Assembly (NCBI GenBank): GCA_023053575.1
Contig: JAKZAP010000005.1
Location: forward strand, 6,076,001 to 6,140,000
Reading direction: 5' to 3'
Source: Branchinecta lynchi
Taxonomy: Eukaryota > Arthropoda > Branchiopoda > Anostraca > Branchinectidae
DNA: 64,000 nucleotides
Under the pieces are notes generated by a model. The model saw only the letters and a list, made by a program, of their open reading frames with translations. It did not search any database and was not told the DNA's origin. Shown here one piece after another: positions 1 through 64,000 of the stretch. The translations under genes and the position numbers were made by a program. Every line of letters begins with the position of its first letter. Within the stretch, counting starts at the first letter, position 1.

Positions 1-808
1 AACGAAGTTCATAGCAAATAATAGCTATATAATTAAAAACACTTTTCTAAACTACAACTATCCGCATAATTAAAACACTTTAAACGAATTCATTATAACA
101 CTTCTAAACATTCCCAGTCGCCAACTTTTTTTTTTTACCAGTTCATTTCTCGACTGTAGGCTATAAATACTATAAAAATAGGCCTAACTTTATGAGAGCT
201 TGTGTTTGAGTGAAAAATGCAAAATGTGGCTGGGCATTAGTACTAGCCAAATTTAAAATGAATATGGAGGTCGTCGGTGGGAGTTGACCCCGACGACTAC
301 GAGCCCAAGAGGTGTTACCTTTTTTAACACTTCCGACGGTGCCATATTTGCAAATTCCAGTGACAGAAAAATAGGTGTGATTAAAAGCGAAGAAAATATC
401 CGGAAATAGCTAGCGTTAATCTGCGCTATCCATTTTGGCATGACCGCTATGATTTATGCATTCCAAATTCTAAAAAGTATAAGTTATACAACGTCTTAGG
501 GGAAATTCCAGTTTATTTTTCGGTTTGATCTGCAAGACATGCAGGTCTGTGTCCTTTTTCGTGTATTTCTCAGTACCCCACTGCGCGTCATTGGATCCAA
601 TTCCCATGCACACCTTTCGGCATTTGTTTCTGGGGCAATTTTAGATACTTTCAGATACTTGCCCGCTGCGATCTAACTCGTAAGAAGAAAACGAGATAAC
701 GTATTCGTGTTCTGGTCGGTGACTTCAGAAAGAATATGACAGATTCATGTCTACGATTTGGGGAATACCTTGGAAAGCTCTTCAGGTGGCCTTTAAATTT
801 CCATGGTT
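1..808. other. Upstream intron or flank, no feature seen
   Basis: AT-rich sequence with no convincing exon, repeat border or RNA gene. Short open frames here have no recognisable motif. By position it should be part of the intron before the first visible metalloprotease exon. Confidence 0.4.
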
Positions 809-816
809 GTCTAGGA

Positions 817-1581
817 CAGTGATTCTCAAACTTCTCCGTACTACCAAGAACAAATAATCAGACTGTCTGACTATTTGTTATTGGGACTACTTACACCTAA
901 TCAATTTTCAAATAATTGCATAATTCAAATGTTTTTGACAAATCGTTGCTTTAATACTTTATAACCATGATCGGAACGTCAAAAAACGATATTTATTGTC
1001 GTCAGTGATAAGACATAAATGTGTATCTCAAATTGCGTACGATGGGGTATTTGATCTTGAGGAAAGTATTGAAACTAAGTCAGAAGAGTCAAACACGATT
1101 GAGGCAATATACTAAGGTAGCGTTCAGGCCAGTATCCAGGAATTTATTTCGGGGGGGGGGGGGGAGGGTTGCCTGCCGGTTGGACAAAAAAGAACAAAAA
1201 ATACATAGATCAGAGGGAAAACCCTATAAAAATCGATTATTTTGTATGTTTTTTTTGGGGGGAGGGGGCTGAACCCCTAACCCCCCGCCCCCCCTCCCAG
1301 GATACGGCCTTGGTAGCGTTCCAGTGAAGTTATTACAAGTTATGATGATAAGAGGAGGGCGAGCACCGTATTGTAGTTAGCACGCTCTCCTCGCCACCAT
1401 CATAAGTAAATCGTAACAGTCGCAGAACGAAAATAATAAGTGTGAGGAGCCAATTTACGTATTACGGCGGGCTATAGAACGGTAATAATAACAAGAATAG
1501 TAACGATCGTAACTAATAATAAGTCGCTGGAACGGTTTCTCGTACCCTTTTGGGTAGACGCGGAACACTGGTTGGGAACTG
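817..1581. mobile_element. hAT-like element I (first of a tandem pair)
   Basis: The left end reads CAGTGATTCTCAAAC and the right end GGTTGGGAACTG, imperfect inverted ends of the CAGTGGTTCTCAACC type known from hAT elements. It is flanked by the 8-bp direct repeat gtctagga at 809-816 and 1582-1589, the duplication size expected for hAT. A stretch at about 1035-1070 is homologous, inverted, to 1685-1715 in the next element, so the two belong to one family. It carries a nested 188-bp element at 1125-1312. No transposase frame is visible, so it is non-autonomous. Confidence 0.72.
1125..1312. mobile_element. 188-bp G-rich hAT MITE, family C copy 1
   Basis: The ends are CAGGCCAGTATCCAGG and, inverted, CAAGGCCGTATCCTGG. 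The 8-bp direct repeat gtagcgtt flanks it perfectly at 1117-1124 and 1313-1320. The interior has a long G tract, a TTGGACAAAAAAG segment and a C tract near the right end. Its CA...TG ends and 8-bp duplication fit a hAT miniature element. Confidence 0.8.
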
Positions 1582-1589
1582 GTCTAGGA
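1582..1589. repeat. Shared 8-bp target duplication between two hAT elements
   Basis: gtctagga here is identical to 809-816 and 5161-5168. It serves as the right duplication of element I and the left duplication of element II. Confidence 0.75.
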
Positions 1590-2118
1590 CAGTGGCACTC
1601 AACCTGTGGTACGCGAGACCCTTGCAAGGGGTACGCGAAGGTCCCAAAGTCAATTTAGTCTGCAGCTTCACAGGTTTCACTGTTTTCCTCAATATCAGAT
1701 ACCCCGTCGTACTCAGTATTCCGCTAACATTTATCGGTGTCCTCAAGGTGTCATTTCTGCCGCGCTATCAGGGAAAAATAAGGCTCTTGGTCTAGATTAG
1801 AAACACAAATTCCAATGTAAGTAGGTAAGTAATAAGTAAGTAATTTATTTATAACCCGCCGTTTATGTGGATGTAGAAGCCCGACCACTGAACTAGAGAC
1901 TGTCTAAGTTGTTATGCCAAGAAATCGGAACATCAACGTCTTCTTCTGCACACAGAAGTTCGCTGTTTGTCTCGACGAAAAATTTAAGCAGACTTTTCAA
2001 GCTTTGACAGGAAGTTCATTGGTTTCTTCGGGGACCAAAAGCCTGCACACAGTTCACTCTTTTAAAACCAGGACTGGATCTGCAGATTGTCCTATCTCCT
2101 TGCTTGCGGATGTTTGAG

Positions 2119-3520
2119 AAACAAGACCAAAGGTTTCGATGGGATCCCAAAAATTCAATATCTGATCCAGACAACTGGGTCGTGTCTTAGCCAGATCCAG
2201 TCTTCGCCAGACTCCTTGAACATTTTTACAATTAAAATTCAGAAACAGATTAAGGCCAAATAGCTAATCACCTGAGAAAACCAAGTTCAGATTTGGATTC
2301 AGCATGTGTGTTTACCCCTATAAGTCATATCTGTTTTGACGAAAACTTCCTGCCAATTTCCCGGTTCCGGCCGAACTCCAGAACTACTTGTCCGGCGAAA
2401 AAAGAAAGCTCAAAGACGAAATCAGGGTATCTTCTTTCCCCAGTAATGAACATCTAATCAACTTCAAATAGAAATTTAGCTTATAACAAATTTTCCGATT
2501 CCAGCCGGATTCCGGTCGAACTATATGTCCGGGTAAAATACGATTGTCACACAGGGACTCAGCATCTCTTCTTACCCCTAAATCGCTTATCTAATCAACT
2601 AGAAATAAAACTTTGACTTCCAACAGTTTTCCGGTTTTGGCCGGATTCCGGACGAACTACATGTCCGGGTAGAAACTTGTTTTCACATAAGTGTTCAGCA
2701 TGTCTTCTTGCCCTAAATCGAACATCCAATCAACTCCAAATTAAACTTTTAATTTTGACAAACTTTCCGGTTTGGGCCGGATTCCGGTCGAAATACTTGT
2801 CCGTCGAGAAAATAGTTTTCACGATCGTCTTCAGCATGTCTCCCTACCTCTAAATCGAGCATTTAATCAACTTCAAATAAAACTTTTACTTTCAACAAAC
2901 TTTCCGGTTTGGGCCGGATTCCGGGCGAAATACTTGTCCATCGAGAAAATAGTTTTCACCATCGTCTTCAGCATGTCTTCCTACCCCTAAACCTAACATC
3001 TAATCAATTTCAAATAAAACTTTTACCTTCAACAAACTTTCCGGTTTGGGCCGGATTCCGGGCGAAATACTTGTCCGCCGAGAAAATAATTTTCACCATC
3101 GTCTTCAGCATGTCTTCCTACCCCTAAATCGAACATCTAATCAACTTCAAATAAAACTTTTACTTTCAACAAACTTTCCGGTTTTGGCCGGATTCCGGGC
3201 GAACTACTTGTCCGATGACAAAATGGTTTTCACCATCGTGTTCAGCATGTCTTCTTACCCCATAATCAACTATCACATTAGCTGTTTCAAAATATTTTGT
3301 TTGTCCCTTAATTTCAATCCCCTCCCCCACCCCTAAATGTAGAGCTACAAAGCCCATCTACGAACTTGACTGGTCCGACGACCCAATGAACCTTCTCACC
3401 AAGTTTCATCAAAATATCTCATTCCCTTCGAGAGTTATCGTGCTTACAGACGGACGGACAGACGGACAACTTTTGCGATGTCATAGGTATCCCTCCACTT
3501 ACGTTTTGGGATCCCAAAAA
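2119..3520 (-). repeat. Cassette A copy 1, with 137-bp tandem units
   Basis: The left border is acaagaccaaaggtttcgat followed by gggatccc; the right border is gttttgggatcccaaaaa. The interior is a run of units containing 'actttccggttt.ggccggattcc' and 'cttgtcc'; the clearest three start 137 bp apart (2772, 2909, 3046). Because 137 is not a multiple of 3, the similar open frames seen in each unit fall in different frames and are not a gene. The part nearest 3520 carries GACGGACGGACAGACGGAC and the GATGAAACTTGG core (minus strand). Confidence 0.8.
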
Positions 3521-4139
3521 TGAACAAATCGTCGGTGTCAAGCGTAAACCACGTATCTCCCTTTTCGAAACTTATCAGGAGGTGAAAAAAACATAATAAC
3601 TTTTTGTCGTTAGTAGTACAGCCCCCTATGTTAATCCAAGATACGTGGTTTACATCTTGGTTGTATCTCCCAAACTATCAGTCGGAGGCAATCTAGATAG
3701 GCACCGTTCGACGCAGAATCTTTCGGCGAGTAGAACTGTGTCAAAAAAGTGGAAATCGCTAATTTGACCATATACGTCGTTTCCTCTCGACACCGACGAA
3801 ATCTCTCCATGCAAGATTTCCTGACGGACAAACCGTCCTGAATTCAAAAATGTCTGCTGTCATCAAGAAATTAAAGTTTTGGCTTGAAGATTCGGAGAAA
3901 CAGCGCAAGTGTCTTTCCGACCCTTGACAAGTTGGCGCGCGACGATGAAGTTAGCAACCCTAACACAATTTATGTTTTGCGTTCGGGAGCATCTGATCAA
4001 AGTTTCGAAATGAACTTGTTCCGTTTCTACCATATGCCACGACCCCAGATAGAACCCAGGACTGGATCCAGAATCCATTCACTGGAAACGTAATCTCTTA
4101 GCGACAAGCTCACGAAAAATCTGACACAACTTGCAACTG

Positions 4140-4523
4140 CACTGACTAAAGTTTCATAACAGATTGCACATAACACTTTCAGGAATAACACCTTTTCACT
4201 TAGAAATAAAGTGTTATGACCAATTAAGTTTATACTATTTTCGTGCCTAGATCTCCAACAACATCTTCATAGGTAAAAATACCACACTGTCAGAGGTTAC
4301 ATAGCGACAACAGAAGGATGCGCGGTTTCAACAGATAACACTTTGGGATGTTATCTGTTATGTTTCTTTCGTTCCTGTTAGTATTTTTACCAATTGAAGG
4401 TGTTGCTGGAGATCTAGGCACGAAATAGTGTAAACTAAATTGGTCATAACACTGTATTTCTAAGTGAAAAGGTGTTATTCTTGAAAGTGTTATACACTAT
4501 CTGTTATGAAACTTCTGACAGTG
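4140..4523. mobile_element. Foldback element, CACTGTCAGA family copy 1
   Basis: Two arms of roughly 140 bp are inverted copies: 4140-4280 matches the reverse complement of about 4385-4523, including gtttcataacag, aacaccttttcacttagaaat and cgtgcctagatctcca. Between the arms lies another copy of the terminal motif (cactgtcagaggtt at about 4287) with atgcgcggtttcaacagataac, as if a related element sits inside. No coding capacity. Confidence 0.75.
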
Positions 4524-4780
4524 CGATCGTACCTTGGCACTGAAATTCGAAAATCTATGAATTCCCTAGTTTTGGTCCGAGGTACAAGGAGAATACAAAT
4601 AACTAAGTGGAATCGCCACGTCTATTTTACTATCGTTCGGAGCTACCTTTGCGGAGTCTCCTTTTCAGTAAACTCTTTGACCAAATCAAAAACCCCAAAA
4701 CAGAAACAAGCTGAATGTACAAAAAAATCTTATTATTGCCGTTCGCGCCAAGGGTCGACAAAATCTTAGCTACAAAGCAG

Positions 4781-4970
4781 CAAGGCCGTATCCAGGGGGT
4801 GGGGGTTAGGGGGTTGACCCCCCCCCCCGAAACATACAAAAATGATCATTTTTATAGGCTTTTCCCACTGATATATATGTTTTTGTACTTTTTTGTCCGA
4901 CCAACAGGCAACCCCCCCCCCCCCCGAAAGGCAAAACCACCCCCGAAATAAATTCCTAGATACGGGCCTG
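4781..4970. mobile_element. Family C hAT MITE copy 2
   Basis: The ends are CAAGGCCGTATCCAGG and, inverted, CAGGCCCGTATCTAGG. The 8-bp direct repeat caaagcag flanks it at 4773-4780 and 4971-4978. It is in the opposite orientation to the copy at 1125 and has the same G/C tracts and GTCCGACCAACAGGC segment. Confidence 0.8.
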
Positions 4971-5200
4971 CAAAGCAGCCTCAAGTTTCCCATTGATTTT
5001 GTATGTATTTTACTCATTTATACATTGTCATTTGTGACAATAAATATTGTATTTTTGACGGTTGATCTCAGTAAAAAATAGTAAATCTATCATTTTTCAA
5101 AAAGGAACCCTTTTGAACTTTGATTAGGGTACGGGGTACGGAAAAGGTTGGGAGCCACTGGTCTAGGATATGCAGGCAACTAATGGAAATGAAGTTGTAG

Positions 5201-5421
5201 GTCCAGATGATCTACCGAGACCCCAGCATCGGATATCCCATCAATATTGCCGTCATTGGCGTCAAAGTGAGACAGGACCATCGCTTCAGCCGTGACTCTG
5301 ACGACAAGCGTGGGAAGAGTGCGTCAGATATGCTTCGGGATTTTTGCTATTGGCAACGTCATGAGAATCCCCCGGACCCATCCGACCCTCAACATTTCGA
5401 CACGGCATTACTTATCACTCG
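5201..5421 (+). CDS. ADAMTS9/20-like: ADAMTS9/20/GON-1-type metalloprotease, exon a (catalytic domain, middle)
   Basis: This exon encodes the middle of the reprolysin-type catalytic domain. Visible family motifs are IYRDPSIGYPINIAV near the start, then DFCYWQ, then HFDTALLITR, which in ADAMTS proteins run in this order before the conserved QD/EN-x-C segment. The frame is closed by TAG just before 5201. The acceptor is either gttgtag|gtccag (start 5201) or gtccag|ATG (start 5207); both give phase 0 and I cannot choose. The donor is CG|gtaagt after 5421, phase 2, which fits the next exon's first base. The acceptor is weak: upstream sequence is purine-rich with a possible branch site ctaat, and a transposon duplication ends 32 bp away. 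Earlier exons (signal peptide, propeptide, start of the domain) were not found and should lie upstream of the window. Confidence 0.9.
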
Positions 5422-6217
5422 GTAAGTTAGGGACTGTTGCACTTAACCCTTAGGGGAGATACTAATAACATTCCCACATGGAGCTAGAGTCGTTAACTCT
5501 CATCAAGCTCGCAGCTATACGATACGATACAATTGTTTTCCGGCACCGCGAATAGGTTATATCCTCTCCGGGAATACTCAATTTCCGTAAGTTTTTACCT
5601 AATGGTTCGTAGCACATGACAGTCAGTATTGCTGCCAGGATGAAATAGTTCGAATTAGTTTCCAGACGTCAGTTTCTTTACTTTCCGGAAGTCAAGACTG
5701 CGGTTTATTTTAAGACTTGTCATTTTAATTTCTCGTTCGTATTTTGATGAATTGTATTTTAAACGAATATAAGGTTTGAAGCCAAGCTGACCATTCATTT
5801 CAAATAAAATAGAAGAAAAGAGATTTTCGTTTTTTTTTCTTGATCAGCTAGTTACCGCTCCAAGACGATGTGAAAGGGATAAATACAATTTTGGATATTT
5901 CGGTTGCACTTCCGGCAAACCGTCCTCAGCGAAAGGAACGGAAAGCTTCTGCGCTTTCCCAGACGGATGGTAAATTGTAAATATCCACAGAATTCAGAAT
6001 TGCAAATAATCACAGATTTGTACATATACACTTTGAACACGCACTTTTTTATCTTTCGTTATTTTATTTTTATCTGCATTTCGTTCGGTCCGCATCGTTC
6101 TTCTCGTTTTAGTTACATGTCGTCTTATTTTCTGTTGGCCCCGCATCGTTTTCTGTTGTGATTGTGGTGGATTTTATGATTTAGTTTTGTTCCTTTCGCT
6201 GAGGACATGTTGCCGGA

Positions 6218-6490
6218 AGTAAGTAAGTAATTTATTTATGACCCGCCATTTCGGAAAGGCGGAGTAAATGAAGAAAGTAAACAAAACACATACAAACACA
6301 AAAAAAGACACTTAATTTTTAATCTTCGGTCAGGAAACAGTGGAAGACGTCGTGTGCTGGTTGGGCCCTGTCGTCCATGATTTTTGAAAGCGATGAGGAA
6401 ACATCCAAAAGGGTGGCACTTGCATCTTGAATTTTGAAATGCAACCGAAATGTCCAAAATTTTGTCCGAAATTTTATTCATCCCTCGCAC
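6218..6490 (-). mobile_element. Retroelement 3' end with conserved C-terminal peptide, copy 1
   Basis: On the minus strand a frame ends with the peptide QDASATLLDVSSSLSKIMDD, continuing to ..HCFLTED and a stop, followed by a short 3' region, aaattatttacttac-type sequence and an (ACTT)n tail. A second copy at 10318-11565 keeps the same frame and ending. The tail motif 'gggt.ata.ataaattactt' recurs at about 1825 and 27645. This is the end of a retrotransposon protein whose type I do not recognise. Confidence 0.55.
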
Positions 6491-6599
6491 ATCATCTTGG
6501 AGGGGTAACTAGCTGATCAAGAAAAAACCCGAAAATCTCGTTTTTTCTATTTTATTTGTGTTTTAAACCGTGAATTGTATATACAAATCATAGGTTACA

Positions 6600-6712
6600 A
6601 TTGTAAATATATCCCTTGGTTGATCTTTTGGACTGTATTGACATGTCCAGCACTGTTTTTTATTTGTAAAAGATATTTATGGATAAATAAACCGAATTGA
6701 ATTGAATTGAAC
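6600..6712 (+). mobile_element. Retroelement 3' end with (GAATT)n tail
   Basis: The sequence ends tttatggataaataaacc followed by gaattgaattgaattgaa, a simple-repeat tail typical of non-LTR elements. Only the 3' end is recognised. Confidence 0.4.
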
Positions 6713-7591
6713 AGATTCGACCGGGTTGCAGGATTTTAGTTTCCTTATATACGTGAGAAAATGGTTATTCGTAGCCTTAGAGTGCCTTGTTTTGTGTGCT
6801 TAAGAGGGATAGTCTTCAGGTAAAAAAGATTGCAAGTTTTGAAATAAAATGGCACTAGTCCTGCTGAGGTCGTAGCTTAAAGAAGTTTATTTGTTTAATG
6901 GAAGAAAAGGAATCCAACTTTACCTTCTCTCTGAAAAATCCTAACAGCAGCTAACAAGGTTTACAAAACCGGAAGCTCAAATTTGATCTCGACAATGATC
7001 AGTCAATCGCTTGGATGATCTCGCTCAAATTGCTTGGATGATCTCAAGGGACGAACCCGTTCTTCTCGAGGCGTCATTTTGCGGAAACCTGAGGGAGGGG
7101 GGGGGGGGGAGGTCAGCGAAGCTTTATCGGGCTCTTCGCATTCTTTGACTGAAATCTTACGTAGGTCGGACCGAAAATACTAAAAGGAATTAATAACATG
7201 AGGACGAAAAGTAGCTATTATATTTACGAAGAATTCTGGAGAAAAATATTTTGTCTGTAGAGTTTATTCATATTCGGTTTTGGTCTTCGTCAACTAAACT
7301 TTACAGTGTTTTTTCGTGCATTGCTCTAGGTCCGGTTGTGGAGCCAGGAGGGAGCCTCCCCCCCCCCCCCCGTCCTGCCCAGAGATAGGCGAATCCTATC
7401 ATGAAAGGATTCGAATCCGAATCCAGGGCTAGGTACGAATCCGATTCTGAATCTATCAGTTCATGCTTAAGACTCGAATCCGGAATCGATACCGGATTCG
7501 AATCCGGCCTTAACAAAAATCGTATCACTTACATAGGCTTAGTTTAACAAGAGCTGAAAGCTGATATGGCACTTGAAAGAACAGTTAGTAT

Positions 7592-8440
7592 GTTTTTGGG
7601 ATCCCAAAACGTAAGTGGAGGGATACCTATTACATAGTAAAAGTTGTCTGTCTGTTCGTCTGTTAGCACGATAACTCTCGAAGGAAATGATATATTTTGA
7701 TGAAACTTGGTGTGAGGACTCTTTGGGTCAAGGGTAAGTCAAGTTCGTAGATGGGTTCTGTAGCCCTACATTTAGGGATGAGGGTTCAAATTAAGGGGCA
7801 AACAAAGTATTTTTAAACAGCTAATGTGATAGTCGATTATGGGTTAAGAAGACATGCTGACCACGAATATGCAAACTATTTTCTCGTCCGACAAGTAGTT
7901 CGCCCGGAATCCGGCGACAACCGGAAAGTTGGTTAAAAGTAAAAGTTTCATTTGAAGTTGATTAAATGTTCGAGTTAGGGGTGAGCAGACATGCTAAACA
8001 CTTATGTGATTAGCATGTTCTTCCTGGACAACTAATTTGCCCAGAATCCGGCCAAAACCGGATTTTTTTTAAATTGATAAGTTTTTATTTGAAGTGATTA
8101 GATTACAGATTTAGGGGGAAGAAGAGACGCTGAGTCTGTATATGACAATAATTTTTTAACTGGATATATAATTCACACAGAATCCGGTTGTAACCGTTAT
8201 TGTTTAGAAGCTAAAGTTTTATTTGAAATTGATTAGATCTGCTTTACTAAGAAGGAGATACCGTACGCTGAATTCGATTCTGAATTTTCTTTTCTTGCTT
8301 GACAAGTAGTTCGCTCGGAATTCGGCCGAAACCGGAAATTTGGCAAAAAGTAAAGCAGCAAGTTTCGATCAGTATCGTCAAAATAGATATGGTTTTCTCT
8401 TTGGGATCTTTGGGATCCCATCGAAACCTTAGGTCTTGTT
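7592..8440 (+). repeat. Cassette A copy 2
   Basis: It begins tttttgggatcccaaaacg and ends gggatcccatcgaaacctta plus ggtcttgtt. It has the GTCTGTCTGTTCGTCTG run, the GATGAAACTTGG core and about three degraded internal units with CAAGTAGTTCGC and CCGGAATCCGG. Confidence 0.8.
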
Positions 8441-8886
8441 CAGACAAGGTTTGCAGCTGTCAATGTCGGATCTCCCTCCCGATATTCCTTTCATCAGAAG
8501 ACAGGGTTGATCTAGTAAATCTGAGATGGTTATCCACTCGTTGACAATTGTTTCAGAATGAAAGTTTTGTCGTACTCTGATTCCGATTCGCGTATGACTC
8601 AATCGATGGTAGGAGGAAAAAAAAAATAAAAAAAAAACACTCTAGCTGTGATACTTCTGTGCCCCAATTGGATCTGACCAGGAAGTAGTTGGAAGGGATT
8701 TTACGAGATTTCCGGTGGCCCCCCTTGAGCTACGCAGATCGTCATCGGAATTGGTTCAGACTTGAAATGGAACATCTGAGACATTAGCTCTTACCACTTG
8801 TCAAGTTCCATTCACGTCCGATAACCCATTCGCAAGTTATGCATGTGTAAAAGTTGGGAAACGGAACCTGGAAGGATGTAGACTAT

Positions 8887-9182
8887 GAGCGTGTTCCATC
8901 CTACTTACCGTAGTTACTACGCATGACGTCACGAATTCTGGCTTTTTGCCGTCTAGGCTGGAACGATTTTTCTATTTTCCAGCAAGATCTCACGCCAGGG
9001 GCGAATCCGACCAATCACGTTACAGAGATGCGTAGTTACTACGCTCCCGAGCATGGTAAGCAAATAGTAACTATTAGTTACTATTCCGACAAGGTTGGAA
9101 CGGTCAGCGTAGTAACTTTTCGTGAGGATGGAACGGGAATAGTAACTAATAGTAACTATTGTTAGAAGGGTGGAACACGCTC
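8887..9182. mobile_element. 296-bp TIR element (GAGCGTGTTCCATCC)
   Basis: The left end GAGCGTGTTCCATCC matches the inverted right end GAGCGTGTTCCACCC. The interior has short palindromes (cgtagttactacg twice, atagtaactattagttact). TA lies next to both ends, so a TA duplication is possible. No coding capacity. Confidence 0.65.
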
Positions 9183-10154
9183 TATAAATTCGAGCGGATC
9201 GACGTTTAGAATCCGAGTCCGAATCCAGCCTGACAAGCAGAATATTCGAATCCGGCCAAATGGACGAGTCGCGGATTCGGATTCTCCCATCTCTGCCAGT
9301 GACCCTTCTAAATGATGGCCCTGGTTCTTCTTGCATATGTAGTTAGGCAGAAATGACATAAAAACCTCAAAACAATATGATTGAAAGAAATAAGACACTT
9401 GCAAGTATTCCCTGTTAAGAAATAGCTTGTCCAGTGGCATCCGAATCCGACCACTAGATGATCCCACGGTTGTATCGAGTACAGGTTAGAACTGCCAACT
9501 TCGATGAGGGTGATCGAGACATTGCAGATGCTAGAATGCTTCCGATTGAGTTTGTTCGAAAATCTTTGGCTCGTTTGGCTCGTTCTCACCGTCCAACATT
9601 CTCTTAACAGCCTTTCTGCACTGCTAATTTCACCTGGCGAAGATTCGCGAGCTGTGAATGACTCCTAATTACACATGTCCATACAATTTAAATGTCGGTA
9701 CGAGTAGAGAATACAAATGACTTCGCGGAGACGTGACACCTGTCAGTCACCAGCTTGTCATTCTTTCAAAAAATAATGTAAAAATGATTTGTCACGGTGA
9801 GTAAAACATAAGTACTTTATTGCCTTTTGCAACTTTTTAATATGTTCAACAAACAGGAAGCGGGTTATCAATTAAAATACGGTAGGGATAACGTACTGGG
9901 TTCGACAGGGGGCGTCAGTAGGAGGGGCTTATGATTACGAACGCTTGAGAGCGCTACCGAACCGCGATAGCCCGTGAAGAAAGCGAAAGCTCTCATGGCA
10001 TGCCCCGCGGAGATAATTAATACCTTACTTGTTGTATTTGCACATGAGGGAAAGCCTAAGACTAGAAGAGCAGACAAAAGGCTTAGAAAGTCAAAGCGGA
10101 GCTGTGAACTGTTTCTTTTATGCTTTATCAACCCCTTCCCAAATCAAGACCATT

Positions 10155-10207
10155 CCAGAACTAAATAGTATAGAAGGAGCGCATCCTTCTATACTATTTA
10201 GTTCTGG
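10155..10207. repeat. Perfect 24-bp inverted repeat with 5-nt loop
   Basis: The arms 10155-10178 and 10184-10207 are exact reverse complements (starting ccagaactaaatagtataga), with loop gcgca. It could form a cruciform or RNA hairpin. It lies upstream of the retroelement C-terminal frame. Confidence 0.9.
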
Positions 10208-10209
10208 TG

Positions 10210-11565
10210 TCACTCGGGTTCTGCGAAAGAAGGAGATTAAGAAGGTGAGATCATGTTATTTTAAATGTGCAAAGCATCTGCTCCACTCGTCGAAATTATG
10301 CCATAACTTTACGTTGACGGAAAAGTTCAAAATTCAAGATGCAAGTGTTACCCTTTTGGATGTTTCTTCGTGCCTATCAAAAATCATTGACAAGAGAGTC
10401 CAACCAGCGCACGACCTTCCCCACTGCTTCCTGACCGACAGGGGCGTCACTATGGGGGGGGGGGGGAGGGGGGACTCCCAAAAATTTCGCCTGCGGCGAT
10501 TACTTTAACTTGTTCTGGGTACAGTCGTTTGAAGCTTCGCTTTTTAGGTGAAGTTGAAACGAAAAGGCGAATGTGTGAATTTAAATACACGAATTTACAG
10601 TAAAAGAACAATCTAAACTGATGCATTAAAATCAGTTTTACACAAAACTTCGCCGGCGGCGCATTTTGTAGTATTCTCTACTTGGAAGATCGGTGTTTCA
10701 TTTAATTGGAGTTTTAGGATTGACATTCTTGGGGGATTGAAACACGTTAAAAGCTAGAACTTGTATTTTTAGATATAGCAAAATATTTCCAGACGAAAGG
10801 CAGAATACAAAATTTCGCCTGCGGCGCTTACTTTAACTTGTTCTGGGTACAGTCGTTAACAAACTTCGCTTTTTAGCGAAAAGTGAAATGAAAAGCCAAA
10901 TTTGTGAACTTTAGTAGATAAAATTACATTAAAGGAAAAACCTCAACTGATGCGTTACAATTAGTTTTACACAAAATTTCGCCTGCGGCACGTATTTTGT
11001 AGTATTTTTTTTAGTTTTAGTAGTTTTGTAGTATTGTCTGTAGTAACGGTGTTTCATTTAGTTGGCATTTTAGGCTGGACGTTCTGGGTTTGAAACACGT
11101 TAAAAGCTAGAAGTTGTATAGTAGGTACAGAAAAAAAAATCGGATAAAAGGCAGATTTAAAAAATTTCGCCTGCGACGCTTACTTTAACTTGATCTGGGT
11201 ACAGTCGTTGGAAGCTTAGCTTTTTAGCGAAAGTTGAAATGAAAAGCCGAATATGTGAACTTTAAAATAAGAAATTACATTAATGGAATATCTTCAACCA
11301 CTGATGTATTACAGTTAGTTTTACATCGGTTCTATTTTATGCTAAAGGGATATGTGCGCCGTTGCCGCGAAGCGGCAACAGCGCATTTTGTCGGCACAAA
11401 CGGGACGTCCCCTACCCCCCAAAGGTAAAAGGCTAGTGACCCCCCTGCTGGCCGAAGATTGAAAATTAGTGTCTTTTCTGTGTCTTATGTCTTCTATTTA
11501 TTTTATTTTATTTACTCCATGGTGGGTTACAGATAAATTACTTACTTACTTACTTACTTATTAAG
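10210..11565 (+). mobile_element. Retroelement 3' end, copy 2, split by a hAT-like insertion
   Basis: The frame reads FKIQDASVTLLDVSSCLSKI, continues to HCFLTD, and is broken at 10438 by the insertion 10439-11447. It resumes at 11448 as 'ctggccgaagattgaaaatt', which restores the ending FLTED-stop. It then runs to a 3' end 'ggttacagataaattac' with (TTAC)n at about 11530-11560. The homologous unbroken copy is at 6218-6490 on the other strand. Confidence 0.6.
10439..11447. mobile_element. 1.0-kb hAT-like element with 8-bp duplication
   Basis: The left end is CAGGGGCGTCACTATGGGG and the right end, inverted, CAGGGGGGTCACTAGCC. Flanks are ctgaccga (10431-10438) and ctggccga (11448-11455), 7 of 8 matching. 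The interior holds three diverged units of about 325-350 bp, each starting near 'aaaatttcgcctgcggcg' followed by 'cttactttaacttgttctgg' (about 10485, 10812, 11160). No transposase is visible. The empty site is seen in the paralogous repeat at about 6320-6350. Confidence 0.85.
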
Positions 11566-11814
11566 GTATTCATTCCAATCCTACTCCTAAGTAGTATTCC
11601 GCGGCGTCTAGTGAGCCCCCTCTCGTGCTGCTTTATACCTGCCCAGCCTCGTGTTGCTAGGGTACACACATTGCTTGAAGTTTGCCTACATAAAACGAGA
11701 AAATTAGTTTCCTTGCTTATTAAAAAAAAAAAAAAAAAATCGATTTAGTGTTAATATCACTTTATTTACACTATATACACTACTTGTCCATCAAAAGAAA
11801 TCTTTCCGGTTTTT

Positions 11815-14618
11815 ATGGCACTTGCCCTTCAGCCAAGTGCCATATAGCGATCGCAATTTTCGTCCGTCAGTCGGTCGGCCGGTCCGGGTTTTGCAGTTTG
11901 GGCACTTCCACATAAGCTAGGACGATGAAGCTTGGCAGGCATATCAGGGACCCCAAAAGATTAAGTTGGAAATAGTCACTTCCCCAATCCGAGCATCGTG
12001 TGGGGAGTGGAGGGAGAGGGAATCCGGAATCTTGAGGTATTCTTAACTTTTGAACGGGTGATAGGATATTAGTGAAAGTTGATACTTGAAAAGGCCTCGT
12101 GTCTCAGACGACCAAGTTAAAATCCGGACCGCATCCGGTGACTTCGGGGGGAGTTGGAGGGAGGAACCCGAGATATTGAGAAACGCTTAGAGTGAATCGG
12201 GATGACACTTGTTCGGAAGAGCAAGCAAAAGTCCTAGATATAGCATTGACGTAACCGGGCCGGATTCTGGCACTCTGGAGGAAGTTGGGGGGGGGGGGTG
12301 GAATTCCGGTGATCCCGCGAGCTCGTTACTTCCTAATATGACGACCTAATAGGACGATGAAACTTGGCTGGTATATCAGGGTCTCGAACAAGCCATCTTG
12401 AGAATAGTCGTCTGTATGATCCGACCATCGTGGGGGGGGGGGGGGGGGGCGTAGGAATGGTGAATGCGGAATCTAGTGACATTAATAACTTTTGAATGAG
12501 TGATCGGATTTGAATGAAACTTGGCAAGTGGAAAGAGGTGTCGTCTCAGATGTTCCATATCAAGTTCGGGCTGGATCCGATACTGTTGTGTTTTTTTTTT
12601 TTTGGGGGGGGGGAGGGTTTCACCAGAAAATTTCGTGAAACGCTTATAGCGTCCAGGGATTGGGATGGGATTTGGTGGGAAGAACAAGCATAAGCCCTGG
12701 ATACGTTCAGACAGAACTAGATCGTATCGGGACTCTTTTTTTTTTATTTTTAAAAACTATCCTGTTGTAGAAAAATGCTCTCCCATTGATGTAAGGTTAT
12801 TGTTGTACTTCTGTATAGGTTGTCCAACTGCTGTAAGTGGGTCAGTGATGTTTTAATTAGTGACGATTTTACTATTTCGGGCCCAAGGAGGGACTCTTTG
12901 AGGGGAGTTGGAGGGGGTATCCCGAAATTCCGTTGATAGTGTTTTTGGATACTTCCAGATGTGCTAAGGAAGATGAAATTGGCATGAATATTAGTGACCG
13001 ACCAACTAGACTTAAGGACCTGACACTACGCCGTATCACTTTAGGGGGAGTTAAGGGAAGGGATCCGGTAAATACTGATTTACATAGATTGCGAACGGGT
13101 GATGTCCGATTCGAGTGAAACTGTGTGGATGTTAAGAACGAATGACCTAGATATGCAAAACATGTCTTCGAGTCCTCAAGACTCAACAAGACCAGAGCTT
13201 TCGATGGCATCCCAAAAATTTAATATTTGATCCAGACAATCGGGTCTTACAGAGATCCTGTCTTCGCCAGACTCCTTGAGCACTTTACTAATAAAATTTA
13301 GAAACAGATTAAGGTAAATAGTAAGTTCAAATATGGATTCACCATGTGTTTTTACCCCTATAGCCAGCCTCATGTCTACTTTGACGAAAGTTTCTGCATT
13401 ACTTCTGCCAAATTTCCGGTTTCAGCCCGATTCCGTAACTACTCGTCATGCAAAAAAAATTCAAAAACGGATTCAGCGTATCTCCTTACCTCCAAATCGA
13501 ACCTCTAATTAACTTCAGATAAAACTTAAACTTTTAACAAATTTTCCGATTTCAGCCGGATTCGTGGCGAACTATGTGTCCAGGTAGAAAATGATTGTCA
13601 TAGACAAATTCACCATGTTTTCTTACCCGTATATCGAACACCTAATGAAATTCATATAAAACTTTTACTTTTAACAAATTTTCCGGTTTTGGCCGGATTT
13701 CGGGTGATCTACTTGTCCACCGAGAAAATACTTTTCATATTCGGATTCATCATGTTTCCCTATCCTTCCTGTCCCATCCTAATTAACTTAAGATTAAAAT
13801 TTTACTTTTGACAAGTTTTCCGGTTTCGGCCGGATTCCTGGCGATCTACTTGTCCGACTAGAAATATATTTTCATATTTGGATATCTCATCAACTTCAGA
13901 TTAAACTTTTACTTTTAGCAAACTTTCCGGTTTTCGCCCGATTCCGGGTGAACTACTTGTCCGGCGAGAAAATGGTTTTCATATTCGTGTTCAGCATGTT
14001 GTCTTACCCCTTAATCGACTATCTCATTAACTTTTTAAAAATATTTGTGTCGCCCCTTAATTTGAAACCCCTCCCCTAAATATGCAGCTATCGGGCCCAT
14101 CTACGAACTTGACCTTTCCCTTGACATGAAGAATCCTGACACCAAGTTTCATCAAAATATCTCATTCCCTTCGAGAGTTATCGTGCTGACAGACGGACGG
14201 ACGGACAGACTGACTGACGGACAACTTTTGTGATGTCATAGGTATCCCTCCATTTACGTTTTGGAATCCCCAAAATCCTCGGACTCGATTGAAACTTGAT
14301 TGCTGGTAAAAGAAGATGCTTTAGATGATCTGTGTTGTGTGTCTGAACCAGATTCGGCCGCTTTAGAAGGGGGGGGGGGGGGGGTTGAGGGGAAGGGGTA
14401 CCGGAAATAGTGTAGCACTTTTCGGGATCAAAGTAGTGGGATGATACATTTACCCTAGATGATCCAAGGCGATGCCGGGAACGCTCAGACTCGAGAGAAA
14501 CTAGATTTCCTATTTCTAGGTCCGATGTGGGGGGGGGATGGGGGTATTTTGTGACGTTCTCATGTACTTTCTTACATCACCACTCGTACATGTGCCAAAT
14601 GACCTCGTAGCTCTCGTT
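11815..14618 (+). repeat. Cassette B copy 1, old, with nested cassette A
   Basis: The 5' end is the hairpin atggcacttgcccttcagcc plus aagtgccatatagcgatcg; the 3' end is tcgtacatgtgccaaatgac plus ctcgtagctctcgtt, a diverged form of the fixed B 3' end. Between them are degenerate 280-bp units (GGGGGAGTTGGAGGG, CCGGTGACTTC, GATGAAACTTGGC). A cassette A copy at 13184-14275 interrupts it. Runs of G occur at about 12285, 12432, 12603 and 14370. Confidence 0.7.
13184..14275 (-). repeat. Cassette A copy 3, nested in cassette B
   Basis: It begins caacaagaccagagctttcg with a decayed gggatccc and ends cgttttggaatccccaaaat. Several 137-bp-type units with TTCCGGTTTTGGCCGGATT lie inside. Degenerate B sequence is found on both sides, so A inserted into B. 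Confidence 0.7.
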
Positions 14619-14626
14619 AAAAGCCA

Positions 14627-14725
14627 ACTTGAGAAACTTCCCAACACTTCTTATGTCTTTAAAATCTTTGCTTCCCATCATTTTAATAATCCATTTCTTA
14701 TCCATTTAGCTGAATGTCACGAGTC
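14627..14725 (+). repeat. Short interspersed fragment
   Basis: The block 'tgtctttaaaatctttgctt' plus 'cccatcattttaataatcca' recurs at 17050-17095 (after a GAAT tail) and, inverted, at about 27740-27800. It is probably the 3' end of a retroelement. Confidence 0.45.
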
Positions 14726-14929
14726 CATAGTGGTAAATGCACTATGTACTTAGCTGAAAATGGACCTTATGCGCTTCTTATCACTATGCGTTGTGCGAAC
14801 AGACTTCGAACAAAGGTCTGGTGGATATTACACTAGGAAAAACCCGGATTTTAGTTAAAATGAATCAACGGCTTAATTTGACGTTTAAAGTTTACCGAAG
14901 AGGGCACTTAAAGAGGCTTGAAAGTCTGA

Positions 14930-15300
14930 CGAAAATGCGTTACTTTGTTGCTCTAATGTTCACGAACTCGATTTTCATATAGTGGAGTTTGCCTCGGACT
15001 TGTGGGTACCTCTATGCGCTTGTATCTGCGTTGTATGCTTGATGAAAACGCTTTACGAAAAACAATTTTTCATGCACTGAGCTACCTGCCGCGAGCTGAT
15101 CACTGGCCACAGAAAAGCCTCGTTAGGACATAGTAGAATAAAATTTTGTGTTGTGAGGACGGCCGTAGTTATTTCGAACGTCATACTAGAGCAAATAGTG
15201 AAAACAAAATCCTTAACGCAATCCAAATAATGCGGTTTATTCCTTTAAATGACACAAAAGTTAGTTAGGGTTTCAGTTAAACTTTAAAACCAACTAATTA
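14930..15300 (+). repeat. Family G repeat, copy 1 (uninterrupted)
   Basis: It includes aaaatgcgttactttgttgc, gtacctctatgcgcttgtat, ggacggccgtagttatt and cagttaaactttaaaacc. The same order is found inverted at about 51066-51945, where a 0.5-kb TIR element interrupts it. Confidence 0.65.
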
Positions 15301-16262
15301 AAGTGAGCTGCCGCAAGTCTATTTTGCTGCCAATCAATATTGCATTTTTTTGTACGTACAGTAATCATCTTTTCAAAGAAAGATACACTCACACACCTGT
15401 AACTTGGAAAACAAATACAGCCTACACAATAAAATAAGTAAAGAATTCCTGGGTAAGCTTTTGTGTATTGTTTGTCAGTAACCTGGAACTGCGCGATAAT
15501 GAAGGATAGGCTGACCGACGGATATTGCGATTGTTCTGTGTTGCTGGCAAGCTTTTTGTGACAAGCTTCTCATTCGTGTATATTGGTACACCATCTCCTT
15601 GTCAAGAATACTTGTTTAGAACAAAAAGGCGTTTGCAGAAGAAATAATTATGGTAACTTGCCTTTCTACGGAACTATAATTGGGGGAAATTCAACTACTG
15701 GAATGTACCTCACTAGATTCTAAATTGACTTTCAAAGACCATGTTGGGATCCAGCAAAAAGTTGCTGGTATGCGTGTGTAGCCTTGCTTTGGTACGACTA
15801 CTGTACTTCAGAAAATATTACATCAAATGGCAGTCAAATAGATCTGTGGCATCTGACGTTATTTGGCGATCCGTTGCTAAGCGCAGTATTGGTTAAACAT
15901 TTATTTCGTTACCCGAATCAGTCAGATCGCAACCGCGAACATAATTTAGCTTTGTTGCAGACGAGGGCTTGCTCACTCCGCGCCACCGGTGTACACCTCG
16001 GCGCGGCACTTGTGCGACATGCGCCACTTGGTGTATATCGTTTTTGGGAGTGAGCAACCTCTCGGTTGCAGTATCCATTGATGTGAATCGAACTACGATC
16101 TGAAAGAACTATGGCTGGTTTTGTTGAGACTAGGCTGGACCGGAGACTAGAGCCTCGAGTTTGTTTAGAGCCCCAGAGCTGTTTTATAAATAAACTATGG
16201 GGTTTCATCCTTAGATGCTCTCGATACTGTCCTGGTCGCTAAGAGCTAAAGAATCCAGTATG

Positions 16263-17466
16263 TTTTCCGGATCCCAAACTTAAGTGGAAGGATACCTATG
16301 ACTTCATAAAAGTTGCGTGTCTGTCTGTCCGTCGTCTGTCAGCACGATAACCCTCGAAGGGGTTAAGATATAACTTGGTGTAAGGATCCATTGGGTCGCA
16401 GTACAGATCATGTTCCTAGGTGGGCCCTGTAGCCCGATGTGTTTTTTTTGTTTGTTTTTTTTTTTGGGGGGGGGGGGGCTATATTAAGGGATGAAGATCT
16501 TTTTTTTTCAAGCTGATGTGAGAGTCGAATTACGGATAATAAGACCTGCTAAATCCAGAAATGAACTTCATTTTCGCACCGGAAAAATAGTTCACCCGAA
16601 GTTCTATCTGAAGTTAAACAAAAGCTCGATACAACGGTAGAGAGATATGCCGAATCTGTTTCTGAACTTTACTTTTTGGCTGGACAAGTAGTTTGTCTGG
16701 AATCCGGTGAAAATCGGTAAATTGGTAGAACTGAAAGCTGGAAAAGTAGACGACCGGAATCTGGCGAAAACCGGAAATTCGCCAGGAGTAAAGTTTAATC
16801 TAAAATTGATCGGAATATCCTTATAGGAGCAAGAATACAAGCTGAATATTTGTGAACTTTACTTTCTTCCTGGATAGTTATTTCATCCGAAATCCGGCAG
16901 AAACCGCGAAATTTGATAGAAATAAAAAAAAAAGTTTAAGTCGATCGGAGCATCGATACGGGGCTAACAATATATGAATGAATGAATGAATGATTTATTT
17001 GCACATCCCCGTCAGAAAGCTAACCTGAGGAACCTTCGCAACATTTCTTCTTTCTTTAAAATCTTTACTTCCCACCATTTTAATAATCCATTTTGATCCA
17101 AATATGAGCCTTATTTTCTCACCGGAGAAGTAGTTTAACCGGAGTCCGGCTAAAACCGGAAATTTCGAAATAGTAAAATAAATTCTGATGTTGATCAAAT
17201 TTGGTTGCCCGTATCCAGGAATTTATTTCGGGGGGGGGGGGGGGGGTGGTGCCTGCTGGTCGGACAAAAAAAGTACAAAAACCACATAGATCAGAGTGAA
17301 AAGCCTATACAAATCATTAATTGCGTGTGTTTCGGGGGGGGGGGGGGGGTCGAATGATATCAAATATGCACAGGTTCGGCGAAGACTGCAAGACCTGATT
17401 TTCTTGTATAAAAAAGACCCGACAAATGTTTCCCTTTGGGATCCCATTGAAACCTTTGGTCTTCTT
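16263..17466 (+). repeat. Cassette A copy 4, degraded and interrupted
   Basis: It begins ttttccggatcccaaactta and ends tttgggatcccattgaaacc plus tttggtcttctt. Internal units are strongly diverged. A (GAAT)n-tailed retroelement fragment (about 16973-17100) and a partial family C MITE (17209-17350) lie inside. Confidence 0.65.
17209..17350. mobile_element. Partial family C MITE, copy 3
   Basis: It has the left end GCCCGTATCCAGGAATTTAT, a G tract and the CAAAAAAAGTACAAAAACC segment, but the right terminal motif is missing after the second G tract. Confidence 0.6.
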
Positions 17467-18413
17467 ATATGAGCTTTTTAGCAGGTAGTATCCAAATTTC
17501 CGTAGTGACGGGCTCTTCTAGCTCTATTTCTTTCTCCTACTCCAGCAGGTTTTCTCCTATAAAAGCTTATGAAAATTTTGCCAACACTGTTCAAGCAGAT
17601 CTGTTCAAACATAATCTGTTCATGCCAATCTACTCAAGTGCTGGTCCCTCATTTTTGGGTAGGCCATGCCAAACGTTGGGTATACGGTATACCAACAGTC
17701 CAGAAAACAACCTCAGCATTCCCGTATGGTGGGTCAGGTTAAGATTAGGGTTTCCAGCATTTTGTACGGGGTAACCGGCGTTTGCCGTGGGGCCATTCCA
17801 GACTTCCAGACTGCGGTATATTTCCCGAAACGAAAAAAAAATCAGACAAATTCCCAGCCCCTCTAAAAAGGACGAGCGACGTTAGCTATTCCTGCTTCGA
17901 GGAAATCTGCGTTATTTTCTTTGCTAATGTGGTAGATGTTTATCACTACCTTGATGGGGGCACACGGGATTTCAACAGTATTGTTGGCAACGAGCCCTGT
18001 CCTTACTCAACGATGCCCCACCTTTTTTTCCCATAAGGCCTACGTCCCAGAATACTCAGTGTCAATTTCAAGAGCATTCGATGTAGGTATGCTTTATTCA
18101 ACGTTACGGTAGTTAACTTTGACGACTGAATGTTTGGGCTATTTGTGAGTATTGACCCCAAACACCCATTCAGATGCTTAGGAGCCCTTAATTAGCATTG
18201 GCTGACTGGTACTTGACTTATGTCTCAGCAAGTGTACGAAAAAGTCACTGTCTAAACTTAACCAACGCTCAAAAAGCGTATACCTCTGCTGTATATATGC
18301 AACGGAACGAATACTCCGATGACGTCAGCAGCGTGAAATTGGTTGTTTATCAAAACGTCCCATCAACTACGGTTCCAGTCTAAGCAAGGCCATCAACTAG
18401 ATAATTTTTTCAG

Positions 18414-18568
18414 GGAAAACATTTGCCGAGAACCCAGATCTCCAGAAATGTGACACACTCGGACTTGCTGAACTGGGAACGATTGTGTGATAAAATGTCG
18501 TCGTGTTCAATCGTTCAGGACAACGGCCTGTCGGCGGCCTTCACAATTGCTCATGAGCTAGGACATGT
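18414..18568 (+). CDS. ADAMTS9/20-like: ADAMTS9/20-type metalloprotease, exon b (zinc-binding helix), two frameshifts
   Basis: This exon carries the active site: [13 protein letters not shown] at its end holds the HExxH motif, with two zinc-ligand histidines and the catalytic glutamate. Acceptor tttttcag|G and donor CATGT|gtaagt are good. The first base completes the codon begun in exon a. The frame then runs ENICREP, must skip one base at about 18436 to give [16 protein letters not shown], and must skip another in the gtgt at about 18485-18488 to give [19 protein letters not shown]. The exon is 155 bases; removing two gives 51 codons plus the expected partial codons, so both extra bases are needed to explain it. 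As written, the first shift meets a stop soon after. The protein motifs otherwise look intact, so this is either a recent lesion or an indel error in the assembly. Confidence 0.88.
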
Positions 18569-19587
18569 GTAAGTATACTTTATGTCATATTTAGACTCGA
18601 GAGCCGAGTAACTAACGCCGTAACAAAAAGGTGCTGTTCCAGATGACTTCATAGATTAATCATTCGTTGATTTGTCGGTGCTCGGAAGTTATACTTCAAA
18701 TGCGCAGAGTTCCTCCCTGAGCTTTCTGCTGGGGACTGATACTGGAGGTACCCGGTGAAAAAATGGGTAGCCTGTATAAGTTTTATGGTGATACCGAGGT
18801 GATGCCACGAAATCAGAGCAAAATAACACTAGGGAGTAGCGCCAAGACCTATGGCTTTCCATTGCTTTGCAAACTCGTACTCGTAGCGCCGCCCACTATG
18901 CTTGCGGGCATTTAAAGCGAGACACATTTGCGGGTTTAGAAATTTCTAGTAAAGCAAAAGGTGCGGCCTGCAGACAGATGAAGGCTGTATCATTTTCTGC
19001 AACGAGAAAAATCATTTAGTCGTTCACCAGATGTATACAGGAAACTACACAAGTCTTTGGCTGTTATTGGCCTCTTTCCATGTCTCTTGCCTTGAATGAC
19101 AAACTTGGCAAAATTTGCAGAACCGGTCTTCGGACCAATAAGCTTCTGGGGGGGCCTGATTCGTCAAGAAAAAGAAATTCACATGGCAAGCATGACAATC
19201 AGTGTAATGCTAATGGAGGAGGAAATGCTAATAGTATGCACTTATGAAGCGTAGAATCTCGCAAACGAGAATGGATGGAAACATTACTGAACCGTAATGA
19301 ATGAGGTCAGTACGACGTGTCCTTTAATAATATAACTGCAGCAAAAAGGCTTTTTTAAGCATTAGTATCCAGTCGCGGTATAGTAGCATGACGTGGCATC
19401 AGTTACTGCTGCATACCACTAAAGCTTACAACTTCCTACGACTGATTTGCGACAATTTTTTTTTCGTGTATGCTGCTGTGAATCATTTTCTCCACTAAGT
19501 CAAACTAATAAGCCATGTCTATGATAAATCTTATCAATTGTTATTAAAGTTTTTTTTCTCTTTTGTTTATTTTTACCCCACCGCTTT

Positions 19588-19849
19588 TCAGTTTGTTATG
19601 TGCGGGCAAAAATACATATTAAAATATCCGAACAAAGTAAGGATTTTGCGCTTTAACTTGTCAAAATATTGATGATTTTGTTTTGGTGATTGACCCTTCG
19701 TAGGTAAGCCAAAATACCATAGACAGAGCATCACAACCACCTCATCAAGTCTCAGTGAAGGAAGCTCTTGGCTCGGGGCGGAAGAAGTGTTCCACAGCAT
19801 CTTTTCCGGAACCACAAAGCGGGCACCTGTAATTTTCCTCCTCTAGCCG
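19588..19849 (-). mobile_element. LINE ORF2 C-terminus remnant
   Basis: The minus-strand peptide RLEEENYRCPLCGSGKDAVE followed by HFF resembles the C-terminal zinc-knuckle region (CPxCG...VEH) of non-LTR retrotransposon polyproteins. The final cysteine usual after the histidine is not seen. Upstream protein is cut off exactly where cassette A begins (19850). Confidence 0.55.
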
Positions 19850-20380
19850 TTTTTGGGATCCCAAAACGTAAGTGGAGGGATACCTATGACATCGCAAAAG
19901 TTGTTCGTCTGTCCGTCCGTCTGACAGCACGATAACTCTCGAAGAGAATGAGATATTTTGATGAAACTTGGTGTGAAGATTCTTTGGGTCAAGTGTGAGG
20001 TCAAGTTCGTAGATGGGCTCTGTAGCTCTAGATTTAGGGGTGGGGGAGGGGGGTTAAAATTAAGGGACAAACAAAATATTTTTAAACAACCAATGTGATA
20101 GTCCGATTATGGAGTAAGAAGACATGCTAAACACGAATATGCAAAATATTTTCTCGTCTGACAAGTAGTTCGCCCGGAATCCGGCAAAAAACCAGAAAGT
20201 TGGTTAAAAGTAAATGTTTTATTTGAAGTTTATTAGATGTTTGATTTAGGGGTAAGAAGACATGCTGAACACGATGATGAAAACCATTAGCCTGGCGAAT
20301 ACTTGATCTGGCGAAGACAAGACCCAGTGTTTGGATCAAATACTAGATTTTTGGGATCCCATCGAAACCTTAGGTCTTAT
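19850..20380 (+). repeat. Cassette A copy 5, short form
   Basis: It begins tttttgggatcccaaaacgt and ends ttttgggatcccatcgaaac plus cttaggtctt. It has only one or two internal units, against about six in copy 1, so the internal number varies while the ends are constant. Confidence 0.8.
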
Positions 20381-20810
20381 CTCCTTTCGAAAACCTTCGT
20401 TTTCGATTTAAGGGTGAGCGATGTTTGATAATGCACCATACACAGATCCTCAGTTTGTGGGCACAGTGCTTAAGCGTTAGGGAATGCCCCAAGGTGTGTA
20501 AGCAACGGGGCTCATACGTTGGGACACTCTTCCCCGGAGCAAGGGTATAGGTGCCCCATACGAATCTGTTGAACTTAAAATCTGGAAGGAAAATTTAGGA
20601 GCATCATTTTTGCATTGACCAGTGCGTGGTGCCCCATTGAATGAGCACTGAGGCTCATATGATGGAGCACTGTGCCTAAAATTGCAAGTTTGTGCATGGC
20701 TGACATAGTTCTATTGATTTCGTATAGTTTCTCTTTGTGTAATATTTTTTCGTGTGAATTAAGCAACGATTATTTCATGGGTAAGTGTGACTTTTATTTA
20801 TTTATTTCAG

Positions 20811-20960
20811 TTTAAATATGCCGCATGACGACGACTTGAAATGCCTAAAACACAAGGATAATTCAGGGGTGCATAATGTGATGTCGCGAATGCTTGACCA
20901 CAATACGAAACCCTGGTCTTGGTCGAAGTGTAGCAGGCACCACCTTGTCGACTTTCTTGA
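20811..20960 (+). CDS. ADAMTS9/20-like: ADAMTS9/20-type metalloprotease, exon c (third zinc ligand and Met-turn)
   Basis: The exon completes the zinc site: joined to exon b it gives HELGHVLNMPHDDD, i.e. HExxHxxxxxH with the following aspartates. VMSRML further on is the Met-turn, and PWSWSKCSRHHLVDFL is the usual end of the ADAMTS catalytic domain. Acceptor tatttcag|T completes the valine codon; donor TTGA|gtaagt leaves two bases (phase 2). 150 bases, no frameshift. The Met-turn reads VMSRML where many family members have VMAP.L, a mild departure that need not affect function. Confidence 0.95.
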
Positions 20961-21157
20961 GTAAGTAGCGTTTCTCAATACTCTCGATGACTAACTCTCC
21001 TTGCCGATGCAAAATCGCTGTATACCTAGTGGAAGAGCCAGAGCGGTACAACAGCTATCCCCAACGATTGCCGTGATAGTTTGACACAGGATTTGAGTTG
21101 TTTAGTTTGAGTCGTTAGTGTTAGTTAGTTTATTAGGGTACACGCAGTCCGATTTTC

Positions 21158-22113
21158 GCAGTTGGATGCGAATTTCCTTGTTCGCTCTGGAATTTTGACA
21201 CATTGCACGCAGGTTTCTCCATAGTAACAAGAATTTCGCTTGCTTATTTTCGGATGCGAAATCTTATCTGACTATGTGTGCACTCTATATTGTGGAATAC
21301 CACCCAAATCGCATATTATGCCACCGCATTGGAAGGTTTTCGCGAGATCTCGTAATTATTTTTCAGCGAGTGAGTAATGTTGCGAAAACTAAGAACCCAT
21401 CCCGGGAATCGCTTTCCACTTCCCATTTTTATCAACCCCGAAAACCCGTGAAGAGTTATTATTATAGTTATTTATTTGTAATTCTTTAAAACAGAAAAAA
21501 AATGGCACCTACACTCCCTACATCTCCTTTGAGTTAATGGCGTTTCATGAAACTTGTACGTCCAGTCCAGCCCAAAATTAAGAGCCACTGGGTCAAACGT
21601 CGATCCCTTTCAGCATTCTGTTAAGTAGAGCAGTTAGATGCGAATTTCCCCGTTCGCTCCGGAATTTTGACACATCGCAAGCAGGTTTCTCCATAGTAAC
21701 AAGAATTTCGCTTGCTTGTTTTCGGATGCGAAATCTTATCGGACTATGTGTGCACTCTATATTGTGGAATACCACCCAAATCGCATATTATGCCACTGCA
21801 TTGGAAGGTTTTCGCGAGATCGCGTAATCATTTTTCAGCGAGTGAGTAATGTTGCGGAAACTAGGAACCCATCCCGGGAATCGCTTTCCACTTCCCATTT
21901 TTATCAACCCCGAAAACCCGTGAAGAGTTATTATTATAGTTATTTATTTGTAATTCTTTAAAACAGAAAAAAATAGCAACCAATGTTCCTACACTCCCTA
22001 CATCTCCTTTGAGTCAATGGCGTTTCGTGAGACTTGTACGTCCAGTCCGGCCCAAAATGAAGAGCCACTGGGTCAAACGTCGGTCCCTTTCAGCATTCTG
22101 TTAAGTAGAGCAG
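21158..22113 (+). repeat. Tandem duplication, two units of about 472-480 bp
   Basis: Unit 1 (about 21158-21632) and unit 2 (about 21633-22113) are near identical, from agttggatgcgaatttcc to catttctgttaagtagagcag-type ends. The similar short open frames in each (MCALYIVEYHPNR) come from the duplication; there is no other sign of coding. Confidence 0.85.
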
Positions 22114-23669
22114 TATCGTCACACTCTCGGCTGACGAATGTCATCAGATTATCAGATGAACTGAGAATCTCAATCAAATGTCAAACCTGCAGAATCAACT
22201 CATACCAGGGGCGAACATAATGGTCTGCCACGGGACAAGCTGCAGGTTGACTTCCGGGAATAGAATCGAACGCGGCTTTTGAAATCCCCGCTTTATGCAC
22301 CAAAGACATATCTTGCCAGACATTTGCGAAAGACAAGAAACTCTAAGTGGGGCAAATTTTGGCGTATGGGAGCGAATGCGGTATAAAAAGCCATTTCGCG
22401 GCATAATTGTGGTATGCGGTATAATCAAAAATGTATGCGGCATTTCCCTCAGAATCGCGGCATTATGCCGCGAAATACGGTAGAAGCGGCAACACTGATC
22501 GTCACCTCTACTGGTAGAATCTCTTCTCAAGGATGACGTTGATTAGGGTTTTGTAGATTTTGTGCTCGATGTCGTTGAGCTGATGGAGTTGGGAATATTG
22601 AGTTCAACGACTCAAAGGTTAAATGCTAATGAATAGGTAGTAGCGCGTTGATCACTCACATTACGATGACCCTTCATGAAATTCGGCTGGAGCATCATTT
22701 TGCGTTGACAAATGTACGATCATATAGGATCAAGTTCCATCAGGCCCATGAAATTTTGCTGGACTGCTTTGCCGGAGCTTCAGTAGGCTTTTCCCGGTGT
22801 AGCCTTGCTTTGTTTTTCTGTCTGAAAGTAGAACTTGGCCTATAACCTGAAACTGGGGCACAGTGGATTGTATAGATTGAGAACCTAGCAAGGACTTTAG
22901 TAAAGTTGAAGGATCGTCAACCGGGCAAGGATCGCCGGAGTCGTAAAAACACTAATTATGCAAACGGTGAACTTCGACGGCGTTTGAAAACGGAAAATTA
23001 AGCAACCGGCTACGCTAACGTCGATCAAAAACGCAACTATTGTTGGTCAGTCCATCATTCATTCATTTAGGTTAATTGACTCTTTTGCTTACGTGTAACA
23101 AGCTCTGAATATCTTCTCGCGTGGTTGCATGGGTTAATCTGATAAGTGAAATGAGAAAATGATGGCATATAGTGTGGGAACGTAACACCTGAGCTATCTG
23201 CTCAAGTTGTGTGACCGCGGAACCGGAAAGTTGTTTGATCGGCGACATAGTAAAACTTTGACATGGAGTCGAAAGGGTGCGAAAAGGATCTCATCTAGGC
23301 GCCGCTGAATTCAACCAGTCAAGCACAAATTCTTTGATTTTTCGGCGCATTGCTCCAACATTGGGGCTAGACCCAGATGCCGTGCCGATTCTTGAATTGG
23401 CGGCGGTGAGGGATAAGAACGCCACCGAAAACATTTTGGCGGCGGGTCGGCGTTTCCGCACTTTAGCACCTAAAACCAGCACTCTCTTCAGTTATTTTAG
23501 CTTTATAAAATAAAATAAAATAATTAATGCATTAGTTAAAAAAAAAAAAAAAAAAAAAAAAAATCAGTAGGCCTAGTTATAAAATTGACTAGTTTATGGA
23601 AAGTTAAGATTTCAAATATTCTTATTCTTCATTTTAAAATGAACACATGCTTTAATTGTAAAGAGCCTG

Positions 23670-23711
23670 AAAAGCTGTATAAAATCCCCCCTGTTTTGGG
23701 GGATTTTACAG
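23670..23711. repeat. Hairpin with C/G-rich stem
   Basis: The sequence agctgtataaaatccccc, loop ctgtttt, then gggggattttacagcc forms a stem of about 17 bp with one bulge. Function unknown. Confidence 0.6.
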
Positions 23712-25149
23712 CCCCTATTTTCTCCTAACATCGGGTAATGTTCCTGTGGAAGCAACTGCCGAACGGCGGTCGGAGGTCGGACTGTTAGACGTTAAGTGGA
23801 CAGGAACTAGTTTCTGTTTGGCATTTCTTTTATATTATATTACTCCATGTAAAATCGTCTTTTACAAAAGCGTAGCCTACACAGATGCAAAACAAAATCA
23901 TAAAAACAAACCACAGCAGTCTCAACAGCCTGACTATAGGCTGCTTTACTGAAATTTTACTGTCTTGCTGGCAAGAAAAAATGCTCTGGAACTTAGTTGG
24001 CATTTCGACGGTGAGTTGATTGATTAGACTATCTATTATTTTGGGGCTGTGGTAGGCTAGCTTGGGCATAGGTCAACACTGGCTATCTCGGTATAAGTTC
24101 AAGCAAATCAGGAAGTCTTGAGTGTGACGTTCCATGCGTCGGACGAAGGCTACTGGAAAATAGTTTACACTTGTCTTCTTCACTTAATTCGTCAGTGCCC
24201 AGAAAGCGACTAAGCGAAAAAACAAACTCCGGATTGTAACGTAATGTAATTTAGGCATAACTCTGTTCAAAAATTTTCTTCAGTACAACACAATCACAAG
24301 AATCCATCAAAAATACTACACAAACGCCGAAACACAAGCGAATCGTCTCCGATGTATCAGCGTCGGCGATCGACGCGCCGCCGTTTCGTAGGTGTTTTAG
24401 CTGTTTTAGTATCACCATACGCCGATATTTGGCGCGGCGTCGTTGGGGCACCATGGCTTGGAGCAAGGGGACAGTACCCTCGTGATAATGGGTTTACGGA
24501 AAATCTGAAATGAAAATTGAAGGATGGAACGAGACTCACCTGGATCTCCCACATTAATCGAGAGGGAGAAAAAGCATCGAGCGAAGTAGAATTGTTTTGA
24601 AACCCTGTTTGAAACATACGCTGTGCCCTTGGGCATGGTATCTCAGCGTTGGAGCACTGTACCCAAAAATTGAGGATTTTTGCATGACTGGATTCACCCG
24701 CTGCGAAACGCTCGAGTTCGAGGATTAAGAGAAATCTTGCGCAAAATAACATCTCCGAATCAGAGGGTCACGGCTTGCACTGTAAAATATTAGCAGTCCA
24801 AATAATATGCAACTCATCGGAGGATTTCTGACTACGAAGCCTGTGGTGCTAAATGGATCGTTCAGCTGGAATTTTCGTGTTGACCATATTTCGGACTTCT
24901 TAGGGATGGGCCTTTGTAGTCCGTAGCTAAAAATCTGAAACTGACAAATCTGAAAAACCAGATCGAGGGCGGAAATTTCGTCGAAACAAAACTTCAGCTG
25001 ACTGATCAGTTTAGCACCATGAAACACGCGTCTGGCTCCTAACACTTCTCTCCGGATGGTCTTGGAAAATTCGTCTATAAGTAAAATGTTAGAGAAAGAT
25101 TTATTTTGTTTCAAGCTCTCTGTTGAGGAGAAATGAATCGTAAGTACTA

Positions 25150-25606
25150 CAGTAGAGGTCTGCTTCTTTGAACAGTTACTTAAAGCCAGGCTTCACCTTC
25201 CAGATTCCCAGACATCCGGGGCTTCCGCAATCAATTTCCATTTCCTTCCGATATTTGCATATTTGTTCTCTCTCTCGAATGGATTGCCTCTATGGTACCT
25301 TCCAGACATCCGGAATCTAGGGTGTCCAACACCCCGGACTTCCAGACGTTATTGGCCTGGTTTCACCTTCCAGATTCGCCTCGACGAAAACGGCTGTCTA
25401 GAATCTGTAAGAAAATTCTAGAAGGTGAAGTCTCGCTTTTAACTTTGAACTGTGCTTTTTTTGCTAAATAAAATAATCCAAACACAATACATACACTCAT
25501 ATCTCTGACTGCTTTGTCTGACCAGTATTTTAGTTTTACCACAGAAAGTGAATCAAATGGTAATGTTCAAATCTAAGTAGCTGTTCAAAGAAGCATACAT
25601 CTACTG
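25150..25606. mobile_element. Family D TIR element (CAGTAGAGGTATG), copy 1, with nested element
   Basis: The left end is CAGTAGAGGTCTGCTTCTTT after TA, and the right end is AAAGAAGCATACATCTACTG, a clear inverted pair. Inside, 25180-25442 is a second element with TTAA ends. The TA target and ends suggest a Tc1/mariner-type MITE. Confidence 0.7.
25180..25442. mobile_element. TTAA-ended TIR element nested in family D
   Basis: The left end TTAAAGCCAGGCTTCACCTT pairs with the inverted right end TTAAAAGCGAGACTTCACCT, continuing through TTCTAGA. 'tccagacatccgg' motifs repeat inside. The TTAA borders are as in piggyBac-like MITEs, but the family is not certain. Confidence 0.65.
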
Positions 25607-26736
25607 GACCATATAGCTGTAGCTATCCCTGTAGCCGCTAAAGCGAGTGTTGCAGGGCGTCTATGCTGATTTGCTTCTTTGTCTTCTTATGACAGGAGCC
25701 CTGTTCTGTTGTATTTGTTATTCATCTTCCTTGAAAATTTCGTCGTTGGGAGACATATGCACAAGGGCAAGCGCGCATGACATGCTGTATTCAGTAACCA
25801 ATAAATGAATAACTTATTATTATGAACCCTTGGCATAAACAGTTCTAGCCTTGCCCGGCTTACCCAGACATATATGTTAGCAAGGGCCTATGAAATTGTC
25901 CATAGTGATTTAGTAACTAATCTTGGACGGCTTGTTATTTATAGAACCTTACTAGTTTTGAGGCTTACGCGTCTTCGATCCACATTTTCTTTTTTCTTTT
26001 GTTTTCAGTCGTATTTGTGGAGTGGCGGGCCCCATTGCCTATCTTTTGTGTTAGATTAGTTAGTTAATTATGATCAGTAATTTCGAAGTAATAAAGCTTG
26101 ATGTCAGCAATCAAGTAAAATACGAAAACGAAAAGGGGCTGGCCTTTTTGGATATCAGGTTTCCGGTTCATTCATTGACTCCTTCCAAATTTAGTAAGCT
26201 AACCTAAGTGTGTAAATTACCAGCCGACCCGGCTTACTGTCATCTAAAAATACTAAGACACAAATAATATTAATAATATTACTTTTTCCTTCGTCGTTCG
26301 AAATCTCGAAGTTTTGGGTTTCCCGCTCGCAAGATTTAATTCGTTCCGTTTCCGTAAAACGTGGGATGCTGCATCGACAGATTTGTCTATTCTTTAAAAG
26401 CCGCCGCCCAGTCTGCCATAGTTTTTGGCACGCTTCAGCAAGTGCGTTCCATAAAATGCGTGGTGAGTTTTTACGCCGGTCTTGTATAGACAAGGCATAT
26501 GATCGGTTCGTCGTACTTCAACTAAACGACCGGTTGAGTCACATTTGGCTGCCACTCCAAAGTTTAAGTGCTGACAGTCTAGACTTTAAAAGACAAGTCG
26601 TCACCCAGACAATTAAGTGCGTGTTATAATGTCACTCATCGAGCATGACTCTATAAGTTTCACTTAAACTAAATAGCTGAAGTTGTCTTTATAAGTTTTT
26701 CTGTAGACGCTCCGACAGTTGGCCGGGCTAATTAAG

Positions 26737-27300
26737 ATGTCGCTTTGTTCCGGTAACGATTGGATTACCGAGTGGTCACGCGAGTGGCCAGATACCATTT
26801 GTCGTCGCTGGCACTATGCGTGTATTGCCGGTATTAAACTGAGTAATTACTCGCTGCTCTCCTAGAAGAAGTTTGAGAGTGAGTGGAAATGATGCGTGGT
26901 GTGTTTTCTGCACGGCGGCCGAGCATTCGCCCGGCTGAACGTGAATTTGCACCTTTTGCGCATAAGAATCCTACGCTGTTCTTTTCCTGGATACGAATAC
27001 TCTATATGGCTAAGTCCAAAACGCGCCAGCGATCTTCAGGAAGAAGGAGTAAGCGTGTCCGTACGACTCAAACTGAACGACTCAAATCCTGTGCCAGTCA
27101 ATCACCGCGATCTTTGGCAGCAGATGTGACAGCACTTCTGCCTTTCTTCCTCTAGATACACGGATAGGCCGGAGATTTTGGATCTGCAAGGAGAGATAGT
27201 CATCAAGAGTATTCGCCTTATTCCTGCTAAGCGCTCCAAGCGGATTAGTTTTTTAGACGTTTTAGAGATATGGATCCAGAAGGTAATGAGCAGAACACAG
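26737..27300 (+). pseudogene. Possible decayed coding segment, unrecognised
   Basis: This stretch is richer in GC than its surroundings and open over long parts of two + frames (26883-27155 and 26896-27129), with a third open part after 27140 (EILDLQGEIVIKSIRLIPAK). No domain is recognised. Arginine-rich peptides such as KSKTRQRSSGRRSKRVRTTQ may be a shadow. It could be an old retrotransposon gag or a pseudogene; low certainty. Confidence 0.2.
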
Positions 27301-27644
27301 TAGCGTTCAACATATACTCCTAAGGCAAGACAAAACGTACATTGCACGGGAAGCAGATTGCAGATTTGTCTGTAACAAACGTTGATGATGAGACAATGGG
27401 GGCCGGTCAGAAACTAGTCCCCTTGGAAGCGCTAAAATGTAAAATGGCCAATTTATCAGGCCAATAGTCCCGCTATTGCCCCTCTAATAAATTTGATTAA
27501 GACAATAGTAATTCTGCTGTTTTAGGCACGACAAAAGCATGCAGGATTCGATTTCTTCAGTGTTTTGCCCGACAAATGTTTGCAGGATTTCATTTCTTGC
27601 GTATAAAAAGAAGCCTGACAAAAGCATACATAATTGTATTTATT

Positions 27645-27830
27645 TCGGCGGGTTATAAATAAATTACTTACTTACTTACTTACAAGTGTTAGTATGACCA
27701 AAAGTTTTTGGGGTAGCGTGAACAAATAAGAAATGCGTTATTGAAATGGTGCGAAGCAAAGATTTTAAAGAATAAGAAATGTTGGTAAGTTCTTCAAGTT
27801 GGCTTTAAACACCGGGAATATTTCTTTTGA
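27645..27830 (-). mobile_element. (ACTT)n-tailed retroelement end and fragment
   Basis: 'ggcgggttataaataaatta' followed by (CTTA)n matches the tails at about 1825, 6230 and 11540. Next to it lies the inverted copy of the 14627-type fragment. Confidence 0.5.
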
Positions 27831-28925
27831 TGAATAAGTTGTGTATGTAGCGTAAATAACATGATGTTAAGAGTGCGTTAGTGTGTTGTACGTATCTGTT
27901 GCATAATGGCCTAATGGCATTAATGGGCGAATAAATCATTCTTCACAGTTTCTTTTACTATTTCTTTCGTTATCTTCCTAATGGTCGGTTTTGACTTTCA
28001 GTTAAAGTTAAAGTATTTACCTCTAGACTGGATTAATATTTCTCAATATTACTGGAGAGTCTTCTAAATCGAAGTCAAGAAGACTTAATTTACAACCGTT
28101 TGAACCGCTCAATTTAACTTCCGCTAGCGGAAAACAGACATTTCTCTGGGCTGTATTGTCGATCGAGATAATGTCACGAGTTATCGAAGTTTTAAGTCTA
28201 GAGTTATTTGAATTTTTTATTTAGAAACTATCTTATATCTTTGTTGTACTTAATTTACTCTTGGAGAGGAATCACATAATTTTGTATTTTATTTTTTACT
28301 GAATTTGATGTTTCCGGAATGTCCTTCTTGTTGCGCTGCATTTAATTTTTGGATTTTAAAACTTTAGTGAAATGTCAGCGAGGGACTAGTAATCAACGGG
28401 CGTACCTCGCTTTACCTTAGTCGAGTAAAAACATCTTAATATTTCCTCACAATGAATTGTGTTGGACCTTGGAGAGTTATTTTGACATTCTCCGGAGATT
28501 CTAAAATAATCCGCCAAGAAAGTATGTTTCACCCTTGCCAAGACTCGCTCCAAGCACAGCACCTCCAAATTAGTGTGTAATCGTGTTTCTTTGTTTTTCT
28601 TGTAATAAATTAGATCAGTTTGTTTATATTCTTAGTGTCTCGTGGAAGTAGTGGTTAAACCTCGTCTCTTACTAGAAATTATCCTTTAACAATAAATCGT
28701 TCAGAAATATCGTATTAGCAGGAGGCTACATTAAATTCGTGATTTTCTTGTTGGTGCTTGTTGGCTCTGTGCAGAATTCCCCCTGCCGGAGATTCAACGC
28801 GAAATATTTGAACCTACGCTCCGTGATTAGAAGGAAAAAAAGAACAAGCAAAAGAAAGGAGTCAGAATTTTCCAGGAAGTACACTTGGTCTATCATGTCT
28901 GCCAAAATGAAACAAAACTAGACCT

Positions 28926-29002
28926 ACGTTGCCCGGGCAACGTGAAGTGTTGCGGCAACCTTTGTCCGGCTTCGCCGGCTAAAGTGTTGCTAGCAACACT
29001 TT
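28926..29002. repeat. Cluster of perfect palindromes
   Basis: acgttgcccgggcaacgt (28926-28943) and aaagtgttgctagcaaca plus cttt (28981-29002) are perfect palindromes of 18 and 22 bp. Between them lie gttgcggcaac and ccggcttcgccgg, two small hairpins. All share GTTGC/GCAAC cores. A related 'aaagtgttgctcttgcaaca' lies at 31903. Confidence 0.85.
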
Positions 29003-29054
29003 GGTTTTGTTTCTTCGCTGTCGGTTAAATGCTGAAATTGTCAACTTATCGAAG

Positions 29055-31130
29055 CTTTTAAAACGGTATGTTCTAAAAAGAATAATCACATAATCAAAAG
29101 CTGTTCTTTAGCGTTGTAAAACCAACAACAAAACAATATCGGAAGAAGGCTATCCGTAACGTTTCAGGATTAAAATACCATAGATGACACTATTAATTAT
29201 TACAAAACTACCTTATTGTTTTACATTACCGTATCGTTTGTACCCGTTGCGTAAACAGTTAATCCTAGGTTATAGCGATAGACCATCGATACAAACTTTC
29301 TTACTGTCATATTTACAGAAATCGAATACAATGTGCACCAATTTTCAAAAATTTCTAGCCCCTCGTGAACCGATCTTACTTACAAGTCCGTCTCCCGTGA
29401 TTGACATCAAATTCACCGGAAACAAATAATGGATACACCAGCTATCAAAAGTTGCAAACCCCTCATCGCTGAAGATGATTATAGCATAAAAGCCGATTAT
29501 TACTTACAAGTCCCATGCATGTCTTACAATTGGGAACAAAATTGTTCTTACCATCGAATACACCTGAGACAAATAACAGGTATACCAACTAGCAAAAGCT
29601 GCAAACCCCTTATTGCCGAAGATGATTATGAGCTAACAGTCGCCTGTCGCGTACAAGTCCCCTAAATGTCTCACAACTGGTATCGCCTATTTTTGGTTTC
29701 AGTGTGTACCTTACTACTGAAGTTGTCAACCCCTTGAAACTTTCAAACTGGGGTATCTCATAAAGGAATTTTTTTTACCAAAAAATGGATGTCATATACT
29801 TTGATCAGCTCATCAGCGGCTATCGATTGCCGTCGAAGTTGAACTTTATCCTTTTCAATCGTAGATATCGTGACGGATGAAAACTTGGAACAATATCTTA
29901 TATAATCTAGTTGATATTATAAAGCTATCCGTAACTTTTCAGGATTAAAATACCATAGATGACACTATTAATTATTACAAAATTACCTTATTGTTTTACA
30001 TTACCGTATCGTTTGTACCCGTCGCGTAAACAGTTAATCCTAGGTTATAGCGATAGACCATCGATACATCTTTCTTACTGTCATATTTACAGAAATCGAA
30101 TACAATGTGCACCAATTTTCAAAAATTTCTAGCCTCTCGTGAACCGATTCTTACTTACAAGTCCGTCTCCCGTGATTGACATCAAATTCACCGGAAACAA
30201 ATAATGGATATACCAGCTATCAAAAGTTGCAAGCCCCTCATCGCTGACGATGATTATAGCATAAGCTTTTTAAATGGGATGTTCTAAAAAACTTAATCAT
30301 ATGATCAAAAGGTATTCTTCAGCGTTGTAAAAACAACAACAAAATAATATAGGAAGAAGGGACTAAATTAACTTTGCAGTCAGTTGTACTTTATCCTTTT
30401 CAATCGTAGACATCGTGACGGATGAAAACTTGGAACAATATCTTATATAATCTAGTTGGTAATAGAAAGCTATCCGTAACTTTTCAGGATTAAAATACCA
30501 TAGATGACACTATTAATTATGATGAAACTACCTCATTGCTTTACATTTTCGTTTGTATCCGTTGTGTAAACAGTTAATCCTCGGTTACATTGATAGACCA
30601 TCGACACAAACTTTCTTACCGACAGATTTATAGAAATAGAATACAATGTGCACCCATTTGCAAAAATTCCTAGCCCCTCGTGAACCGATTCCTACTTACA
30701 AGTCCCTCTCCCGTGATATACATTAAGTTAACCGGAAACAAATAATGGGTACACCAGCTAGCAAAAGCTGCAAACCCATCATCGCAGAAGATGATTGTAG
30801 CATAACAGCCGATTATTACTTACAAGTCCCTTGCATATCTTACCATTGGGAACCAAATTGTTCTTACCATCGAATACACCGGAAACAAATAACAGGTATA
30901 CCAACTAGCAAAAGCTGCAAACCCCTCATTACCGAAGATGATTGTGGGCTAACAGTCGACTGTTGCTTAAAAGTCCCCTATATGTATCATAACTGGTATC
31001 GCCTATTTTTGGTTTCATTGTACCTTACTATGAAGTTGTCAACCCCTTTGAAATTTTCAAACTGGTGTATCTCATGAAGGAATTTTTGAACCAAAAAATG
31101 GATGACATATACTTTGATCAGCTCATCAAT
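29055..31130 (+). repeat. Triplicated block with repeated short open frames
   Basis: Three copies start near 29146, 29925 and 30470 ('agctatccgtaacttttcag', 'aaaataccatagatgacact'). The middle copy is cut short at about 30260. Copies 1 and 3 keep an open frame from ATG (29429-29665, 78 residues; 30745-31077, 110 residues) made of a repeated module SKSCKPLIAEDD...YLQVPCMSY.W. Cysteines, EDD and the W recur. I do not recognise the protein and cannot tell coding from chance in a recent repeat. Confidence 0.65.
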
Positions 31131-32679
31131 GGCTATCGATTGCTGTCGAAAAAAAAATTCACCTGTCTTAGTTCAAAAGTTGACTTTTTTGCCGTAGGCC
31201 AACTTTCTAACGTCACGACTTAGAAAGGAGCAAAGGATAAGCTCTAGTTTCTTTAGCAATGAGAGAACTTTTAAAGTTTAAGAGGCACATCTGATACCGT
31301 TACTCTACCACAAAACAAAGTGCAAAAAAAAAAAAATTATAAACTCAGCTGAAATCGTCGCAGACATGGACAGAAACAATAGATGGCAGCACTTTCGGAC
31401 CCGTGGGAAAAAGCCACTTTTTTGTCTCTGTAGATTTTTCTATTTATCGCTCAAAGAAGATATGTTGGCTGTGGGGCCGGGTAACTGCCGCATATATTTA
31501 ACACTTATAGATTTTAGTCCATCTTCAATTTGAAACTGGTGCCTGCCTGCTTGCGTGCTAGAACGGAGCTTTCCACTCGAAAGCAGAAACATCTTTTGAT
31601 GAAACGAAAGGTTCGCTACACAACTTCAGATAGTCCTCTCTGACATAGGCTATACAACTCCACTTCACTTCGCAAACCGTAGGCTCTGGCTCGAGGACAA
31701 GCAAAAACCATCCTTATTGGCCCCAGGCAAGAGTTCTACGGAGCTTTCCAAAATGTAATGTCATATTCATCAATCCGGCCTAAGGTCCACACTTTCCGTA
31801 AAAACCGCACAGGTTAGACCCTTCTCAGTTACTAGGAATAAAATGAAATCGGAGTCATAGGAAAAAAAAAAAAAAAAAAAAAAAAAAAACGAGGACAAAA
31901 CCAAAGTGTTGCTCTTGCAACACAAAAATAGTACAGCTTGACTTTGTCTTGCCCTTTTTGAAAAGTCTGCGTTGCTTGACTGGCAAACTCGGCTCTACGA
32001 CCGTTCAAAATGTTAGGGTGTAAAACGAAACAGTGACGAAGAGTGGGGATTTCTGGAGCTGATAATTGCGTGGGACAGTGCAAAAGACAGAATAACTTCG
32101 AGGGTTAGTTATTCGACGAACCCCGTACATCTCCGAAGAATTGTATGGTTCCCCACCTCTCGACGCTACCAAGAACAGACAGCCTAAGGGCTGACAACAA
32201 ACCTTTCGTTCTATCCTTGCGGGGCGAACCGGATATTAATTTATCACATACCTGTTGGATGTTGTTGGAATCTTCTGCCTAGAAAATGATAGCATTCTAG
32301 AAAGAAAGGCCGTGTCATCAGTCTGATAGAGTAGATTTTTATTGAAGAACTGACTCAGCTTACTAATGCTAGCAAGGTTATCTAGTGGTTGCCCGAGTAT
32401 GGAAGTAGTAGTATTAGTAGTAGAATAGTTTTATTAACAGAACAATCGAGGGTCTCATAAATAACACAGCAAATGCACTGCTTGCGAGGATGTGCTATTA
32501 AAAAACACAAAAAAAGAAAGAAAATACTGAAGTAAGGAACAAGAGGGTGAAGCCATGTACCAAAACACTCCACACTATCATTCACACTACAAGAAACATG
32601 ATGTTTTCTAATCCCAAAGCAACAAAAAAAGAATAAAGATAAAAAGTGTAAATAAATTTTCTTAATCCATTTCGAAAGT

Positions 32680-32880
32680 ATACATACCAAGCACGGCGTA
32701 CCGTTCATCTCTTCGTCCGGCACTAGAAGCTTGTCGTTTTGGTAAGCGCGAAGACGATCTGTCGAGGTTCTTAAGTAACGCCGGCTTCCGGTCTGCTTCG
32801 GTCCCTGGTCTGTGCCCCGTGAAATTTCTGCAGAAGGCCCAGGAGTGGGCAACCAGATTATCGCATCAGGGGAAGGGTAA
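32680..32880 (-). other. Open GC-rich segment, unexplained
   Basis: This segment lies in the longest single open frame of the window (minus strand, 32382-32912). The half towards 32880 is of mixed composition (RAYQNDKLLVPDEEMNGTPC) and is followed by a possible donor ggtatgt; the rest reads as low-complexity F/L/C residues from T-rich DNA. No family recognised. Confidence 0.2.
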
Positions 32881-33232
32881 GCATAGCCTAGCCTATCTAA
32901 CGACATTGACATTTTGTTTCACTAATGAATTATTTGTTCCTCCGACAATAATAAATGTTGTCGCTCGCACACCCTTTGGCTCTTACCTTCTCCTATGAGC
33001 GAAACGCTTTTGTTTATAGTATGGAAGGACTTCTTAAGTTTCCTTGCCAATAGCCCAGTATCCTGGAACCTTATTAGAAACACTCAATTTAGTTTTGTTG
33101 ACGAAAGCAACCTCGTCCTTGGGAGAGGCGCAAGTCGAACCGGTGTTGGAATTAGTATCAATTAGTCCGCCAGGGTTATGGCGTTTTTTTTTTTTGACTT
33201 TTCGAGAATAACAAACACTTTTAATGTTCTAG

Positions 33233-33392
33233 TTCCGGTTATGGAGACTGTTTGCTGGAAAAGCTGGATAAGCCGGCGGTGAATTTACTAGATAAGCAAC
33301 AGACCATAAAGCCGGGCGAGAAAGAGAAGTTCAACGTGGACCGCCAGTGTGAACTCGTCTTTGGACCTGGGTCGAAAATCTGTCCTTATATG
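33233..33392 (+). CDS. ADAMTS9/20-like: ADAMTS9/20-type metalloprotease, exon d (disintegrin-like, first part)
   Basis: The exon joins exon c to give LVDFLD then SGYGDCLLEK, the start of the disintegrin-like module, and ends with QCELVFGPGSKICPYM. The last string is very close to the ADAMTS9/20/GON-1 group, which is the main basis for the subfamily call. Acceptor gttctag|T completes an Asp codon; 53 full codons follow; donor ATATG|gtgagt, phase 0. Length is as expected and no stop occurs. The module is not a true integrin-binding disintegrin; in this family it helps position substrate. Confidence 0.95.
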
Positions 33393-34197
33393 GTGAGTTG
33401 TTACCGCTGTTGCTCTCGCTGAATTGTCGGGGGAAAAAGGACACCAAAAGAACAATAAATTTCCTAATCTTCGCATAAAGAGGTACGAGCCATTATTCGC
33501 ATGGAAACTAAACATCAAAGCGGTACCATTTGGTAACAGCAAATAAATGAATGAATGAATTGTTTATTTAAAAAAAACTAGAATCTTCAGTGCCCAGAGG
33601 CGAACCTGTAAGAAACTAATTACCCTCAAAACAAAATATGAAAAACAACAAAACTTCGACACAAATAAAGAAAAAATAGGAAAGAAAGAAAGAAAGGAGC
33701 TTGACTTACCCGGTCTGGGACGCCCTACCAGAAAAAGCAAAAAAAGAAACATTTTCAACCAGAATCACTACTAACTATCCAAAGCAAGAAACTAGCGATA
33801 AAACACTACTTAAACGGCTGAGAATAACGCATCAAATTCATAAGAACTTTAGGTTTTTGCGAATTTTCGCCTTACGGCACAGGTGGTGCAGCGTCGACAA
33901 ACGCTTTACGTAACAAATTGCGGTATTTCGGTTTGATTGAATCGAGACTAGTAAACATTTTGAGTGGTAGAATAATATACAAATGTTTAGAGTTAAGAAG
34001 GAGTCTGATTGTTTAAGTTATATTTTTGTTTTTGTTTGTTTGTGTATATGGCCCTTGGGCTTTTGAAATACACTGATCTATCTATCTATCTATATAAATA
34101 AATTGTTTATCGGGTCCCTTGTTCTTTACCAAAATCCCTGCCTATTTGGTACCCCTTCACTCGCAAAATTAGAACAACCAATTTCCGAGGGATGGTA

Positions 34198-34558
34198 CAG
34201 TAGAGGTATGTTTAAGTGAACAGTTACTTTTACAGTACTTTAATGTGAACAACGCAGTTTTAGACTAAATGGTAGAATGCAGATCCAAATTACATATTCA
34301 GGTGTTTTCAGATGCCATTAATTACCTACTTCGGCTAATTGGTAGTTAGCTTTAGACACAGCAAGTGCATGAAAATGGCCAATTCCAATATCAACAAACT
34401 TTCACATAAGCATACCTCGACTGTAGAATGAAGATCCAATTCAGGTGTTTTCAGATTACCTACTGTGGCTAACTGGTAGTTGGCTTTAGACACAGCAAGT
34501 ACATGAAAATGGCGAAGTTAATGTCTACAAACGTTCACATATGCACATACCTCTACTG
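34198..34558. mobile_element. Family D TIR element, copy 2, plus adjoining partial copy
   Basis: 34198-34423 has CAGTAGAGGTATGTTTAAGT at the left and cataagcatacctcgactg at the right, next to TA. 34433-34558 repeats the right part, from gaatgaagatccaattcagg to catacctctactg. Two copies share a junction. Confidence 0.65.
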
Positions 34559-36173
34559 AGGCGCAATGATGAAGGACTTCTAGCCGTAAACGCCAAAACC
34601 TCATACTGATCTCTTGTTTTCCTTCTGAATTCAGTTCAGTTCAGTTTTAAAAAAATCAAAATAAAGGAACAAAATAAATTTCGACCCCTAAAAAGCTCCA
34701 TGGCTCAATGAATAACACGCGCTATCATCAATCCTCCTAAAAAAAATTCCTTTTACTGTTGTGTTCGGGCTTTCGCTCTCTAGCCAAATCTAATTTTCTG
34801 TAAAGAGTTTTTTCACAATTACGCCCCGCCTCTCACGTCGTTTGTGATTGGTTCAATCGGAGGTATGTATGGACTGTGTAAATCAATAAGAGACAACATT
34901 TACTGACTATGTTAGTGAATATTGCCCGTAACAATAGTGTGTTTTCGCAGTGCAGGGATTATACGAGAATCAGAGAATAGGAGGACATGTATTTTCTCCT
35001 GGGAGTATCGACTGGAATGCAGCAACTAACTGTATGCCCTTAGAAATTGGAATAATAAGTTTTTCGGTTTAAGAAATGTGTCGATACTCACTCGACATCC
35101 TCATTTTTTGTCACTAATTACACTACGACATAAGAAAGTAAGCCAAATAATGATAATTGCAGTTTTGCAACCTGAAATATTTTGCAGGAGCTGGATAAAA
35201 TAATTGCTTGCTGGTATCGTAATAGTTTGCTTTTTCGTGTGCCCAAAGAACTTGCAGCAACCCAGGCAATGTTTAAATACTTAAACTCAGTTTAAATACT
35301 GTGCCTCAGATTGCAATAGTAGTTTTGAACCATCAGGCACAATGTTTCGGGCCCTGCTCTCGGCCCCTTCTTCAAGTCATGCGAAGAGTTGCAGGCATTG
35401 ATATACAGTCAGACTCAAAGCCGAAAGAACGTGACCTGAAGAACCACTCACCGACAATAAAAATACAGTCTTTAGAATCACACTTAGGAGACAAATCCTA
35501 CGTTGAGACAAGAGCACCGGTACAGAATGTGTGTCGCCACAAAGAAAAGATTCCTCGTTTGATTTATCGCCCTTGACGCTGCCGACACATTGGTCGAACT
35601 CAGGCGCAAGGATTAGAAAAGAAAAACAAAATCAACGCCTGACATAAAAAAACGACTCTGAACGTAGGACCCCTGCCAAGAAGAGCCGAAACACTGAAGA
35701 ATATCCTTGGTATATCCGTTAAGATCATTTGTATATATGATTCCCTGTCAGTTTGGGCCTAAGGAGTATCTTTCAACGCTTTATTTGGACAAAGTGTCGT
35801 CAGACTTTTGGCACTCTTTTGGAAGTGATGTCCAGAATACGAAAATATCAATCAAATGAATTGTATAGTCTGAAACAGGGCCAGGTAAAAGCCGGTACAG
35901 GCTGGCAAATTGCCCTGAAAGAGTGTGTTATGTTATTCATCGGTTACTGATTAGGGAAGTAGACATTGACGCGGAGCATCAGAATAAAGAAACAAATCAG
36001 TGGCGGTGCCTCGATGTCGAGCTGGAGAAGTGTAATCAAAGAATTTAACGCTTGGGAACAGGAGCCGGGGATTGGCGGGTCCTGAGTGGCTGGTGGTATA
36101 ATTTGCTTCTGCCGTTGATTTTTGGTTTTGACCTTCGACAGCTTAGTTGCATGACTTCATTTTTGTGACACAA

Positions 36174-36417
36174 CAGTTGTGCTTTTGCAGATACCATTGT
36201 ATCTGAATCTGCAATTTGACAATTTGTGCGGTTACAATGGTATCCGATACAACTTTTGCTTTGAAAAAAAGACATTTGCCGAATTTAAGCTTTTAAAAGT
36301 CCGCTCAAATCATAAGTGCCCGGATTTCTTTCCCATCAGTCTGTCAAAAACCTAGGTTTTTGTGTTCATGATAATGAAAGTGAGATGAATTATCATGGTA
36401 ACCGCAAAAACGCAACT
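36174..36417. mobile_element. Family E TIR element, copy 1
   Basis: The left end agttgtgcttttgcagatac pairs with the inverted right end agttgcgtttttgcggttac. It contains near-palindromic ataccattgtatctg. Confidence 0.6.
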
Positions 36418-36640
36418 AATACCTGACTGCTGTAATGTAACCGTATATGTTGAAATAGCTCAAAGAACCAGGATTCAGGTTAAAATCTAGGTAAAAAAAA
36501 AATTTACGCCAGTTCCATTTTTATGATCCCAGCGAAGAAATAGTCAACGGTAGTTTCTCTCGAGTCTTTAACCGTTGAAAACCCGGAAGAAACTCTCAAC
36601 CGTCGGATACGAGCGCAGGTATGAAAAGAGAAAGTCAATT

Positions 36641-36997
36641 AAGGCGTATTCTCACTGTTCCCCGAGGACTCCACTTGACGAGTCCCCGCGTTTTAGTTTG
36701 TCCCGGGGACTCACTCCCCGTGTTCTCGCGAGTCCCCACGGATGGGGAATGCTCCGATTATCATCACCATCATCAAAAAGGACTCCCTTTTTATATTTGG
36801 AGGGGAATCAGTTTTTGCTGGTGTTGGTGCAATGTAAAATTAATTAAAAAGAATCAGTGTAAACAAAACCAAAAGTAAAGTGGATCCAGACTAATTTTGT
36901 CAACTGCATATTTTTTTTTCAAACAAAATCCATCTTCGAATCATTCCCCGTGTTCTCGCTATTCTCCTAGGCGGAGTGAACGGGGAGAATACGCCTT
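36641..36997. mobile_element. 357-bp TIR element (AAGGCGTATTCTC)
   Basis: The left end aaggcgtattctcactgttc pairs with the inverted right end aaggcgtattctccccgttc. GACTCCCCGCG-type short palindromic motifs repeat inside. TTA borders suggest a short target duplication. Confidence 0.65.
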
Positions 36998-37331
36998 TAG
37001 TCAGTTTCTGATGGAACTCAGATACATACGTAAACTGGTGATGGGAAAAATGACCAGCAAAGTGGCTTCGACTAACCCAATAACTGTCGACTATACAGAC
37101 CTCGTGTCTTCAGCTTCCGGTCAGATGCATGCAGATGAAGAATGGAATAGCAAACAGGTTGCTCCGACGCAAGAGTTCTAGGCATCCCGCAGTACTGGCT
37201 TTCAAAAGTGAAGAACCACATAATCACTGCATCGTGGCATCAAGCTAAATAAAAAGGCGGGCTCCCACACGATTTTCTACTTTTTACTCCCACCTTCACA
37301 CGTGTACGACCTCCTCTTAATTTGTGTCTTT

Positions 37332-37692
37332 AGTTGCGTTTTCGCAGATACCATGGTATCTGATAATCTGATACCACTGTTTAAAGTCGATTTCGCAGTT
37401 ATGGATCCGAGAATGGTAATCGACCGTGGTATCTCGAGGCAATCTCGCTTTTATCATCACCAATAAAATAACCTAGATTTTTGTCAAATTGGTGAGAAAG
37501 AAGTTTGGTAGCCTACTGTCAGTGGATGTAAGTATTTCTTTGGGGAACGTAAAAGAGCGCGATTTCAGCAGTTTGTCGTTTTTGCAAAGCAACCGTCGCA
37601 TCAGATACCATGGTAACTGCAAGAACGACAAAATACAGGTTCTGTTACTGGGGTATCAGATAGCCTTCCATGGTATCTGCGAAAACGCTAAC
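37332..37692. mobile_element. Family E TIR element, copy 2
   Basis: The left end agttgcgttttcgcagatac pairs with inverted right end agttagcgttttcgcagata. It contains the perfect 18-bp palindrome cagataccatggtatctg at the left end and a partial one near the right. Confidence 0.7.
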
Positions 37693-37716
37693 TTTGAAAA
37701 TTATACTTATTTGCTA

Positions 37717-37923
37717 CAGTAGAGGTATGCTTATGTGAACGTTTGTTGACATTGGACCGTGCCATTTTCGTGCACTTGCTGTGTCTAAAGCTAACTATCA
37801 GTTAGCCAGAGTAGGTAATTAACGACAACACCTGAATAGGTATTTTGGGTCTTCGTTCTACCATTTTGCCCAAAACTGCACTGTTCACATTAAAGTAACT
37901 GTTCACATAAACATACCTTACTG
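37717..37923. mobile_element. Family D TIR element, copy 3 (intact, 207 bp)
   Basis: CAGTAGAGGTATGCTTATGT follows TA, and gttcacataaacatacctta plus ctg precedes TA. This is the cleanest copy. The inside has tgcacttgctgtgtctaaag, shared with the other D copies. Confidence 0.75.
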
Positions 37924-38091
37924 TACTTCGAAGCTTAATTTCATTTTTCTTTTAAAATAACTGAAAATATTGAAAAAGAAAATTAATGTTACGTATTCAA
38001 AAATGAAGTAAGATGAAACACAGTATATCTTTTCATCCAACCCCATCAACTCCACCCAAATTCTCTTCGAGAATGACGTGCTTCTTTTTAG

Positions 38092-38288
38092 CCAGAATGT
38101 AAGCGACTTTGGTGCACGACGGCTGCCGGAGAGCTAGAGGGGTGCAGAACTCAGCATATGCCGTGGGCTGACGGCACACCTTGCGGCGGATGGCCGAAAA
38201 AGAAGTATTGTATCAAGGGAGAGTGTGTGCTCCCACAGGCGTCCAGGCCAGCTGAACCGGTGCGCGGCGGTTGGGGAACCTGGCAAGA
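38092..38288 (+). CDS. ADAMTS9/20-like: ADAMTS9/20-type metalloprotease, exon e (disintegrin-like end, start of TSP1)
   Basis: The exon starts PECKRLWCTT, continues GCRTQHMPWADGTPCG, then KKKYCIKGECVLP, and ends GGWGTWQ. RLWC and TQHxPWADGT.C are hallmark strings of the ADAMTS disintegrin-like to central region, and WGTWQ opens the first thrombospondin type-1 repeat. Acceptor ctttttag|CCA phase 0; donor CAAGA|gtaagt, phase 2. 65 codons plus two bases, no stop. Cysteine pattern appears complete. Confidence 0.96.
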
Positions 38289-38458
38289 GTAAGTACCCTG
38301 CTTTCCGCTTCAGAGCTTATATACGAAGTATTGGTGTAAGTATTATTGATTAATGATTGAGAAGTATAATAGCCGATTGGCCGTGCAAAATATATAAACA
38401 TAATAAAACAGGATACTTTTCATCAGTCAGTGCATCCCTTTATTTTGCTAGAGCACTC

Positions 38459-38976
38459 TTTAAAAGACCTCTTTTACCCATAATACTAAAGCAACCTACT
38501 TCCGTAATCACTCCATATATTTCTAAACCCGGAGACCCCAATTTCGTACGGTACATTGTAAACCCTCTAACAAAGCCACGGTGATTTTATCACTAGCCGT
38601 GTTTTGCTACCTTCGATGAGTATCACGCTGCTGACGCCAGAACTTGTCTGCGAGAAGTTTTTCCATCAGAAAAAATGGTTATGTAAATTGTTTCCCTCTT
38701 TCTGCTACGAGTACGGATCTCGCAAAAGGCTTAAAACAGCAAAACCGTGGTTATTTGTTGAAACACAGCCTAGTTTTAAAGTATTCAAATATTTTAAAAT
38801 ACTGTACGTTGAAGAGTGTATAGTGCGAGTGGTCCTTTACCAGGGTCGTTCACCAAGAACCAGGGTGTACGAGCTACTTCAGGATACTTTGGGTTACTCA
38901 GGGTTACTTTCTACTTTTGGGTTACTTTCCAGGGTGTACGAAGTTACTTTTGGTGACCAACCCTGGGTCCTTTAAC
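38459..38976. mobile_element. Family H TTAA-ended element, copy 1, with insertion in its end
   Basis: In inverse orientation to the copies at 44348 and 56047. Shared blocks include gcaacctacttccgtaatca, gagaagtttttccatcag and cctagttttaaagtattcaa. Its true right end ggtcctttaa is at 38966-38975; a 126-bp element (38840-38965) sits before it and has copied ggtccttta (38831-38839). Confidence 0.65.
38840..38965. mobile_element. 126-bp element nested in family H end
   Basis: Ends CCAGGGTCGTTCACCAAG and inverted CAGGGTTGGTCACCAAAAG. Inside are repeats of 'gggttacttt'. The 9-bp direct repeat ggtccttta flanks it. Confidence 0.6.
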
Positions 38977-39170
38977 AGCTGGCAACTTAGTATTTGTACC
39001 TACCTAGATCAGCTCGAAACAGACGGCGTATAGACCGCTAGGGACTACTGAAATTCTATGGTCGTTGGGTACCCTGCAGACTTAAATTGATTCTGACGCG
39101 TGTTTCCGACTTTGTGTGCACCACGGCCTCATCCGACTTCTTCATTGAGTGTTTCTCAGTTGTCGTTTTT

Positions 39171-40782
39171 ATGGCACTTGCCCTTCGGCAAGTGCCATAT
39201 AGCGATCGCAATTTCTGTCCGTCCGTCGGTCTGTCGGTCTGTCCAGGTTTTGCTAGTTCGGGCACTTCCAGATAAGCTAGGACGATAAAACTTGGCAGGC
39301 ATATCAGGGACCCCAAATGATTAAGTTGGAAATAGTCACTTCCCCGATCCGAGCACCGTGGGGGGAGTGGAGGGAGGGGGAATCCGGAATCTTGAGGTAT
39401 TTTTAACTTTTGAACGGGTGATCGGATCTCGATGAAACTTGATATTTGGAACGACCTCATGCCTCAGACGACCCACTTAAAATCCGGACCGGATCCGGTG
39501 ACTTTTGGGGGGAGCTGGAGGTGGCAACCGGAAATCTTGGGAAACGCTATGAGTGGAGGGATCGAGATGAAACTTGGTGGGAAGACACCTAGCAAACACT
39601 AGATACATCATTGACATAACCGAGCCGATTCGGGTACTGTGGGGGGAGTAGAGGGAGGGGGAATCCGGAATCTTGAGGTATTGTTAACTTTTGAACGGGT
39701 GATCGGATCTCGATGGAACTTGATACTTGGAAAGACCTCATACCTCAGACGACCACTTAAAATCTGGACCGGATCCGGTGACTTTTGGGGGGAGCTGGAT
39801 GGGGCAACCGGAAATCTTGGGAAACGCTATGAGTGGAGGGATCGAGATGAAACTTGGTGGGAAGACACCTAGCAAATACTAGACATGACCGAGCCGATTC
39901 GGGCACTGTCGGGGGAGTGGAGGGAGGGGGAATCCGGAATCTTGAGGTATTTATAACTTTTGAACGGGTGACCGGATCTCGATGAAACTTGATATTTGGA
40001 ACGGCCTCATGCCTCAGACGATCCACTTAAAATACGGACCGGATCCGGTGACTTTTGGGGGGGAGCTGGAGGGGGAAACCGGAAATCTTGGGAAACGCTA
40101 TGAGTGGAGGGATCGAGATGAAACTTGGTGTGAGGACACCTAGCAAACACTAGATACATAATTGACATAACCGAGCCAATTCAGGCACTGTGGGGGGAGT
40201 GGAGGGAGGGAGAATCCGGAATCTTGAGGTATTTATAACTTTTGAACGGGTGATCGGATCTCGATGGAACTTGATATTTGGAAAGGCCTCACACCTCAGA
40301 CGACCCACTTAAAATCTGGACCGGATCCGGTGACTTTTGGGGGAGCTGGATGGGGCAACCGGAAATCTTGGGAAACGCTATGAGTGGAGGGATCGAGATG
40401 AAACTTGGTGGGAAGACACCTAGCAAACACTAGATACATCATTGACGTGACCGAGCCGATTCGGGCACTGTCGGGGGAGTGGAGGGAGGGGGAATCCGGA
40501 ATCTTTAGGTATTTATAACTTTTGAACGGGGGACCGGATCTCGATGAAACTTGATATTTGGAAAGACCTCATACCTCAGACGACCCACTTAAAATCCGGA
40601 CCGGATCCGGTGACTTTTGGGGGGAGCTGGAGGGGAGAACCGGAAATATTGGAAAACGCTATGAGTGGAGGGATCGAGATGAAACTTGGTGGGAAGACAC
40701 CTAGCAAACACTAGATATGTCATTGACATAACCGAGCCGTGCCTACTCGTAACAAGTGCCATATGAGCTCGTAGCTCTTGTT
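39171..40782 (+). repeat. Cassette B copy 2, about five 280-bp units
   Basis: It begins atggcacttgcccttcggca plus agtgccatatagcgatcg, has the CCGTCCGTCGGTCTGTCGG run, then units starting near 39360, 39640, 39910, 40193 and 40476. It ends acaagtgccatatgagctcg plus tagctcttg. Units contain accggatccggtgacttttg and gatgaaacttggtgggaaga. Open frames within are repeat shadows. Confidence 0.88.
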
Positions 40783-41599
40783 TATGTTTAGTATTTTATT
40801 TATTTCTTCTCTCTTTACTCCCCTACATATGATTGTACAGCGGCTTGTAAATAATCTGAATGAATGAATGGAATGTTTTATTGCCCATCAGTAACACAAA
40901 GGAAAAAGAGATGGAGTATTGGAAAAAAAGGAAAACAACGAATCAAATCGAATAAATCTTATTAGAAGAGAATACCCATCCAGGGGTGTGCAACATCTTT
41001 ATTGTTAAGGTTTGCGACCAGATAGTCAACACTTAGTATAGGGTCTGCGACAGAGTATTTGTAGTTATTTATCTCTAGTTATTTATTTATTAGATACAAG
41101 TAGTATTAATAAATTGCAGCAGAAGTCCTTAGGACTTTCTTTTTGCTGCACTAGGATATTAGTAATGTTACTTTATTTAATTTTCAAAGTTTTGGTTAAA
41201 ACTAAAAACCTACCTACCTACCCTAAATCAGGTACCAATTGCAAGACCAACTTGGAAGTTGAAGAAGAATTCTAGCAAGTTTGAAGAACAGCTTTCTTAA
41301 CTCTATTATTATCAGTGTCCTTGCCAAAATAAATGGATGGAATACTGTTGCTACAAAAAAAATGTGGAACATGCAGAAATTGATCGTGCAGGACTTTCGG
41401 TCTTGCTGGCCTAGAGAAAATGCATATCGTATAATGGGAAGATCGTCGCGAAAGTACCACTGGAGCGAGGGCCGTTCCAGAGTTTTGTATTATGGTCCCA
41501 TCCAGCATTCTTCTTAAAATGAAATGTAAGCTAATATGATAATAATAATAAACAAGTTGAGTGCAATAAATAAAAATAAAGGAAGAAAATACTAAAATA

Positions 41600-42480
41600 A
41601 CTATATATACAAAAACACTAGCACATAAACAGTAAGGGGGTGGTGAGGTGAAAACCGAGAGTAGGCTGAACCCGACAGCTTCCTATGTAGTATTACTAAT
41701 TTCTCCGAAATATCTGGAACACCGAACTTACGAATAATTACTCTATTCCGATGCCAAGGGGGGAGGTAAAGAAGGAATTTACAGTAACGAAAATAACTTT
41801 TTCGGAGAAGAAGGTCTTTCTATTTAAGAAGAGGATAAAGTCCAGGAACATGGAATATAGAATGGTCGCAAAAGGTTGAATACAGCCGACCAAGAGCTCG
41901 TCTATTATACCGGCCACGATTAGCGACAATTTTCGAGTAACCAAATTGCATTTTTTTTTTTTTTTTTCTTTACATCAAGGACAATTTGTTGTCGTAGGGG
42001 CGGTAGAGAATTAGTGATAGTGATGCCCAGCCACCTAAAAGAAGTAGCGAGGGGGATAATAAAATGTTTACACACAAGCGACGACTGAGAAGAGAAGAAG
42101 AACGATCATTAAAAACCAAGAATTTACATTTTTCAAGATTGAGAGACAGTCCAACATCTGAGAAGAGACTAGAAACTTTTTAAACCATTGTAGAAAGGCT
42201 TGTACGACTATTGCCAATCAGAAGCAAGTCGTTTGCATAATCAAGCTAGTAAGCAAGATAAGAAACGTCAGAACGTCCAATAGAATATGTTGAGTGGATT
42301 TTTTAAAAAATCTTCGATATTCAAATCTTGAAAGTACAAGGAGAAAGACCCCCCCCCCCCTTGTCAACTCCCCGCCGAATCAGAACAGAGGGCGGTTCGA
42401 AGGAAAGAGTTCTCATACCAAGAACGCAAAAGGAAAATTACAGAAATGTTAACACCATGGGATAGCAAAGAGTTCAATTC
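41600..42480 (-). pseudogene. Non-LTR retrotransposon reverse transcriptase, C-terminal half, decayed
   Basis: Read on the minus strand from 42480: QGGGGLSPCTFKI (the QGxxLSPxLFN-like motif), then LDYANDLLLIGNSRTSLSTM (the YADD box region), then LSLNLEKCKFLVFN and FRWLGITITNSLPPLRQQIV. Several in-frame stops interrupt it. The catalytic YADD reads YAND, an Asp-to-Asn change in the box, so it could not be active. It is probably the same element as 43038-43440, separated by 42480-43037. Confidence 0.75.
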
Positions 42481-43037
42481 AATTCGATTCATTTATTTGT
42501 ATCCGCCAAAGCTGGCGAGTAGATAAAATATAATAAAATTCACACAATCAGTCTACAGACTTATAACTAGACCATATACTTTCATAAAAACTCTACGTCA
42601 TTTAAAAAACAATTAGCCTACGGTATCCTAAATGAAGTCTACCTAACACTTTAACCAAAATACAGTCAATGCAACGCATCGGACAAAGTGTGCTTTATGG
42701 TATAAATTTTTGAAAAAAAAATTTCCTGTTTCTTTTTCAAAATATCAATGGGGTTTTTTAAACCATAATTTTCCATCATAAAAGAACTGGATTGGTATTT
42801 CGAAAACCGGCATAAAAATTTCCCAAAATTAAAAAAAGTAGTTTTAATACGATATAAATTTGTCAACGTTAAAAAAGGTAAAAAAGAAGATGCAAGCAAA
42901 GCCTGTGGAAGAAGTAGAGAGCTTGACTGTGTACAAGGCTGTCAAACGCTTTTGGAAGGTCAAGAGTGCAAAGGTAAATCAATCAATCAATCAATCAAGT
43001 TTAATCCGAATAGCTAAAAGCTAGAAAAGGAATAAAG
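42480..43037. mobile_element. Insertion between two reverse transcriptase halves
   Basis: It begins ttcaattcaattcgattcat plus ttatttg (a retroelement tail read on the minus strand) and contains a (AATC)n run at about 42975-42998. It separates the two parts of the reverse transcriptase. It may be one or two nested retroelement ends. Confidence 0.45.
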
Positions 43038-43440
43038 CTAGTAAAGGGACGAACCGTCTGCTGTAGCTTCTTTAATAGCCGCCGCCAAAACCCAGTGGGC
43101 ATGCTGACAACTAACACCCGACTGGAACCCAAATTGATTGTCCCCAAAATTAGAATTGTAGCTTAAATGAGGTAATAATATATACTCGAGGACTTTACTG
43201 ATGTTACAAGCAGTGGTAATTGGTCGATAAGAAGAACAAATAGAAGGGGATTTGCCACGTTTGAGAATAGAAGTTATAGAACCACACAAGAAGCTGTCGG
43301 GAACCGCAGAAACTGTTAAACTGATTAACTGAAACATTAACTGTAAATGGCATAAGAGACTAGTACAATCCAAATTAATATGGTGAGAATGGATCTCGTC
43401 AATATCAGAAGATGACCACTTCATCCGCTTGATGGCCGGG
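43038..43440 (-). pseudogene. Non-LTR retrotransposon reverse transcriptase, N-terminal part
   Basis: Open frame on the minus strand: ILKRGKSPSICSSYRPIT, then CNISKVLEYILLPHL, then DNQFGFQSGVSCQHAHWVLA. These are the usual early reverse-transcriptase motifs of CR1/Jockey-like LINEs (pxxKxxxxxxxxxxYRPI and QxGFxxxxS). It ends abruptly after ADGSSLY. Confidence 0.85.
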
Positions 43441-43503
43441 GTGACAGCATTAATTGAAATCGGAATTACATGTTTCTGTGAAATAATAACTAATAGTCTA
43501 ACT

Positions 43504-43645
43504 CAGGCCCGTATCCAGGAATTTTTTTAATTTTATTTTTTTTTTGGGGGGGGAGGGGTTATTTCCTGCTGGTCGGACAAAAAAGTACAAAAAAACACAT
43601 AGATCAGAGGGAAAAGCCTATAAAAATCATTATTTGTGTATGTTA
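43504..43645. mobile_element. Partial family C MITE, copy 4
   Basis: Left end caggcccgtatccaggaatt, then a T tract, a G tract and tgctggtcggacaaaaaagt plus acaaaaaaacacatagatca. The right end is missing. Confidence 0.6.
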
Positions 43646-44347
43646 ACGTCGGTGGTGGCAGAAGGAAATGTTCCACATGTAACCTTCGGGGCGGGGCGAT
43701 TCCTGGAATTTCTTGTTTCAAATTTGCCGACCCTAATTCTTCCTGAACTGAAATATAGTAGGGGAGACCGGCGCACTTTCGCCGCAACCCAGATTTGCCA
43801 TTTGCCTTTTACTTGCCCACCCATGGACAATATCCCATAATTTAGCGTTGGAGCTAAAGTGACAAAAGTTTTAAATACATTTAGAAGGATGTCAAATCAC
43901 GGTTTGGAGACTGTGTGTGGTAAGTTTTTTTTTCTGTAGTACTGTTGCTCTCTAGTCTCTGCTTCAGTAACTGCTCCAACAAGAGGAGTCATTAAAAACG
44001 TTATTCTGGCCTTTTCTTTGATTGTCAATCACGGTTTGCAGTAAACTTTAATCCGAAAAGAGATTTTGAGGCGCCCAAAGTTCTACCATAAAACTATATC
44101 TTGCACCCTATTGGACGTTCTTGCATTTTCGCATCATAACCGACCAATATGAGAGGGACTCCGTTTTTCTAGAAAAAGTTTGAAGCCTTCTAAATCTGAT
44201 TTCTTATTAATTAAACCGTCATAACCGGCAGTAGGATCCGACTTATAAAATCCAATTTCTTTTTGAAATTTGTTCTAAAACTGCGAAGAAAGGTTAGGAA
44301 AACATTTCCAAGTATTTGCAAGTTCAGAACAATTACCAAACCATACT

Positions 44348-44775
44348 ATTAAAGGACCCCTCGCACTATTTTCTCTTCAACTTACAATCTTTTAAAATAT
44401 TTGAATTCTTTAAGACTAGGCTGTGCTTTCCACAAATAACCCTCAGTTTTGGCTACTTTAAGCTCAAAAGAAATATTTAAAAAATTTTAAACTCAAAGAA
44501 TATTTATTTTAAGCCTTTTTCGAGACCCGTTGACTTGTAGCGAAAACAGGAAAGCAACTTACATAACCATTTTTTCTGACGGAAAACTTCTCGCAGACAA
44601 CCGTCGACAGCGTGATAGCATCGTAGGGAACAAAACATCGCAAGTGAGAAAATCAGCGTAGTTTTGTTAGAGGGGTTAGAATGTACCGTACGAAATGGGA
44701 GTTTCCGGGTTTAGAAATATACGGAGTGATTATGGAAGTAGGTTGCGTTAGCATTATGGTAAGACAGGTCCTTCA
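44348..44775. mobile_element. Family H element, copy 2
   Basis: Left ttaaaggacccctcgcacta, right gtaagacaggtccttc. It shares most of its length with 56047-56417. Confidence 0.65.
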
Positions 44776-45473
44776 AGTCCCAAAGTTGAAAACCCTATAA
44801 CTCCCAATGGTAAGTTGTTTGTTCTCCCTTTTCTGATGACGGTGGGATTATCCGTTTTCGTCAGGTAGAGCGAAAGCTGTCTATAGCATGAGAGATTATT
44901 CTTTTACATAAGCTCGTGACCAAAATCTTCAACTCAGTGCCTAACCAATTACTGCACAGCCATGCCTCTTCTGCAAACTGACATCATCTGATCTATCAGA
45001 TAAGGACGTTTTTATTCATTCATTGTACGTATTAATATGAATCTCATACTTCCTCATTACCAGAAGACACGATAAGTTTTTCGAATATTGAACCAGTTGG
45101 CAAATGAAGGTGCAGTCTTGCAAAGTAGGCTTTCCTTCCCTCAGTTGTACGCCCTTGCTCGTGTTGTCTCAGCCAACAACTTGTCTCAGGTACAACAAGT
45201 TTACCTCCTTTTTAAGTTTCCTAAAAATACAGAATGAGTGTCAGTAGTGAACAACGTAAAGGGGCACTTTTAGGCTACGTTTGTAATATTTATATATTTT
45301 TCTGCTTACACAAGGAAAAAAGCGAAGTACATACAAAAAAAAAGAAAAGAAAGAAAACGGAAGAAACCAACAAAAAACACAAACAAAACAATAATGTAAT
45401 ACAGGTAAGTACTAAGGCCTGTACAACGAATTGAGGTAGTGGGTGCCTGGACGAGCGTTCTCTCTTTTAACAC

Positions 45474-46612
45474 TTTTTGGGATCCCAAAACGTAAGTGGA
45501 GGGATACCTGTGACATCGCAAACGTTTTCCGTCCGTCCGTCTGTCCGTCTGTAAGCACGATAACTCTCGAAGGGAACGATATATCTTGATGAAACTTTAT
45601 GTGAGGATTTGTTGGGTCATTGGACAAGTCAAGTTCGTAGACGGGCTTTGTAGCCCTACATTTAGGGGTGGGGGACGGGGTTTAAATTAAGGGGCAAACA
45701 AAGTATTTTGAGACAGCTAATGTGATAGTCGATTATGGGGTAAGAAGACATGCTGCACACGATGGTGAAAACCATTTTGTCATCGGACTAGTAGTTCGCC
45801 CGGAATTCGGCCGAAACCGGAAAGTTTTTTAAGAGTAAAAGTTTTATTTGAAGTTGATTAGATGTTCGATTTAGGGATAGGAAGACATGCTAAACACGAT
45901 GGTGGAAATCATTTTCTTGACGGACAAGTAGTTCGCCCGGAATCCGGCCCAAACCGGAAAGTTTGTTAAAACTATAAGTTTTATTTCGAGTTGATTAGAT
46001 GTTTGATTTAGGGCAAGAAGACATGCTGAATACTTATGTGAAAACAATTTTCTACCCGGACATATAGTTCGCCCGGAATCCGACCAAAACCGGAAAATTA
46101 TTAAAAGTTAAAGTTTTATCTGTAGTTGATTAGATATCCGATTTAGGGGTAATAAAAGATGCTGAATCCGTGTGTGACAATTGTTTTTTACCCGGACATA
46201 TAGTTCGACCGAATCCGGCTGGAGTCGGAAAATTTGTTACAAGTTAAATTTTTATTTGAAGTTGATTAGATGTGCATTATTGGGGAAAGAAGATACCCTG
46301 AGCTCGTTTTTTAGCTTTCTTTTTTCGCCGGACAAGTAGTTCCGGAGTACGGCCGAAACCAGGAAATTGGCAGAAGTGGCAGGAAGTTTTCGTCAAAATA
46401 GATACGACTTGTAGGGGTAAACAGACATGCTGAATCCATATCTAAACTTGGTTTTCTCAGATGATTAGCTATTTGACCTTAATCTGTTTCTGAATTTTAA
46501 TTGTAAAAATGTTCAAGGAGTCTGACGAAGACTGGATCTGGCTAAGACAAGACCCAGTTGTCTGGGTCAAATATTGAATTTTTGGGATCCCATCGAAACC
46601 TTTGGTCTTGTT
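45474..46612 (+). repeat. Cassette A copy 6, long form
   Basis: It begins tttttgggatcccaaaacgt and ends tttttgggatcccatcgaaa plus cctttggtcttg. It has about five internal units, each with acaagtagttcgcccggaat or tatagttcgcccggaatccg and gttttatttgaagttgatta. Confidence 0.85.
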
Positions 46613-47859
46613 TTCCTTGCCATTCTTTATTGTGTGTTTAGCTGATAACCCGTGTGTTTCAACTAGCTAGTTGAACTAGAACTAATGCCAAGACCGACCT
46701 TTCTGTAACCACTAACTATCGATTTTAAATTATTATGTAGACCACCAATGCTTTTAGGAGGTCGACCGCATTAGAAACGAAACTGAGACATCCTCCGCCC
46801 GCTAATTGAACTATTGACAGGACCGATGACCGAGATCAGAACCAATCTTGTCGCACACCTTTTAGTAGTGACATAGAGTCAGGCAGACGCTCTTTCTGGT
46901 GACCATTAGTTAATTCACTACTAAACGTAAGAAAATTAACAGTGTGACGGTAGCAGTCGCTTTAAACTATAACTTGCCTCGGGTCAACCCGGCTTCAAGG
47001 GGTTGTGATTTCGGTTGAAGAACAGAGTCGAAGGCAGCCGAAATTTCGTCCTTGCAAATTTGAACAGGTATTTTAGTTTCTAGGTTTATTCTGCAAGCCC
47101 TATTTCCGATTGCGCCTCAGCTATTTACGGAACCTGTTCTTTCTCTTATGCATGCTAATGAACGGGACAGAATTACAAATTGAAATTTGGCGTGCTTTTC
47201 ACAATTAATTTCCTTCCCTCCTTCGATAGAACTGACAGAAATTGATCATTAACTTAATAGTCCGTGTGACAGGAATAATTTGACAAAGCAGCCCACCGAC
47301 TCCTTGAGTGTTTAAAACAAATCCCACGTCTTATTAGCTTCTAATTCAGCGTAGAGACGCGGCTAATTTGGCTAAGTGCCTGGGCTGGTGTTTGGTATTG
47401 CATCGTGGAATGATGTGCAAGTGTCACGAAACATGCCGCATATGAGAATAACAGAGACCTGCAACAGGACAGGACCCTGGAACGACACGCTACTTACGTC
47501 AGTGCCAGAAGGATGTTTGTTTCTTTTTTTAGTCTCTAGTAAGGAATTCAAAAACTATCATCAAGTTTGAGTATTCTTTGGTTAGGTTTTAGTTTAGGTT
47601 AGGTTGTGTTTATTTTTCTTTTGAACTGAATATGAAACAAACAAGTTATAAAGAAAAATAATATAGAATAAATAGAGTGACATGTAAACTACGTCTATGT
47701 TACTATAAATACTGTAAATACCTGCTTTATTTATCTTATCGAAATCGTGTAAACCCCGTAGGCTTGTTCCAATACACTACTGGCTTTACTTTCATCAATC
47801 TTGAAATGTATTTCGTTTATTATGACTTGTTCAAACGCACTAATGTCAAAGTCATAACT

Positions 47860-48622
47860 CAATCCCTGCCCCTAGGGTTATCGGAACCGGTCCGGACACG
47901 AGGTGGGACATCCGCGACCCGAGCTCTCTCCAGCTGCCAAGTTTAATTTGTGTCCGATGTCCCTTTCGAAAGTTATGCTTGCCTCAAGATCCTGAATTTC
48001 CCTCCCTCCTCCCCTCCCCCCCTCCCCACCCCCGATTTTCCGACCAGGGAAATGACTATTCTTAAGTCAATCTGGTCGGGTCCATGATACGCCTTCCAAG
48101 TTTCATCGTTCTAGCATATCTGAAAGTACCTCAAGTGATAACCGGATTTTCGGGACCCACCCTCAAACTCCCCCACAGTGCCCGGGTGCGATCCGATAGT
48201 ACCAACGATTTATCTAGGACCTGTGCTTGTTCTCTCCATCATGTTCCATCCCGATCCATCCACTCTAAGTTTGTCAGGATATTTCTGGTTATCTCGCTCC
48301 CCCCACAGTTGTCGGATCCGGTCCGGACGTAAAAACGGAGCACGCATGTGTTCTTTCCGCTTATCAAGTTTGATTCAGATCCGATCACCCGTTCGAAAGT
48401 TACGCATGCCTCAATTTTCCGGATTCCCCTCCCTTCACTTCCCCCACAGTGGTCGAATCGGGGAAGGGACTATTTCCAAGTCAGTGTGGTTGGGTCCGTG
48501 ATATGCCTGCCAAGTTTCGTCGTCCTAGAATATCTGGAAGGACCCTAACTCGCCAAAACCGGACCGACCGACGGAAAAGTGATCGGATGGCACTTCGCCG
48601 GAAAGCAAGTCCCATAAAAAGA
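47860..48622 (-). repeat. Cassette B copy 3, truncated
   Basis: The hairpin end is at the right (ggcacttcgccggaaagcaa plus gtcccataaaaag). Units with caagtttcatcgttctagca and CCGGTCCGGAC lie inside. The fixed 3' end is not seen at the left. It ends about 110 bp before the TSP1 exon. Confidence 0.65.
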
Positions 48623-48735
48623 TGGCAGAGAAGAGCCGCTCTTGTCGTACTGCGCATCTCCTCGAAGGTGACTGGGAGTGGGATCGTTCCACTAGAGGCT
48701 TGCCTTTTTAGTTTAATTTGTTTTGTTTTGTCCAG

Positions 48736-48986
48736 GTGGTCGGCTTGCTCCCGTTCTTGCGGCGGTGGTATCCAGAAGCGAGAGCGTTTCTGCAACTCTC
48801 CTGTGCCATCGGGCGGGGGGAGCTATTGCCATGGTAACCGGACGCAGTATAAAGCTTGCCAGAAGCAGGAGTGCTCCAAAGACTCGTCGGACTTTCGAGC
48901 CTTGCAATGTGAGCAGCATAATGGGAAAAGCTACAATATTCCGGGAGTGCCAAACGATGTCACCTGGGTTCCGAAATATATTGGAA
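48736..48986 (+). CDS. ADAMTS9/20-like: ADAMTS9/20-type metalloprotease, exon f (thrombospondin repeat 1 and start of Cys-rich domain)
   Basis: Completes WQEWSACSRSCGGG, then IQKRERFCNSPVPSGGGSYC, HGNRTQYKACQKQEC and, after the repeat, FRALQCEQHNGKSYNIPG and VTWVPKYIG. The WxxW motif is a usual C-mannosylation site, CSRSCGGG fits the CxxS/TCxxG O-fucosylation consensus, and NRT is an N-glycosylation sequon. Six repeat cysteines are present. Acceptor ttgtccag|G completes Glu; donor TTGGAA|gtaagt, phase 1. 83 full codons, no stop. In this family the repeat binds extracellular matrix and aids substrate recognition. Confidence 0.97.
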
Positions 48987-50217
48987 GTAAGTAGAACCTT
49001 ATAGTCTTTCCTTTTGAGGGACTGCACACTCTCGATTTTGGTGGACACGAAGTGCCCGGTGCAGGGAAAGTGTCTACACCGAGTAGGTTCGGTGGGTAAC
49101 CCCTCACTTCGTTTTGAGTTCTCCAAATACAAGTTTCTCTGGCCCCTACCCCTGACAGATCTGGGCTTCCAGTCCACTGGTTCCTGGGAAACATTCCGTC
49201 AAACTCGTTCCGCCAACACAAAGCCTGCAAGAGCTCGCAGACTGCAGTAAAAGAGCAAATAAGTAGATAATAACGCTCATAAGCGTCGGTTTTGTTGGAA
49301 ATATGTCGCTACATCGTTCAGTGCTGTAGACCTTCCTGACGGCCTCTACCTCACCCCTTTTTGGAAAATGTTTCCCCAGTTTTGAATAGTATACGAGTGC
49401 GAATTTTTGCCAAAAATTGCTGCTATGGACGCGGAAGAACTACTTAGTTAATAGACTTCTCCGAACCTGTCACCGCAGTGAAAGATCTCCGTGCCCGGAT
49501 TCTTCGTTCGTGGAATCAACCCTGGATCACCTGCCTGTCGGCCAGCGGTGACTGCAGGAATACATCCCCTTTTGGGATACTTCGGAAGATCCTGAAAGTA
49601 ATGCAAAACTTCTGACGCCGTAATTTTGCGGTGTGGGGGTGCAAAAGCAACTGAGCAAGAATGAGCAAAAAATAAATAAAATATAGAGTTTGTGGCTTGA
49701 ATTTGGCTCTACTGTGTATTTGTTTTGTATAGAAGATTTAAAGGTTAACAGACTAGGGCTAAGATACGACAGCCTGATCACCCATCATATTTTTACTTAA
49801 TTAGGCTAGAAGAACCGACAAAAACGCGTTACTTCGTTACTTTATTACTCACGATTCTTGTATTTTAGCTGACGTAATTTCTCTTCCGTAACTGTTGTAC
49901 CTCTATACGGTCGTAGCTCTGTGTTTGACATGTTTAGCAACTACAGCGGCAGCCAATTGCCGTAATAACAAGTCATGGCGGACCAGGAAGAACTTGGCAT
50001 TCGCCCATATATGTTTGAGCCACAGTGCTCATCAGATTGGTCTGATGAATCGAACATTTCAAAATCTTCGCGTTGTTAGCCATGGAAACACACGCTTTTG
50101 CAGACATTGAAATTTTCCGCGACTCGCAGTAAAGTTATTGTCGTGCAACCAGCGGAGACTCCAAACGTCACTACTAGACTGCGCGACGTAAAAAACAAAA
50201 ATCCCTTACATGAGTCA

Positions 50218-51125
50218 AAATAATTCAGTGTATTCAAATCAAACGTATAAAAATAAGTTGGCTTTTCAGTTAAACTTTAAACTAAATCTTGAACGTTGGA
50301 TACGGAATGTAGTGCCTGCCTCAGTTCAGAGCTGGTTTTGAGTCATTGACTAGTTACACTGCATTTCCACGAACGTTTTGTTGCTCTTTGCCAGCGGAGA
50401 TCTTTGAATTTGCAAATCACTTTTTTCCCATTGGATAAGATCGCACCAAGTCTGCTTGGGGGATCTAATGAAGCTTATATCTCCTGACAATGAAACTGAC
50501 TCACCTATACAGCTGAGCATTTGCAATTACTACTACTCTCCTCTGAGTGTGCAAATTAAGCGACTCTTGAAATGGACTGTCTTTTTTCATTCATACAATG
50601 AACAACCCTTTTCAGCATAACACTATGGTAATCTACTTTATGAAGGGCTGGTATTTATTAGGAGTGTTCAATACCGTGCATCCTGCTGGTTAGAATTCTC
50701 TTGGTTTTTGTTACCCTGAGCTAAGTGTGGAAGGGTGATAGAGTGTGACGTTTTATATTCACATCGGTGTGTAAATCTGAATATGTTTTTCGCAGCAGCA
50801 TGAAGTTACTAATTCGCAAGGTCTGTCTTTGTTTGGTCTTTGTTTAGAGTTGTACATCTGGGCGGAAGTCACATCAGCATGAAGGATTTGATGCATTCTT
50901 TCCAACTTACACGAGTGTTGTTAACTCACAAACTAAGGTTACTAAGCAAAGAAAATACAGACAAACCGGTGAAAAGCCCGCTAAACAATGGAAGACATGA
51001 CAATGAGTTCCAGGAATCCGAAACACACGTTCATTGTCTCTGCCAGTTAGTAAATTTCATACATTAAAGTTTAACTGAAAAGCCAACTTATTTGTATGTC
51101 ATGTAATTGAATACACCGAATTACT
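50218..51125. repeat. Inverted repeat arms around 0.8 kb
   Basis: 'tcagtgtattcaaatcaaac' followed by aaataagttggcttttcagt plus taaactttaa at 50225-50283 is found inverted at 51066-51125. The second arm belongs to the family G repeat. It may be a TIR element or an inverted duplication. Confidence 0.55.
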
Positions 51126-51945
51126 TGGACTCTGCAAAGAGATTTTTTCACTATCTACTCTAGTTATGACGTTCAGAATAACTGCGGTCGTCCCCAAAAC
51201 GAAAATGCTACTATGAACGTGTCTGAAAGCTCCGAAACGAACGAAAATGCTGAGTTAATTCAGCACTTCATGCAGCATTTCGCTTTCGGACTTAAATTTT
51301 CGCTCAATTAATGCAGCATTAATTCAGCATAAAATTCATCGAAAAATTCAGCAAGAATGCTAAATTTTATGCTGAATTTTCAAGAAAAAACTGGGGAGTA
51401 CGGCGATTCTCTCAGTGTTTTCGGCGGCAAACAACAAATTCCAAAAGACAACCGACAATTCGGCAAACATTCCAAATTCTAAGACAAATGGCGATCATGT
51501 CCAACGAAGAAGGAAAGATAACAAGGTTGGATATCAGTAGCTGATCCATTTTGTCAGCTTTATACAGCTAATTCTTTTTTCTTCTTCTTCTTTCTGACTT
51601 CAATTTTGCTATTCTAGAAGTGTCAGAGAAGAAAAAAAGGTAACAGCTTTCGGACAAAAAAAGAAAGAAAATGCAGCATTAATCACAGCAACAAAAAGCT
51701 TTCGGACACGTTCTATGACGCGGGAAATTTTAATCTCAGTACAAACACGGCTTTTCAGTGGGCAGTGGGGAGACTGGTGAAGATTGCTTAGTGCCTGAAC
51801 AAAAAAAAATCATAAATCTTTCTGGTAAGGCGTACAAAAAAAATACAAGCGCATAGAGGTACCACAAATCACACGGGAATTCCACTATTTGAAAATCGAC
51901 AATTCGTGAATAGCGGAACAGCGAAGTAACGCATTTTCAGCGGGT
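51066..51945 (-). repeat. Family G repeat, copy 2, interrupted
   Basis: Inverted relative to 14930-15300 and colinear with it, except for the 0.5-kb element at about 51213-51715. Confidence 0.65.
51213..51715. mobile_element. TIR element (GAACGTGTCCGAAAGCT) nested in family G
   Basis: Left end atgaacgtgtctgaaagct, inverted right end agaacgtgtccgaaagctt. TA lies beside both ends. The inside is crowded with aattcagc/gctgaatt motifs (51240-51380). The other family G copy lacks it. Confidence 0.75.
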
Positions 51946-52639
51946 CTTCAAGACAATTTTAGTGAATAAGTGATGGGTAACTTGATTGCCCTATCCCAGC
52001 CCTTTTTGGTTAAACTTTTAAGCGCAAGTTAGTAGTCTATGTAGAAACATAGGGCAATTTATTTATTTCTTCCACTCTTGAATTTGAACGGCCAGCAAGC
52101 ACAAATGTTAAAGATCTTGCACGAATAGCTTGAGTTCCAATATATTCTACTACCAATGATCTGACAGCCAGTCCAACCCTTTAAGTTCAAGTTCTGTTTA
52201 TTTCTAACTAAATTTCACATAAAGGCCAATTTGGCAGAGAGAAGGCTCGAGGCCAAATGGCGGACATTTTCTTCTACTGCAAACTATAAACCATAATCCA
52301 TCCAGTTTCCAGATTCAAACGACCAAGTAGAGTTGGGATTAACCGCGACAACCCAAAAATAGATAGATTACCTTTAATCTATTTTTTTGTATTATTATAT
52401 ATTTTTCTTTAACTTTATTTTTGAGACTATTTACAGAAAGTTCAAGTTTCTTCATTATGATAATTATGCCATAGCCTCAATATAGTATTTCTCAGTGAAA
52501 ATATTGATCTTTCGGAAATTATTAAAGGTTGCCGGGTTTTACAAGGATCGCGCGTTTTATGGTCGTGATCTGGTCGTGATTAGGTTTAATTCCTGAAAGT
52601 AAATCGGGTGCATAAAAATGTTCCTGTAGGGAATTTAAG

Positions 52640-53040
52640 TTTTTTTTTTCTTCAATAAAATAGAATGGAAAATGACGAAAGATTCGAGGGGCAATATATT
52701 CAAAAATAGAGGAAGACTATTCGTTGGTGACTTCTTAGGGCAAGAATCAGGAGACGGTACAAATATTACTGACTTATTATGGCAATATCTTCGATCGAAA
52801 CGTATTTAAATAGACAGGAGGACAATAATCTAAGTAAGAATTGATTAATGCAAAATAAATCCACCGCAGGGCATCATAAGGGAGACAGTATTGAAGAAGC
52901 CTGAAGCCTAAACCTCTTTTCCATGAGCAAGGTAAATAATAAGTGCAATAAACCAAATCGTACCAGCCTAATCCCCCTTTGTCACAATTCATTAAGAACG
53001 GCATATCATCGATAATATGACAGAAGAGTCCAGTTTTCAA
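52640..53040 (-). pseudogene. LINE polyprotein C-terminal fragment
   Basis: The minus-strand peptide LPYDALRWIYFALINSYLDY followed by CPPVY resembles the region after the reverse-transcriptase core of Jockey/CR1-like elements (L..iY.alI.s.l.Y...vw). Stops follow downstream. Confidence 0.55.
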
Positions 53041-53139
53041 CTGTTGATTAAAGAAGTACGTCGCGTCGGCTTATTTGTTGCTGTTAAACCAAAATCCTTA
53101 CCAATAGATATAACTCCCCGAATATACAAAAGTTGAACT

Positions 53140-53830
53140 TGAGACCTGTCACAGACGAACTTAACTCATGGGAAATTTGGGCCCAGCTGCCCATGAACGG
53201 GAGGGGGGGGGGGGGTAGGGTCGATACCCATCAAAATGCGTATTTACTACTCTTTTTCTTCAAGTATACCAGCTTAGAATTGGATTACAGTCACGGGTCA
53301 AAATAAGTTTCATGGGCAATTTGGGCCCACTTGCCCATGAACGGGGAGGGTTCCCCGATATATCGGGGAACTCCACGATATATGCCCAACCACTATGATC
53401 CAAAAGAACAAAGGAATCTCATGTCTTATCTCCGGTCATTCTCAAGTTAAAAACATTAAAAAATGGGCAATCTTGGCCCAATTGCCCCTGAACCAAGTGG
53501 GGGTGGAGTTTGGGATCCACAAAAAGTAAAAAGAGACCCCAATGCTCACAAACCTACCAAGCTTCAACTTGACATCTGTTGATTCCTGTCACGGGTAATG
53601 AACTTTACTCCTGGGCAATCTGGGCCCAGTTGCCCATGAACGGATAAGTGGGGGAGGTGCAACTTTTAAAAGCAATTTACCAGCCCTAGGATCTACATGT
53701 ACAAGGAATTTCATCGTACTATGTCCAGTTCTGGTCAAGTTATGAACATTGTTCACTGGACAATCTGGGCCCATTTGCCCCTGAACCGGGTTGGGGTGCG
53801 GGTTGGGAACCCTCAAAAGGGAACCCTCTT
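53140..53830 (+). repeat. Tandem array of five units, about 147 bp
   Basis: Each unit holds the near-palindrome gggcaatctgggcccagttg plus ccc, at about 53168, 53313, 53463, 53611 and 53757. Spacing is 145-150 bp. Unit 2 carries the perfect 22-bp palindrome gttccccgatatatcgggga plus ac at 53350-53371. Confidence 0.85.
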
Positions 53831-54695
53831 GGTGCAAGTTTTTCGTCCGTCAGCGAAGGGAAAAGGACAAAATTCGGCTTGCTGCCAAATCAATATATTT
53901 TTGGAAACCCGTTTTCCGCTTCTATATTTTTCAGCACTGATCCGGTGACCAAGGAATGTGTAGTCATCCGAAAAAAATAGATCCTTGGGGCGTACTATTT
54001 TTTCTCAACCTTAAAAGACTTTAGGCCTTACAGCTTACTTTTTACGAATGACTAAACGTATGAAAGGAGCAGGTGGTCTCTATATTCGTCGTCTTTCTCT
54101 TTTGACAGGCCGTGTTCCCGTCAGCAGTTCCTTTGTAACAATGGTTTACGATATGAAGTCACCTTTTGAGACGAGTATCAAACATGAGTTTTCCATAATG
54201 GCACTTAGCTGTAATTACTGCATAAAGACCACACATGGTGCTGCTTGATACCATCTTATATGACCCGTATCTAATACATATCTTCGGAGCTAAATGGAAA
54301 ATTAGAGGAGAACGAGCCAACATTACGAGCGGCGCGTGAGCCAGATTTGAATTTGGGCGGGAATACGTCGTCACGAAGGTTATTGCGGTTCCAACTGATT
54401 CCTACCGCATTCGGCATTGCACTTGACTCTGATCGCAGATGCCTCTTTGATATTTTTTAACGGCCATTTATTGGTGGTCTCATTCTTTTTTCTTTCTTTT
54501 TTACGAGGAAGTTACTTGCTGGGTGTCCTCGTTATTAGGAACGGATGGTGGTTGTATTCTGTTGCGTTATGAATGACCATCTTAAGTTGTATTTGTCAGT
54601 GTTATCTTCTTACCATCAAGCTCCGTGAAGGATTAGAGACTATTTGTTTTATATATTTGAAAATTAAATTAACCCGAACCACCCATCAAGTCCCA

Positions 54696-55040
54696 CACTG
54701 TCAGAAGTTTCATAACAGATAACACGAGGATGCGCGGTTTCAACAGATGATACTTCGGATGTTTTTTGTTGTGTTTCAAAATGTTATGCATAATAAGCGT
54801 TACCATCAGGAAGAACCGAAAAACCGCCAAAAAGTATCTGCTGAGTTTTCCGACATCATGACGATAAGGAATACCCTAAGTAGATGCTTTGTTGGCTCTT
54901 CCTAGCAAAGCTTGTTATGAATAACATTTCGAGCATAATGTTTTCAAACACAACAGATAACATCCGAAGTGTTATCTGTTACGCTTTATTTGTCGAAACC
55001 GCGCATCCTCGTGTCATCTGTTATGAAGCGTCTGACAGTG
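54696..55040. mobile_element. Foldback element, CACTGTCAGA family copy 2
   Basis: Left arm cactgtcagaagtttcataa plus cagataacacgaggatgcgc; right arm its inverse, ending ttatgaagcgtctgacagtg. Arms are about 110 bp with a 100-bp centre. The arm sequence is the same as the inner part of the element at 4140-4523. Confidence 0.75.
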
Positions 55041-55049
55041 CGACCTTCC

Positions 55050-55722
55050 GCTCAATCCGATCGAGGCCTCAAACGGCACATCTAGGGTCCATGACAGTTG
55101 TACAGCCCAGTATTCGTATTACCCTTTTTCGTCCGTTTGGACCCTACGCGTATAACAACATTTCTGTCTAAAGTTTCCCCATCTTGTCCAGACGGGATTT
55201 GGACATACATGTTACTTCTGGGGCATTTGCTCCTATCTCCCACCAAGTTTTCCGGAAAATATCCGGTGCCTCCTCCAGCTTCCCCCGCCGACACCGGTCC
55301 CAGTCTGGACGCCAATCCATTAGTCTACGAATATTACAAAATGTTCAACCCCCTCCCCAACTCCCCCACGGTTGTCGGATGCGGTTCGTACACTTGGGCG
55401 GGAAATCTTGGGCATCTGCTCCTAACCCTCATCAAGTTTTACTCGAATCGGATCACCCGCACTTGAATCGGATCAGCCTCTTTCAACTTCCGGTTCACAG
55501 TATCCCGGATTCCTCTTCCTTCCACCCCCACACGGATGATCGGATTAGGGAAAAAGAAATTGCTTTTAGCCTTTGGTCTGGTCCTAAATTTGTCTGAATA
55601 GCTTCATCGTCATAGCCAACATGGAAGTGCCCGAACGAGCAAAATCAGAATAGACGGGACAGCCTGACACGCATTACGATCGCTATATGGCACTTGAGCC
55701 GAAGGCTGCAAGTCCATAAAAA
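55050..55722 (-). repeat. Cassette B copy 4, truncated
   Basis: The hairpin end at the right is atatggcacttgagccgaag plus gctgcaagtccataaaa. Degenerate units lie inside. The fixed 3' end is not seen. Confidence 0.6.
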
Positions 55723-56046
55723 ATAGAAGGAACCGACAATAACCGTCTGGATGCAAAAAAGGCATTTCACATCGTCACACAGGCGCTTACGATTACCAAC
55801 GTTGTCTTGATACCGCTTATGATGCTGTGAGTAGTTGTAAACGGGGAAGATGTGTTCTTATCTCTTTGATTCGGCGACATTATAAACCGTTCAGTTGGTG
55901 TTGTAAACATTTTATAGTCAAGGTGTAGTATTTGACGCCAACTGTTTTCAAATGAGCGTGGGAATCCGAGGTTGTTTGAGGGCACACACTACGCGAGATT
56001 GTAGTAGCAGTAGTAGCCTACATTTCATCCCGAGCCTGGAGTCGCC

Positions 56047-56417
56047 TTAAAGGATCCCTCGCACTATTTACTCTTCAACTTACAGTATTTTAATATATTT
56101 GAATACTTTAAAACTAGGCTGTGCTTTCAACAAAACAACCCACGGTTTCTGTTTTACGCCTTTTCTGAGACCCGCTGACTTTTGGGGAAAACAGGGAAAC
56201 AATTTACATAACCGGTTTGCTGATGTAAAACTTCTCGCAGACAACCGACGACAGCTACACATCGAAGGTAGCAAAACACTGCAAGTGAGAAAATCAGAGT
56301 GGTTTTGTTAGTGGGGTTAGAATGTACCATACGAAGTTGGGGTCTCCGGGTTAGAAATATATGGAGTGATTATGGAAGTAGGTTGCGTTAGTATTATAGG
56401 TAAGACAGGTCCTTTAA
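56047..56417. mobile_element. Family H TTAA-ended element, copy 3 (intact, about 370 bp)
   Basis: It begins TTAAAGGATCCCTCGC and ends GACAGGTCCTTTAA. Borders are TTAA at both sides, as in piggyBac-like elements. Open frames on both strands are repeat shadows. Confidence 0.7.
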
Positions 56418-56930
56418 ATAACTTGGTACGCCTACAAAGGGTTCCGTCTTCAAACTGCAGTTTTTAATAAGATTTTCTATTTTTCTAAATATTTGCGATG
56501 GGGGGAGGGTTGCCAGGGGGGGCGCTTTCCTTTTCGTTTGTGCCGTACTTTATTCGTTCGTTTAATAGTACTTACTCGTGTTTATTTGGTAAATTGTTGA
56601 CCATTTTCTTTATTTGACTGTGTTTAAAGCTTTATGTTGACGGTAAACGGGAAATATGCATAATGATAAACCAGCGACAAACGAATTCGAATGCTTGTAT
56701 GCAAAATCAGTAAGAGATAAGGATCATGCATGGGTCTCAGTCGCGCTTTTCGCGCTCTCGAACCGGAATCAGTCGTGCGCCAGCGCTCATTACACAGTCT
56801 AATAAAATATTATTCACTGTGGCAAAGCTTTGTTGAGTTACGGAAATTCTAGACTTCAGCGCACCGTAATGGCTTCTCGATCTTAATCAGCTGGCGCTTG
56901 TGGAATGCTACAATATTTATTGTTTTCCAG

Positions 56931-57110
56931 TTGCTGTGAAAGATCGCTGCAAGCTATTCTGCCGCGTTGGTCAGAGTAGCGCTTATTACCTGCTGGCAGA
57001 AAAAGTGATCGACGGAACCGCCTGCGGACCGGACACCGACGATATGTGCGTCAACGGCATCTGTGTTCCTGCCGGCTGCGATCACGACCTATATAGTAAA
57101 GTGAAGCTAG
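56931..57110 (+). CDS. ADAMTS9/20-like: ADAMTS9/20-type metalloprotease, exon g (cysteine-rich domain)
   Basis: Completes one codon, then AVKDRCKLFCRVGQSSAYYL, LAEKVIDGTACGPDTDDMCV, NGICVPAGCDHDLYSKVKL. CKLFCR, VIDGT.CG.DT.D.CV.G.C and AGCDH are conserved in the ADAMTS cysteine-rich domain; AYY and SK after AGCDH favour the ADAMTS9/20/GON-1 group. Acceptor tgttttccag|TT, donor CTAG|gtaaga, phase 1. 59 codons, no stop. The following exon should open with Asp-x-Cys-Gly-x-Cys-Gly-Gly; I do not find it before the window ends. Confidence 0.97.
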
Positions 57111-57271
57111 GTAAGAGGTGTCACTCAACTGTCTCAGGACCTACACTACCTTCTCTCTTTTCACAGATGAATCTTTTGTTCCATCCTCCTGCCAATAGTC
57201 ACTAAGGCTGGGTTCCACGGAAGTTAGTATGAACTTTGAAAAAGGAGGAGCCAGCTATTTTGAGAGTTATT

Positions 57272-57942
57272 AATTGCGTTTTTTTTCAGATACCATGGTA
57301 TCTGATACCACGGTCTAAAGTCGTTTTTGCAGTTATCCTGGTATCTGATACCACGGTCAAAAGGCGTTTTCGCAGTTATCGTGGTATCTGGCCAGTTATA
57401 CCCGATGAAAAATTTATCTCAGAATAGTAGTATGAAGTTCTACGAAAAAGTAGCATGGACTACTAACTGATGCTACTACATGCTTCTACTTAAGGCTACC
57501 GTGTTACTGCATTCTACTGCATGCTACCATTAGCAAGACTGGATGCTCCTAGAGCAAGACAGGATGCTACTGGATACTACTACTTAAGATTGGCCCAGTC
57601 TGAGGCACATTAGATGGTACTCTTTACTATTACATATCACTAGATGCAACTTTATCGTACAACTACGCAGGCTACACATTTTTCATCGGGTCGTGGTATC
57701 TGATTTTCAGATACCACGGTCCGACCGTGGTTACTGATCTTGGTATCTGAAAAAGTCATGTCACTTTCATCCGTGTTTGTCAAATTGGTGGGAAAGAAGT
57801 TTTGGGATGACTTCGAAAAGCGCAATTTTGGCAATTTTCGTTTTTGCAGAGCAACCGTATATCAGATACTACGATAACTGCAAAAACGACTACTTGCAAA
57901 CGACTACTTACAATTACCATAGTATCTGCAAAAACGCAACTA
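57272..57942. mobile_element. Family E TIR element, copy 3, with CTAC-rich insert
   Basis: Left attgcgttttttttcagata plus ccatggtatctg, right ctgcaaaaacgcaact. cagataccatggtatctg recurs. The middle (about 57420-57690) is rich in 'gctactac' and 'atgcttctac' words and may be a separate insertion. Confidence 0.65.
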
Positions 57943-58514
57943 TTGTCTTCGCTGGGAGGAAACAAAAATTAAATGGTTGCATTCGAGACGGACTCTGCCC
58001 ATCCTGATGCGAGTTCTTGCTGAATAGATAGTTGTTATCATGAATGATGCTGGCTAAATCACGTGATAAACTCGTTCATGCTCACAACCATCATAAGTAA
58101 AGTGTAACGATCCTCACTCTTTGTTAAACGAAAATAGTAAGAGAGAGGAGTTAATTTTCCTATCATGCCGGACTGCGGAATGGAAATATAACAGCATTTT
58201 GACGGTTTTGTAATGAAAAGACGTGGGAAGCAACCTAAAAACTGTCGTCCTCCCAACCTGTAGTTAGGGTTCAAGGTTCAAGGTTTAATTTACACTTCTG
58301 TATAAAATCAAAATAAATAGGGTCAAGCCGGGGACACAAGGTCGATTGACAAAAACCTAGGGATATACAGATGGGAAACTAGGGATATACAGATGGGAAC
58401 GACGGTGGTACTTCTGAGAAGCTATTGCTAGGAGGTTGGAGCACCCGCAATGGAATTCTGTTGTTGCTTTGAAATAAGAGAGTTTATGAGGGTTTTTAAA
58501 CTCCAGTTTGCGTC

Positions 58515-58716
58515 CAGTAGAAGTATGTTTATTTGAACGTTTGTCGGCTTTAAATAGTGCCATTTTCATGCACTTGCTGTGACAATAGTCAACTGGTAGC
58601 TAATTTAAATGCCCTGAAAATACCTGAATGGGTGTTTTGGATCTTCGTCCTACCATTTACCCCAAAACTGAAAAGTTCAAATTTAAGTAGCTGTTCATAT
58701 AAACATACCTCTACTT
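58515..58716. mobile_element. Family D TIR element, copy 4
   Basis: Left cagtagaagtatgtttattt, right ttcatataaacatacctcta plus ct. It contains tgccattttcatgcacttgc. Confidence 0.65.
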
Positions 58717-59077
58717 TATGAATTTGTCCACAGAGGGTAATAGAAAGATGTATAGGTGAACAGAAATGCGCACTAGCTATTAAATAACTGCTGAAGCGTG
58801 ATTCTTCTTCTTCTGTAGTGCTTAATTGTGGGCACGTAACATACTTTTACCTTTAAATGCACTAGCAAGCAACAAGGAAGAAGTATCCCGTTCATCTGTT
58901 ATGCCTGTGATTTCATTGTGCTTCATTTGTTAGCCGATTTACAGAGGGGTCTTCTGCTGCGGGTCTTAAAGAACTATGCCACTACTTCGGGCGACAGCTA
59001 TTCACTCTCGGCGTTCTGTCGACTGCTCTTCATAGTATTAGTAAGTTGGATTGAAGGCCATACATCTACATATTTTT

Positions 59078-61679
59078 ATGGCACTTGCCCTTCGGCCAAG
59101 TGCCATATAGCGATCGCAATTTCTGTCCGTCCGTCGGTCTGTCGGTCTGTCTAGGTTTTGCTAGTTCGGGCACTTCCACATAAGCTAAGACGATAAAACT
59201 TGGCAGGCGTATCAGGGACCCCAAATGATTAAGTTGGGTGTGGGGAGTGGAGGGATTGGGAATCCGGAATCTTGAGGTATTTTTAACTTTTGAACGGGTG
59301 ATCGGATCTCGATGAAACTTGATATTTGGAACGACCTCATGCCTCAGACGACCTACTTAAAATCCGAACCGGATCTGGTGACTTTTGGGGGGAGCTGGAG
59401 GGGGCAACCGGAAATCTTGGGAAACGCTATGAGTGGAGGGATCGAGATGAAACTTGGTGGAAAGACACCTAGCAAACACTAGATACATCATTGACACAAC
59501 CGAGCCGATTCGGGCACTGTGGGGGGAGTGGAGGGAGGGGGAATCCGGAATCTTGAGGTATTTATAACTTTTGAACGGGTGATCGGATCTCGTTGGAACT
59601 TGATATTTGGAAACACCTCATGCCCCAGACGACCCACTTAAAATCCGGACAGGATCCGGTGACTTTTGGGGGGAGCTGGAGGGGGCAACCGGAAATCTTG
59701 GGAAACGCTATGAGTGGAGGGATCGAGATGAAACTTGGTGGGAAGACACCTAGCAAACACTAGATACATCATTGACATAACCGAGCCGATTCGGGTACTG
59801 TGGGGGGAGTGGAGGGAGGGGGAATCCGGAATCTTGAGGTATTTATAACTTTTGAACGGGTGATCGGATCTCGATGGAACTTGATATTTGGAAAGACCTC
59901 ATACCTCAGACGACCCACTTATAATCTGGACCGGATCCGGTGACTTTTGGGGAGAGCTGCAGGGGGCAACCAGAAATCTTGGGAAACGCTATGAGTGGAG
60001 GGATCGAGATGAAACTTGGTGGGAATACACCTAGCAAACACTAGATACATCATTGACATAACCGAGCCGATTCGGGCACTGTGGGGGGGAGTGGAGGGAG
60101 GGGGAATCCGGAATCTTGAGGTATTTATAACTTTTGAACGGGTGATCGGATCTCGATGGAACTTGATATTTGGAAAGACCTCATGCCTCAGACGACCCAC
60201 TTAAAATCCGGACCGGATCCCGTGACTTTTGGGGGGAGCTGGAGGAGGCAACCGGAAATCTTGGGAAATGCTATGAGTGGAGGGGTCGAGATGAAACTTG
60301 GTGGGAATACACCTAGCAAACACTAGATACATCATTGACATGACCGAGCCAATTCGGGCACTGTGGGGGGAGTGTAGGGAGGGGGAATCCGGAATCTTGA
60401 GGTATTTATAACTTTTGAACGGGTGATCGGATCTCAATGGAACTTGATATTGGGAAAGGCCTCATGCCTCAGACGACCCACTTAAAATCCGGACCGGATC
60501 CGGTGACTTTTGGGGAAGCTGGAGGGGGCAACCGGAAATCTTGGGAAACTCATATGAGTGGAGGGATCGAGATGAAACTTGGTGGGAAGACACCTAGCAA
60601 ACACTAGATACATCATTGACATGACCGAGCCGATTCGGGCACTGTCGGGGGAGTGGAGGGATTGGGAATCCGGAATCTTGAGGTATTTATAACTTTTGAA
60701 CGGGTGACCGGATCTCGATGAAACTTGATATTTGGAAAGACCTCATGCCTCAGACGACCCACTTAAAATCTGGACCGGATCCGGTGACTTTTGGGGGGTG
60801 CTGGAGGGGAGAACCGGAAATATTGGAAAACACTATGATCAATCAATCAATCAATCTTTATTATTCGATAAAACATTCCTTACGGTATTAACAAAAAACC
60901 GAATGTTTGTTATCTCGTCAAACATAACTATATACAATTGCGCTTTTAACATAGTCAAATATTCAATAATTACACAAGAACAAGGATTGCAACAAATTAA
61001 AACGCTAAAATCAATAATTAATATAATAAAGAGGAAAAGAATTTAAAATTTCGCGTTGAAAAAACTGACAAAGGAGGGGACAAAACTTCTTTCGTACCGC
61101 GCATGAATTGCCCGAATGGGTTGGAGCTTAGGAACTGGTTGTGCTGCCATTCTCTGTGCCCTTATGCGGTCGGGAATGTGGGGAGGGGGAAGGATGTGCC
61201 GATGGTTGGGGTCTTCCAGTAGTTGTTCACCAAACTTGGTAGAAAGTTGGTGGCTACGATTTGACAAAGATGCGAGACCAAACTCGTTAAGAAGGGAAAT
61301 GTACGGGATTTTGGGGGATTTTGATACTATTAGTAAAGATCGGTACTGGATCCTCTCGAGGCGTTCCGACTGCTCCCGTGTTAAACCGAAATGCCATACC
61401 GGACAGCAGTATTCAAGGGAAGGGCGAATGAACACAAGGTAAATGCGAAGGAGGTGGTGTTTCGGGGTGCCATGGCGGGAGAGCATTTTGAGAGACCTGA
61501 TGCCCATATTTGCTCTTTTCAGCATAGATTGTACTTGCTAATTATCCCACTTGAGATCTGAATGGAGGGAACGAGATGAAACTTGGTGGGAAGACACCTA
61601 GCAAACACTAGATATATCATTGACATAACCGAGCCGTGCTTACTCGTAACAAGTGCCATATGAGCTCGTAGCTCTTGTT
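59078..61679 (+). repeat. Cassette B copy 5, six or more 280-bp units, split by a LINE
   Basis: It begins atggcacttgcccttcggcc plus aagtgccatatagcgatcg and ends acaagtgccatatgagctcg plus tagctcttgtt. Units begin near 59240, 59521, 59803, 60085, 60366 and 60646. A LINE end at about 60838-61560 interrupts the last unit. Confidence 0.9.
60838..61560 (-). pseudogene. LINE 3' end inserted in the 280-bp array
   Basis: The minus-strand frame (160 residues from 61525) contains LLRIYLVFIRPSLEYCCPVW and QSERLERIQYRSLLIVSKSP, typical of the C-terminal part of Jockey/CR1-like polyproteins. A TAA lies just before it (DLKWDN-stop-QVQSMLKRAN). The 3' tail is (ATTG)n, read on + as atcaatcaatcaatcaatc at 60839. 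Most of the 5' part is absent, as in usual LINE truncation. Confidence 0.85.
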
Positions 61680-62413
61680 CTAAATCTTGTTATGCGTTGA
61701 GTCCCTTCCGGTATTATTGTAATATAACTTTTTTCGAATAGGTATGTAATGCATATCCTCCTATGACCTACGATCAGTCAGTTACATTACGATAATCTTC
61801 ACAGAGAAAGATAGTGGTAGAATTGAGAGGATCATATAGCTCATGTCAGCCTTTAGAGACGATTTCTGTTCAATAAAGTCATAACAGTTAACACACCTCC
61901 ATCTCGATTGATATTGGAATAACAACCTCGGTGGCCATTTAAAAATATCGACCTTGTCTTCGGCTCGGATAGGTTATTTTCCGATATCAAGCTCGATGTC
62001 TGAAGTTAACCTTTAGTATTTTTCTTTTTCTCTTTCATTCTCCTGTCTTTTAAGTCGGAACCAAATAAAATTAATGAAAGAAGTCAGCCAATCGCGTCGG
62101 TGTTGGTTTGCATTCGAAGCACACCAACTTCATCACTCCATATTGAACTCCTTCGCTAATCGACCATCGGTTTAATGCCATGCCTTAACGGATGACAGAA
62201 AAATCGGTCCCGTGACTCTTGGAGTTCCTCTTCAGCTTCCTGGAAAACCGGACGTGTAACGCGTGTAGTCTCTAATCCTTCTAATTTTTGCTTATGCATC
62301 TTTGAATCAGATGGACTAGTTTGTCGTCAGTTGCATCTCCCGGGACGACCTGTGGAGCGATTTGTTCGAGCACGTTCCGGTGATGCGATACAACTGTTTA
62401 TGTCACTGGTAGG

Positions 62414-62573
62414 CACTGTAAAAAAGTTTCTCAGAATAAGGATGCAGTATTTGCTACTGGGATTATTCTTATCTCTATTGGGATAAGAATAGTCCGAATT
62501 AGGGGTAATCTTATCTAAATAAAGATAAGATTAATCCCAGTAGAAAATACTGCAAGATTTTTTTTTTACAGTG
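62414..62573. mobile_element. 160-bp foldback element (CACTGTAAAAAA)
   Basis: Left cactgtaaaaaagtttctca plus tgcagtatttgctactggga; the right half is its inverse, ending tttttttttacagtg. The arms cover nearly the whole element. Confidence 0.75.
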
Positions 62574-62592
62574 GAGTCAATGGCGCGATGAG

Positions 62593-64000
62593 CAGGGGCG
62601 TTGCAAGGGGGGGGGGGGGTGCAGCACCCCCCCACCTTTTTGAGATTCGGTAAAATTGTTCGGTATTGTTTTCGATCTACGAGGATTCGGTAGTTATACA
62701 GGATCCTAAATAGGCTATCTGTACAAATCTCTTCGGTATAATGATCGGGATTCGGTATAATTGCCAGTATTCGGTAGTTATCACGAATTTGGTGAGAGAA
62801 TTTACTGCAATCATTTGGTAATTTTTCGATGCCGGAACTATTCGGTATATTTATGGAGATTCCGCAGTTACACAGGCTCCCGAATAAGCTAATGGTTCGA
62901 AATTATTTAGTATCATGATTGGGATTCGGTAATTTATTCAGTATAATTTCCCAGGATTAGGAAGTTAACCACGAATCCTGACTTTGTTCCAGTTTCGACG
63001 AAAGTATACCGAATATGAATATTTTTCGGTAGCCTTCGATACCAAAACAATTTGGTATAATAACCGGGATACGGTAGTTATACAGAATCCCGAACACGCT
63101 ATCGGTCTAAACTTACTCGGTATAATAACTGGGATTCGGTAACTTATTCGTTGTAATGCCAGGATTCGGAAGTTACCAAGAACCTCGAAACTCAGAAAAA
63201 GCCGAGTGAAGCACTGGCCGCAGACAAAAGTGATGATATCATCGATAGTCCTTACTTTTATTTTGGATCCCAAAAAGAATATCTAATCATAAATATTTTG
63301 AAAATTCCGCCTGCAGCATTTTTCGTAATATTCTCTATTTTGTGGAAGGGCGCGTCATTTGACGGGGGGGGGGGGGGTTAAGCCAGTTTCAGGATTGAGA
63401 TTTCGAAACATTAAAAGCTAGAATTTGGATGGAAATTAAATTTGGCAGGAAAAATAAAAATAAAAATTTCGCCTTTGGTGCTCACTTTATGTGATCATAG
63501 GTAGTATATTGACTAGACTACAGTTGCTGCTGCTGCCGTAACGTCGCTCCATTCGGTTTCTGGAACTTCTTAGAGTCTCGGTATTACATCAACGGTAAAT
63601 TGATAGTAAATTTGTAAGAGAAGCAGTTAAATTTTAGCCTACAAAAAAAAAAGGGATTTTGAAAAATTTCGCCTGCGGCGCTCGATTTAATTTTTTATTG
63701 GCTATAACGGATAGTAGCTGTTACTGCAATCATGCCCGGCAATATATTCTCCATTTGGGCTTCGCCAAAACGCCGCCTAATAGTTGGCTGATTAACGTTC
63801 ATGCTGCCTTTTATTGTTACTCTTCCTACGTAATCGTTTCTGTTCCATAATTTAAAGCTCGAATTCTTGGTTCTAGGATTCGGTAAAATTTTTGAAAGAT
63901 TCGGTAAAATTTTGGCTCTACACCCCCCCCACCGAAAATGTTTGTTTCCTTCCCCGAAGTTGAACCAGAGGATTGACAGCTTGACGAGGACCCTTGCCAA
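62593..64000. mobile_element. hAT-like element running off the window
   Basis: It starts CAGGGGCGTTGCAAGGGGG, the same start class as 10439. The first half is a set of diverged repeats around ggattcggtagttatac; the second half has the 'aaaatttcgcctgcggcg' blocks shared with 10485-11180 (about 63300, 63465, 63660). The window ends gacccttgccaa, which resembles the inverse of the start, so the right end probably lies within about 10 bases of the border. Confidence 0.6.

What the first reader, a model, noticed from the sequence alone, without database searches (positions are those of the whole stretch)
809..5168. Two hAT-like elements in tandem sharing three identical target duplications
gtctagga occurs at 809-816, 1582-1589 and 5161-5168, each beside a CAGTG-type end. 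hAT duplications are 8 bp and normally differ between insertions, so three identical copies imply that one element inserted exactly in the duplication of the other, or that recombination between sister elements made a tandem pair.
Basis: partly seen in the sequence, partly recalled or inferred. Interest (0 to 1): 0.75.

Follow-up and report, generated by a model that had tools for sequence, protein, structure and literature searches.

The report
Two jumping genes at one site
Two different transposons of the hAT kind most likely landed one after the other on exactly the same 8-letter target in an animal genome, because an insertion copies its own preferred landing site; similar arrangements recur elsewhere in this genome, and the process is already known from fruit flies.

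Summary
GTCTAGGA lies at 809-816, 1582-1589 and 5161-5168, directly outside the CAGTG-type ends of two non-autonomous hAT-like elements: I (817-1581) and II (1590-5160). It is a target-site duplication (TSD). Right flanks of 32 related copies in the same genome carry other 8-mers, 27 of 32 with central TA, consensus about GTCTAGAC (Buster-type nnnTAnnn); GTCTAGGA is in the top 0.17% of genomic 8-mers under that motif. I and II are in opposite orientation and diverged, so a tandem duplication by recombination is out. Best explanation: double insertion. The first insertion duplicated a preferred target; a second element used one copy. It recurs: two outward-facing ends 8 bp apart occur at 17 places (reversed control 0); with spacing free from 0 to 30 bp, 8 of 9 pairs have exactly 8 bp. 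Both outer TSDs were found in 8 of the 17; 19 of the 23 outer sites found match their junction within 1 mismatch. The process is known in Drosophila (McGurk & Barbash, seen only through reviews). So this is a well-supported new instance of a known kind, between different subfamilies and in both orientations. Copy number, empty site and transposase remain open.

The parts
809..816 (.). TSD copy 1 (GTCTAGGA), left outer
817..1581 (-). hAT-like element I, 765 bp, inverted relative to II; holds a nested MITE
   Evidence: ends and orientation
1582..1589 (.). TSD copy 2 (GTCTAGGA), shared junction
1590..5160 (+). hAT-like element II, 3571 bp, swollen by nested repeats
   Evidence: ends; nested repeats; no transposase family in 10 translated frames
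5161..5168 (.). TSD copy 3 (GTCTAGGA), right outer
1125..1312 (+). nested hAT-like MITE with poly-G stretch inside I, TSD GTAGCGTT at 1117-1124 and 1313-1320
4781..4970 (-). second copy of the same MITE inside II, TSD CAAAGCAG at 4773-4780 and 4971-4978
2119..3520 (+). nested 1.4-kb dispersed repeat with a 137-bp tandem array, inside II
4139..4524 (.). foldback-like inverted repeat (102-nt arms, 89% complementary) inside II

Best explanation
Double insertion at one target. A hAT-like (Buster-type) non-autonomous element inserted into GTCTAGGA, a close match to the preferred target GTCTAGAC, and so duplicated it. A second, related but different and oppositely oriented element then inserted into one of the two copies, which added a third. 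Shown: the three TSDs, the two pairs of ends, opposite orientation, the target motif in this genome, and recurrence of the arrangement at other loci. Inferred: that a Buster-type transposase supplied in trans moved both, and that the two events were separate. Which element came first is not known, because all three TSD copies are identical.
For: Three identical 8-mers exactly outside four CAGTG-type ends. Right flanks of related copies: central TA in 27 of 32 (TA is 6.5% of dinucleotides in a 200-kb sample); GTCTAGGA is in the top 0.17% of 399,506 genomic 8-mers under that motif. Back-to-back ends with 8 bp between: 17 places, reversed-pattern control 0; 16 of 17 junctions have central TA. Free spacing 0-30 bp, exact ends: 9 places, 8 at exactly 8 bp. 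Outer TSDs: both found in 8 of 17 places, one in 7, none in 2; of the 23 outer sites 8 equal the junction, 11 differ by 1, 2 by 2, 1 by 3, 1 by 4. On the 17 outer sites known, summed mismatches were 15 against a lowest value of 26 in 100,000 reshufflings of partners. One other locus (L068) also has three identical TSDs. Of the 8 complete pairs plus the window, 4 of 9 are in opposite orientation.
Against: Three of the 17 places look like one true element beside a chance half-match (L073 left, L080 right, L081 left; contexts), so about 14 are good, and the outer sites of L080 and L081 show only that one element's own TSD; L073 is also one of the 8 exact pairs. Where only one outer end was found, only one of the two elements is shown to share the junction. 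Weaker candidate ends without a matching flank were set aside at L068, L070, L076 and L079; at L068 the two candidates for the left end tied (3 mismatches each) and the one with the matching flank was taken. Partners are slightly more alike than random pairings (mean end identity 0.68 against 0.65; 376 of 20,000 random pairings as high); L068 partners are mutual best matches, and II is the best match of I among the 17 other elements compared, though not the reverse (rank 14). The empty site, the genomic family of element I and the copy number could not be searched. No transposase was identified.
Confidence: 0.92

Rival explanations
1. Unequal or sister-chromatid recombination between copies made a tandem pair that shares TSDs.
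For: Five of the eight other complete pairs are in the same orientation, as such recombination would give, and partners are slightly more alike than random pairs.
Against: I and II are in opposite orientation. The terminal 120+120 bp of I and II average 58% identity. In two other pairs a member is closer to a copy elsewhere than to its partner: L069a is 84% to L070b but 74% to L069b; L067a is 83% to L070b but 76% to L067b.
Confidence: 0.03
2. A composite element (I plus II) moved as one unit, so the outer TSD belongs to the unit.
For: The outer ends 817 and 5160 are themselves an end pair with matching flanks.
Against: A unit transposed to a new site would have outer TSDs unrelated to the inner 8-mer; here all three are identical. 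In one search only the window itself matched across the whole query, but only 40 of 17,377 candidates were scored.
Confidence: 0.03
3. GTCTAGGA is part of the element family, not a TSD.
For: Several flanks and junctions in the genome resemble it (GTCTAGAC, GTCTAGGC), and one other pair has it as junction (L079).
Against: The flanking 8-mers of 32 copies vary at every position, least at the central TA.
Confidence: 0.01
4. Alternative (reversed-ends) hAT transposition made the pair, as for maize Ac duplications.
For: Known for hAT elements and gives neighbouring copies that share one TSD (PMC3744419, passages read).
Against: That model predicts a non-matching flank at one end of the second element; in the window both outer flanks match, and in 7 of the 8 other complete pairs both are within 2 mismatches.
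Confidence: 0.01

Closest known systems
Double insertion of transposable elements (McGurk & Barbash 2018, Drosophila melanogaster)
   Same: Elements back to back with a junction of TSD length that fits the target motif (reported for the P element), attributed to insertion-site preference; hobo, a hAT element, expanded to 16 tandem copies (as told in the reviews PMC9659126 and PMC12628747, passages read; the original paper is not held).
   Different: Here the partners are non-identical subfamilies in either orientation, in a reference assembly of an unnamed animal, with all three TSDs still readable at several loci.
Tandem hAT-derived MITE insertions at inversion breakpoints of Atlantic cod (PMC12368964, passages read)
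   Same: Tandemly placed non-autonomous hAT subfamilies.
   Different: The paper's main text has no occurrence of 'TSD' or 'target site duplication'; what the passages describe is tandem internal repeats at inversion breakpoints, not a shared-TSD test.
Adjacent insertions of MITEs in pineapple (PMC8449440, passages read)
   Same: MITEs cluster by adjacent insertion because they prefer the same kind of target.
   Different: Mutator-like elements that target TA microsatellites, not an 8-bp TSD of a hAT element.
Buster family of hAT transposons (TcBuster, Mar)
   Same: 8-bp TSD with consensus nnnTAnnn (PMC3499496, PMC3517528, passages read).
   Different: No transposase was found here, so the family rests on TSD motif and ends.
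Reversed-ends transposition duplications of maize Ac/dhAT (PMC3744419, passages read)
   Same: hAT copies near each other that share a TSD.
   Different: Those have one non-matching flank and duplicated host DNA; in the window I and II are separated by the 8-mer alone and both outer flanks match.

Membership tests
hAT superfamily (non-autonomous) | 8-bp target-site duplication | tested here: met
   Three identical 8-mers at I and II; outer and junction 8-mers agree within 1 mismatch at 19 of 23 outer sites found at other loci
hAT superfamily (non-autonomous) | short terminal inverted repeats with CAGTG-type ends (motif recalled) | tested here: met
   II ends 14 of 16 bases alike; I ends degenerate
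hAT superfamily (non-autonomous) | a related hAT transposase that moves the family | not tested
   Ten translated frames of II matched no transposase family; the genome was not searched for an autonomous relative
Buster family of hAT | TSD consensus nnnTAnnn | tested here: met
   27 of 32 right flanks of related copies have central TA; 16 of 17 pair junctions
Buster family of hAT | transposase falls in the Buster clade | not tested
   No transposase sequence in hand
Double insertion at one target | three TSD copies around two complete elements | tested here: met
   the same at 8 other loci with 0 to 3 mismatches per outer copy
Double insertion at one target | spacing between ends equals TSD length | tested here: met
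   8 bp in the window; 8 of 9 exact pairs at 8 bp among spacings 0-30 in the genome
Double insertion at one target | empty or single-element allele | not testable with these tools
   One assembly, no relatives held; the search for the joined flanks did not complete

The most novel reading that the evidence does not exclude
The Buster-type transposase of this genome re-uses its own duplicated targets more often than sequence preference alone predicts (for example because bound or neighbouring element ends attract it), so that element dimers and longer arrays are a regular product and a feedstock for satellite DNA.
Probability: 0.15. Interest if true: 0.55.

Novelty: new member of a known kind. 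Interest (0 to 1): 0.36.

Why it matters
An insertion that duplicates its own preferred target leaves two fresh copies of that target, so double hits follow from target preference. This genome keeps at least 8 other loci where the junction and both outer flanks can still be compared, in both orientations and between different subfamilies. It offers a countable natural test of how far target choice alone explains transposon dimers, a proposed seed of satellite DNA.

Tried and rejected
Sister recombination, composite transposition, fixed subterminal sequence and reversed-ends transposition were considered and rejected (see rivals). Transposase remnants: 10 translated frames of II against Pfam gave no transposase; three weak, unrelated matches lay below their cut-offs. 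Scans of viral contigs (2) and genome contigs (1) for repeat and end patterns found nothing. A local look through 230,912 bases of fetched genome sequence gave four weak end matches with 3 mismatches each and no convincing element. The genome searches with element I (817-1120; 1320-1581), with the left end of II (1590-1820), for the number of ends and for the joined empty site did not complete, so the family of I, the copy number and the empty site are open, and the number of double hits expected under target preference could not be computed.

Full report
WHAT IS THERE. The window lies in an unnamed 576-Mb genome (G000:C18:6076001-6140000); a thrombospondin type 1 domain at 48374-48991 and the many dispersed repeats suggest an animal (inference). 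GTCTAGGA occurs three times in the window, only at the places reported. By number alone that is unremarkable (19 of 100 shuffles reach three), but each copy abuts a CAGTG-type end. Two elements result: I, 817-1581, and II, 1590-5160.

ANATOMY. The left end of I resembles the right end of II, and the right end of I resembles the left end of II (local alignments; orientation scores), so I is inverted relative to II. No transposase was seen: ten translated frames of II match no transposase family in Pfam. II is swollen by nested repeats: a 1.4-kb dispersed repeat with a 137-bp tandem array (2119-3520; 40 further near-full-length rows at 97-98% identity, a lower bound because only the best candidates are scored), a foldback (4139-4524) and a poly-G MITE (4781-4970). 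The same MITE lies in I (1125-1312). The two MITE copies have their own, different 8-bp duplications, GTAGCGTT and CAAAGCAG, so they are independent insertions of a further hAT-like family (family by TSD length and ends only).

IS GTCTAGGA A TARGET DUPLICATION? The genome was searched with the last 190 bp of II: 1114 candidates, 40 scored, 42 rows, 71-84% identity apart from the window and one 39-bp row. Of the 41 rows other than the window I fetched the right ends of 37. Five were dropped because their end as fetched did not finish in TG (L040, L041, L045, L049, L064). The 32 left have 31 different flanking 8-mers (GTATAGAC twice), none of them GTCTAGGA; 27 of 32 have TA at positions 4-5 (6.5% in a 200-kb sample), with consensus about GTCTAGAC. 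That is the Buster-type motif nnnTAnnn (PMC3499496, PMC3517528; passages read). Left flanks of these 32 copies were not fetched, so their duplications are not shown on both sides. Under this motif GTCTAGGA is within the top 0.17% of 399,506 genomic 8-mers.

DOES IT RECUR? A pattern of two outward-facing ends with 8 bp between (up to 2 mismatches) finds 17 places; the reversed pattern finds none. The window is not among them, because the right end of I is too degenerate. Sixteen of the 17 junctions have central TA. As a spacing control, exact ends with 0 to 30 bp between give 9 places: 8 at exactly 8 bp, 1 at 21 bp. For the 17 places I fetched 800 bp on each side and a further stretch of 1.2 kb on 13 sides. 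Both outer ends were found in 8 of 17 (L066, L067, L068, L069, L070, L072, L076, L079), one in 7 (L074, L075, L077, L078, L080, L081, L082), none in 2 (L071, L073). Of the 23 outer 8-mers, 8 equal the junction, 11 differ by 1 base, 2 by 2, one by 3 (L067) and one by 4 (L082). On the 17 outer sites known before summed mismatches were 15; the lowest value in 100,000 reshufflings of partners was 26. L068 has GTCTAGCT three times without change, as the window has GTCTAGGA.

LIMITS OF THAT COUNT. Three places are probably a true element beside a chance half-match (L073, L080, L081; contexts). At L080 and L081 the outer match shows only that element's own TSD, and L073 is one of the 8 exact pairs. 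Weaker candidate ends without a matching flank were set aside at L068, L070, L076 and L079; at L068 two candidates tied and the one with the matching flank was taken.

DUPLICATION OR TWO INSERTIONS? Among the 8 complete pairs 5 are in the same and 3 in opposite orientation; the window adds a fourth opposite pair. In two pairs a member is closer to a copy elsewhere than to its partner: L069a is 84% identical to L070b but 74% to L069b, L067a 83% to L070b but 76% to L067b. Ranked by their terminal 120+120 bp, the partner is the best match in 3 of 18 comparisons: L068 both ways, and I to II one way (II to I is rank 14). Against my reading, partners are a little more alike than random pairs (0.68 against 0.65; 376 of 20,000 random pairings as high). 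This fits related subfamilies active in the same period and leaves duplication open for L068. For the window, opposite orientation and 58% end identity argue it out.

MECHANISM. Insertion by a transposase that prefers a palindromic 8-bp target duplicates that target. Each insertion thus leaves two good targets where there was one, and a later element can use either. This gives three TSDs, either orientation, any mix of subfamilies and a spacing of exactly 8 bp, as observed. The order of I and II cannot be read from identical TSDs. As rough arithmetic (inference), one to two million sites in this genome score as well as GTCTAGGA, so some thousands of similar-age copies would give a few to a few tens of double hits without any special self-targeting. 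The number of copies could not be obtained (on that question unanswered).

KNOWN OR NEW. Tandem elements made by repeated insertion at one site, with TSD-length junctions that fit the target motif, were described for the Drosophila P element, and expansion of hobo (a hAT element) to 16 tandem copies is mentioned (McGurk & Barbash 2018, known here from two reviews, PMC9659126 and PMC12628747, passages read; the paper itself is not held). Tandem hAT-derived MITEs are reported from Atlantic cod inversion breakpoints (PMC12368964, passages read) and MITEs clustered by adjacent insertion from pineapple (PMC8449440, passages read). Five keyword searches were seen as listings, most listed papers were not opened, and most subscription journals are not held, so I make no claim that shared-TSD hAT pairs outside Drosophila are unreported. 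The finding is a clear instance of a known process; the genome-wide set of comparable loci is the added value.

Noticed in passing
1125-1312 and 4781-4970: A poly-G hAT-like MITE with ends CA(A/G)GGCC.GTATCC inserted independently in both elements, each with a perfect but different 8-bp duplication; partial copies at 17207-17347 and 43503-43644.
   Followed up: partly
2119-3520; related stretches at 45474-46613, 13185-14276, 7593-8348, 19850-20288: A dispersed 1.4-kb repeat that starts AACAAGACCAAAGG, ends TTTTGGGATCCCAAAAA and carries a 137-bp tandem array; 40 near-full-length genome rows at 97-98% identity. It recalls array-carrying non-autonomous Helentrons of oyster (PMC7492417, search listing only); not tested.
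   Followed up: partly
L080:64-102: A 31-bp stump of a hAT end lies between two copies of TTCTAAAG, directly before an element with the same TSD: possibly a double insertion whose first element was almost wholly lost.
   Followed up: no
39344-40739 and 59238-60838: Two tandem arrays of what looks like the same 280-bp unit, 5.0 and 5.7 copies, 91-94% matches.
   Followed up: no
4139-4524: Foldback-like repeat with 102-nt arms; related pieces at 54693-54777 and 54946-55043.
   Followed up: no
L040/L045 and L041/L049: Pairs of copies at different places with the same 24 bp of flanking DNA, so perhaps duplicated segments rather than separate insertions.
   Followed up: no
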